From positions 1 to 41,332 of the forward strand of contig JAFYSJ010000015.1 of NCBI GenBank assembly GCA_017559445.1: a stretch of 41,332 nt of DNA. Reading direction: 5' to 3'. The position numbers were made by a program, and so were the translations under genes. Positions within the stretch are counted from its first letter, which is position 1. Every line of letters starts with the position of its first letter. This document shows positions 1 through 41,332 of the stretch, in pieces. Origin of the DNA: Clostridia bacterium. Lineage in GTDB: Bacteria; Bacillota; Clostridia; RGIG7378. The notes below the pieces were generated by a model. The model was given only the letters and a program-made list of their open reading frames with translations. It had not been told where the DNA came from and did not search any database.

Positions 1-1
1 T

Positions 2-487
2 AAATCCGCAGAATTCGGTGAAGTTCATCAGTTTCATATACATAGGTTATCTTCTCATTTTGCAGAAAAGATCGAATCTCTCTTTTCGATTGAAGACAGT
101 TTGGAATTGCAAAAAGAGATGATACGAAAATATTGCCTTTTGGTAAAAGAACACTCTTTAAAAAAATACTCCAATTTGGTTGGACGAGTTATTACGCTTA
201 TTTCTTATGATCTTTCTTCCGATCTATCTCTTAAAAATATCTCTGCCAATTTGAATGTCAATGCAAGTTATCTATCCGCAACTTTTAAGAAAGAATGCGG
301 GGAAACGCTAACAGATTACGTTCGCAGAAAACGGATGGAAAACGCTGCATATATCCTTACTCATACCGATAAGCAAATTCAAATCGTAGCCGAAGAATGT
401 GGTATCATAGATTTAAATTATTTTATTAAACTCTTTAAAAGACATTACGGCATGACACCAACACAATATAGAGCTACGATTACTTAA
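2..487 (+). CDS. AraC-family transcriptional regulator, C-terminal part (cut by left edge)
   Basis: The reading frame is open to the first base of the window, so this is the 3' part of a larger gene. A TTG at 101 could act as an internal start, but there is no convincing reason to prefer it. The last 100 residues form the double helix-turn-helix DNA-binding domain of AraC/XylS proteins: SLKNISANLNVNASYLSATFK is the first HTH, and IQIVAEECGIIDLNYFIKLFKRH with GMTPTQYR is the second HTH and family signature. The visible upstream part is helical and resembles linkers of AraC regulators with an N-terminal sensing domain outside the window. The target genes cannot be told. A terminator follows at 521. 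Confidence 0.88.
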   Translation, partial: KSAEFGEVHQFHIHRLSSHFAEKIESLFSIEDSLELQKEMIRKYCLLVKEHSLKKYSNLVGRVITLISYDLSSDLSLKNISANLNVNASYLSATFKKECGETLTDYVRRKRMENAAYILTHTDKQIQIVAEECGIIDLNYFIKLFKRHYGMTPTQYRATIT

Positions 488-520
488 CTGATTTGATTGT
501 AAATCATCAGCAATTAAGAT

Positions 521-564
521 AAAAACAGCAACAAAGACTTATTTCAAGTCTCCCTGCTGTTTTT
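521..564 (+). terminator. Rho-independent terminator of the AraC-type gene
   Basis: The arms AAAAACAGC (521-529) and GCTGTTTTT (556-564) pair, and an inner stem AAGACTT/AAGTCT closes on a 5-base loop. The A-tract on the left and T-tract on the right allow use from either strand. It lies 33 bases after the AraC stop and just before the converging TnpV remnant. Confidence 0.8.
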
Positions 565-565
565 G

Positions 566-715
566 TTACTTATAAATTATATCCTGATTTATGATTTCTG
601 TGGCTCTGCTGCGAATGTTGTTCATCCGAGCAAGCCATTCCATTTGGTTATCCACTTTTAACTGTTCGGTAATACCCTCTGCTTGTTTGAATTGCTTTAT
701 AAGTGTATCAAACAT
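566..715 (-). pseudogene. TnpV transposon protein, 3' remnant
   Basis: Read on the minus strand this gives 49 residues from an ATG at 715 to a TAA at 566. The stretch KQAEGITEQLKVDNQMEWL followed by ARMNNIRSRATEIIN matches, from memory, the C-terminal end of TnpV proteins carried by Tn4451-like integrative elements of Clostridia. Those proteins are normally about 110-120 residues. A stop codon lies in frame two codons before the ATG and no upstream TnpV sequence is present, so at least half of the gene is missing. It is most likely a deletion relic and not a functional gene. It lies between the AraC gene end and the tRNA cluster. Confidence 0.7.
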
Positions 716-748
716 TTCCTACATTATTTACAAAAGAATCGTAGGTGA

Positions 749-768
749 ATTTCGCACCAAGGCGAAAT
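749..768. repeat. Short perfect hairpin
   Basis: Seven-base arms ATTTCGC (749-755) and GCGAAAT (762-768) surround a 6-base loop. It sits between the TnpV remnant and a larger hairpin and may be part of the edge of a lost mobile element. No function is assigned. Confidence 0.5.
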
Positions 769-775
769 CCCATAG

Positions 776-826
776 CCAAAGGGAGACAACTTCCTTACGG
801 AGTGTCTCCCTTTGGAGGTCTTTTTT
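776..826 (+). terminator. Long perfect hairpin with T-run; orphan terminator or element end
   Basis: The 13-base arms CCAAAGGGAGACA (776-788) and TGTCTCCCTTTGG (803-815) match perfectly, and the loop can form a further short stem. A six-T run follows at 821-826, as in a strong plus-strand terminator. No plus-strand gene precedes it, because the AraC gene already ends at its own terminator. It may therefore be left over from a deleted mobile element. The stretch 569-848 holds no intact gene. Confidence 0.6.
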
Positions 827-849
827 AATGCAAAAGGATTTTATAAAAC

Positions 850-877
850 AAAAAATCCTGACGATTAAGTCAGGATT
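850..877 (-). terminator. Terminator of the tRNA operon
   Basis: On the minus strand the arms AATCCTGAC and GTCAGGATT form a perfect 9-base stem with a 6-base loop. A run of T follows (A at 850-855 on the plus strand). It begins four bases after the CCA end of tRNA-Lys. Confidence 0.85.
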
Positions 878-880
878 AAA

Positions 881-956
881 TGGTGCTCCATTGGAGATTC
901 GAACTCCAGACACCTTGATTAAAAGTCAAGTGCTCTGCCAACTGAGCTAATGGGGC
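881..956 (-). tRNA. tRNA-Lys (anticodon UUU)
   Basis: A 76-base cloverleaf including an encoded CCA. The anticodon stem CTTGA/TCAAG encloses the loop CTTTTAA with anticodon TTT, and the T arm TGGAG TTCGAAT CTCCA pairs perfectly. The acceptor 5' strand GCCCCAT and 3' strand ATGGAGC pair at six of seven positions; position 3-70 is a C-A mismatch. It is the last of three tRNAs in a minus-strand operon (His-Gln-Lys) and its 3' end faces the mobile-element remnant. Confidence 0.93.
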
Positions 957-964
957 GAAAAATA

Positions 965-1039
965 TGGCAGGGATGGCTGGATTCGGACCAGCGACTGCCA
1001 GAGTCAAAGTCTGGTGCCTTACCGCTTGGCTACACCCCT
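965..1039 (-). tRNA. tRNA-Gln (anticodon UUG)
   Basis: A 75-base cloverleaf with encoded CCA. The anticodon stem CCAGA/TCTGG encloses CTTTGAC, giving anticodon TTG. The acceptor AGGGGTG pairs with CATCCCT with one G-T wobble, and the discriminator base is G as expected for glutamine. It is the middle gene of the His-Gln-Lys operon, eight bases from tRNA-Lys. Confidence 0.94.
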
Positions 1040-1057
1040 ATTTTTGGGCAAAAAAAA

Positions 1058-1134
1058 TGGGGTGAGTGATGGGATTCGAACCCACGACATTCAGAGCCAC
1101 AATCTGACGCTCTACCAACTGAACTACACCCACC
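1058..1134 (-). tRNA. tRNA-His (anticodon GUG)
   Basis: A 77-base cloverleaf with encoded CCA. The anticodon stem TCAGA/TCTGA encloses TTGTGGC, giving anticodon GTG. The extra 5' G at position -1 facing C73, the identity element of histidine tRNAs, is encoded. It is the first gene of the tRNA operon, about 19 bases after the -10 box. Confidence 0.94.
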
Positions 1135-1152
1135 GCATTTCAAACGCTATAG

Positions 1153-1181
1153 ATAATACTCTAATAATTGTTGTTTGTCAA
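1153..1181 (-). promoter_or_regulatory. Sigma-A promoter of the tRNA operon
   Basis: On the minus strand a perfect -35 TTGACA (1176-1181) and a -10 TATTAT (1153-1158) are 17 bases apart. The predicted start lies about 12 bases before tRNA-His. Confidence 0.85.
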
Positions 1182-1236
1182 CAAATTTGAATCCATAAAT
1201 TTAGTAAAATTTTTGGACAAACTTAGACATAGATAA

Positions 1237-1272
1237 ATAAAAGTCCTATTCATAATTTATATAAATAGGACC
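1237..1272 (-). terminator. Terminator after prfB
   Basis: On the minus strand the arms GTCCTATT and AATAGGAC (1243-1250 and 1264-1271) form a hairpin followed by TTTTATTT. It lies 10 bases after the prfB stop codon. Confidence 0.75.
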
Positions 1273-1281
1273 GTAAAATCT

Positions 1282-2400
1282 TTATTTAATAAGTGTACCG
1301 TTAGCCTGTGCAGAAAGGTATGCGTTGATGAATCCATCAATTTTACCATCCATTACAGTATTAACTGTACCCTCTTCGTAATTAGTTCTGTGGTCCTTTA
1401 CCAATGTATAAGGACAGAATACGTAAGAACGAATCTGGCTACCCCAGGCAATTTCCAAAGATACGCCCTTGAGTTCATCAATTGTATCCTTGTGCTCTCT
1501 TTCCTTAAGTTCAAAGAGTTTAGCCTCCAACATTTTCATAGCAGTAGCTCTGTTCTGAACCTGAGATCTCTCAGTCTGACAAGAAACTACGATACCTGTT
1601 GGAACGTGAGTAATACGTACAGCAGAATCTGTCTTGTTAACCTTCTGACCACCAGAACCGCTGGATCTATAAGTATCAACCTGAAGGTCTGCTGGATTAA
1701 TGTCAATCTTGATGCTATCGTCAAGCTCAGGCATTACCTCTAAAGCTGCAAAGGATGTGTGACGTCTACCTGCGGAATCAAATGGTGAAATGCGTACGAG
1801 ACGATGAATGCCCTTTTCGGATCTCAAAAATCCATATGCATTAGTTCCTTCGATCATAAGAGAAGCGCTCTTAACGCCAGCATCTTCGCCGTCAAGCCAA
1901 TCAAGAACCTTAACCTTAAAGCCGTGTCTCTCTCCCCATCTAGAGTACATACGAACAAGCATTCCTGTCCAGTCCATAGCCTCTGTACCACCGGCACCAG
2001 CATGGAATGTAATAATAGCGTTATTTGCGTCGTACTGTCCTGTAAGAAGTGTAGAAAGCTTAACTTCATCAAACTTCTCTCTAAGAGCTGTAAGTTCCTG
2101 TCCAATCTCGTCAACCATGGACTGATCGTCTTCCATCTCTGCAAGTTCGATCATAACGTCCAAGTCATCTACTCTGGATTCCATATCCTTCTGCACATCG
2201 AGCTTGTCCTTTAATGTCTTAGCCTTAGCCAAAATGGACTGCGCTCTGTCTGGATCATCCCAGAAGTTAGGCTCAGCTGCTGTATGCTCTAACTCATCTA
2301 CCTTATCCTGCATGGCCTCCAAATCCATGGATGACCCCATAAGTTCAATATCTGCTCTGAGAACCTGCAGGTCTTGTTTGTACTTGTCAATTTCAAGCAT
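1282..2400 (-). CDS. prfB: Peptide chain release factor 2 (RF2)
   Basis: RF2 recognises UAA and UGA stop codons and releases the nascent chain. The 372 residues are full length. The codon-recognition tripeptide SPF is at 205-207, and the peptidyl-hydrolysis motif GGQ is at 250-252 within SGSGGQKVNKTDSAVRI. The start at 2400 follows a GGAG-type site and gives the usual N-terminus. In many bacteria prfB carries a programmed +1 frameshift with an in-frame UGA near codon 25. Here the corresponding stretch reads straight through as MGSSMDLE (residues 21-28), so that autoregulation is absent. The DivIVA-like gene lies 18 bases upstream, so the two are probably cotranscribed. Confidence 0.97.
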   Translation of the reverse strand: MLEIDKYKQDLQVLRADIELMGSSMDLEAMQDKVDELEHTAAEPNFWDDPDRAQSILAKAKTLKDKLDVQKDMESRVDDLDVMIELAEMEDDQSMVDEIGQELTALREKFDEVKLSTLLTGQYDANNAIITFHAGAGGTEAMDWTGMLVRMYSRWGERHGFKVKVLDWLDGEDAGVKSASLMIEGTNAYGFLRSEKGIHRLVRISPFDSAGRRHTSFAALEVMPELDDSIKIDINPADLQVDTYRSSGSGGQKVNKTDSAVRITHVPTGIVVSCQTERSQVQNRATAMKMLEAKLFELKEREHKDTIDELKGVSLEIAWGSQIRSYVFCPYTLVKDHRTNYEEGTVNTVMDGKIDGFINAYLSAQANGTLIK

Positions 2401-2418
2401 TGTTTTGCTCCGTTCAAA

Positions 2419-2772
2419 TTAATCATGTTGTAAGCGATCGATATCGCTTTTAAGCCTTAGAATAGCCCTTTCGGCACTCTCTAATAGTTCCATATTGTGA
2501 CAGCGTATTAAGTCATTCTCTTGCCTTATAGCCAAACTCTCAAGTTCAGCTTGTGAAATAATAGCTTGAGCCTTAATCTCCGCATCGAGAATAATTGCTT
2601 TAGCTCTAAGTTCAGCTTGAATCTCAGCTTCTGATAAAACTCTACCAAGAATACGTTCATTATCCTCTAAAACGCGTTCTGTTTCGTCGAAAATTGTCGA
2701 TAGATAAGATGTGACATCTCGCTTGTTAAAGCCCCAAATGGACATTTTGAACCTGCGAATGCCTTTAGCCAT
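2419..2772 (-). CDS. Small DivIVA-like coiled-coil protein
   Basis: The 117-residue protein begins with a short region, FKMSIWGFNKRDVTSYLSTI (residues 8-27), resembling the membrane-binding N-terminal segment of DivIVA/GpsB proteins (FxGYxxxEVxxFL). The rest is predicted continuous helix rich in E, A, I and L with a near-repeat of the type EAEIQAELRAKA / DAEIKAQAIISQAE, typical of a coiled coil. DivIVA-family proteins mark curved membrane and organise division or wall synthesis. Here the protein is shorter than DivIVA and its partner is unknown. It precedes prfB, with its own likely promoter at 2810-2838. Membership of the wider family is likely; the exact role is not known. Confidence 0.7.
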   Translation of the reverse strand: MAKGIRRFKMSIWGFNKRDVTSYLSTIFDETERVLEDNERILGRVLSEAEIQAELRAKAIILDAEIKAQAIISQAELESLAIRQENDLIRCHNMELLESAERAILRLKSDIDRLQHD

Positions 2773-2809
2773 CTAATTACCTCAAGTCTTAGAATTAAAG
2801 CGCTGAAAC

Positions 2810-2843
2810 ATTATATTATCCTTGTTCCATATTTACAAGGATA
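2810..2843 (-). promoter_or_regulatory. Promoter of divIVA-like/prfB with overlapping inverted repeat
   Basis: On the minus strand -35 TTGTAA (2833-2838) and -10 TATAAT (2810-2815) are 17 bases apart. A perfect inverted repeat TATCCTTG/CAAGGATA (2817-2824 and 2836-2843) overlaps the -35 and fills much of the spacer. It could be an operator, or the weak hairpin end of the upstream transcript, since no T-run follows. Confidence 0.6.
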
Positions 2844-2858
2844 GTTTCGACAGATTAT

Positions 2859-3281
2859 TTAAAACTTAAAGAGGTTGAGACCTGTAACTTCCTCATCCTT
2901 AAATCTATCAATCTTGCCATTAATAACGTCAATTACCATTTCGCATGTTGCGCATACAACAGCCTCATTTAAGTGTCCGCCATATACAACACCACTCTTG
3001 TCACCTGCGCTAAAGTGAAGGTGAATGTATGGAAGGTCGTTCATTGTTGTAACTGTTCCATAAAGGGATGTAATCTCGTACTCGCCTCTAAATTCATTAG
3101 AATAGTATTTCTTTTCCTCTACACTATAAACGCCAACCTTGAAATAGCCAACAGCACCAAGAGCAGATACTGAAGCCAAGGAAATATTCTCCTTCTTAAC
3201 AACTTCCATAAGGTTAGAGATGATTTCCTCTCCTCTATCTATTCTTACTAACAATTTGTCGCCAAATCTACAATATTCCAT
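2859..3281 (-). CDS. PPC/DUF296-domain protein
   Basis: The 140 residues form a single PPC (plants and prokaryotes conserved, DUF296) domain. Family marks include the early motif ASVSALGAVGYFKVGVY, the metal-site stretch LPYIHLHFSAGD (about 84-95), and GGHL followed by a predicted strand. Bacterial members are small trimeric proteins related to the domain of plant AT-hook DNA-binding proteins; their role in bacteria is poorly known and DNA binding is not proven. The start follows a good ribosome site (AAGGAG). It is the last gene of a minus-strand run trkA-trkH-esterase-PPC, 10 bases after the esterase. Confidence 0.85.
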   Translation of the reverse strand: MEYCRFGDKLLVRIDRGEEIISNLMEVVKKENISLASVSALGAVGYFKVGVYSVEEKKYYSNEFRGEYEITSLYGTVTTMNDLPYIHLHFSAGDKSGVVYGGHLNEAVVCATCEMVIDVINGKIDRFKDEEVTGLNLFKF

Positions 3282-3291
3282 GTTTAACTCC

Positions 3292-4347
3292 TTAATATTT
3301 AATATTTTCTATGATGTAGTCAGTCAAAAGCTTGCTGGCCTTAATATATGTCTTGTGTGTCGGGTGATATCCTGTGGAATATCCATCTTCAGGCTTCTGG
3401 ACATCAAACTTTATTGAAGAAATATTATTGTCTAAAGTCTCTTCTGCATAAAGTCTAACAGCCTTTACAACTGCTGGATAGAGTGAATCTCCCATTATAC
3501 CTAAAGAGCAAATAATTGGCGCATTAGGGTACTTGCTACGCACTACCTTAAGGAATTCAATGTACTTGGTAGAAAACAAATCTGCCCTGTTTACATGGTC
3601 CTTAACATATGTTGCATCGTTTGTTCCAAGATTTATTACTACAATGTCAGGCTCTTTAGAGAAATCCCATTTAATATTTGAGATAGAAAAATCACCATTT
3701 GTCCCCATGGACCATCCAACTTTGTCGTATATTGGAGGTAAAATGTCAGGATGAGGTGTATCGCTCTCTGTATATCCAGAAATAATGCCATATCCACTGT
3801 AAGAAACCATGCTGTAGTCGCAGTTCAATGCTTTTGCAGTCAAATATGCATAGGATTTTCTAAAATCTTCAGTTGCAGTAGTGAATTTAGATGTTGGATC
3901 TTCATTGTCTACGCCATATCCACATGTAATTGAATCTCCAATGAACTCGATTAGCTTGTCCTTATGTAGAGTAGGTGTAACCTCTGCTCCACTTTCTACA
4001 GTAATTGAACTAATTCCTATTGTTGACTGAGCGCATTCAGATACCTTAATCACTCTTACTATGTAAGAATCATTGAAACCTTCATGAGCAACGACATATT
4101 CAGGCTCATCCAAAACACGATCAACAATTAGTTCATCATTTACATAGACCGCAAATCTTGCCCTGTGGGGTTCAGACACATACATGGAGTCAGCAACTAG
4201 GGATACGCTAACAGAGCCCTTAGAGACAACAAATTCTACTCCAGAGCCAGACAAACCAAGCCATCTTGTATTATTTGCATCTAAGCATGTACGTCCGATA
4301 GTTCTAACCTTTGAATCTATTGGTTTAAATAAAATCTTTTGTGTCAT
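3292..4347 (-). CDS. SGNH/GDSL esterase, CE2-like
   Basis: The 351 residues have two parts. An N-terminal beta-rich domain (about 1-125) is followed by an SGNH hydrolase domain with the nucleophile motif FIGDSIT (Ser139), the GTND block (241-244) and a late GYHPTHK motif (His328). The layout is that of family CE2 carbohydrate esterases, which remove acetyl groups from polysaccharides, and Ser139-His328 would be the catalytic pair. No signal peptide is visible, so the enzyme appears cytoplasmic. Its ATG lies one base after the trkH stop, which implies coupled translation with the potassium transporter, an unusual pairing. The substrate is unknown. Confidence 0.85.
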   Translation of the reverse strand: MTQKILFKPIDSKVRTIGRTCLDANNTRWLGLSGSGVEFVVSKGSVSVSLVADSMYVSEPHRARFAVYVNDELIVDRVLDEPEYVVAHEGFNDSYIVRVIKVSECAQSTIGISSITVESGAEVTPTLHKDKLIEFIGDSITCGYGVDNEDPTSKFTTATEDFRKSYAYLTAKALNCDYSMVSYSGYGIISGYTESDTPHPDILPPIYDKVGWSMGTNGDFSISNIKWDFSKEPDIVVINLGTNDATYVKDHVNRADLFSTKYIEFLKVVRSKYPNAPIICSLGIMGDSLYPAVVKAVRLYAEETLDNNISSIKFDVQKPEDGYSTGYHPTHKTYIKASKLLTDYIIENIKY

Positions 4348-4348
4348 A

Positions 4349-5890
4349 TTAGAATTTTTTCCAAGCCTTAGGGTTAAACAAAATGAGAACAGGCAAAATT
4401 TCTAGTCTACCAATAAGCATGGTAAGAGTAAGCAATGCCTTGGAAAGCATTGTGTATCCAGAGAAACTACCATATGCGCCCACTGCCTCAAAACCAGGAC
4501 CAATATTAGACATACATGAAATTGCAGCAGTCAAATTACTAAACAGGCCATGCTTAACGGTGTATGTGCCTGCGTCGGAAACATATGTAACTGTCTGACC
4601 ATTAATTGGATCTAGACAAAGCAAGAATACAACTGCAATCAACATGAAAAAATAAAGAGTAAAGAACGCAAATACGCCGTTTACTGTCTTATCCTCCATG
4701 ATTTTGCCCTCAAGTTTAGTCTTAGGAACATATCTTGGGTTAATGAGTTTTCGGATGTTGATATAAGATCCCTTTAGTGCAATAACAATTCTAGATGTTT
4801 TGGTACCACCAGCAGTTGAACCTGCCATACCACCAATAATCATTAAGATTATAAGAGTTGCAACTGCAGGCATAGGCCACAAATTAAAGTCTGTGGAAGA
4901 GAATCCTGTTGTCGTACCAATAGATGCAACTTGGAAAAGTGTATGTCTAAAGGCTTCCTCTATAGTGTAATTCTGAGGATATACATTAGGATAAAGAACT
5001 AAGGAACCAAAAATAATGGCAATTGCTAAAATAACAATCAAGCCATAAGTTCTAAATTCCTCACTCTTAAACACAGCCCTTGCCTGTCCAATAAGGATCA
5101 AATAGTAAAGGCTGAAGTTAACACCAAACAAAATTAAGAAAATAGCAATTACGTACTGTGAGAATGGATTAAAAAGCTCCATGCTACCAGGAATAAATCC
5201 AAATCCACCTGTACCTGCGCTGCCAATTGCAGTTAATGCGCTGAAGAAAACCTTTTCGTTTTCGTATCCAGGAATTGGCTTATCAAAGAGCAATATTACA
5301 AACTCCAAAATAGTTAAACCAAGATAAATAAGGTACAAAATTCTAGTTGTAACCTTCATTTTAGATACAATTTTACCTACCTGGGGTCCTGGCGATTCAG
5401 CTCTCAAAAGATGCATGGAAGAACCTTCATTACTCTCAGGAATAAAGATAAGTACGAATACCAGAATACCCATACCACCAATCCAGTGAGAGAAACTGCG
5501 CCAAAACAATGTAGAATGGCAAAGTGCTGTTATGTCATCCACAATACTTGCGCCAGTTGTGGTGAATCCTGACATAATCTCAAAACATGCGTCTATGTAA
5601 TTTGGAATATCTCCGTTAATAACAAAGGGCAATGCACCAAAGAGTGTCATAACAATCCATCCAAAAGCAACCAGGGCAAAGCCTTCCTTTTGGTAAAGGG
5701 TGTTACGAGACACCTTAGGCAGCTGAATAAGAGAACCAATAATAGCAAGCAATGCAGCCGGAATAACAAAGGCAAGCACATTTCTAAGGGATTCTCTATA
5801 AATTAAGGACACAATAATAGGAGCAACCATCAAGATGCTCTCTAAAATCATTATTTTACCTAAAATTTTGCCAAGTTTTTTGAAATTCAT
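4349..5890 (-). CDS. trkH: Trk/Ktr-type potassium transporter membrane subunit
   Basis: The 513-residue protein has 8-10 hydrophobic segments and the four pore-loop filters of the TrkH/KtrB family: GFTTTGAS, IGSAGTGGFGF, IGTTTGFSST and NIGPGFEAVG. It forms the pore for potassium entry, gated by the cytosolic TrkA/KtrA ring. Its start lies 9 bases after the trkA stop (AGGAC site), so the pair is an operon. At 513 residues it is slightly longer than typical KtrB, as usual for TrkH-like proteins of Clostridia. Confidence 0.95.
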   Translation of the reverse strand: MNFKKLGKILGKIMILESILMVAPIIVSLIYRESLRNVLAFVIPAALLAIIGSLIQLPKVSRNTLYQKEGFALVAFGWIVMTLFGALPFVINGDIPNYIDACFEIMSGFTTTGASIVDDITALCHSTLFWRSFSHWIGGMGILVFVLIFIPESNEGSSMHLLRAESPGPQVGKIVSKMKVTTRILYLIYLGLTILEFVILLFDKPIPGYENEKVFFSALTAIGSAGTGGFGFIPGSMELFNPFSQYVIAIFLILFGVNFSLYYLILIGQARAVFKSEEFRTYGLIVILAIAIIFGSLVLYPNVYPQNYTIEEAFRHTLFQVASIGTTTGFSSTDFNLWPMPAVATLIILMIIGGMAGSTAGGTKTSRIVIALKGSYINIRKLINPRYVPKTKLEGKIMEDKTVNGVFAFFTLYFFMLIAVVFLLCLDPINGQTVTYVSDAGTYTVKHGLFSNLTAAISCMSNIGPGFEAVGAYGSFSGYTMLSKALLTLTMLIGRLEILPVLILFNPKAWKKF

Positions 5891-5899
5891 GGTCTAGTC

Positions 5900-7255
5900 C
5901 TATTGGAAAATATCGCTCAAATCGTTGAAGTTCTTATGTGTTGTTACAACGATTACATTGTCGCCCTGCAAAATAACAGAATTACCATCTGGGATAATTA
6001 CGTCATTTTTACGATTAATACATGCTATAAGGCAATTCTTTTTGAGTTTAAGCTGTTTAAGTGGAGTGTTGTAGAACTTCTCCTCTGTCTTAGCTGCAAA
6101 TTCAAGAGCCTCAACCTCGTTATTAACAAGTCTATAAAGTGTAAGTACATTACTACCACGGCTGTTGTCCAAGGCTCTAATGTAGCTAATAACTCTGTCA
6201 GCCACAACTTCCTTAGGAGAAACTGTGTTCTTAATTCCAAGAGTATCGAGCATGTGGTAAAGGTCCTCGTTCTTAATCTGAGTAATAGTCTTCTTTACCT
6301 TCATTCTATTAGAAAACATGGAAACAATCATGTTCTCTTCGTCAATATTTGTAAGAGCAACAAAAGCATCCATGGCTTCAATACCCTCTTCGATAAGGAT
6401 ATCGTGCTGCGTGCCATTTCCGTGTACAACTGTAGCCTTAGAAAGGTTTTCTGCCATCTTTTCGGCAGTATCCTTGTCTCCCACAATGAGCTTAGTATTA
6501 AACTTCTTCCTAGAAAGCTCATCTGCCAAATAATATGCACTCATGCCGTTACCAACGATCATGATGTTCTTAAGTGGAGATTTAATAAGCTTAGCCTCGG
6601 ACAAAAATCTAGAAAGTGAGTTTGCGTCAGATGTAAAGTTAATCCTATCGCCTTCCTGAATAACAAATGAACCGGAAGGAATGATTATCTGAGCACCTCT
6701 CTGAACAGCACAAATAAGAACTCTAGTTGTAAGCTTTTTGCTCAAAGTAATAAGACTTTCGCCAATAAGAGAGCAACCAGCATCAACTTCAACTTCAACA
6801 AGCAAGGCCTTGCCCTTAGCAAAGTGCTCAACCTGTGCAACGGCTGACAAGTTAATAAGGTTAAATACTTCCTGGGCAAGTTCCTTCTCAGGGTTAATGA
6901 TCATGGAAAGGCCAAGTTCCTCTCTCATACCAATAACCTGCTGACGATATTCAGGATTACGAACTCTAGCAATTGTGTTCTTAGCTCCAACCTTCTTAGC
7001 AGTAAGACATGCTAAAATGTTAACCTCATCGCTCTTGGTGAGGGCAATAACTAAATCTGCATCTTTAACATGGGCTTCCTGTTGGATTGCCATACATGCG
7101 CCATTACCAACAACGCCGTATACATCGTACTTCTCAATAAGACTCTGAATCTTGTCGTTGTTATCATCAATAATTGTAATGGTATGATTGTCATCGGCAA
7201 GGGACTTCAAAATAGTCCTACCAATAGTACCAAGTCCAATAATTACTATGTTCAT
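5900..7255 (-). CDS. trkA: Trk system potassium uptake regulatory protein TrkA
   Basis: The 451 residues hold two RCK_N plus RCK_C units. The first Rossmann motif is IIGLGTIG (G7, G9, G12) and the second is IVGNGMSAYYLADEL (from about 230). RCK_N domains bind NAD(H) or adenine nucleotides and RCK_C domains are known cyclic-di-AMP sites in several Firmicutes potassium transporters. It assembles under TrkH and controls gating. It is the first gene of the trkA-trkH-esterase-PPC run, with a promoter-like region at 7277-7302. Confidence 0.95.
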   Translation of the reverse strand: MNIVIIGLGTIGRTILKSLADDNHTITIIDDNNDKIQSLIEKYDVYGVVGNGACMAIQQEAHVKDADLVIALTKSDEVNILACLTAKKVGAKNTIARVRNPEYRQQVIGMREELGLSMIINPEKELAQEVFNLINLSAVAQVEHFAKGKALLVEVEVDAGCSLIGESLITLSKKLTTRVLICAVQRGAQIIIPSGSFVIQEGDRINFTSDANSLSRFLSEAKLIKSPLKNIMIVGNGMSAYYLADELSRKKFNTKLIVGDKDTAEKMAENLSKATVVHGNGTQHDILIEEGIEAMDAFVALTNIDEENMIVSMFSNRMKVKKTITQIKNEDLYHMLDTLGIKNTVSPKEVVADRVISYIRALDNSRGSNVLTLYRLVNNEVEALEFAAKTEEKFYNTPLKQLKLKKNCLIACINRKNDVIIPDGNSVILQGDNVIVVTTHKNFNDLSDIFQ

Positions 7256-7276
7256 ACAATATCTCCGTATAAAACA

Positions 7277-7302
7277 AATTCTAGGAATTTAGAATTATTA
7301 TA
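7277..7302 (-). promoter_or_regulatory. trkA -10 box followed by inverted repeat
   Basis: On the minus strand a TATAAT (7297-7302) is followed directly by the perfect inverted repeat AATTCTA/TAGAATT (7290-7296 and 7277-7283, 6-base loop), which would cover the transcription start. The -35 is poor. The repeat could be an operator or an mRNA hairpin. Confidence 0.45.
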
Positions 7303-7321
7303 CACCTATGTTTAGATAAAG

Positions 7322-7351
7322 AAAAGGAAGGAGAATTTTACCTCTCCTTCC
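7322..7351 (-). terminator. Terminator after the 7363-8205 lipoprotein gene
   Basis: On the minus strand GGAAGGAGA and TCTCCTTCC (7343-7351 and 7326-7334) form a 9-base stem followed by TTTTC. It separates the lipoprotein gene from the trkA promoter. Confidence 0.8.
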
Positions 7352-7362
7352 GAATTTTACAA

Positions 7363-8205
7363 TCATTTATTAACAATAATATCCAAAACAGTATTATCAG
7401 ATAGTATCTCAAGTCCATAACGATTACCAGTAAATGAATACACAGAAAATTTTAATATTACAGGTTCATTTGCCTTAAAATCAATCATTTGACGTTCCAA
7501 ACTACCTCTATTATCTTCGCTTAAATATGTTTCAGCCCACACATACCTTGATTGATCTAATGACGAAATAACCTCTATAGTAATCAAGTTAGTATTTTCC
7601 TCTTTTGAATCGAAAGAAATTTCCTTAATTGAAATTGAGATTGTACTTTCAGCTTCAAATACATGATTCAAAATTAATTCTTTAGTATCTCCATCGTATG
7701 ATCCTTTATAGTAGTCATATGGATAATAAAACCATCCGCCATATACCAAATCAATTAGCTCTTTGGAATAATCGAGCTCATATCCTTTTCCAAGATGTCT
7801 TTCAACATAATAAATTTTACCCTTAGAAGAAATGCGAAATATATTATCTCCAGCTTCAATCCAATATGTACCAGTTTCAATTGGCAAGTCAATATAACCA
7901 TCTTTAAGTTTCTCTGATGAAATTTCATCAACAACTTCACCTGTGTGTTCAAGTAAGTTCAGCATAGAAATTATCTTATTTGAATACTCCCCTTCATCTA
8001 TTGTTTTAGATGTTACATCGCACCAAAAAGGATTATATCGAAGAATTTTTAATGAAATCCCTAATTCAGTATCAGGAATGTCTTGTCTTACTATTTCATT
8101 TGTTTTCTCTGAGTTATCTGTTGTTTCAGTTGAAGTGCATCCAACAAAAGAGATCAAAATAATTACGCATAAAACAAGAGCCATGAGCTTATAATATCTT
8201 TTCAT
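7363..8205 (-). CDS. Putative lipoprotein of unknown function
   Basis: The start at 8205 is chosen because AAGGAGG lies eight bases before it; an earlier in-frame ATG at 8238 has no such site. The 280-residue product begins with a lipoprotein signal peptide (MKRYYK, hydrophobic stretch, lipobox SFVGC), so it should be anchored to the outer face of the membrane. The mature part is acidic, mostly beta-strand by pattern, and rich in Tyr and Ser around residues 130-170 (GGWFYYPYDYY). I do not recognise a family. It has its own terminator and a hairpin in its leader, so it is probably a separate unit from the ABC operon. Confidence 0.75.
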   Translation of the reverse strand: MKRYYKLMALVLCVIILISFVGCTSTETTDNSEKTNEIVRQDIPDTELGISLKILRYNPFWCDVTSKTIDEGEYSNKIISMLNLLEHTGEVVDEISSEKLKDGYIDLPIETGTYWIEAGDNIFRISSKGKIYYVERHLGKGYELDYSKELIDLVYGGWFYYPYDYYKGSYDGDTKELILNHVFEAESTISISIKEISFDSKEENTNLITIEVISSLDQSRYVWAETYLSEDNRGSLERQMIDFKANEPVILKFSVYSFTGNRYGLEILSDNTVLDIIVNK

Positions 8206-8242
8206 AAGTTGCCTCCTTATCAAAATCTTCAAAAACACAAAA

Positions 8243-8273
8243 GAGCGCCTATACTTTACAAAGTAAGACGCTC
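8243..8273 (-). terminator. Terminator of the ABC operon (or leader hairpin of the lipoprotein gene)
   Basis: On the minus strand the arms GAGCG/CGCTC with an inner TTACTTT/AAAGTA stem are followed by TTTTGTGTTTTTG. It lies 127 bases after the ATPase stop; nothing else is recognisable in 8274-8399. Confidence 0.65.
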
Positions 8274-8399
8274 AAACATAAATCAATTATAAAACTTAGG
8301 ACTATGAAATTGAGACTTATCCTCTGTAAAGTGAATCAATTACTCAAATAATATGTGTCCTTATCTTTACACCATCTTTATATCACAGATTGTATTTAG

Positions 8400-8960
8400 T
8401 TACAATTCCACAATGTTATTAGCAAATAATTTAGCCTCTTCTATGTCGTGAGTAACAATTACACATGTAATGTTTCTCTCTGTGAAAATGGCTTTAATCT
8501 CAGTAATCAACTGCAATTTAAGGTCTCTATCTATGGAAGAAAATGGTTCATCCATTAAAATTACGCCAGCATCGTAAGCCAATGCTCTTGCAACTGCAGC
8601 TCTTTGTCGCTGTCCACCAGAAACTTGTGATGGATACTTGTTCATATATGGTCCTAGACCTAATAAATTAAGTATTTCCTCTGGATTTTCACATTTGGGG
8701 GCAGCAAACTTTACATTATCAAGTAAAGTTTTGTTTGGCAACAAGTTATGCTGTTGGAAAACATATGCTTTAACATCTGGCATACCTTCTACAGTTCCCT
8801 TGTAAGGAATTAAACCTGCCAAAATATTAAGTAGCGTTGTTTTGCCAGATCCAGATGGACCCATAATTGCAGTAATTTGACCCTTGGGTATGGAAATAGA
8901 ATAATCCTTAAATACAACTTCCCTGCCGTATGATTTATAAATGTTGGATAACTTAATCAT
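8400..8960 (-). CDS. ABC transporter ATP-binding protein, C-terminally short
   Basis: The start at 8960 follows GGAGGG and gives MIKLSNIYKSYG; an upstream in-frame ATG lies inside the permease gene. Motifs are all present: Walker A GPSGSGKTT, Q-loop FQQHNLLP, signature VSGGQRQR, Walker B VILMDEPF and switch His in VTHDIEEA. It would energise import by the adjacent permease and binding protein, in the SsuB/TauB/ThiZ-like group. The protein ends at 186 residues, soon after the switch histidine, while relatives usually run to about 230-260. The missing tail is not needed for hydrolysis, but the shortness fits a decaying operon or a natural short form. It overlaps the permease gene by 8 bases. 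Confidence 0.88.
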   Translation of the reverse strand: MIKLSNIYKSYGREVVFKDYSISIPKGQITAIMGPSGSGKTTLLNILAGLIPYKGTVEGMPDVKAYVFQQHNLLPNKTLLDNVKFAAPKCENPEEILNLLGLGPYMNKYPSQVSGGQRQRAAVARALAYDAGVILMDEPFSSIDRDLKLQLITEIKAIFTERNITCVIVTHDIEEAKLFANNIVEL

Positions 8961-9723
8961 ATACCCTCCACTTAAACAGAACTCTTTCCAAAAGCTTGAA
9001 CAGGAGCTCAATAATCATGCCTGTAGCCACTGCAAACAATGTAAGAGCTAGCATCTCCGGCATATCCATGTATACCTTAGACTGAGAAATCATGCCTCCA
9101 AGACTTTTGTATGTGTTGGACAAAACTTCAGCAGATACCATTAACTTTACAGAGAAAGATAGCGCAGCACCCGATTCTGCAGTCAAATATGCACCAGATA
9201 TTGGAAGATAGACTCCAAACACTCTCCTAATCCATGAAATCTTATACACCTTACACATAGAGATAAGTTCTCCATCTACCTGATCAAAAGCAGACAAAAT
9301 AGATGTGTAAAGCATGGGCAGGATTACCATTAATGTAACAGCAATTGGGGCTGCCTTAGGAGTTAACCAAACTAGGAGCATGAGAACAACTGCCATGGTT
9401 GGTATGGATCTTAATACAGAAAGTCCAGGAACTAACAATTCCCTAATGAGGTTGCTCTTTTTAGCCAATACAGCTAAAACAAATGCCACAACAAAAGATA
9501 TTGCAAAGGAAATTACGCTTCTAAGCATTGTATTTCCATATGCTACCCAGAATTTACTGTTGTTCCAAACATCATCTAACTTGCTAAATGTTTCCCATGG
9601 AGAAGGCACAACATAGTCATTGGCTACGATTTTGTAGACAACGTGCCAAGCCACTACCATAAGGACAATGGCTAAGGAATATATAAGTGCTTTTTTGAGA
9701 TATTTTTTCAAGTTATACTCCAT
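8953..9723 (-). CDS. ABC transporter permease (SsuC/TauC type)
   Basis: The 256-residue protein has about six hydrophobic segments and the binding-protein-dependent permease signature near LISMCKVYKISWIRRVFGVYLP (the EAA loop that docks the ATPase). It belongs with permeases for sulfonates, taurine, nitrate or pyrimidine precursors; the substrate is not identifiable here. The ATG at 9723 directly abuts the compound repeat at 9724, and the bases upstream of it (CACCAAAC and similar units) contain no Shine-Dalgarno site. Translation may therefore be poor or rely on an atypical signal. Confidence 0.88.
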   Translation of the reverse strand: MEYNLKKYLKKALIYSLAIVLMVVAWHVVYKIVANDYVVPSPWETFSKLDDVWNNSKFWVAYGNTMLRSVISFAISFVVAFVLAVLAKKSNLIRELLVPGLSVLRSIPTMAVVLMLLVWLTPKAAPIAVTLMVILPMLYTSILSAFDQVDGELISMCKVYKISWIRRVFGVYLPISGAYLTAESGAALSFSVKLMVSAEVLSNTYKSLGGMISQSKVYMDMPEMLALTLFAVATGMIIELLFKLLERVLFKWRVYD

Positions 9724-10030
9724 GTTTGGTGTTTAGTGTTTGGTGATTAGTGTATGTTCATTACTTTGGAATGACCCAAAGTAATCAAAGGTCACCCGCT
9801 ACTTCCGAAGCGCGGGAGGCACGGTTTTATTTAGTGTTTAGTGACTAGTGTTTAGTGTATGTCACTATGTTCCAATGGTCGTTTCACTCACGCCTTAGCG
9901 CGGCTCACTAACGAGCTTTGCTCGTGGCCTACTAGCGCAGCGGTTCACTAGCACCAACGGTGCGACTACTAGCAAGCTCCGCTTGCGGTTCACTAGCCGA
10001 AGGCGGCTCACTAACGAGCTTGGTTCACTA
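9724..10030. repeat. Compound repeat A: heptamer tracts plus ACTAG-hairpin cassettes
   Basis: The region contains two tracts of a 7-base repeat (consensus GTTTAGT, variants GTTTGGT, GATTAGT, GACTAGT) at 9724-9754 and about 9830-9860. Between them is a hairpin ATTACTTTGG/CCAAAGTAAT (9760-9785) and a G+C-rich patch. After the conserved block GTATGTCACTATGTTCCA comes a chain of short hairpins, each headed by ACTAG or ACTAA: for example ACGAGC-ttt-GCTCGT, CACC-aac-GGTG, CAAGC-tcc-GCTTG and GCC-gaa-GGC. It fills the whole gap between the binding-protein gene and the permease gene. The same architecture recurs at 36951-37162. Confidence 0.8.
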
Positions 10031-11065
10031 ATCAAAAAAGAATCCTTCTTCAACTGCCTTAGTTGAGTTTGCGTTAATATCAATCAACTTATCAATAAAG
10101 TCTGTAAAATACTTGTGGTTATCCTTTACAGGAACAAATTTGATGTTACAGCCCTTAATTGAATCGGCGTTAAGAGTTCCAGCGTTAAGGCTAGGAGTCA
10201 TTCCTTCTGTCAAATTTGTCTCTATAGCATTAACCAAAGATGCAACATCTGCATTTGCAACATTATTTGCGTTATTTGTAATAACACTTGAAAGGTAATC
10301 TGCCAAATCAGGGTTGCTGGCCAAAAGGTCCGCCTTAACTACCAATACAGCCTGAGGATACATTCCCTCATCAGAATAAAGATCCTGCAAAGAACCTACC
10401 ATTGTAAATCCAGCCTTAGTAACCTTAGTTGTAGCAGCTGGTTCTGGTACGATATAGTAGTCGCATGTGCCTGCTGGTGTAACGTCTGTTGCATTAACAG
10501 CTACCAAGTTAACAGCATCTGTCATTACTGTGCTATCGTTTCCCATTACATTTACCTTAAGACCAAGCATCTTAAATACAATCTGTGTTGTAAGACCAGG
10601 AACATTAGCCAAGTTAACTACGCCAACAGTCTTTCCTACCAATTCAGATACATTATCCTTAGTAATCTGTACGCCGTTTTTGGTAATGATGTAGATATTG
10701 CCGTTTGTTACAGATCCAAGGAGCTTATACTTAGAACCATCGCCCAAAAGCTTAGCTGCTGCGTTAATTGGCATAATGCAAACATCTGCAGCAGGATTTT
10801 CGCCTGTTACATAAGTAGCAATTGTAGATGCGTCAACAACAGTCATATCAAGCTTATACTTGTCGCTTGCTGTTGGATTCATCATTTCTACAGCTAAACC
10901 GAGAGCTGGAGCGCCATCTGGCATATATACTTTAAGAGTTGTAGAAGTTGTGCCACCATTATTTGGTGTAGGTGTAGCACTGCTGTCAGTTGTAGAATCT
11001 CCTCCGCATGCTACCATTGAAATGCTAAGTGCGAGCACCAGCAATAAAGATAAAAACTTTTTCAT
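10028..11065 (-). CDS. ABC transporter substrate-binding lipoprotein (NMT1/SsuA-like)
   Basis: The start at 11065 (MKKFLSLLLV) follows AGAGGT; an in-frame ATG 36 bases upstream is less likely. The product of 345 residues has a lipoprotein signal peptide with lipobox SMVAC, a Ser/Thr/Pro linker (SSATPTPNNGG), then a type II periplasmic-binding fold. Relatives bind thiamine precursors, nitrate or sulfonates; residues do not settle which. It is first in the importer operon, upstream of permease and ATPase, but the compound repeat separates it from them. Its stop codon TAG (10028-10030) is the first unit of that repeat. A palindromic operator-like site lies in its promoter. Confidence 0.88.
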   Translation of the reverse strand: MKKFLSLLLVLALSISMVACGGDSTTDSSATPTPNNGGTTSTTLKVYMPDGAPALGLAVEMMNPTASDKYKLDMTVVDASTIATYVTGENPAADVCIMPINAAAKLLGDGSKYKLLGSVTNGNIYIITKNGVQITKDNVSELVGKTVGVVNLANVPGLTTQIVFKMLGLKVNVMGNDSTVMTDAVNLVAVNATDVTPAGTCDYYIVPEPAATTKVTKAGFTMVGSLQDLYSDEGMYPQAVLVVKADLLASNPDLADYLSSVITNNANNVANADVASLVNAIETNLTEGMTPSLNAGTLNADSIKGCNIKFVPVKDNHKYFTDFIDKLIDINANSTKAVEEGFFFD

Positions 11066-11142
11066 ATTAACCTCTTTCTGCCTCAGGCGTACCTTCGACA
11101 TTAAAATACTAATTAGAAAACATTATTGAATTTTCTGTAAGT

Positions 11143-11171
11143 ATTATGCCATTGGCATAACAAAATAACAA
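11143..11171 (-). promoter_or_regulatory. Promoter of the ABC operon with a 17-base palindrome
   Basis: On the minus strand -35 TTGTTA (11166-11171) and -10 CATAAT (11143-11148) are 17 bases apart. The perfect palindrome TTATGCCA-T-TGGCATAA (11144-11160) covers the -10 and most of the spacer, as expected of a repressor operator. It is not recognised as a known riboswitch or as a specific regulator's box. Confidence 0.6.
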
Positions 11172-11186
11172 CACATGAAATGTGTT
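11161..11186 (-). terminator. Terminator after the hydrogenase regulator gene
   Basis: On the minus strand AACACAT/ATGTGTT (11180-11186 and 11170-11176, 3-base loop) is followed by GTTATTTTG. It lies 16 bases after the stop of the TM1266-type gene and its tail doubles as the -35 region of the ABC operon. Confidence 0.6.
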
Positions 11187-11202
11187 AAAGTCACAATGAA
11201 TT

Positions 11203-11451
11203 CTACTGCTTAGAGAACAAAGTCTTAGCAGAAACACCTTGGAACATTCCAATTTTGCCAGTTAAACTATTAATTACTGTGGCAGGTGCATCGATTACTA
11301 CAGAAATTACATTAACGTTTTTCTCATGGTATGGAATACCCATTCTGCCAACGATATACTCTCCTGCTTGGCTTAAGAGCTCGTTTACCTGGCTAGAAGC
11401 AGTTCTCTCATACACGAATATAGAAATTATTGCAATTCTTGTTTCTTCCAT
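11203..11451 (-). CDS. TM1266-family iron-only hydrogenase system regulator
   Basis: The 82-residue protein matches the small ferredoxin-like-fold family named after Thermotoga TM1266: an N-terminal MEETRIAIISIFV strand, a helix, the RMGIPY stretch, then VNVISVVIDAPATVINSLTGKIG. Such proteins are found beside [FeFe]-hydrogenase genes and are proposed regulators, possibly binding a ligand as NikR/ACT-like domains do; the mechanism is not established. It follows hydA in the same direction. Its ribosome binding site GGAGGG lies in the 3' arm of a hairpin at 11457-11486, so expression may be conditional. Confidence 0.88.
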   Translation of the reverse strand: MEETRIAIISIFVYERTASSQVNELLSQAGEYIVGRMGIPYHEKNVNVISVVIDAPATVINSLTGKIGMFQGVSAKTLFSKQ

Positions 11452-11456
11452 ACAAA

Positions 11457-11486
11457 AATCCCTCCGTCTAAATAGGCGAAGGGATT
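11457..11486 (-). promoter_or_regulatory. Hairpin holding the ribosome binding site of the TM1266-type gene
   Basis: On the minus strand AATCCCTTCG pairs with CGGAGGGATT (10 base pairs including one T-G wobble, loop of 10). The 3' arm contains the GGAGG ribosome site of the next gene, and TTTTTG follows at once, so the same structure also looks like an intrinsic terminator after hydA. Confidence 0.65.
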
Positions 11487-11559
11487 ACAAATCAAATTAG
11501 TATAAATTGTATTCCCTTCACCGTTAGAACTTATCTTTACGATTTAGGTAAATAGATTA

Positions 11560-13281
11560 TTAGTTGAACTTATTTCTTGCAGTATAGTGAGTATGGAGAA
11601 TCTCATGAGCCTTGTGGCTGTTGGGTTCACCAAAGAACTCCTTATAAAGCATATCTACAACTGGAGACTTGTGAGACTGTCTAAGTGGCAATGACTCGTC
11701 ATATTTGTAGAGAGCATTTGCTCTAACTGCACGAACATCAATGGAGTTACGTACTTCGTCTGCAACGTGAGGCTGACCACCACCGTTAATACATCCGCCT
11801 GGACAAGCCATAACCTCAACGAATGTGTAAGACTTTTCGCCAGACTTAATCAACTCCATAACCTTACGTGCGTTACCAAGACCGCTAGCAACAGCAACAG
11901 AAACAGTTACGCCACCAACTGTGTACTCAGCTTCCTTAACGCCCTCTGTACCACGAACTTCGCTAAATACCAAGGGTTCGCCTTCGCCACCAAGCTTAAC
12001 AGCTGCAGTTCTAAGAGCTGCCTCCATAACACCACCTGTTGCACCAAAGATAGCACCAGCACCTGTAGCAATCTCAAATGGATTGTCGTACTCGCCGTCA
12101 GGAATGTTATTGAAATCAATACCAGCCTCAGAAATCATCTTAGCAAGCTCTCTTGTTGTCAAAGCAACATCTGTATCCTTGTTCATCTCAGGACGCTCAA
12201 CCTCGTACTTCTTAGCTGTACATGGAATAACAGATACAACAAACAAGTCGTCAGGATTGATATTGTTCTGATCACAGTAATATGTCTTAAGGATGGAACC
12301 GAACATCTGCTGTGGAGACTTACATGTAGAAAGGTTGTTAAGGTACTCAGGGTAGTTGTGCTCAAGGAACTTGATCCAACCTGGACAGCAGGATGTAAAC
12401 ATAGGAATTGTTCCACCTGTTGTTACTCGAGTAAGCAACTCTGTAGCCTCTTCGAGAATTGTAAGGTCAGCAGTTACGTCCATGTTAAAGCACTGTACGT
12501 TGGAACCGAGAGCCTTAATTGCTGTAACCATCTTACCCTCAACGTTTGTACCAACTGGGTTGCCAAAGGACTCGCCAAGCTGTACACGAACAGAAGGAGC
12601 TGTGTAGAATACAACCTTCTTGTCTGGATCGGAAATAGCGTCCCAAACCTTCTCTACGTCGCTCTTTTCAGAAAGAGCACCTACTGGACATGCTACAATA
12701 CACTGACCACAGTTTACGCAGTTTGTCTCACCCAATCCGATATCAAAAGGACTGCCAATATGCTTAGCAAAACCTCTGCGGATAGGTCCGATAGCACCAA
12801 CTGTCTGCAAATCACATGCTGCTACACAACGTGTGCAGTTAATACACTTAGAATTATCTCTAACGATAGATACAGAGGACAAATCCTTTGCAGGGAACTC
12901 TTCAGGAGAACCGAATCTATCTTCGTCACAATTATACTCAAGAGCAAGTCTCTGAAGTTCGCAGTTTGTGCTACGAGGACAGGACAAACACTTCTTGTTA
13001 TGTGTGGAGAGGATCAACTCCAAAGTTGTCTTACGAGACTTACGTACCTTGGGAGTATTTGTCTGAACCTCCATGCCCTCGCTAACTGGATATACACAAG
13101 CGGCTACCAAGCCACGAGCGCCAGTTGCCTCAACGAGACACATACGGCAAGAACCACACTTCTGAACATCCTTAAGGAAGCAGAGAGTTGGGATTTTAAC
13201 ATTAGCAACCTTAGCTGCATCAAGGATTGTAGAGCCTTCCGGTACGGAAACGGCAATACCATTTATCTTTAAATTAACCAT
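11560..13281 (-). CDS. hydA: [FeFe]-hydrogenase catalytic subunit, NAD-linked (HydA type)
   Basis: The start at 13281 follows GGAGG by eight bases; an ATG 15 bases upstream overlaps the end of nuoF. The 573 residues carry, in order, a plant-type [2Fe-2S] domain (CGSCRMC, about 42-48), a His-Cys [4Fe-4S] motif (HNKKCLSCPRSTNC, about 94-107), two ferredoxin motifs (CINCTRCVAAC and CVNCGQCIVAC), and the H-cluster motifs TSCCPGW (296-302), VIPCTAKKYE (from about 352) and EVMACPGGCINGGGQP (489-504). It makes or consumes H2 in the cytoplasm with NuoE and NuoF. The usual MPC of the second H-cluster motif reads IPC. Maturation genes hydE, hydF and hydG are not in the window. Confidence 0.96.
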   Translation of the reverse strand: MVNLKINGIAVSVPEGSTILDAAKVANVKIPTLCFLKDVQKCGSCRMCLVEATGARGLVAACVYPVSEGMEVQTNTPKVRKSRKTTLELILSTHNKKCLSCPRSTNCELQRLALEYNCDEDRFGSPEEFPAKDLSSVSIVRDNSKCINCTRCVAACDLQTVGAIGPIRRGFAKHIGSPFDIGLGETNCVNCGQCIVACPVGALSEKSDVEKVWDAISDPDKKVVFYTAPSVRVQLGESFGNPVGTNVEGKMVTAIKALGSNVQCFNMDVTADLTILEEATELLTRVTTGGTIPMFTSCCPGWIKFLEHNYPEYLNNLSTCKSPQQMFGSILKTYYCDQNNINPDDLFVVSVIPCTAKKYEVERPEMNKDTDVALTTRELAKMISEAGIDFNNIPDGEYDNPFEIATGAGAIFGATGGVMEAALRTAAVKLGGEGEPLVFSEVRGTEGVKEAEYTVGGVTVSVAVASGLGNARKVMELIKSGEKSYTFVEVMACPGGCINGGGQPHVADEVRNSIDVRAVRANALYKYDESLPLRQSHKSPVVDMLYKEFFGEPNSHKAHEILHTHYTARNKFN

Positions 13282-13295
13282 TTTCTCTACCTCCA

Positions 13296-15188
13296 TTACT
13301 TCTTAACAATAGCGCCAAACTTACACTTAGCAATACATGCACCGCACTTAATACACTTAGCTGTATCGATTACGTGAGGCTGCTTAACTGTACCACTAAT
13401 AGCACCAACAGGGCACTGACGTGCACAGAGAGTACATCCCTTACACTTATCCTCTTCGATATGGAAGTTAAGCAAGGACTTACATACACCTGCAGGACAA
13501 GACTTATCATAAATGTGAGCCTTGTACTCGTTCATATAATGCTGCATTGTGGAGAGAATTGGGTTAGGAGCTGTCTGACCAAGAGCACAAAGTGAAGATG
13601 TTCTCATATGGTTAGCAATGTCAGAAATCTTCTCAAGATCCTCTGGCTCACCGTTACCCTTAGTAATCTTCTCAAGGATATCAAGAAGTCTGCGAGTACC
13701 AATTCTGCAAGGAGTACACTTACCGCAGGACTCATCTGCTGTGAACTCAAGGTAGAACTTAGCGATATCTACCATACATGTATCTTCGTCAAGAACGATA
13801 AGACCACCAGAACCCATCATGGAGCCAATAGCTGCCAAGTTATCGAAGTCCATCTGAACATCGCCCTGGTCTGCAGGGATACATCCACCAGAAGGACCAC
13901 CTGTCTGAGCTGCCTTAAACTTCTTGCCATTGGGGATACCGCCACCAATCTCGAATACAATCTCGTTAAGAGTTGTACCCATAGGAACTTCAACAAGGCC
14001 TACGTTGTTAATCTTACCACCAAGTGCGAATACCTTAGTACCAGAGGACTTCTCTGTACCAATGGACTTAAACCACTCAGCACCATTCATAATAATTGGG
14101 TTAATGTTAGCCCATGTCTCAACGTTGTTAAGAATTGTAGGCTTACCAAAGAGACCCTTAACTGCTGGGAACGGAGGTCTAGGTCTTGGCTCTCCTCTAT
14201 GACCTTCGATAGAAGTCATAAGAGCTGTCTCCTCACCACATACGAATGCGCCAGCACCAAGTCTAAGCTCAAGCTCGAAGTCGAATCCAGAACCCAAAAT
14301 ATTCTTACCAATAAGGCCTGCTTCTCTAGCTGCTGCCAAAGCAATGTTAAGTCTGTTAACAGCGATTGGATACTCAGCTCTTACGTAAATGTAACCCTGG
14401 TGTGCGCCAATTGCGTAACCAGCAATAGTCATAGCCTCAATAACACAGTGTGGGTCACCTTCCAAAACGGATCTATCCATGAATGCACCTGGGTCACCTT
14501 CGTCAGCGTTACAGCAAACATACTTAACGTCGCTTACAGAAGCCTTAGCAAATGCCCACTTACGTCCTGTTGGGAATCCAGCACCGCCTCTACCTCTAAG
14601 ACCAGAAGCAAGAAGTTCATTAATAACATCATCTGGTGTCATGGAAGACAATACCTTAGCCAAAGCCTGGTAGTCTCCAGCACCAATAGCCTCATCCAAG
14701 CTCTCAGCTGCGATAACACCACAGTTACGAAGAGCAATACGAAGCTGCTTCTTATAGAAAGGAGTCTCAGCAAAAGGAATGATAGAACCATCCTCGTGAA
14801 TTGTACCCTCGTACAAATACTCCTTAACGATATCGCCACCTGGAACAAGGTGCTTCTCAACTACTTCCTTAGCGTGCTCAGGAGTAATCTGTGCATAGAA
14901 TGCACCCTCTGGATAAACGATCATGATTGGACCCAAAGCGCAAAGACCGAAACAACCTGTCTTTACGATAAGTACGTCGTCAATGTTATTCTCTACAAAG
15001 GACTTCTCCAACTGCTCAATAACCTTAAGGGAGCTGGAAGATGTACAACCTGTACCGCCACAAACAAGAACCTGCTTACGGTAACCTGTGTTAGCAGCAA
15101 GCTTCTCGCCCTCTTCCTTAATAACTCTACGAACCTTAACGAGATCCTCAAATTGTGCCTTCTTGGCATTTAATTCTTGAATTGTCAT
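13296..15188 (-). CDS. NADH-binding flavoprotein subunit of the hydrogenase (NuoF/HydB type)
   Basis: The 630 residues comprise an N-terminal thioredoxin-like [2Fe-2S] domain (CGGTGCTSSSS and KTGCFGLCALGP), the NuoF core that binds FMN and NADH (GLRGRGGAGFPTGRKW, ADEGDPGAFMDRS, GAGAFVCGEETAL), the [4Fe-4S] motif ESCGKCTPCRIGT with a distal Cys in SLCALG, and a C-terminal pair of ferredoxin motifs (CKGCTLCARQCP, CIKCGACIAKCK). This is the HydB layout of soluble trimeric, often electron-bifurcating, hydrogenases. The ribosome site AAGGAGGT precedes the ATG, and nuoE ends 14 bases upstream. Bifurcation itself is inferred. Confidence 0.95.
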   Translation of the reverse strand: MTIQELNAKKAQFEDLVKVRRVIKEEGEKLAANTGYRKQVLVCGGTGCTSSSSLKVIEQLEKSFVENNIDDVLIVKTGCFGLCALGPIMIVYPEGAFYAQITPEHAKEVVEKHLVPGGDIVKEYLYEGTIHEDGSIIPFAETPFYKKQLRIALRNCGVIAAESLDEAIGAGDYQALAKVLSSMTPDDVINELLASGLRGRGGAGFPTGRKWAFAKASVSDVKYVCCNADEGDPGAFMDRSVLEGDPHCVIEAMTIAGYAIGAHQGYIYVRAEYPIAVNRLNIALAAAREAGLIGKNILGSGFDFELELRLGAGAFVCGEETALMTSIEGHRGEPRPRPPFPAVKGLFGKPTILNNVETWANINPIIMNGAEWFKSIGTEKSSGTKVFALGGKINNVGLVEVPMGTTLNEIVFEIGGGIPNGKKFKAAQTGGPSGGCIPADQGDVQMDFDNLAAIGSMMGSGGLIVLDEDTCMVDIAKFYLEFTADESCGKCTPCRIGTRRLLDILEKITKGNGEPEDLEKISDIANHMRTSSLCALGQTAPNPILSTMQHYMNEYKAHIYDKSCPAGVCKSLLNFHIEEDKCKGCTLCARQCPVGAISGTVKQPHVIDTAKCIKCGACIAKCKFGAIVKK

Positions 15189-15202
15189 ATGTAGGGACCT
15201 CC

Positions 15203-15688
15203 TTAATCCATGTAATGAGACAACATGTCGTCAACCATATCTGGTGTCAACTTGCCGTATACATCTTCGTCAATAACAACAACTGGTGCGAGACCGCAAG
15301 CACCTACACAACGGCATGTGTCGATAGAAAAATTACCATCTGGTGTAATGCCGCCAGCAGAAATGCCAAGTCTCTTCTCAAGCTCTGCCAAAATCTTGTC
15401 AGAACCCTTAACGTAACATGCTGTACCGAGACAAACGCTAATCTTGTGCTTGCCCTTAGGTGACAGTGTAAACTGTGAATAGAATGTGGCTACGCCATAA
15501 ACCTCGGCCAATGTAACGCCAAGTCCGCCAGCAACCATCTGCTGAACTTCAATTGGCAAGTAACCGTAAATTCTCTGTGCCTCCTGCAAAACTGGCATCA
15601 AACAACCAGGCTCGTTCTTCTCTTTTTCAATAAAAGCCTTAAGTTCCAGTTCCTGCTCAGGGGTTCCCTTAAAAGGTATCTGTGTCAT
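15203..15688 (-). CDS. [2Fe-2S] subunit of the hydrogenase (NuoE/HydC type)
   Basis: The 161-residue protein is a thioredoxin-like ferredoxin of the NuoE family. An N-terminal helical part is followed by the four cluster ligands in CLGTACYVKG and CRCVGACGLAPV. It passes electrons between the NADH site of the NuoF-like subunit and the hydrogenase clusters. It is the first gene of the operon nuoE-nuoF-hydA; the ATG follows GGGAGG and a strong promoter lies at 15740-15768. Confidence 0.95.
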   Translation of the reverse strand: MTQIPFKGTPEQELELKAFIEKEKNEPGCLMPVLQEAQRIYGYLPIEVQQMVAGGLGVTLAEVYGVATFYSQFTLSPKGKHKISVCLGTACYVKGSDKILAELEKRLGISAGGITPDGNFSIDTCRCVGACGLAPVVVIDEDVYGKLTPDMVDDMLSHYMD

Positions 15689-15739
15689 AAATTCCTCCCG
15701 GGTTATAATAATTAATAATAAAGCTAACCCAACTTGTTC

Positions 15740-15768
15740 ATTATAGTTAGATAAAATTATAAAGTCAA
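15740..15768 (-). promoter_or_regulatory. Promoter of the hydrogenase operon
   Basis: On the minus strand -35 TTGACT (15763-15768) and -10 TATAAT (15740-15745) are 17 bases apart. It lies about 50 bases before the nuoE start codon. Confidence 0.8.
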
Positions 15769-15860
15769 TTTATACAATAAATTTCTCGTGTGAAAGCAAA
15801 ATTTTGTAATATTTTCACTCATTTTTCAACATTTACATTTATTTCACCTTTTAGTGTGCG

Positions 15861-15890
15861 AAAAAAAGGACACCACATAAGTGATGTCCT
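15861..15890 (-). terminator. Terminator after ileS
   Basis: On the minus strand GGACATCAC/GTGGTGTCC forms a 9-base stem (one wobble) with loop TTAT, followed by seven T. It lies 17 bases after the ileS stop. Confidence 0.88.
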
Positions 15891-15906
15891 CAAAATTTAC
15901 TATAAA

Positions 15907-18900
15907 TTAAACCTTTGCAACTGTGATCTTGCAATCCTTGCCATTAAGATCAGCTGTTTCACCATCGTTATCTTCTCTTACGAAGTTAACACAAAGTGTC
16001 TCGGAGCAAATGTACTCCTTGTGACCTGCCAATGCTGTAGCCAGCTCGTCGTCACAGCTGTACTTAATCTGGATGTTATCCATCATGTCAAGGTCAAGAG
16101 TCTTACGCATCTGCTGTACCTTGGAGATGAACTCTCTAGCATAACCTTCGCTAATAAGTGCATCGTCAAGGTGTGTATCGAGGATAACAAACAAGTTACC
16201 ATCAACCATAACGTTGTAACCTTCCTTAGCAGAAATACGGATGTCTGTATTCTCTGCCTTTGCGAAGTAAGGTGTACCTGCAATATCAAGCTCGATGGTC
16301 TGACCAGCCTCGATTGCCATTGCAGCCTCTGCTGCATCAAGCTTACCAAGTGCCGCTGCAAAGAGCTTAATGTTGCTACCAAGCTCAGGACCTGCAACCT
16401 TAAAGTTAGGCTTGATCATAAAGTTCATGTACTCGCCAAGCTTATCTGCGTATACGAGAGACTTAACGTTAAGTTCCTCGCGAACTGTTGCTTCCAAATC
16501 ACCAAGCAAATCACGATGCTTGCTTGCGATGTAGATATTGTAAAGTGGCTGACGAACCTTAATCTTAGCAGACTCTCTAGCAGAACGGCCAAGAGAAACA
16601 AGGTTACGTGCCAAATCCATTCTAGCTTCAAGTGTCTCATCTACATATGCAGTGTTGCATACTGGGAACTGAGCCAAATGAACGGATGTGTCATGACCAA
16701 GAGCTCTGTACATCTCCTCAGAGATATATGGAGCAAAAGGAGCCATAATCTTAGCCAAATCACCGAGAATCTCGTATGTTGTAGCATATACAGACTGCTT
16801 ATCAAGATCCATCTCGGAAGACCAGAATCTACGACGAGATCTTCTGATATACCAGTTAGAAAGGTCCTCAGCAACGAAGTTCTGAATAGCTCTTACGGAC
16901 TTCATGTGATCGTACTGCTCCATGTAGCCTGTAACCTCTGCTGCCAAGCTGTTAAATCTAGATACAATCCAACGATCAAGCATTGGTCTATCCTTGTACT
17001 CAATGTGGAACTCAGAAGGATCTACATTGTCTACACCAGCATAAAGTGTGAAGAAGTTGAAGCAATTCTTAAGTGTCAAGAAGCACTTAGACACAACTTC
17101 CTTAAGACCATCCTCATCAAATCTTGTTGGTGTCCAAGCTGGAGATACAGAAAGAATGTACCATCTAACTGCGTCTGCACCATACTTATCAAACATCTCG
17201 AATGGATCTACGGAGTTACCCTTGGACTTGTGCATCTTGTGTCCATGCTTATCCAACATAAGGTCGTTAACAAGAACTCTCTTGTAAGGAGATTTACCTG
17301 TAATGAATGTGGAAATATTAAGCAAAGAGTTGAACCAACCACGAGTCTGGTCGATACCCTCGCAGATAAAGTCTGCAGGGAACTTTTCCTCAAAGAACTT
17401 CTCCTTGTTCTCGAAGGGGTAGTGCCACTGTGCGAAGGGCATTGCGCCACTATCGAACCAGCAGTCACATACATCAGGAACTCTGCTCATTGTCTTGCCA
17501 CAGTGAGGACACTTAATATGAACATTATCTACATAAGGTCTGTGAAGCTCGATTGTCTCATCGATATCCTCAATAGCCTTCTCTACCAACTCTGCTCTAG
17601 AGCCAATGCTCTCAAGGTGACCGCACTCACATCTCCAGATGTTAAGAGGTGTACCCCAATATCTAGAACGAGAAAGTGCCCAGTCTACGCTGTTCTCAAG
17701 CCAGTTACCAAAGCGCTTCTCACCAACAAATGGTGGATACCACTCAACTGTGTTGTTGTTAGCAACAAGCTGATCTCTCATAGCTGTTGTCTTAATGTAC
17801 CAGCTAGGCTTTGCATAATAAAGAAGTGGTGTACCACATCTCCAGCAGTGAGGATAGTTATGAACCATCTTCTCCTTGCGGAAAAGCTTACCATTCTCAT
17901 AGAGCCAAGTAATAATATCTGGATCTGCCTCCATAACATTCATACCAACCCAAGGTGTTTCAACATACTGACCCTTGTCGTTAACAGGCTGTACAACAGG
18001 CAAGTCATATCTAAGACCTGTATTGTAGTCGTCTGCACCGAATGCTGGAGCTGTGTGAACGATACCTGTACCATCGTCAGTTGTAACATAGTCTGCACAT
18101 GTAACAAAGAAAGCCTTCTTGTTAGGCTGGCAGAATGGCATGAGCTGCTCATACTCCCAGTACTCCATGTCCTTACCTGTCATTTCAGCAAGAACCTCAT
18201 AATCCTCGCTCTGGAGAACCTTAGGTGCCAACTGTTTCTGTACATAGTAAACAGTATCCTTGAACTTAATCTTAACATACTGCTCGTTGGGGTTAACGGT
18301 AAGAGCTACGTTGGAAGCAAGTGTCCAAGGTGTAGTTGTCCATACCAAGAAATATGCATCCTCGTCAGCCTTCTTGAATTTAACGTATACAGTATTAACT
18401 GTGATCTCCTTATAACCCTGAGCAACCTCGTGGGAAGCAAGACCTGTACCGCAACGTGTGCAGTAAGGCAAAATCTTGTGTCCATCGTAAATAAGTCCTG
18501 CATCAAAGAAAGACTTAAGAATCCACCACTCTGTCTCAATATAGTTGTTATCAAGAGTGATATATGGGTTGTCCATATCGATAGCGTATGCCATGCGCTC
18601 TGTCATGTTGCGCCACATACCCTCGTATGTAAATACGGACTCACGGCACTTCTTGTTAAATGCCTCAATACCGTACTGCTCAATCTCAGTCTTGTCATTA
18701 AGACCAAGCTGCTTCTCTACTTCGATCTCAACAGGCAATCCGTGTGTATCCCAGCCAGCCTTACGCTTAACTTGATAACCCTGCATTGTCTTGTAACGGC
18801 ATACAGAGTCCTTGAGAGTTCTAGCAATAACGTGGTGAATACCAGGTCTACCATTAGCTGTTGGTGGACCCTCGTAGAAAATGAATGGCTTAGCACCCTC

Positions 18901-19002
18901 TCTCTCGCTGGTAAACTTGTCAAATAATTGTTCCTGATTCCACAGGTCTCTGATGGCCTGCTCATTATCCTTAACAGGCTTTGTTGACAAAGATTTAATC
19001 AT
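15907..19002 (-). CDS. ileS: Isoleucyl-tRNA synthetase, type-2-like
   Basis: The 1031-residue enzyme charges tRNA-Ile. The class I HIGH motif is GIHH (54-57) after PPTANGRP, and the KMSKS motif reads KMHKS (589-593) before KGNSVDP. The editing domain shows TTTPWTLASN (222-231) and GTGIVHTAPAFGADD. Zinc-like pairs CECGH and CPHCG lie near 457-502. The length and these variants point to the IleRS2 (eukaryote-like) form, which is often less sensitive to mupirocin, although that cannot be read directly. The start follows AGGGGAT. The leader is too short for a T-box, unlike many Firmicutes ileS genes. Confidence 0.96.
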   Translation of the reverse strand: MIKSLSTKPVKDNEQAIRDLWNQEQLFDKFTSEREGAKPFIFYEGPPTANGRPGIHHVIARTLKDSVCRYKTMQGYQVKRKAGWDTHGLPVEIEVEKQLGLNDKTEIEQYGIEAFNKKCRESVFTYEGMWRNMTERMAYAIDMDNPYITLDNNYIETEWWILKSFFDAGLIYDGHKILPYCTRCGTGLASHEVAQGYKEITVNTVYVKFKKADEDAYFLVWTTTPWTLASNVALTVNPNEQYVKIKFKDTVYYVQKQLAPKVLQSEDYEVLAEMTGKDMEYWEYEQLMPFCQPNKKAFFVTCADYVTTDDGTGIVHTAPAFGADDYNTGLRYDLPVVQPVNDKGQYVETPWVGMNVMEADPDIITWLYENGKLFRKEKMVHNYPHCWRCGTPLLYYAKPSWYIKTTAMRDQLVANNNTVEWYPPFVGEKRFGNWLENSVDWALSRSRYWGTPLNIWRCECGHLESIGSRAELVEKAIEDIDETIELHRPYVDNVHIKCPHCGKTMSRVPDVCDCWFDSGAMPFAQWHYPFENKEKFFEEKFPADFICEGIDQTRGWFNSLLNISTFITGKSPYKRVLVNDLMLDKHGHKMHKSKGNSVDPFEMFDKYGADAVRWYILSVSPAWTPTRFDEDGLKEVVSKCFLTLKNCFNFFTLYAGVDNVDPSEFHIEYKDRPMLDRWIVSRFNSLAAEVTGYMEQYDHMKSVRAIQNFVAEDLSNWYIRRSRRRFWSSEMDLDKQSVYATTYEILGDLAKIMAPFAPYISEEMYRALGHDTSVHLAQFPVCNTAYVDETLEARMDLARNLVSLGRSARESAKIKVRQPLYNIYIASKHRDLLGDLEATVREELNVKSLVYADKLGEYMNFMIKPNFKVAGPELGSNIKLFAAALGKLDAAEAAMAIEAGQTIELDIAGTPYFAKAENTDIRISAKEGYNVMVDGNLFVILDTHLDDALISEGYAREFISKVQQMRKTLDLDMMDNIQIKYSCDDELATALAGHKEYICSETLCVNFVREDNDGETADLNGKDCKITVAKV

Positions 19003-19058
19003 CTATCTATCCCCTAAAATTTAATACAAAGTAAAACGCATAAAGCGCAGCATCTGCA

Positions 19059-19086
19059 ATTATATCAAATGGTAATATAATTTCAA
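19059..19086 (-). promoter_or_regulatory. Promoter of ileS
   Basis: On the minus strand -35 TTGAAA (19081-19086) and -10 TATAAT (19059-19064) are 16 bases apart. The -35 overlaps the last codons of the upstream helicase-like gene. Confidence 0.75.
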
Positions 19087-22000
19087 CGCTTAATAAGTCC
19101 AGAGAGCAATCTCATCTCTCTATCTCCCCATGTGCTGGATGAAGTTCTAATGGCTAAAATGTTATCTCTGTTGAGAACATCGTTAAGCATAATGCACTGT
19201 TCTCTAAGAGATGACTTAACAGCTTCTGGTCCGTCAGAAATAATTGCCGCCAAAGGTCTCATTACTGTAATGTCATCAGACATAACAAAGAGCATAATTG
19301 GAGAATCTGGATCACATGGCTTAACCGGTCTAAGACCCATATTTTCAACTACGTCAGAAACATACTCTCTAAATGGATCAGCATTTCTGTCATCAGATGT
19401 AAGCTCTGCTCCAGGTCTTGTATTGAGGAAATATGGTCTCAATGTTCTGGTGTAGCAATGCTTTGCCATCAAGATGCCCATGAGAGAATCAATAGGTGCA
19501 TCGTAAACAGATCCGTTACATCCCATAGTAACTAACTGCTTAGATCTCAAAAGAGCTCCAAGACAAGAATATGGGCTAATGTTATGGCCATCTGGAATCA
19601 TTACACAGTCAAATGCATTACCAGACTTGTGTGGAACATTAACCATTGCATATGTGGGAGCAACAAATACTGGAATACATGTTCTAATAACTCTGCCAAA
19701 CTTGTCCAACATATTATCATCGTACTGAGCAAGCTCCTCAGGATTCTGGCACAAATCATGGAAAGCCATGTACTGCTTAAGGAACTCGCTATTACGTACT
19801 GCAAGCTTAATCTTTTCGACGTAAGACAAGATTGTCTTATCAAGGTTAAGTGCTGGAACAGACTTTTCGGAAGATGCGTAAGCTGTTGCTCTCCTGATAA
19901 TCTCCTTAGAGTTAATACCAATAAACTCTGGAACCTCATTAACTCTGTAATCTCTAATCTTGCGATAATAATTAACGAGGAAGGACTCACAAAGTGTATT
20001 TTCAATCTTAGACCACTTGGCAGTAACCTGAGTTACGCCAGAAAGTCCTGCTTCATCAAGTGACTTAACAATGCGATTATACTCAGCAATCTCACCAAGT
20101 TTATCAATGCCGTCTTTCCAGACATTAATCTGCTGCAAAATGTTAGCAAATCTAAAACTCAAAAAGATGTCATAACCAACAAGCTGAACAGTATCCAAGA
20201 ACTCCTTAAGTCCTGTGCGGAACTCGTCTGCTGCCTTGTCATAATCAATAAGGTGCAATGACATGGCTCCTGTGTCGTAATCAGCAATTCGCATTTCTGC
20301 AACATACTGGTTATCTGCAAAATCAGAAAGGCTAAATGCTGTATACCAGTCAGCGAAGTTAAGAACTCGATTAATGTCCTCCTTAACTCCTCTAAACTCT
20401 CCCTTAATTACCTTACGAAGCAAGTCCATACCATAATCAAAAGACTGACGAATAGTCTCAAGGCGAATGCACTTGTCGATCATATTAATCTTGTCAGCAG
20501 TCTTAAGTTTCTTCCAGTTCTTGGAGAAATAATCTCCCATCTGCTTCTTACCGTTGCGCTGATCCTTATCAAAGAGCTTAAGACCATTATTTTCTGCCAA
20601 AATATCCTTCCAGAGAGTCATATCATTAATTGTATATGTCTCATCTGGAGTCTCAATAAAGTCAGCAAGTTGCTGCTTAATGGAATCATACTCCTGCTGC
20701 AAAGCAAGTGCTGCCTTAGCCTCTTCTGTAACAAGAGATGGCTGCTGCCATGCATCAGAAATAAGATTAATGAAAGAACAATCAGGTCTGCTGGCCAAAT
20801 ATCTAACTGGCTCAGACAAGTTTTTAACTTTCTTCATGTCAATAGGAGCTGGAAGTTGTGAAACCTGAGCAAGCATGTTACCCTTATCTCTAACAACCTC
20901 AACATCCTTAGCAAGTTTATCAAGCATTTCTTTAAGGTTATCTGTTGTTTCTTTAGAAATAGATGTAACCTTACTGCCCCAGAATGGATTAGTTCTAGCA
21001 AGACCAACTGTTTCAATGTGATTTTCAAGAGCTCTTACCTTCTCAAGTTTACCTGCGAGTTCCTTAGGAGACCATTTTTCAGGATTTGCAATATTAATCT
21101 CAGGAATATTCTCCTTACGGCTGGCAAATCTCTGCTCCAAAACGAGAATACATCCATTAACACCATAAAGTGTCATGCCTGTGTTGCCAATCTTGCCAGA
21201 AACATAGGAGTAGAAATTAGAAACATCGCTACGAACTCTGTCGATTGTTCTATAAGCCTCAGCGATCTTAGGAGCAGAAAGTCTAGTGGACTCCCTGTTG
21301 AAGAAATCGATGGAACGAAGGTATGCATTAACGATGCGCTCATTATCCAGCTTAACATCACCTGTAAGTCTGATATACAAATCACCAAGACCAACATTAT
21401 CCAAGGACTGACATACAGAGTCAAGAATCTTGTTATCTCTAGATGTAATAAGTAAACGCTTATCATTACCAATAGCATTGGACGCAAAGTTAACAACGTT
21501 CTCAAGTGGAGTTCTGTCGTCTGTAGCATCGAGCAAAATGCAGTTATGCTTATTAATGTCCGCAAGAGCCATCAACTTGCTCATATCACTGTTGTACATA
21601 TAGTAAAGAGAATCTGGAGCTGTAATCTTGTCCATATCCTCATTGTTATCTACATTTCTAATTGGGAACTGATCCTTGTTGAAAATGCAATCCATGTTTG
21701 CAAAACCTGGCATTACAGAAATCTTATCGTTAAATGCAACAGATGCAAATTCCATCTCCTCGGATCTATCAGCCAATATCAAGTTGATCTCCCATGCATC
21801 GTAAGTAAGACCTGTGTCAGAGCAAAGCTTGTACAAATCAGGATCTACAGATGCAATGGCATTACGAGGCTCAGATTTAGGATCAAAGTTAGCATAAATG
21901 TCAGCCTCGTTTGATTCCTTATACTTCTCCTGAAGTCCTCTATTAGCAGATAATCCCTTAGCAGCCGCTGTCAGGTCCAATTTCTTGTCACCAACAACGT

Positions 22001-22304
22001 AATTAAGCTGAATTGTAAAGATTGGATGTGTAACGTTATTGCCCTCTGCATCTACTGAAAACAAAGAACCAATACCAAAGAACAATCTGATATTATTGTT
22101 ATTAGAAATAATATCTAAGTTATTAATAAAAGACTCGTCAATCTCTGTAAGTGGAATAGAAATAGTACGTCCACCATTAAAAAACTTACGATCAACGTGC
22201 TTAAGATAAGAAGAGTCAATTTTATATATTGAATTATTGCCTGGGCAATAAAGAGAACCTGTGGTGTTATAATTAAAAAATCCGGAAAGATTGAATCCTG
22301 ACAT
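19083..22304 (-). CDS. Degenerate SF1 helicase-like protein (DUF4011/AAA_11-related) lacking ATPase motifs
   Basis: The 1073-residue protein follows the order of large DUF4011-type SF1 helicases. The N-terminal part has IRLFFGIGSLFS...HPIFTIQLNYV (about 72-103), like the family's ALGFLEW...PLLLVPVEL block. The P-loop region follows (SKLMALADINKHNCILLDATDD, then NVVNFASNAIGNDKRLLITS at about 269-288), then VGLGDLYIRL. A long helical insert comes next. The C-terminal part has FDCVMIPDGHN (898-908) and KQLVTMGCNGS (922-932). The canonical residues GPPGTGKS, DEAS and GDPKQ are all replaced, so ATP hydrolysis is unlikely. The frame is intact and codon use matches the neighbours, so it looks selected rather than decayed. 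The start follows GAGGTGA. Family placement is by pattern, not by search. Confidence 0.65.
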   Translation of the reverse strand: MSGFNLSGFFNYNTTGSLYCPGNNSIYKIDSSYLKHVDRKFFNGGRTISIPLTEIDESFINNLDIISNNNNIRLFFGIGSLFSVDAEGNNVTHPIFTIQLNYVVGDKKLDLTAAAKGLSANRGLQEKYKESNEADIYANFDPKSEPRNAIASVDPDLYKLCSDTGLTYDAWEINLILADRSEEMEFASVAFNDKISVMPGFANMDCIFNKDQFPIRNVDNNEDMDKITAPDSLYYMYNSDMSKLMALADINKHNCILLDATDDRTPLENVVNFASNAIGNDKRLLITSRDNKILDSVCQSLDNVGLGDLYIRLTGDVKLDNERIVNAYLRSIDFFNRESTRLSAPKIAEAYRTIDRVRSDVSNFYSYVSGKIGNTGMTLYGVNGCILVLEQRFASRKENIPEINIANPEKWSPKELAGKLEKVRALENHIETVGLARTNPFWGSKVTSISKETTDNLKEMLDKLAKDVEVVRDKGNMLAQVSQLPAPIDMKKVKNLSEPVRYLASRPDCSFINLISDAWQQPSLVTEEAKAALALQQEYDSIKQQLADFIETPDETYTINDMTLWKDILAENNGLKLFDKDQRNGKKQMGDYFSKNWKKLKTADKINMIDKCIRLETIRQSFDYGMDLLRKVIKGEFRGVKEDINRVLNFADWYTAFSLSDFADNQYVAEMRIADYDTGAMSLHLIDYDKAADEFRTGLKEFLDTVQLVGYDIFLSFRFANILQQINVWKDGIDKLGEIAEYNRIVKSLDEAGLSGVTQVTAKWSKIENTLCESFLVNYYRKIRDYRVNEVPEFIGINSKEIIRRATAYASSEKSVPALNLDKTILSYVEKIKLAVRNSEFLKQYMAFHDLCQNPEELAQYDDNMLDKFGRVIRTCIPVFVAPTYAMVNVPHKSGNAFDCVMIPDGHNISPYSCLGALLRSKQLVTMGCNGSVYDAPIDSLMGILMAKHCYTRTLRPYFLNTRPGAELTSDDRNADPFREYVSDVVENMGLRPVKPCDPDSPIMLFVMSDDITVMRPLAAIISDGPEAVKSSLREQCIMLNDVLNRDNILAIRTSSSTWGDREMRLLSGLIKR

Positions 22305-22348
22305 ATTCTCACCTCAAAACTTTTTTATTGAAAATATTATAATATGTA

Positions 22349-22377
22349 TTGACCTAATATTCAACGGGTGCTATAAT
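22349..22377 (+). promoter_or_regulatory. Promoter of tRNA-Leu
   Basis: -35 TTGACC (22349-22354) and -10 TATAAT (22372-22377) are 17 bases apart, and the tRNA begins 11 bases after the -10. Confidence 0.85.
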
Positions 22378-22388
22378 CCATTTCTGTT

Positions 22389-22475
22389 GTCGGTGTGTCG
22401 GAATTGGCAGACGATGCAGACTCAAAATCTGTTGTCCGCAAGGGCGTGTGGGTTCAAGTCCCACCACCGGCACCA
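22389..22475 (+). tRNA. tRNA-Leu (anticodon CAA)
   Basis: An 87-base class II tRNA with encoded CCA. The anticodon stem GCAGA/TCTGT encloses CTCAAAA, giving anticodon CAA. A long variable arm GTCCGCAAGGGC and T arm GTGGG TTCAAGT CCCAC follow. The acceptor GTCGGTG pairs with CACCGGC with one wobble. Confidence 0.95.
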
Positions 22476-22478
22476 AGT

Positions 22479-22512
22479 ATCGGTGATCCACAATGTGGGT
22501 CACCGATTTTTT
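22479..22512 (+). terminator. Terminator after tRNA-Leu
   Basis: ATCGGTGA/TCACCGAT with an inner CCAC/GTGG stem is followed by a six-T run, three bases after the tRNA end. Confidence 0.9.
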
Positions 22513-22548
22513 ATATCCAATTGTCCTTACATATTTAATTTAAGCATT

Positions 22549-23709
22549 ATGGTACATCTTTTATTAATCATTATCTATTTTGCATTTATCGGTCTTGGCC
22601 TTCCCGACTCTTTGTTCGGCACATCTTGGCCATCTATGTATCCACAGTTTGATGTTCCCGTATCCTACGCTGGAATAGTTTCTATGATCATCGCCATAGG
22701 TACAGTTATTTCCAGTTTGAATGGAGATAAACTTACTCGTAGATTTGGGGCTGGAAAAGTTACTGCATTTAGTGTTTCTCTTACAGCATTTGCTATTTGG
22801 GGATTTAGCTTTAGCAGATCTTTCCCTATGATTATCCTATTTGCTATTCCTTATGGTCTAGGTGCAGGTAGCGTTGATGCTGCCCTTAATAACTATGTTG
22901 CGCTTCATTACGAAAGCAAGCATATGAGTTGGCTTCACTGTTTCTGGGGAATTGGTACTATCATTGGCCCATATGTAATTGGATATGGGCTTACAAGCAG
23001 TGGTACTTGGGTAACTGGATATAGATTTGTTGGTATATTGCTTGTTGTAATGGCCACAGTTTTGTTTATAAGCCAGCCATTGTGGCACAAGAGAAACAAT
23101 CCATCTAATTCTGCAGAAACCCCAAACACAAAGAGTCTTTCTCTCAAAGAGATTGTTAATATACGCGGTGCCAAAGAAGTAATGCTTACATTCTTCTGCT
23201 ACTGCACATTGGAAGGCACAACAATGCTTTGGGCAAGTAGCTACATGGTACTAAAATGCAATATTCCAGAAGCCAACGCTGCTAAGCTTGCCTCCTTATT
23301 TTACATCGGATTAACAGCTGGCAGAGCTCTCAGTGGATTCCTCACCATGAAGTTCACTGACAGACAAATGATTCGCGCAGGACAGGCATTTATCCTTGTA
23401 GGTCTAATTGTTATGCTTCTTCCATTTGGAATTACCACAACAATTATTGGTCTTATTCTTACAGGCCTTGGATGCGCTCCTATTTATCCTTGCATTATCC
23501 ACTCTACTCCATCCCATTTTGGTGCGGATAAATCACAGGCTGTTATCGGCGTTCAAATGGCAAGCGCATATACAGCTAACTGCATAATGCCAGCACTTTT
23601 TGGTGTTATTGCCAGAAACATTAGCGTTTCTCTTTTGCCTGTATATTTGTTAGTATCACTTATGGTTATGTTCCTAGCAAATGAGGCTTTGGCTAAAAAA
23701 ACAGCTTAA
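22549..23709 (+). CDS. MFS transporter
   Basis: The 386-residue protein has about twelve hydrophobic segments. It begins MVHLLLIIIYFAFIGLGLPD and carries the major-facilitator loop GDKLTRRFGAGK after helix 2. It resembles fucose-permease-like and related MFS proteins (GLPDSLFGTSWPSMYPQF near the start), which move sugars or small molecules by proton symport; the substrate is not known. The start at 22549 is chosen because the frame upstream runs through the tRNA and its terminator. No good ribosome site precedes this ATG and no clear promoter was found, so expression may depend on an atypical signal or readthrough of the tRNA terminator. Confidence 0.85.
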   Translation: MVHLLLIIIYFAFIGLGLPDSLFGTSWPSMYPQFDVPVSYAGIVSMIIAIGTVISSLNGDKLTRRFGAGKVTAFSVSLTAFAIWGFSFSRSFPMIILFAIPYGLGAGSVDAALNNYVALHYESKHMSWLHCFWGIGTIIGPYVIGYGLTSSGTWVTGYRFVGILLVVMATVLFISQPLWHKRNNPSNSAETPNTKSLSLKEIVNIRGAKEVMLTFFCYCTLEGTTMLWASSYMVLKCNIPEANAAKLASLFYIGLTAGRALSGFLTMKFTDRQMIRAGQAFILVGLIVMLLPFGITTTIIGLILTGLGCAPIYPCIIHSTPSHFGADKSQAVIGVQMASAYTANCIMPALFGVIARNISVSLLPVYLLVSLMVMFLANEALAKKTA

Positions 23710-23724
23710 TTGAATATATTAAAT

Positions 23725-23750
23725 AAGGACTGAGCGAAAACTCAGTCCTT
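23725..23750. terminator. Shared terminator between converging genes
   Basis: AAGGACTGAG/CTCAGTCCTT with loop CGAAAA. T-rich tails on both sides suit the MFS gene (plus) and the zinc-ribbon gene (minus). Confidence 0.7.
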
Positions 23751-23808
23751 TAACTTTATCATTAAATATTTGGTTAAAAATCTTCATTACTACAATTAGA
23801 ATAAAACA

Positions 23809-24117
23809 TTATAAATTAAAGAATCCTGTCAATGAAAATGTAAATACAAATATAAAGATAAAATAAATAAAAGTAAATACAAAACTTGCAATAACATTGA
23901 CCAATGCACCAATACCTGCTGTTTTAGCTGTCTTAGGCTTTTGATCCTTCCAGATTAAAAAAAGAATGAGTCCTACAATTGGTACAAAGAAACCAAGCAA
24001 TCCCCATAGAAAGCCACCCTTATCCTCACCAACAGGCTTAGATAATGCAACACCACAATTCATGCAATATTCTGCATTATCTGAAACTTCCTTACCACAA
24101 TTAAAACAGTATCCCAT
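23809..24117 (-). CDS. Zinc-ribbon membrane protein
   Basis: The 102-residue protein starts with a double-CxxC zinc ribbon (CFNCGKEVSDNAEYCMNCG, residues 4-22). Two hydrophobic segments follow, at about 35-55 (GFLWGLLGFFVPIVGLILFLIW, which suits a hairpin or one span) and about 70-98. This layout is common in small Firmicutes proteins of unknown role. The gene starts two bases after the stop of the cytidylate-kinase-like gene, so the two form an operon. Confidence 0.8.
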   Translation of the reverse strand: MGYCFNCGKEVSDNAEYCMNCGVALSKPVGEDKGGFLWGLLGFFVPIVGLILFLIWKDQKPKTAKTAGIGALVNVIASFVFTFIYFIFIFVFTFSLTGFFNL

Positions 24118-24119
24118 AA

Positions 24120-24731
24120 TTAATCCTTTTCAACTAATGCCACAATCATGTCGCATGCTGCCTTAATATCAATAGAAGAGGTATTAATGGCCAAATCATA
24201 ATTTGACTTACATCCCCACTTACAACAAGTAACATCTTGATAATATCTAGCTCTATTCTTATCAATCTGCTTCATAAGCTTAATAAGCTGCTTCTCGGTC
24301 AATTTTTCGTTAGCAGGAGCCTTCTTTCTACATCTAGCAATCTTCTCTTCCATATTACCATAAACGAAAATACGAAGGGGATTGTAATCCTTAAGAAGAT
24401 AATCAGCACATCTACCAACAATTACGCAATTAGATTTCTCTGCCATTTCTACTAGAATATTAGAAAGTTCAGACATAATAGATGTATGATTCTCAATCAT
24501 TACATCATTGTAACTGCTATGAAGAGTTGTACCAATTGTAATTGGATAATAAACAATTGGTCTATTCTCAATAATCTGCTTAACATATTCAGTTGCAAGA
24601 TTAGTTCTCTTGGAAATCTCCTGGATAATCTCTTTATCATAATATGCGTAGCCAAGCTTTTCGGCCAATCTCTTGCCTACTTCTCTGCCACCGCTACCAA
24701 ATTCTCTACCAATAGTAATAACTTTGTTCAT
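24120..24731 (-). CDS. Cytidylate kinase-like family protein
   Basis: The 203 residues match the cytidylate-kinase-like group widespread in Clostridia. The P-loop variant ITIGREFGSGGREVGKRLAE opens the protein, then YAYYDKEII, CVIVGRCADYLL and a lid-like region IARCRKKAPANEKLTEKQ. The members resemble nucleoside monophosphate kinases, but the true substrate is undetermined; the housekeeping Cmk is a different protein. The ATG follows GGGAGG and a good promoter lies at 24765-24793. Confidence 0.85.
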   Translation of the reverse strand: MNKVITIGREFGSGGREVGKRLAEKLGYAYYDKEIIQEISKRTNLATEYVKQIIENRPIVYYPITIGTTLHSSYNDVMIENHTSIMSELSNILVEMAEKSNCVIVGRCADYLLKDYNPLRIFVYGNMEEKIARCRKKAPANEKLTEKQLIKLMKQIDKNRARYYQDVTCCKWGCKSNYDLAINTSSIDIKAACDMIVALVEKD

Positions 24732-24764
24732 GGGTATTCCTCCCTTGTTTTCTAATATTTTATA

Positions 24765-24793
24765 ATTATCGACTCACAAGATATTTTTGTCAA
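24765..24793 (-). promoter_or_regulatory. Promoter of the cytidylate-kinase-like operon
   Basis: On the minus strand a perfect -35 TTGACA (24788-24793) and -10 GATAAT (24765-24770) are 17 bases apart. Confidence 0.75.
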
Positions 24794-24806
24794 TTTAAGA
24801 TTTATG

Positions 24807-24834
24807 TTGTAAATTTCATTTTTCTAATTATAAT
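24807..24834 (+). promoter_or_regulatory. Promoter of the DUF6465-like gene
   Basis: -35 TTGTAA (24807-24812) and -10 TATAAT (24829-24834) are 16 bases apart. It diverges from the promoter at 24765-24793 across a short A+T-rich region. Confidence 0.75.
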
Positions 24835-24867
24835 ACTCATGTACAAAATTTTTCAGAGAGGTGTAAC

Positions 24868-25110
24868 ATGGCAACAAAGAGAAAGACTGCCACAGAGACA
24901 ACTGCTCCAGTTGAGAAGGTTGCTGCTACAAGAGCTCCTTCTGTAGATGTATATCTTGAAGCATGCGGTCAGCAGATCTCCGTTAAGGCTCTTACTAAGG
25001 CTGTTAAGGATGTAGTTGGCAAGGCAAAGAAGTGTCAGGTATACGTTAAGCCCGAGGACGGCAAGGCATATATCGTTGCAGACGGCAACACAATGTCTAT
25101 CGAGCTTTAA
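24868..25110 (+). CDS. Small DUF6465-like protein
   Basis: The 80-residue protein has a Lys/Thr/Ala-rich flexible N-terminus (about 1-22) and a compact domain with VDVYLEACGQQISVKALTKAV and VYVKPEDGKAYIVADG. From memory this matches the small DUF6465 group of Lachnospiraceae, whose function is unknown. Codons are strongly biased (GTT, AAG, GCT), suggesting high expression. The ATG follows GAGAGGTG. It is a single-gene unit between a clear promoter and a strong terminator. Confidence 0.65.
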   Translation: MATKRKTATETTAPVEKVAATRAPSVDVYLEACGQQISVKALTKAVKDVVGKAKKCQVYVKPEDGKAYIVADGNTMSIEL

Positions 25111-25137
25111 TATTTGAATTTAATATTTTAGCAAAAG

Positions 25138-25166
25138 AAATAGGCTCCCATTTGGGAGCCTATTTT
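25138..25166. terminator. Strong bidirectional terminator
   Basis: A 12-base perfect stem AAATAGGCTCCC/GGGAGCCTATTT with loop ATTT. It ends the DUF6465-like gene on the plus strand and the GGGtGRT gene on the minus strand. Confidence 0.88.
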
Positions 25167-25184
25167 GTATTTCCTAAGATTTAA

Positions 25185-26186
25185 TTACTTAGCAAGAGCC
25201 TGGCTAACTGCAACTGCAACGTTAACTGTGCAACCTACCATTGGGTTGTTACCCATACCAAGGAAGCCCATCATCTCTACGTGAGCAGGAACAGAGGAAG
25301 AACCTGCGAACTGAGCGTCGCTGTGCATTCTACCCATTGTATCTGTCATACCGTAGGAAGCAGGACCTGCTGCCATGTTGTCTGGGTGAAGTGTTCTACC
25401 TGTACCACCACCGGAAGCAACGGAGAAGTACTTCTTACCCTTCTCTACGCACTCCTTCTTGTAAGTACCTGCAACTGGGTGCTGGAATCTTGTTGGGTTA
25501 GTGGAGTTACCTGTGATGGATGCATCAACACCCTCGTGCCACATGATAGCTACGCCCTCACGTACATCGTCTGCACCGAAGCAACGAACGTTTGCTCTCT
25601 CACCGTTGGAGTAAGGAATCTCCTTAACAACCTTGAGCTCACCTGTGTAGTAATCGAACTGAGTCTGAACGTATGTGAAACCGTTGATTCTGGAGATGAT
25701 CTGAGCAGCATCCTTACCAAGACCGTTAAGGATAACTCTAAGAGGAACCTGACGAACCTTGTTAGCGGACTTAGCAATACCGATAGCACCCTCAGCAGCT
25801 GCGAAGGACTCGTGACCTGCCAAGAAAGCGAAGCATGTTGTCTCCTCACGAAGCAACATAGCTGCCAAATTACCATGACCAATACCAACGTTACGGTCAT
25901 CAGCTACGGAACCAGGAATACAGAATGCCTGCAAACCCTCACCAATAGCCTCAGCTGCCTCTGCAGCAGACTTAACATTTCTCTTAAGTGCAATAGCTGC
26001 ACCTACAACGTATGCCCAGCAAGCGTTCTCGAAACAGATAGGCTGAATATCCTTAGTCATCTGATAAGGATCAAGACCATACTGCTCGCAAATGCTCTTT
26101 GCTTCCTCAATGGAGCTAATGCCATTCTGTGCAAGGCAAGCGTTAATTTGATTAATTCTTCTCTCGTAATTTTCAAACAATGCCAT
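25185..26186 (-). CDS. GGGtGRT protein
   Basis: The 333-residue protein carries the motif SVASGGGTGRTLHPD (about 255-269), which gives the family its name, and highly conserved blocks such as GSVADDRNVGIGHGNLAAMLLREET and AGPASYGMTDTMGRMHSDAQ. The family is found in anaerobic Clostridia next to a NifU-like scaffold gene, as here. Its biochemical role is not known. Codon use suggests strong expression. It starts 11 bases after the NifU-like gene (AAGGTGA site) and shares that gene's promoter. Confidence 0.92.
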   Translation of the reverse strand: MALFENYERRINQINACLAQNGISSIEEAKSICEQYGLDPYQMTKDIQPICFENACWAYVVGAAIALKRNVKSAAEAAEAIGEGLQAFCIPGSVADDRNVGIGHGNLAAMLLREETTCFAFLAGHESFAAAEGAIGIAKSANKVRQVPLRVILNGLGKDAAQIISRINGFTYVQTQFDYYTGELKVVKEIPYSNGERANVRCFGADDVREGVAIMWHEGVDASITGNSTNPTRFQHPVAGTYKKECVEKGKKYFSVASGGGTGRTLHPDNMAAGPASYGMTDTMGRMHSDAQFAGSSSVPAHVEMMGFLGMGNNPMVGCTVNVAVAVSQALAK

Positions 26187-26197
26187 ATTATGTCACC

Positions 26198-26905
26198 TTA
26201 TTCCTTTCTGGGGTCGATGTACTTAGCAGCATCCTTGAAACGACCGTAGCTGCTTGTAGCTGCCTTAAGAGCCTCATTAGCGTCTACGCCCTTCTTGATT
26301 GCATCCATCATCTTACCGAAGCTTACGAACTCGTAACCGATAACAAGATCGTCCTCATCAAGAGCCATTCTTGTAACATAACCTTCTGTCATCTCAAGGT
26401 ATCTTGTACCCTTAGCGCGTGTACCGTACATTGTACCAATCTGGCTGCGAAGACCCTTACCAAGGTCCTCCAAACCTGCGCCTACATTAAGTCCACCCTC
26501 GGAGAATGCGGACTGAGAACGTCCGTAAACGATCTGAAGGAAGAGCTCTCTCATAGCTGTGTTAATAGCATCACAAACAAGGTCTGTGTTGAGAGCCTCA
26601 AGCAATGTCTTGCCAGGGAGAATCTCAGATGCCATAGCAGCAGAGTGTGTCATACCGGAACATCCAAGAGTCTCAACAAGTGCCTCCTCGATGATACCAT
26701 TCTTAACGTTAAGTGTAAGCTTACATGCTCCCTGCTGAGGTGCGCACCAGCCTACTCCGTGTGTGAAACCAGAAACATCAGGGATGTTCATTACCTTGGT
26801 CCACTCACCCTCCTGTGGAATTGGTGCAGGACCGTGATATGCGCCCTTACCAACAACACACATATTTTCAACTTCGTGGGTATAAGCTATTGTACCTTTA
26901 GCCAT
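26198..26905 (-). CDS. NifU-like iron-sulfur cluster scaffold-type protein
   Basis: The 235-residue protein contains a NifU/IscU-like core: ETLGCSGMTHSAAMASEILPGKTLLEAL (from about 78) resembles the GCxxxxxSASxxxEMxxGKTLxEAL stretch of scaffolds. Two further Cys are present (GWCAPQQGAC, about 53-60). Dedicated scaffolds assemble Fe-S clusters; this longer variant always seems to travel with GGGtGRT and may serve it alone. It is the first gene of that two-gene operon, behind a strong promoter. The ribosome site AAAGGAG lies slightly far from the ATG. Confidence 0.85.
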   Translation of the reverse strand: MAKGTIAYTHEVENMCVVGKGAYHGPAPIPQEGEWTKVMNIPDVSGFTHGVGWCAPQQGACKLTLNVKNGIIEEALVETLGCSGMTHSAAMASEILPGKTLLEALNTDLVCDAINTAMRELFLQIVYGRSQSAFSEGGLNVGAGLEDLGKGLRSQIGTMYGTRAKGTRYLEMTEGYVTRMALDEDDLVIGYEFVSFGKMMDAIKKGVDANEALKAATSSYGRFKDAAKYIDPRKE

Positions 26906-26953
26906 ATATTATGTTGCTCCTTTCATAGCAATAAAAGTTTCAAAACTTCTAAA

Positions 26954-26982
26954 ATTATATCTTACAAAGTGCCTTTTTTCAA
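26954..26982 (-). promoter_or_regulatory. Promoter of the NifU-like/GGGtGRT operon
   Basis: On the minus strand -35 TTGAAA (26977-26982) and -10 TATAAT (26954-26959) are 17 bases apart. Confidence 0.82.
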
Positions 26983-27005
26983 CACGAAAAACCGATAAAT
27001 CCTGT

Positions 27006-27152
27006 TTAAAACTGGTATCCCTTCATTCTTAATGCCAAAAAAACAAAAGTAAATATCACAGTTGTAAGAATAAATATGATAAATAGTACTTTTCCCTCTT
27101 TGGAAAAACCTACTTTATCCTTTTTATCAAAGCCATTATTAAATATTCCCAT
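27006..27152 (-). CDS. 48-residue membrane protein
   Basis: The ATG overlaps the TAA stop of the preceding gene by one base (TAATG), the classic sign of coupled translation. The protein has a charged N-terminus (NNGFDKKDKVGFSKEG) and one hydrophobic segment (VLFIIFILTTVIFTFVFLAL, about 22-41), ending MKGYQF. It looks like a single-span protein with the N-terminus inside by charge. No family is recognised. It is the last gene of the trmH cluster. Confidence 0.7.
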   Translation of the reverse strand: MGIFNNGFDKKDKVGFSKEGKVLFIIFILTTVIFTFVFLALRMKGYQF

Positions 27153-27718
27153 TATTCCAACTCCAATCCCTTAAGACCTGTAGTTTTAAGTGAACTCATC
27201 GCTTTAGTAATGTCATTAGTTCTCTCAATAGCCATTAATTTAAGTCCGCCACTGGGATAATCTGGCATGCATTCCACGATTAAATAACCATATTCAATGC
27301 CTGGATCGTAAACCAAGAATACGTGATCATTCTCTGTTGTCTGGGAAAAAATCTCGTATACAGTAGTTTTGTCAGAATTAAGCAAAGTATCTACATCAAC
27401 TGTAAAAACCTCTGAAATCTCCTTTAATTCGCTAGCTTGCATGTAAACAAACATGGCATACAAACTAACCTTATCCTGGAATACATAAGTGTTATCTCTA
27501 TCATTTCCAATTGAGAAACTACAGAGCATTGGATTGTTGTAATTAGATCTCTCCAAGTAACAAATCTCATCTTGTTGGAAATTCAAAGGATTAAAGAAAC
27601 TCTGACCAACAATCAAAATTGCGAATACAACCATGGCGATCGTAACAATTATGTATACATAAAGAACACTTAATTTAGGTTTGGGTAACTTCTTATCCTT
27701 TAATTCATCTAACTTCAT
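27152..27718 (-). CDS. Membrane-anchored protein of unknown function
   Basis: The 188-residue protein has a Lys-rich cytoplasmic start, a single hydrophobic anchor (about 18-42, VYIIVTIAMVVFAILIVGQ) and an external domain of about 145 residues. No motif is recognised. Its ATG overlaps the trmH stop by four bases (ATGA), and the 48-residue membrane protein overlaps its own stop, so the three are translated together. Confidence 0.75.
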   Translation of the reverse strand: MKLDELKDKKLPKPKLSVLYVYIIVTIAMVVFAILIVGQSFFNPLNFQQDEICYLERSNYNNPMLCSFSIGNDRDNTYVFQDKVSLYAMFVYMQASELKEISEVFTVDVDTLLNSDKTTVYEIFSQTTENDHVFLVYDPGIEYGYLIVECMPDYPSGGLKLMAIERTNDITKAMSSLKTTGLKGLELE

Positions 27719-28530
27719 AAATCACCTTCTCCACAGGCCAACATGCCAGAGTACATGGAAATAGACGATGCTGCAGCAACGTTAATTGAGTGAACTCCCC
27801 CTGGCATCATTGGAATATATACATCATCCTTGCATGCCTTACGTAACTCAATTGGCAAACCTCTGCTCTCATTTCCTACAAAAATAACGTGATTCGTCTT
27901 AAATTCAAATCTACTAATTGGAGAATCAGCATGGGCAGATGTTGTAATCATCTGGAAGTCCTGTGCACCAATAAATTCGGCCAATGCAGCTCCATCACCT
28001 TTAAATCTATATATTGGCTTGCGAATAGCAGAACCTGTGCTGGATCTAAATACATGTCTAGAAATGCCCGATACAGCCTCTCCTGCCAAAATAACTCTGT
28101 AACCGAATGCCTCTGCGTGACGCATGATTGTTCCAACGTTCATTGGGTCCATAACATCAAGCATAACCAAAAAACGAGAACCTAAGGATCTGAGATCTGT
28201 ATTTGAATCAATTACAGTCTCCTTAGCCTTGATTGCAAATACAACCTGTGGCTGAGCCTGAGAAACCTCAAGTCTACGAATAAGATGATGTGTGCCACAC
28301 ATAACATCTACGCCTCTAGATTCAAGCATATTACTAATGGACACTGCATAATCCTTGTCCACATATCTCTCATCCCACATAACCTCAATAATCTCAACAC
28401 CTGCATTAACAGCAGACTCAAGAAGAGGCATGTTATCTAACACAATACTTTCAGCATTATTTGTGCCCTGCTTAGCCATCTTAGAAAGAGCTGCAAAACC
28501 AGGGTCCTTAATAGAAGTAACTGTTCTCAA
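27715..28530 (-). CDS. TrmH/SpoU-family RNA 2'-O-methyltransferase
   Basis: The 271 residues have an N-terminal substrate-binding part and a SPOUT knot domain with the three signature motifs DVMDPMNVGTIMRHAEAFG, IFVGNESRGLP and IPMMPGGVHSINVAAASSI. It methylates the ribose of rRNA or tRNA using S-adenosylmethionine; which RNA is not clear. The start is TTG at 28530 after AGGTGG. Translation runs into the next membrane gene by an ATGA overlap. The prs terminator at 28583 separates it from prs. Confidence 0.92.
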   Translation of the reverse strand: MRTVTSIKDPGFAALSKMAKQGTNNAESIVLDNMPLLESAVNAGVEIIEVMWDERYVDKDYAVSISNMLESRGVDVMCGTHHLIRRLEVSQAQPQVVFAIKAKETVIDSNTDLRSLGSRFLVMLDVMDPMNVGTIMRHAEAFGYRVILAGEAVSGISRHVFRSSTGSAIRKPIYRFKGDGAALAEFIGAQDFQMITTSAHADSPISRFEFKTNHVIFVGNESRGLPIELRKACKDDVYIPMMPGGVHSINVAAASSISMYSGMLACGEGDL

Positions 28531-28582
28531 AATTCAATACCACCTTTAATTGATAGTTGGATTATATCCTAGACTAAGGCAT

Positions 28583-28612
28583 AAAAAAAGAGCCCTTTGC
28601 GAAAAGGGCCCT
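28583..28612 (-). terminator. Terminator after prs
   Basis: On the minus strand GGGCCCTTT/AAAGGGCTC with loop TCGC is followed by seven T. It begins 8 bases after the prs stop codon. Confidence 0.85.
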
Positions 28613-28619
28613 TGAAATA

Positions 28620-29861
28620 TTAGTTAATAGAAAGTGTCATCTGAGGATCTTCGTGGATCAACTTCTTGCGATGAATGTATGCATTAATCTTCTCTGTTGG
28701 AGACATAAGATCACTGATAGACTTATCGATGTTAAGAGTATCAATAAGGTATGCTGTGAACTTAGAAAGATCTACATCTCTGTACCATGGACTCTTGAGT
28801 ACCTCTGGTGTTCTATAAGTAAGGTTTGTGCAGTATACGTGCTTAATGTAACCGGCCTCGTATGCCTCGTCAAATGGCTTAGTACCCTTAGTAAACAAAC
28901 CAAATGTAGCAAAGATATAAACGTCTCTGCAACCACGCTTCTTAAGGTCCTTAGCAATATCAAGTGCAGACTGACCAGATGCAATCATATCGTCAACGAT
29001 AAGGATATCCATACCCTCAACGCTCTGCTCAGACAAGAAGTCATGGCTTACGATCTGGTTCTTACCATCAACAACCTTAGAAAGGTCACGACGCTTATAG
29101 TACATACCAAGGTTAAGACCAAAGATCTGTGCATAGTAAAGGTTTCTGCTCATAGCGCCCTCGTCGGGAGAAACAACCATCATGCGGCTTCTGTCGATAA
29201 TAAGGTTGTCTGCGTTCTGAACAAGTGCCTTAATGAACTGATACTGTGGCTGCAAGTTCTCAAATCCTGTAAGTGGAATTGCGTTCTGAACTCTTGGGTC
29301 ATGAGCATCGAATGTAAGAATCTCGTCTACACCAAGATTCTTAAGCTCCTGAAGTGCCAATGCACAGTCCATAGACTCACGGCCTGTTCTTCTATGCTGT
29401 CTAGATTCATAAAGGAATGGCATAATAACGTTAATTCTCTTAGCCTTACCAGCAATAGCAGATACAATTCTCTTAATATTCTGGAAGTGATCGTCAGGGC
29501 TCATGCAGTTCTCCTGATCGAAAATCTTGTACTTAACGCTGTAGTTACATACGTCAGCCAAGATGAATACATCGTAACCTCTAACTGTGTGGTCAAGAAC
29601 TACCTTACCTTCACCATTCTGGAAACGAATGCACTTAGGCTTAATGATATAGCTATCCTTCATGTAACCATTAAGCTCTACTGGAAGAACGTGCTTTTCA
29701 GCCTCCTCAAGTCTCCTCTGTACCAACCACTTGTCAATCATTTCTGCCATCTCTTCGCTACCGATGGTAGGAATAATACCGATGGGACCAATCGGAACTG
29801 GTACATCCATTACATTTCTTCTGTCGCGTACAACGGACTGGGAAATCATACTTTCAGACAT
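28620..29861 (-). CDS. prs: Ribose-phosphate pyrophosphokinase, long clostridial form
   Basis: The enzyme makes PRPP from ribose 5-phosphate and ATP for nucleotide, His and Trp synthesis. The PRPP-binding loop reads ILIVDDMIASGQSA, the flexible catalytic block YESRQHRRTGRES, and the metal site FDAHDPRVQNAIP. The 413 residues are about 95 longer than the usual 310-320; the extra sequence lies mostly at the N-terminus (VPVPIGPIGIIPTIG and following) and in small insertions. The start follows AGGAGAAA. It lies downstream of the cdaA-cdaR-89-residue gene run and may be read from it. Confidence 0.92.
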   Translation of the reverse strand: MSESMISQSVVRDRRNVMDVPVPIGPIGIIPTIGSEEMAEMIDKWLVQRRLEEAEKHVLPVELNGYMKDSYIIKPKCIRFQNGEGKVVLDHTVRGYDVFILADVCNYSVKYKIFDQENCMSPDDHFQNIKRIVSAIAGKAKRINVIMPFLYESRQHRRTGRESMDCALALQELKNLGVDEILTFDAHDPRVQNAIPLTGFENLQPQYQFIKALVQNADNLIIDRSRMMVVSPDEGAMSRNLYYAQIFGLNLGMYYKRRDLSKVVDGKNQIVSHDFLSEQSVEGMDILIVDDMIASGQSALDIAKDLKKRGCRDVYIFATFGLFTKGTKPFDEAYEAGYIKHVYCTNLTYRTPEVLKSPWYRDVDLSKFTAYLIDTLNIDKSISDLMSPTEKINAYIHRKKLIHEDPQMTLSIN

Positions 29862-29895
29862 AAACTTTCTCCTAATTTTATATACTTAAAGCTGA

Positions 29896-30165
29896 CTACT
29901 TATTATCATGGTCTTCCTCAGTAGAATCCTCTACCTCGGGCAACTGAATATTAAGTAGTTTTGCTAAACGCACACCTGCAAGGGAGCCAACAAGGGATAG
30001 TATAGAACAGCCAATTGCTTCGATCCACATAGCACCGTCACCACTTAAAGCAGCAGAAATGCATGTGATTACAGCCACAATGCCTGGTCCGTACCACTTG
30101 CTCCTTAAAATAATACGCATACTTGCGCCAAAAATAAAGCAGAAAATAATTTTAACAACTAACAT
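29896..30165 (-). CDS. Small membrane protein of unknown function
   Basis: The 89-residue protein has two or three hydrophobic segments (LVVKIIFCFIFGAS, GIVAVITCISAALSG, GCSILSLVGSLAGV) and a strongly acidic tail (PEVEDSTEEDHDN). It follows cdaR by five bases. No family was recognised. Confidence 0.7.
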   Translation of the reverse strand: MLVVKIIFCFIFGASMRIILRSKWYGPGIVAVITCISAALSGDGAMWIEAIGCSILSLVGSLAGVRLAKLLNIQLPEVEDSTEEDHDNK

Positions 30166-30170
30166 CTACC

Positions 30171-31445
30171 TTATCTCCCTACATTTACTGTAATTGTAGA
30201 TGAGCTAGAAAGGTATACACCCTCCGGCAAACCTTCGATAGTAAAATTGCATACATGCTGTCCCACATTAAGGTTATTACCGTCTACAACAATCTTAAGA
30301 TTATCTACGTTAACCTTAGCCAAGTCCTCAGACTTACCATAAAGCTTAACGTTAATATTCTGATCAACAGAGAATTTAAATCCTGCATCAATATCACTTA
30401 CAGAAATCTCAATTCCCTCTGTGCTCATGTTAATTGACTTAGAATCATACTTGCCAATCTGAACAATAGCATTAACAGTCTTACTGTCATTACCAAATAC
30501 AGATACTTCATCTGGCAACATCAAACCAACATTAGCTGTGAAACTACCATTCTTACCATCCAGGTGAACAACCTCTGTAAGAACAACAGAATCTAGAGTA
30601 GCCAAAAATCCTGGATTGGTCAAGGAATATACAGAAACAGATAAAGGAGATGGTGCAGAAGAAATAATGTAGTATCCCTCCTCTAGCTGTCCTGCAAACT
30701 GAAGTTCAACAGAAAGTCTCTTACCGATGATTACATCTACGTCAATGTAACAAATTGAAGAAAGGGACTCAATTACGTTACCATCCTTGTCAAGGAATGT
30801 AAGAGCAACAGAATCTGTGTATGGCTCAATACGATCCTCTACCAAAATATTAGCCTCAACCTTGTTGATTGAGTTAATAAGTACATTAATCTGATCCTCA
30901 GTCAATCCACCCTTAGACTCCAAAGCATCAGATACAGACTTAGTAGAAATTGTACCTGTAGTCAAGGAATAATGGATAAGCTCATATTCGTCAATAATGT
31001 TAGACTGGAAGTGAGCAACAATATTGTATGTCTTAGAAGGTGTCTCGCCTGTATAAACAACATTGCGATAAACTACTGCGGGAGAATATGACAAAACATA
31101 TGCACCAACAGTATTTCCAAGAGTTGGAGTATCAAGAATAATAGCTCCATCGTTGGAAATCTTAGCAAAATCCGCCTTAGAAATAATATCGGATGCAGTA
31201 AGATTGCTTAAACGAGACTTGCGACCAACAACAGTTACAGTAATTGTATTTGTGTAATTAGTTGAGTCAGAGAGTGCCAACTCCTTAAGTCCCAAGGCCT
31301 CCTGGTTGATGTACTGCAAATCTACGGTATATGTGGCCTCAACAAGGGGGTCTGCAACAAAGCAAATAAATAGTGCAGCAATTGCAGAGATAATAATCAT
31401 CCATGTTTTGTTTTCAAAAGAAAAGAATCTAGCTACTTTTTTCAT
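30171..31445 (-). CDS. cdaR: YbbR-domain protein, cyclic-di-AMP synthase regulator
   Basis: The 424-residue protein has one N-terminal membrane segment (about 15-32, WMIIISAIAALFICFVAD) and an external region with four YbbR-type repeats of beta structure, for instance around SVEVELQFAG-like and NVKLYGKSEDLAKV stretches. In Firmicutes CdaR binds and tunes the membrane diadenylate cyclase CdaA. The ATG overlaps the cdaA stop by four bases (ATGA). In many relatives glmM follows; here an 89-residue membrane gene follows instead. Confidence 0.9.
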   Translation of the reverse strand: MKKVARFFSFENKTWMIIISAIAALFICFVADPLVEATYTVDLQYINQEALGLKELALSDSTNYTNTITVTVVGRKSRLSNLTASDIISKADFAKISNDGAIILDTPTLGNTVGAYVLSYSPAVVYRNVVYTGETPSKTYNIVAHFQSNIIDEYELIHYSLTTGTISTKSVSDALESKGGLTEDQINVLINSINKVEANILVEDRIEPYTDSVALTFLDKDGNVIESLSSICYIDVDVIIGKRLSVELQFAGQLEEGYYIISSAPSPLSVSVYSLTNPGFLATLDSVVLTEVVHLDGKNGSFTANVGLMLPDEVSVFGNDSKTVNAIVQIGKYDSKSINMSTEGIEISVSDIDAGFKFSVDQNINVKLYGKSEDLAKVNVDNLKIVVDGNNLNVGQHVCNFTIEGLPEGVYLSSSSTITVNVGR

Positions 31446-32329
31446 TTTTTGCGATCCTTTCTTGAGAAAATACTAAATGAAGTCTTAGTCTCCTCAGGAA
31501 TCAAAAGAGCACCAAGCTTTTCTCTCAAAACCTCACGAGTCAAATCACGATTGATCTTGCCATCATAGCAAAGAGAAATCTGACTTGTCTCCTCAGAAAC
31601 TACCACAACAACGGCATCAGAAACGTCTGTAATACCGATTGCCGCACGATGTCTAGTGCCAAGTCCATTATCTACCTGCTTATCAGTAAGTGGAAGAACA
31701 CAACCAGCAGCCACGATTCTGTTATCACGAATAATAACTGCACCATCATGAAGTGGTGTGTTAGGCACAAAAATATTAATAAGCAAAGATGCTGAAACTT
31801 CTGAATCAATACGAGTACCAGTGTTAATGTACTCTCCTACCTTGGTATTGCGCTCAATAACCATCAATGCACCAGTTCTAGTCAAAGACATGTTCTGTGC
31901 TGCAGCAACAACGTTATCTATCATGAGCTTAGTAACAATACGTGTATCTGATTTCTGATCAAGATTAAGCAAAGATGACAAACCAAGCTTGTTGCGACCA
32001 AGCTGCTCCAAAATCCTACGAATCTCTGGTGAGAAAATAACAACAAGGGCAATACCCATGAAGCTAATTAAATAATTTAAAATATATGCAATTGTATTAA
32101 GTGAAAGCAATTCGCAAACATACGAAAAAATAAGAGTAAAGATAATACCCTTAATCAACTGCCATGCGCGAGTATCCTTACAAACCTTAAGTACCTTGTA
32201 AAGCACGAATGTAACGATTCCAAGATCTAAAATTACTCTAGCAAAATTCAAGAAACTAAAGTTGGAAAAGTAAGACCAAATATATTTCAAAAAAACATCC
32301 ATGCTGCTTACGTCAATAATCTCTGGCAT
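31442..32329 (-). CDS. cdaA: Diadenylate cyclase CdaA
   Basis: The 295-residue protein has three N-terminal membrane segments (about 29-100) and a DisA_N cyclase domain with the motifs PLHDGA (DGA 195-197) and GTRHRA (RHR 226-228). It joins two ATP to make cyclic di-AMP, an essential second messenger for potassium and osmotic balance. The start follows AAGGAGG, with a promoter at 32360-32388. It opens the cdaA-cdaR operon. Confidence 0.96.
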   Translation of the reverse strand: MPEIIDVSSMDVFLKYIWSYFSNFSFLNFARVILDLGIVTFVLYKVLKVCKDTRAWQLIKGIIFTLIFSYVCELLSLNTIAYILNYLISFMGIALVVIFSPEIRRILEQLGRNKLGLSSLLNLDQKSDTRIVTKLMIDNVVAAAQNMSLTRTGALMVIERNTKVGEYINTGTRIDSEVSASLLINIFVPNTPLHDGAVIIRDNRIVAAGCVLPLTDKQVDNGLGTRHRAAIGITDVSDAVVVVVSEETSQISLCYDGKINRDLTREVLREKLGALLIPEETKTSFSIFSRKDRKK

Positions 32330-32359
32330 ATACTCCTCCTTGTTTAGTCATACTTAATT

Positions 32360-32388
32360 ATTATAGTTTCATTGATAAATAAAGTAAA
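32360..32388 (-). promoter_or_regulatory. Promoter of cdaA-cdaR
   Basis: On the minus strand -35 TTTACT (32383-32388) and -10 TATAAT (32360-32365) are 17 bases apart. Confidence 0.65.
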
Positions 32389-32450
32389 TACAAGCATGTA
32401 CTTATGAAGGTACATTTTTCGACTAAAATCTACCCTAAAATGTGCCATTT

Positions 32451-32480
32451 TTGACAAAATCAATGTCGTAAGGTTAGCAT
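32451..32480 (+). promoter_or_regulatory. Promoter of comEA-like gene
   Basis: A perfect -35 TTGACA (32451-32456) and a -10 TAGCAT (32475-32480) are 18 bases apart, 26 bases before the start codon. Confidence 0.55.
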
Positions 32481-32506
32481 ACCCAAAAATTTATTGGAGG
32501 ACCTTT

Positions 32507-33133
32507 ATGAAAAGAATTTTAGACAGATTAAGAAGTAACGATTTAGCATATTCTCGAACCTTTGGAGCAATACTACTTGGTGTTTTAATTATAATGTGGT
32601 ATTTATCAATTCCAGCAAATAATACAACTCAAAATAACCCATCTCCTACTCCAAATTTAGGATTTGAACCTACTCACACTCCAGAACCTAGCATTGTAAC
32701 AATTTACCTTGTTGGAGAAATTGCAAATCCAGGTGTATATGAAGTACCTTCAGGCTCATTAGTAAATTATGTTGTAAAAATGGCTGGTGGTTTTACAGAA
32801 AACGCAAATCCCATGTCAGTCAACTTGGCATATGAACTTAAGGAAAATTGTATGATTATAATTAGCTCTATTAACGAGGAAATTGCAGAACCATTTGTGT
32901 CATCTAAAGTGCTCTACCCTCTTGAAGATACCTCAAAACCAAAGTTAATCAACATTAATAAGGCCTCTCTTACCGATCTTTGCACCTTACCTGGAATTGG
33001 TGAAGCAACTGCAAAAAGAATAATCCAATATCGTGAGAAAACATCATTTGCAAATATTGAGGATATAATGAATGTTAGCGGTATCGGTCAATCAAAATTT
33101 GATGCAATTAAAGATTTGATTACTGTAGAATAA
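32507..33133 (+). CDS. comEA: ComEA-type DNA-binding protein
   Basis: The 208-residue protein has one membrane anchor (about 20-36), a Thr/Pro linker (NNPSPTPNLGFEPTHTPEP), a SLBB domain (IVTIYLVGEIANPGVYEVPSG, about 62-120) and a C-terminal double helix-hairpin-helix (ININKASLTDLCTLPGIGEATAKRI and IMNVSGIGQSKFDAIK). ComEA binds incoming DNA at the outer membrane face during natural transformation. No comEC is adjacent. The ATG follows GGAGGACC. Confidence 0.92.
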   Translation: MKRILDRLRSNDLAYSRTFGAILLGVLIIMWYLSIPANNTTQNNPSPTPNLGFEPTHTPEPSIVTIYLVGEIANPGVYEVPSGSLVNYVVKMAGGFTENANPMSVNLAYELKENCMIIISSINEEIAEPFVSSKVLYPLEDTSKPKLININKASLTDLCTLPGIGEATAKRIIQYREKTSFANIEDIMNVSGIGQSKFDAIKDLITVE

Positions 33134-33135
33134 AT

Positions 33136-33164
33136 TTGACCATATATGTGCCATGTTGTATTAT
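33136..33164 (+). promoter_or_regulatory. Promoter of the D,D-carboxypeptidase gene
   Basis: -35 TTGACC (33136-33141) and -10 TATTAT (33159-33164) are 17 bases apart, between comEA and the next gene. Confidence 0.7.
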
Positions 33165-33192
33165 TTTATGACAGCATTTTATTGAGGTATTT

Positions 33193-34599
33193 ATGAAATT
33201 TAAGCGTTTACTTTCACTACTTTTGATATTCGTTTTTGTTATCAACGTAGTTTACACACCAAATACAGCTTCAGCTGATACTATACCAGCAGTACCACAG
33301 TCACAGATGGTATTTCTTGTTATGGATGCAGATACAGGACATATTATTTGCTCCTCTGGTAATGATAATGACAAGGTATACCCTGCCAGCCTTACTAAAG
33401 TTATGACTGCCATGGTTGCCCTGGACTATTGTTCTGACTTAAATAAGGTTATGACAATTTCGCAGGCAGCTATTGATGGTATCGGCGTAGATGGACAGAA
33501 CACAGGTCGTCTCAAGGCAGGTATGACTTTGGATTTTGAATCATTGCTTAATATAATGATGATTTACTCAGCCAACGAAACATCCTGTGCTATAGCAGAA
33601 AATATTGGTGGTACAATCGATGGATTCATTGATATGATGAACGCCAAGGCAGATAGTTTAGGCCTTACAGGCACACATTATGTTAACCCCTGCGGCATGC
33701 ATGATAAGGATCACTACACAACTCCACTTGATTTGGCTAAGATTGCAAGAGCATCTCTTAAGTATCCAATCATTGGTGAAATTGCTCAGAAATCCAGCAT
33801 TACAATTGATTTCAATGACGGCAAGTCCCCTGTAACATACAATTCTACTAACCGCCTTATTAATCAGGCTCATTACGGAAACTATTACGACTTTACTTAC
33901 ACAAGAGATGGTCAGAATTACTCTTATAAGGTAACTGGTCTTAAGACTGGTTATACAGATCCTGCAGGCTGCTGTCTTATTACAACTTCTACAAGTACTG
34001 AAGGACGCAATATTATCACAGTAGTACTTAAGGCTTACTCATCATTAGTTGCAGCACAGTATTCTCACAAACTTTTGACTTACATTCACAAGAACACTTG
34101 TGAATACACACTTTCCACTAAGGGGGAATCATATACAACTATTCCAGTTGAAGATGGTATCGAAAACGAAGTATCCCTCGTATATGGTAGTGATTTGGAT
34201 ATGACAATTTTGTCATCCTATTTTAACAGTGATAAGGTTGTTGCCAAGTATGTTGTTCCAGACAAGGTAACTGCCCCAATAAATGCAGGTGACTATATTG
34301 GACAGGTACAATTCTACTATGGAACTAACACAACTTCTCTTGGATCTGTTTCCTTAGTTGCAGCAGCAGATGTAGCATCCCCTACACCAACTCCTGCTCC
34401 AACACCAACTGCAACACCTAACAATGGCAAAAATCCCAAACCTACTAAGGTGCCAAGTGATACAACTGTTGGTCAGGAAGATCCTGAGCCAAGCAACTTG
34501 GGTGGTATATTGATTGTTTCTTTTGTTGGAATGGCATTCTTCGTAACTGTTATTATTTTCATCAACAGAAACGCTAAAAAGCTTAAGAGTAAATTATAA
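33193..34599 (+). CDS. Serine-type D-Ala-D-Ala carboxypeptidase (PBP5/DacF type)
   Basis: The 468-residue protein has a signal peptide (to about residue 28, NTASADT), the penicillin-binding motifs SLTK (66-69), SAN (126-128) and KTG (251-253), then a beta-rich domain. It has a Pro/Thr linker (about 395-430) and a C-terminal membrane segment (LIVSFVGMAFFVTVIIFI). It trims the terminal D-Ala from peptidoglycan stem peptides outside the cell. The hydrophobic span at the end replaces the amphipathic helix of typical PBP5. The ATG follows TGAGGT. Confidence 0.95.
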   Translation: MKFKRLLSLLLIFVFVINVVYTPNTASADTIPAVPQSQMVFLVMDADTGHIICSSGNDNDKVYPASLTKVMTAMVALDYCSDLNKVMTISQAAIDGIGVDGQNTGRLKAGMTLDFESLLNIMMIYSANETSCAIAENIGGTIDGFIDMMNAKADSLGLTGTHYVNPCGMHDKDHYTTPLDLAKIARASLKYPIIGEIAQKSSITIDFNDGKSPVTYNSTNRLINQAHYGNYYDFTYTRDGQNYSYKVTGLKTGYTDPAGCCLITTSTSTEGRNIITVVLKAYSSLVAAQYSHKLLTYIHKNTCEYTLSTKGESYTTIPVEDGIENEVSLVYGSDLDMTILSSYFNSDKVVAKYVVPDKVTAPINAGDYIGQVQFYYGTNTTSLGSVSLVAAADVASPTPTPAPTPTATPNNGKNPKPTKVPSDTTVGQEDPEPSNLGGILIVSFVGMAFFVTVIIFINRNAKKLKSKL

Positions 34600-34659
34600 T
34601 TTTGATTAACAATCCTTTTTCTGGACAAAATACTCTAAAGTGCCAAAGAAAGGATTTAT

Positions 34660-34869
34660 ATGAAAAGAAACTGGTTTGATACAGTTGCTCTCGTTACAGT
34701 AATTATTGGTGCAATCAATTGGCTGCTAGTCGGATTATTCAAATATGATTTAGTTGCCTCATTGCTTGGAGGTCAAACATCCATAGGTGCCAGAATTGTT
34801 TATACGATTGTAGGTTTGTTTGGTTTATACACGATTAGCCTACTATTTAGAGACTGCGACGAAGTATAA
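34660..34869 (+). CDS. DUF378 family membrane protein
   Basis: The 69-residue protein has two membrane segments (about 7-28 and 45-64). The GAINWLLVGLFKYDLVA stretch followed by YTIVGLFGLY is the mark of DUF378 (YuzA-like) proteins, whose function is unknown. The ATG follows AAAGGA, and a terminator lies 17 bases after the stop. Confidence 0.9.
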   Translation: MKRNWFDTVALVTVIIGAINWLLVGLFKYDLVASLLGGQTSIGARIVYTIVGLFGLYTISLLFRDCDEV

Positions 34870-34886
34870 TTTTAAAATGGACTTTT

Positions 34887-34911
34887 AAGGTGGATATTAT
34901 CCGCCTTTTTT
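34887..34911 (+). terminator. Terminator after the DUF378 gene
   Basis: AAGGTGGAT/ATCCGCCTT (one wobble) with loop ATT is followed by a T-run. Confidence 0.8.
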
Positions 34912-34956
34912 GTTTAATTTATGATATTATTTTTCCATAGAAAGTTGGAGGAATTA

Positions 34957-36954
34957 ATGAAAAAGAGATTATTTATTTTTGTAATTTCAGTCCTTGTTAT
35001 ACTTAGCTTTTCTGCATGTCAGAATAGCTCTGTAGACTCTGCCCCAACTCCTACTCCAACATATACACCTACAGCAACCGCTACACCTGAGCCAATAAAT
35101 ATAGCTGATATTCAAGGAGTATCCTTTGATCTTGACCTTTCACCTTATCAGGGCAAGGAACTTGATTATTGTCTCAATAATGTAGATAAAACTAATATCG
35201 TTAATCTGTCTGTTATTAAGGTGGATAATACACATATTGGTGTAATTTCCAATAGTTTTGTTGAAAATTCTAAAGGTATTTCCAGCAACTATCAGATAGA
35301 TATATACGATTTACTTACTGGTCAAATGGTGGGTTCTAGATCCTATTCTTCTAACAATTGTCATGTGTTTGTCGAAGGCTCTAAAATCCTTATTTTCGAC
35401 TGTTCCACAGGTGTTCTCCATACTTTCCCTGACTACACTTTGAGCGCATCTAATGACATAGATTTGTCTCAGATCTTACCTAAAACCAATGGCTACGATG
35501 AATTGGGTAACGAAACATTTTCATACTGTGAAAATGCAATGCAATACATGGATAACAAGCTATATTACATCTATGCATACGGCCTCTATTCATTGAATTT
35601 AGATACCTTAACCACACAAAATGTTATTACTCCCGATACAAACGGCGCTGCATCCATGGGATTTTTTACTAAGTCCCCTTCTGGACAGGCTTTCTGTGTA
35701 ACATTTTCTGTTTACGGCCAAACAACCGAATATTTCCAGTATTCCGTGGATTCAAATGGTAATGTAAAAGAGTTGTCAGCCTATGGAAATCCACTCTATT
35801 TTGGCCAAAACGACCATGTAATGAGCTATTCCTACAAAGAAAATAAGCTGACAAAGTACAATGGCACAAACATAACAAATATTCTTTTCCCTCATGAGCA
35901 AAACTTGGAATTTGTTGTAGACGAATATGCATTTTCATACTTCTACGACTTCAATTTCGAGTCTTTTACCCCAAACAACATAATGTATGTTTATGACATC
36001 GAGTCTGGTGATTTAATCCTTTCACAGGTAACTGGCGAGTCCACAAGCTCTGTGATTTTGATGCCTGAAAAATCCATAATTATCTATACAACATACGATA
36101 ACAAGGTCTTTGCTATCCCTCTTTCCAAGGAAATGGTATCTGAAAATGGCAAGGATGCTCTCGCCTTCGAAGAAGATATTCTAACAACAAAAGATACAAA
36201 CTTGCAGTTAGCCAAGAATCTTGAATTAAAGTATGGTATTACAATTGGTATTTACGAAAATGGCATTAAATCATTTGCTGATTTTACAGCTATGCAGAAT
36301 AATAACCATTTAGCAATTAGAGACGCTTTGCGTAATTTAGATGCAACATTAAGTAAATTCCCTGAGGGTTTTATACAGGAACTTACATCCTTTGGACTTT
36401 TAACTAAGCTCGAAGTACTATTCACAGGACAAATGACTCCTACAAACGAATTTGGCACTTCTAATCCAGTTGCTTTTGCTGTATCAAACTACGGAACTGG
36501 CACAAAGTATTTAATCTTTAATATAGACGATGTTGCTTTTAGTAGAACAGTTGCCCACGAGCTTATGCATTATATCGAGGACCAGATTTTATATGCAGGA
36601 ACTTATTTGAACAAAGGAGATTCTTTCTCAAGATGGTCACAGCTTAATCCCGCTGGATTTAGTTACAACTATAGCTATGTGGATTGGAGCGGATATGACT
36701 ATTCCGACACAACATATTGCTATGGATATAACTCTCCTGATTACGCATATTTTGTAGATGCATATTCTAAGACTTTCCCATGGGAAGATAGAGCTAGACT
36801 CCTTGAGTATCTCCTGTCTGATGACCCTGAGCTACTTAATGTATTTGATTGCGATCACATTAAATATAAGGTTGAGTATTTGATTGAAGTAATTGATGCC
36901 GTCTTTGAAACATGGAACGATTCACATAACTTTGGAACGACACAATGGAATTAG
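34957..36954 (+). CDS. Lipoprotein with putative zinc-metallopeptidase domain
   Basis: The start at 34957 follows TTGGAGGAA; an earlier in-frame ATG at 34921 has no such site. The 665-residue protein has a lipoprotein signal peptide (lipobox LSFSAC), a Thr/Pro linker (APTPTPTYTPTATATPEP), a long beta-rich middle region, and a C-terminal part with HELMH (534-538), the HExxH zinc motif, in RTVAHELMHYIEDQ. A candidate third ligand is Glu610 in SKTFPWEDRA. It would act on the cell surface. The family is not recognised beyond the zincin motif, so peptidase activity is inference. The TAG stop is part of the compound repeat that follows. Confidence 0.72.
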   Translation: MKKRLFIFVISVLVILSFSACQNSSVDSAPTPTPTYTPTATATPEPINIADIQGVSFDLDLSPYQGKELDYCLNNVDKTNIVNLSVIKVDNTHIGVISNSFVENSKGISSNYQIDIYDLLTGQMVGSRSYSSNNCHVFVEGSKILIFDCSTGVLHTFPDYTLSASNDIDLSQILPKTNGYDELGNETFSYCENAMQYMDNKLYYIYAYGLYSLNLDTLTTQNVITPDTNGAASMGFFTKSPSGQAFCVTFSVYGQTTEYFQYSVDSNGNVKELSAYGNPLYFGQNDHVMSYSYKENKLTKYNGTNITNILFPHEQNLEFVVDEYAFSYFYDFNFESFTPNNIMYVYDIESGDLILSQVTGESTSSVILMPEKSIIIYTTYDNKVFAIPLSKEMVSENGKDALAFEEDILTTKDTNLQLAKNLELKYGITIGIYENGIKSFADFTAMQNNNHLAIRDALRNLDATLSKFPEGFIQELTSFGLLTKLEVLFTGQMTPTNEFGTSNPVAFAVSNYGTGTKYLIFNIDDVAFSRTVAHELMHYIEDQILYAGTYLNKGDSFSRWSQLNPAGFSYNYSYVDWSGYDYSDTTYCYGYNSPDYAYFVDAYSKTFPWEDRARLLEYLLSDDPELLNVFDCDHIKYKVEYLIEVIDAVFETWNDSHNFGTTQWN

Positions 36955-37162
36955 TGTTTAGTGTTGAGTGTTGAGTGTTTGGTGTTTAGTGTTGAGTGTT
37001 TAATGATTAGTGTATGTCACTATGTTCCAGTGGTCATTTCGCTAAAACACTAGCGCAGCGATTCACTAGCGCGACAGCGCGTATACTAGCAACGCAGTTG
37101 CGGCTCACTAGCCGAAGGCGGCTACTAGCCAAAGGCGGCCACTAGGCGTAGCCGGCTCACTA
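36951..37162. repeat. Compound repeat B: heptamer tract plus ACTAG-hairpin cassettes
   Basis: It starts with about eight units of the 7-base repeat GTTTAGT/GTTGAGT/GATTAGT (36951-37013), then the block GTATGTCACTATGTTCCA shared with repeat A, then ACTAG-headed hairpins: GCGCG-aca-GCGCG, GCAAC-gca-GTTGC, GCC-gaa-GGC and GGC-gta-GCC among others. It fills the space between two converging genes and provides the TAG stop codon of each (36952-36954 plus, 37160-37162 minus). Confidence 0.8.
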
Positions 37163-37810
37163 GCTCGATAGCGCTATAATCGTATGTGTTGCTCCCCATG
37201 ATTTTGTTACCTCTACAGATGAGAATCCTGCTTTAATTAGAGACTCTATTTCATGCTCTACGGTAAGTGGAGTGTCAAAATGAACCAGTTCATCCCCTAT
37301 ACCTTCCTTTGTCTTAAGGCTCAACAATTCGTCCCTAAATGCTTTTTCTTCTCCATTGGACATGGCAAAATAATCTGTCAATACAAAGTAACCCTTGTCC
37401 TTAAGGCTACTACATAGCTTAGTATATAATGGAATTTTCTCCTCCATTGTAAAATGATGCAAGGACTCTACCGAAACCGCTGCATCAAAACAGTTTTTAC
37501 CGAAGGAAACATCAAAATAGGAGCCACAAATTAACTCAATTTCCTTGTCTTCAAACTTGGAGCGTAACTTATCTAACATTTTACTTGATAAGTCTATTCC
37601 TGTAATTTTGGCCTCTGGGTTAATCTTAAAATAATAATCCAATTCCAAACCTGTACCACAACCAAGGTCCAAGACCTTAGCGCCAGCAAACTGAGGCAAT
37701 TTAGCTGCTGTATATGGGTAAAACATCCATGCTGAATCTATTCCAAGCAACATATGCTCCTCATAATCTTCGATTCTGTTTTCAAAAAATTGAGCCATTG
37801 GTTCTAGCAT
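37160..37810 (-). CDS. Class I SAM-dependent methyltransferase
   Basis: The 216-residue protein has the class I motif VLDLGCGTGLELDYY (about 45-59), then ITGIDLSSKML and an FDAAVSVESLHHF stretch, as in small-molecule methyltransferases of the UbiE/COQ5-like type. The substrate is unknown. The start at 37810 follows AGTAGGT; a TTG at 37828 is possible. The gene begins four bases after the M16-like gene ends, so the two are probably coupled. The last codons and the TAG stop lie in repeat B, so the natural end may have been altered. Confidence 0.88.
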   Translation of the reverse strand: MLEPMAQFFENRIEDYEEHMLLGIDSAWMFYPYTAAKLPQFAGAKVLDLGCGTGLELDYYFKINPEAKITGIDLSSKMLDKLRSKFEDKEIELICGSYFDVSFGKNCFDAAVSVESLHHFTMEEKIPLYTKLCSSLKDKGYFVLTDYFAMSNGEEKAFRDELLSLKTKEGIGDELVHFDTPLTVEHEIESLIKAGFSSVEVTKSWGATHTIIALSS

Positions 37811-37814
37811 GCTG

Positions 37815-39089
37815 TTACCTACTTTCAATGCGAGATAGAATCTTGTCTATATTTTCCACATTAATTTTATTCTTTTTGCCACCGATAAGAATTGTCAAAT
37901 TAGAGCGCCTAAAGATTTCCTTAGAAGCTTCCATAATCTTTTCTTTAGTAATGCCACTTAATCTGCCAACCTTTTCCTTGGAATAATCCACGGGACTAGT
38001 GTTCAATATGTGGTTATAGTAAGCCATGCTCCAGTTAAAATCCTCAGGGTCGTCCTGTTGAACAATCCAGCTAGATAGTTCATAGTTCAGACTGGCATCC
38101 ATATTGAAATCGCCATTTTTGAGCATGTCGAAGATATCCAATACCCTGGCAATGCTACTTTCGATGTTCTTAGAAGAAACCTCATAGTCGAACATGAAGC
38201 ACCCCACATTGTCGTACTGGTCGTGGGAGCTGTCGTATGAATATACCAATGGATCGTTCTCGGACAAATGGATGTAAAATAGAGAATTCACACTGGTAAA
38301 CAAAATAGAATAAATGGCATCCAAAACTCCACCATCTATCTTGATTTGGTCGATGTCAAAGCCCATTCTTACTGAATAATAATCTCTAGTTTTGACTTCA
38401 ATAAGGTTTTCTCTGTTAAAGAATGATCCTGTTGGATTAATAACATTGTTATATTGGACATTAGAGTTAGAAATCTTCTTTTGATCTAAACAAGCTGACA
38501 AATATTTGATGTTTTCTTCTGTTACGCAGCCAGTTGCATAGAAGAAACAATTAGTACCTGTCAAAATTTGAGACCTATATTCCTCCAAAGCCTTGCGTGA
38601 AATCTTGCTTATAATCTTAGAATAACCCAAGATTGTCCTCGCCACCTGGGTGCCATGCCAAATCATCTGGGAATGAATGTAGTCCAAGGTGTATCGCTCG
38701 TTCTTTTCACGAATTTCTAGCTTTACCCTATCCTTTTCCTCATTAAGTTCAGGTACAGTCAATGAAAGCTCATCGAAAACGCTGCACAGAACTTCGCACG
38801 CAAAATCAAAGCCATTAGCAGGGCCTTCCACATATAAATTCACAAATTCCTTATATGTTCTGCCGTGGAAATGAACTCCGTTGTACGACAGTTTCTCATA
38901 GAGCTTGCCGCCATACTTTTTGTTAATGTTTTTGAACAAAGCATGCTCTAGCAGGTGAGTAATTCCATTGTTTGAATCAGTCTCAAAGATGCTTCCAGCT
39001 CTAACATAAAAGGCTAGGCAAAAGCTGTGAAGGTGCTCGTTTGTATCTGCGTATATTATTATTCCGTTAGTGATAAATTCTCGTTCCAT
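37815..39089 (-). CDS. M16-family peptidase-like protein
   Basis: The 424-residue protein (from the ATG at 39089; a GTG at 39104 is an alternative) has the inverted zinc motif HLLEH (45-49) in GITHLLEHALF and a downstream acidic block EEKDRVKLEIREKNE that can supply the third ligand. It is half the size of fused M16 enzymes and so resembles a one-half, dimer-forming insulinase/PqqL or processing-peptidase-like protein. Some such proteins mature ribosomal peptides, but no precursor is visible here. It precedes the methyltransferase with four bases between them. Confidence 0.85.
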   Translation of the reverse strand: MEREFITNGIIIYADTNEHLHSFCLAFYVRAGSIFETDSNNGITHLLEHALFKNINKKYGGKLYEKLSYNGVHFHGRTYKEFVNLYVEGPANGFDFACEVLCSVFDELSLTVPELNEEKDRVKLEIREKNERYTLDYIHSQMIWHGTQVARTILGYSKIISKISRKALEEYRSQILTGTNCFFYATGCVTEENIKYLSACLDQKKISNSNVQYNNVINPTGSFFNRENLIEVKTRDYYSVRMGFDIDQIKIDGGVLDAIYSILFTSVNSLFYIHLSENDPLVYSYDSSHDQYDNVGCFMFDYEVSSKNIESSIARVLDIFDMLKNGDFNMDASLNYELSSWIVQQDDPEDFNWSMAYYNHILNTSPVDYSKEKVGRLSGITKEKIMEASKEIFRRSNLTILIGGKKNKINVENIDKILSRIESR

Positions 39090-39127
39090 TTTGTTATTTC
39101 TCACACTCAGGGTAAATAACCACTATG

Positions 39128-39601
39128 TTATTTCAAATACTGATTAAAGAACTCTTTTGCTTCAGCTGTACAAATTGTCTTAAACATGTACTTACCGTTT
39201 TTATCACTAACTACAATATACTGCATCCCTAATATGCTGTATCTATTACCGCGAACTCTTAAGGAGGATGCCACTAAGATTTCTGCAAACCCGATGTTTG
39301 TTTTGAAAAATACCTTTACCCTTTTGATGCCAAAATAATAGTCAACAACTGTTACTACTTCATTATCAAATTTAACAAAAGCATTATTTATGTCCTTGTT
39401 AGTGGACCATATAGAAAACATAAACAAGGCTATAAATAAAAACATAATCGCTGCAGGTATAAGACTGTTTGAACAGATTGAACAAACAATACCAATAAAG
39501 ATTAACACAGTCGAGAAAAGGATCGTCACTACAGAAATCAAAACTTTGCCTGGCGTATTATCTTCAGTATTTGATATTCTTTTGTGTGTATAAAACTTCA
39601 T
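39128..39601 (-). CDS. Small membrane protein of unknown function
   Basis: The 157-residue protein has two hydrophobic segments (about 19-42 and 48-66) followed by a soluble C-terminal domain of mostly beta-strands (VVTVVDYYFGIKRVKVFF, SRLRVRGNRYSILGMQYIVV), a layout like small PH-like membrane proteins. No specific family is recognised. Its ATG follows AAGG. The gap 39602-39709 upstream holds only short frames of about 13-14 codons, none supported. Confidence 0.65.
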   Translation of the reverse strand: MKFYTHKRISNTEDNTPGKVLISVVTILFSTVLIFIGIVCSICSNSLIPAAIMFLFIALFMFSIWSTNKDINNAFVKFDNEVVTVVDYYFGIKRVKVFFKTNIGFAEILVASSLRVRGNRYSILGMQYIVVSDKNGKYMFKTICTAEAKEFFNQYLK

Positions 39602-39709
39602 AAACTTACCTTGACTACAAAATTCTCAAATATATTTCTCATTTTAGATTTTACGGATTCACTAAAGAATTAAACGAATCAAACAAATCCATATCTACTT
39701 GGTTAAAAA

Positions 39710-39814
39710 TTATTCCTTAAACAATTTATCTCTGAATTGATCTTCGCGACGACGAACTTCTTCGTAAGGCAAAAGATTAACTTGCTCCAGCTCTAGTATG
39801 AGAGAATTATCCAT
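39710..39814 (-). CDS. 34-residue protein downstream of the Fic gene
   Basis: An ATG at 39814 follows AGGAG, 17 bases after the Fic stop. It encodes a highly charged 34-residue helix (LELEQVNLLPYEEVRRREDQ in its middle). The good ribosome site and spacing support translation, but no homologue is recognised. It could be a small partner of the Fic protein or an accidental frame. Confidence 0.5.
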   Translation of the reverse strand: MDNSLILELEQVNLLPYEEVRRREDQFRDKLFKE

Positions 39815-39831
39815 AATCGCTCCTACAAAAC

Positions 39832-40914
39832 TCACACCAAAATCTCCCACTTACCGTAGCGCTTGCCGTCTACTCTGCAGATATATTGCTTCTCCTTTAG
39901 AGATTCAACAATACGCTTTATGCTTCTAACGGACTTGCCTGTTCTTTCTGCAAGTTCATCCTGCTTAACAGATGGATTCTTTCTGATCAATTCAAGCACC
40001 GCAAGTTCCTCTAAAGTGCATTTCAAAGTGTCATTTTGGCACTTTGGAAATTCAATTTTGGCACTTTGGGAATTATTTTCATCCACATAATCAACATGCA
40101 TGTAACGATTCTTCAGCTCATACTTTGTACCGAGGATAAGGTTTGCGAAAAACATTTCCAGAAACTTTGTGGTGGAATGAATACCTTTCTGCAAATCGGT
40201 ATAGTTAGCTCGAACCAGTGCGTTTCTGAAATACCATGAGTTTTCACGAAATGCATCGTTATTAACACGGAAACCGAAAGTTTTGATGTACTTAATCATG
40301 AAAACGGCTGTGGCTCTTGTGTTTCCTTCTCCAAATGGATGAATCTGCCATATATTTGATGTGAACTTAGCAAGATGCTTAACCGACTCCTCTACAGAAA
40401 GTCCTTCGTAGGAGAACTGTTTTTCTGCTGTGAAATCATATTCTAGAGAAGGTTTTATGCTGTAGGAATCAGCGTAGATTACTGACGCGCCGTTAAGCAC
40501 CCATTCTTTTTTGGAAATATTGTACTTACGAATTTTACCAGCATGATCAAAAACACCCTCAAACAATCTTCGGTGAATTGTGACCCACTCAGCAGGTGAA
40601 AACTGGAAGGATTTTTCGCCCAAAAGCTTGGTTATCCTTGCGGAAACAATGTCGGCTTCCATCGTTTCATTTTCGATATCGGTGCGGCTAGACCTGTGCT
40701 CATAATAGGTGTGGATGCGCTTCTGAGCTTCGTCAATAGAAATTCTGCCCTCGATGTGATCCTTGGCAGTATCTAGCAAATACTCAGAGGTCTTAAGGCC
40801 ATCTACTGCTTGCAAACCGATAGCAGTTTGCCAAGCCTCGCTCTTTTCGGCTCTCTCTGGTTCACCCTGCTTTATATATTCTTCTAGTTCAAATTGCCAA
40901 TTCTTGTCAGGCAT
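39832..40914 (-). CDS. Fic-domain protein with N-terminal antitoxin-like and C-terminal HTH regions
   Basis: The 360 residues contain an N-terminal antitoxin-VbhA-like segment (about 28-70, AIGLQAVDGLKTSEYLLDTA then EGRISIDEAQKRI), a Fic core with the active-site motif HPFGEGNTR (192-200, matching HxFxxGN(G/T)R), and a C-terminal winged-helix-like part (VKQDELAERTGKSVRSIKRIVESL). Fic enzymes transfer AMP to a protein hydroxyl. The inhibitory (S/T)xxxE(G/N) motif appears as LQAVDG, with both key residues changed. The gene lies 9 bases after the GIY-YIG-like gene, so they are cotranscribed. The target is unknown. Confidence 0.88.
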   Translation of the reverse strand: MPDKNWQFELEEYIKQGEPERAEKSEAWQTAIGLQAVDGLKTSEYLLDTAKDHIEGRISIDEAQKRIHTYYEHRSSRTDIENETMEADIVSARITKLLGEKSFQFSPAEWVTIHRRLFEGVFDHAGKIRKYNISKKEWVLNGASVIYADSYSIKPSLEYDFTAEKQFSYEGLSVEESVKHLAKFTSNIWQIHPFGEGNTRATAVFMIKYIKTFGFRVNNDAFRENSWYFRNALVRANYTDLQKGIHSTTKFLEMFFANLILGTKYELKNRYMHVDYVDENNSQSAKIEFPKCQNDTLKCTLEELAVLELIRKNPSVKQDELAERTGKSVRSIKRIVESLKEKQYICRVDGKRYGKWEILV

Positions 40915-40923
40915 ATTTGCACC

Positions 40924-41331
40924 TCATTCCTTTTTGAAATTTTCTTCCCAAAACTTTTCTTCATATGTGCCTGCACCTTCTGGCGTCTGAAATTCGCATT
41001 GACCCATATTTTGATAGTGAACAATTTGTTGAAGTTCCGCCAAAGCCAACCGATGCGCTGCTTTAGAAAAAGAAGTGTCTCTATAATCTATTTCTTCAAT
41101 TTCGACTTGAATTGTATAACCATCGTGCAAGTATTCTGCTATCTTTGATGGTACTAATTTTGAATAATCACCATTTAAGAACATATATATATGACCTTGA
41201 CTTGATCCAAACAACCTAAAGGCTATGCTTGTGGATTTTCCAATGTAAAAACAATGTTTTTCAGTACCTTTGATTTTGAAAAACTTATAAATGCCAACAA
41301 TATTGTCTTTACTTAATAAATCATACAATAC
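40924..41331 (-). CDS. GIY-YIG nuclease-like protein (may be cut by right edge)
   Basis: The visible 134 residues begin near a possible TTG start at 41328, but the frame remains open to the edge, so the 5' end may be missing. The motif VGIYKFFKIKGTEKHCFYIG has the GIY and YIG signatures, followed by an Arg (FRLFGSSQGHIY) and a later Glu (LAELQQIVHYQ), as in the GIY-YIG fold. Family members cut or nick DNA, but many genomic versions are of unknown role. It stands first in a short operon with the Fic gene. Confidence 0.7.
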   Translation of the reverse strand, partial: VLYDLLSKDNIVGIYKFFKIKGTEKHCFYIGKSTSIAFRLFGSSQGHIYMFLNGDYSKLVPSKIAEYLHDGYTIQVEIEEIDYRDTSFSKAAHRLALAELQQIVHYQNMGQCEFQTPEGAGTYEEKFWEENFKKE

Positions 41332-41332
41332 A

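Follow-up and report, generated by a model that had tools for sequence, protein, structure and literature searches.

Few pseudohelicases have, to our knowledge, been documented. Deinococcus radiodurans PriA, a bacterial helicase descendant with degenerate Walker A and B motifs that is retained by its clade, has lost its ATPase, keeps DNA binding, and contacts DnaB (PMC4504706). The inactivated SF1 helicase domains of AddB and RecC, an SF1 fold without helicase motifs, read Chi (PMC4824097), and Utp25 is an essential dead helicase retained as a structural component (PMC9539457). The protein described here, a pseudo-helicase with a degenerate nuclease, differs from each of them. PriA comes from another helicase family and keeps its DNA-binding and DnaB role, whereas our protein is also without one RecA domain and carries a dead nuclease; RecC and AddB keep the overall SF1 topology and act inside RecBCD and AddAB, whereas ours has RecA1 only and belongs to another family; Utp25 is eukaryotic, of the DEAD-box family, and serves in ribosome assembly. 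RecC also has an inactive nuclease-like domain. The closest intact proteins are the PDC-S37/ProA-like helicase–nucleases, and our literature search returned almost nothing on DUF4011 and nothing under the name PDC-S37. They share with our protein the order of a DUF4011-like N terminus, RecA1 with a long helical insertion, and an MTES_1575-type nuclease, and can be aligned with it nearly end to end. They measure about 1550-2050 aa, whereas the pseudo-helicase has 1073, with motifs I, II, and III replaced, RecA2 (AAA_12) and the DUF3320 tail absent, and the nuclease residues lost.

The window, by which we mean the whole 41,332-nucleotide stretch analyzed, encodes this protein on the minus strand at 19083-22304 (all coordinates within the gene below refer to that strand). 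As the preliminary description stated, the frame is intact. It opens with ATG, runs for 1073 codons uninterrupted by any stop, and ends in a stop codon at 19083-19085. A promoter-like TTGAAT-17-TATAAT (22364-22336) and a ribosome site, GAGGTGAG (22315-22308), precede it on the same strand (22308-22364), and a similar sequence precedes the orthologue. The sole orthologue found lies in the same gene order on contig JAFVXO010000113.1 of Clostridia bacterium RGIG5486, a sheep-colon MAG from the same taxonomic order (locus L012 of genome G001), and is 73% identical over the full length. Scanning the GTDB species genomes and IMG/VR with a two-sequence alignment returned the sheep-colon MAG alone and nothing viral, and searches of the class and the phylum yielded distant relatives only, with no further degenerate member of the same architecture. 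The comparisons below thus involve two orthologues in total, both from draft assemblies.

Profile searches identified the family. The PADLOC PDC-S37 profile matches residues 218-928 (E 2.4e-53), and the NCBIfam anti-phage ProA profile matches residues 221-928 (E 5.9e-36), at 123 bits against a curated cut-off of 1500. The Hhe profile, also of DUF4011 anti-phage type, gives a weaker match (E 1.6e-9) in the first helicase half; the pseudo-helicase shows the same losses against Hhe and is much shorter than that profile of 1797 positions. A Pfam scan of the protein found no match at E up to 5 and no AAA_12, and phmmer against the PDB returned just chance-level matches to staphylococcal nuclease. 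The DUF4011/AAA_11-type likeness put forward earlier is therefore carried by the PDC-S37 and ProA profiles, which place the similarity to helicases far above chance and establish, at the level of sequence, descent from a DUF4011-type helicase–nuclease.

The intact relatives used here come from three kinds of source: other Clostridia; plasmids of Rhizobium, Indioceanicola, and Hymenobacter; and viral contigs. Four of them carry the Pfam domains DUF4011, AAA_11, AAA_12, MTES_1575 nuclease, and DUF3320. A tblastn search of plasmids gave distant matches, two of them annotated as DUF4011 or DUF3320 proteins, and the corresponding search of phages with the pseudo-helicase gave no match. Our family model was matched in 84 of 391 Clostridia genomes, a count that includes related UPF1-like helicases. 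The retrieved family members that cover the motifs keep GPPGTGK[ST], DEAS, and GDxxQ, and those relatives with a P-loop are proteins of different, complete architecture. Among the loci inspected, apparent motif absences beyond the window protein and its orthologue were truncated loci or more distant helicases. Distant DUF4011-like or UPF1-like members, some in partial loci, were also noted (L059 of genome G469, and L082). In a tree, the window protein and its orthologue sit on a very long branch of 2.2 substitutions per site, so that we do not trust their exact placement.

A multiple alignment of the pseudo-helicase with five intact relatives is colinear. The N-terminal region (residues 1-229; 21618-22304) is a shortened, diverged counterpart of the DUF4011 region, where model confidence is low; its RLFFGIGSLF...THPIFTIQLNY...GLQEKYK stands in register with LFLALGML...APLILVPVNL...SLESKLK of the relatives, and the Pfam DUF4011 model does not match it. 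The first half of RecA1 follows (residues 230-316; 21357-21617), supported by the alignment, the model, and VIA-align matches to the RecA1 of IGHMBP2, Dna2, and UPF1, with a strand at 256-259, the P-loop position, a helix at 266-279, and a strand at 284-288. RecA1 is then interrupted by a long insertion of about 560 residues (residues 317-876; 19677-21356), roughly half of the protein, which is predicted to be helical, with large parts at pLDDT 80-90. Its second half, placed by the same three lines of evidence, occupies residues 877-935 (19500-19676).

All three ATPase motifs of RecA1 are replaced, as the preliminary description had proposed, and the strings it quoted lie in register with the motifs of the relatives. 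LDATDDRTPL (residues 258-267; 21504-21533) takes the place of Walker A, where the alignment pairs DATDDRTPLEN with GPPGTGKSQTI and the orthologue reads LLDATDDRAPYENV. Walker B is replaced by IPDGHN (residues 903-908; 19581-19598), PDGHN aligning with DEASQ, and motif III, GDxxQ in the relatives, is GCNGS (residues 928-932; 19509-19523); both assignments draw on the alignment and the orthologue. The segment FDCVMIPDGHNISPYSCLGALLRSKQLVTMG was located at residues 898-928. The flanking blocks VGLGD, FDxV, and GAL.R.KQ.V..G are retained. The three ATPase motifs and the nuclease residues are lost in the orthologue too, so the motif loss extends to both known members.

Beyond motif III, only a stub of RecA2 remains (residues 936-970; 19395-19499). 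There, DSLMGILMAKHCYTRTLRPYFLNTRPG stands in register with ESILKLFLAQNAPERTLRWHYRSRHES, RTLRPYFLNTR replacing the RTLRWHYRSRH of the relatives, and after about 30 residues some 200 residues are missing before the nuclease region begins. In a 1560-aa relative (L017), AAA_12 covers residues 1010-1206, and its counterpart is absent from the pseudo-helicase. The full-length structural model has modest confidence (pLDDT 60, pTM 0.40); it is better at residues 270-490 and 680-890 and poor over the first 250 residues and at the C terminus. Foldseek returned no match at E <0.001 for either the full-length or the C-terminal model. Realignment with VIA-align gave IGHMBP2 at Z 13.6 (188 residues, 4.5 A), Dna2 at 12.9, and UPF1 at 12.4. 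These matches span model residues from about 229 to 949 and, within the targets, cover only the first RecA domain, given the domain borders that we take for these chains. Since RecA1 alone is matched and the match ends where RecA2 would begin, the model, together with the alignment and the Pfam domains of the relative, indicates one RecA fold with the second absent. Of the two RecA folds expected from the preliminary description, one is thus present and the other deleted; that account had recognized the ATPase motif losses and overlooked both this deletion and the degenerate nuclease at the C terminus.

Three tests support reading the C-terminal region (residues 971-1073; 19086-19394) as an MTES_1575-type nuclease that has degenerated and lost its D…ExD residues. 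In a genome-wide search, Pfam MTES_1575 (PF18741) matches the orthologue at positions 4-94 of 96 (E 0.006), with the window's own copy failing to reach E 1. An hhalign comparison of the C terminus with intact nuclease domains gave P 5.6e-5 over 103 columns. The fold list of the C-terminal model, itself weak (pLDDT 62), is headed in VIA-align by Hjc (Z 7.2) and VRR_NUC (6.9), with TnsA at 5.2; a modeled Z of about 7 would by itself be insufficient for a nuclease assignment. It is the Pfam match in the orthologue, the profile comparison, and the PD-(D/E)XK-type fold matches together that argue for a nuclease origin. The IDLAI...GIECDG of the relatives has become PIMLFV...AIISDG, with the catalytic D and E replaced. 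PIMLFV (residues 1002-1007; 19284-19301) lies at the lost Asp site, where the register is uncertain by a few residues, and AIISDG (residues 1020-1025; 19230-19247) aligns with GIECDG, turning the E-x-D pair into I-x-D.

Having lost the P-loop, Walker B, motif III, RecA2, and the nuclease residues, the protein should be unable to work as a motor or a nuclease. Judged from these replacements, it is almost certainly a dead enzyme for which helicase and nuclease activities of this type are not possible, and ATP hydrolysis, unwinding, and cleavage would all be absent. What it does instead is less firmly indicated. On balance, we lean toward a domesticated pseudoenzyme that arose from the PDC-S37/ProA-like DUF4011 group and now acts as an ATP-independent scaffold; a helicase–nuclease ancestor would have given rise to a non-catalytic protein in which a protein or nucleic-acid partner would dock on the RecA1 fold and the helical insertion, and what is left of the active sites, frozen in sequence, may serve as structural or contact surfaces. 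The existence of just two orthologues from draft assemblies and the modest confidence of the full-length model count against this combined reading. The scaffold role taken separately is a plausible proposal that we hold with some reserve; the housekeeping neighborhood offers no functional clue to it, and any partner or ligand is putative.

The strongest competitor is a DNA- or RNA-binding regulator that, in the manner of Deinococcus PriA or RecC/AddB, attaches to a nucleic-acid structure and either brings in or holds back an active enzyme located elsewhere in the cell. D. radiodurans PriA and the inactivated SF1 domains of AddB and RecC provide precedents, and RecA1 is retained. However, the protein has lost RecA2, which supplies half of the tracking site. 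This loss disfavors classical strand tracking; the usual single-strand tracking cleft would be impossible, which weakens a nucleic-acid role, and of the putative roles suggested in the preliminary description (scaffold, sensor, or nucleic-acid clamp), a clamp working in the ordinary helicase manner becomes improbable. The protein is also acidic (pI 5.2), although the intact relatives are acidic too. AddA and AddB were both found in the genome, separate from the pseudo-helicase, which is therefore no substitute for AddB, and we rejected that candidate role. In neither genome did we find an intact family member, an AAA_12 helicase above the cut-off, or another MTES_1575 nuclease, which speaks against its being the dead partner of a living paralogue. 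We consider a regulator of this kind rather unlikely.

A second alternative is that the protein still acts against phages although it no longer catalyzes anything, for instance by binding a phage product as a sensor or decoy and passing a signal to another system. Its basis is that the nearest profiles are ProA, named anti-phage by NCBI, and a PADLOC defense candidate. The setting of the gene points elsewhere. Synteny with the orthologous locus extends over MFS, tRNA-Leu, the pseudo-helicase, ileS, nuoE, nuoF, and hydrogenase genes; the recognizable neighbors are housekeeping genes, among which we recognized no defense gene or defense island. Retention at the same site in both species is unlike mobile defense genes, and orthologues were not found in phages or viral contigs. 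Taken together, these observations make a surviving anti-phage role improbable.

The same locus bears on the adjacent ileS (15907-19002), beside which the preliminary description knew of no protein of this kind. A promoter-like TTGAAA-16-TATAAT for ileS (19059-19086, minus strand) overlaps the stop codon of the pseudo-helicase gene, and a similar sequence occurs in the orthologous locus, which suggests that ileS has its own promoter. Because of this conserved site, there is no evident functional link between the two genes, and we do not favor a tie between them. No T-box or other RNA element was found upstream at Rfam gathering scores. Each genome has a single isoleucyl-tRNA synthetase gene above the cut-off. 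The MupA/MupB mupirocin-resistance models score the window ileS slightly higher than the general ileS model does, though far below their own cut-offs; it is probably a type-2 isoleucyl-tRNA synthetase. In the sheep-colon locus, an ABC transporter (membrane and ATPase parts, 599 aa; L012:11761-13560) lies between ileS and nuoE and is absent from the matching gap in the window. Elsewhere in the window are a gene cluster for an NADH-dependent [FeFe]-hydrogenase that includes a TM1266-like regulator (11203-15688); a 357-aa open reading frame by the hydrogenase genes (10028-11101) that has no Pfam match and a weak match to an NCBIfam lipo-invert domain; and a GGGtGRT protein (PF14057) beside a NifU-like protein (25185-26905). 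Where compared, nuoE, nuoF, and hydrogenase share 87-92% identity with their sheep-colon counterparts.

Conservation between the two species bears on a third alternative, a novel activity (enzymatic or ligand-binding) gained where the old active-site surfaces of the RecA1-like fold and the C-terminal domain were rebuilt. The replaced motifs are non-random: DATDDR, PDGH, PIMLFV, and AIISDG are identical in both species despite saturated synonymous sites. The Walker A block (residues 256-277) is 82% identical, the helical insertion (residues 346-870) 76%, and the best conserved stretch, residues 871-970 around dead motifs II and III, 81%. Against such an activity, the motif III remnant itself varies (GCNGS/GCNSS; block identity 0.44), and no known catalytic motif was recognized with Pfam, PADLOC, or NCBIfam profiles. 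We give a new activity as little weight as a retained anti-phage role.

The gene is under purifying selection in the two species. Window gene and orthologue differ with a saturated pS of 0.79 against a pN of 0.18, and by codon position (first, second, third) the differences amount to 0.23, 0.14, and 0.56. Since synonymous sites are saturated while the nonsynonymous difference is 0.18, the gene is not a pseudogene. A decaying gene or assembly artifact left open by chance, to which the loss of all catalytic parts and one domain and the draft state of both sources might point, is very improbable given a frame of about 1073 codons intact with the same architecture in two independent assemblies and changes concentrated at third positions. 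The earlier preference for a conserved pseudo-helicase over a pseudogene has thus held up, on the helicase profiles, an orthologue with the same losses, and saturated synonymous sites at 73% identity.

We return to the domesticated, non-catalytic scaffold as our preferred reading. We know of no other selected protein that unites an inactive helicase and an inactive nuclease with the deletion of a RecA domain. If the reading is correct, the protein would illustrate clearly how a defense-type enzyme can be domesticated into non-catalytic service. The comparison of the two species defines a set of frozen residues in the pseudo-helicase. More speculatively, an antiviral-type helicase–nuclease may have become a vertically inherited, non-catalytic housekeeping protein, which would make it the first of a pseudoenzyme class whose function is structural or regulatory, possibly with a new activity on the rebuilt surface.
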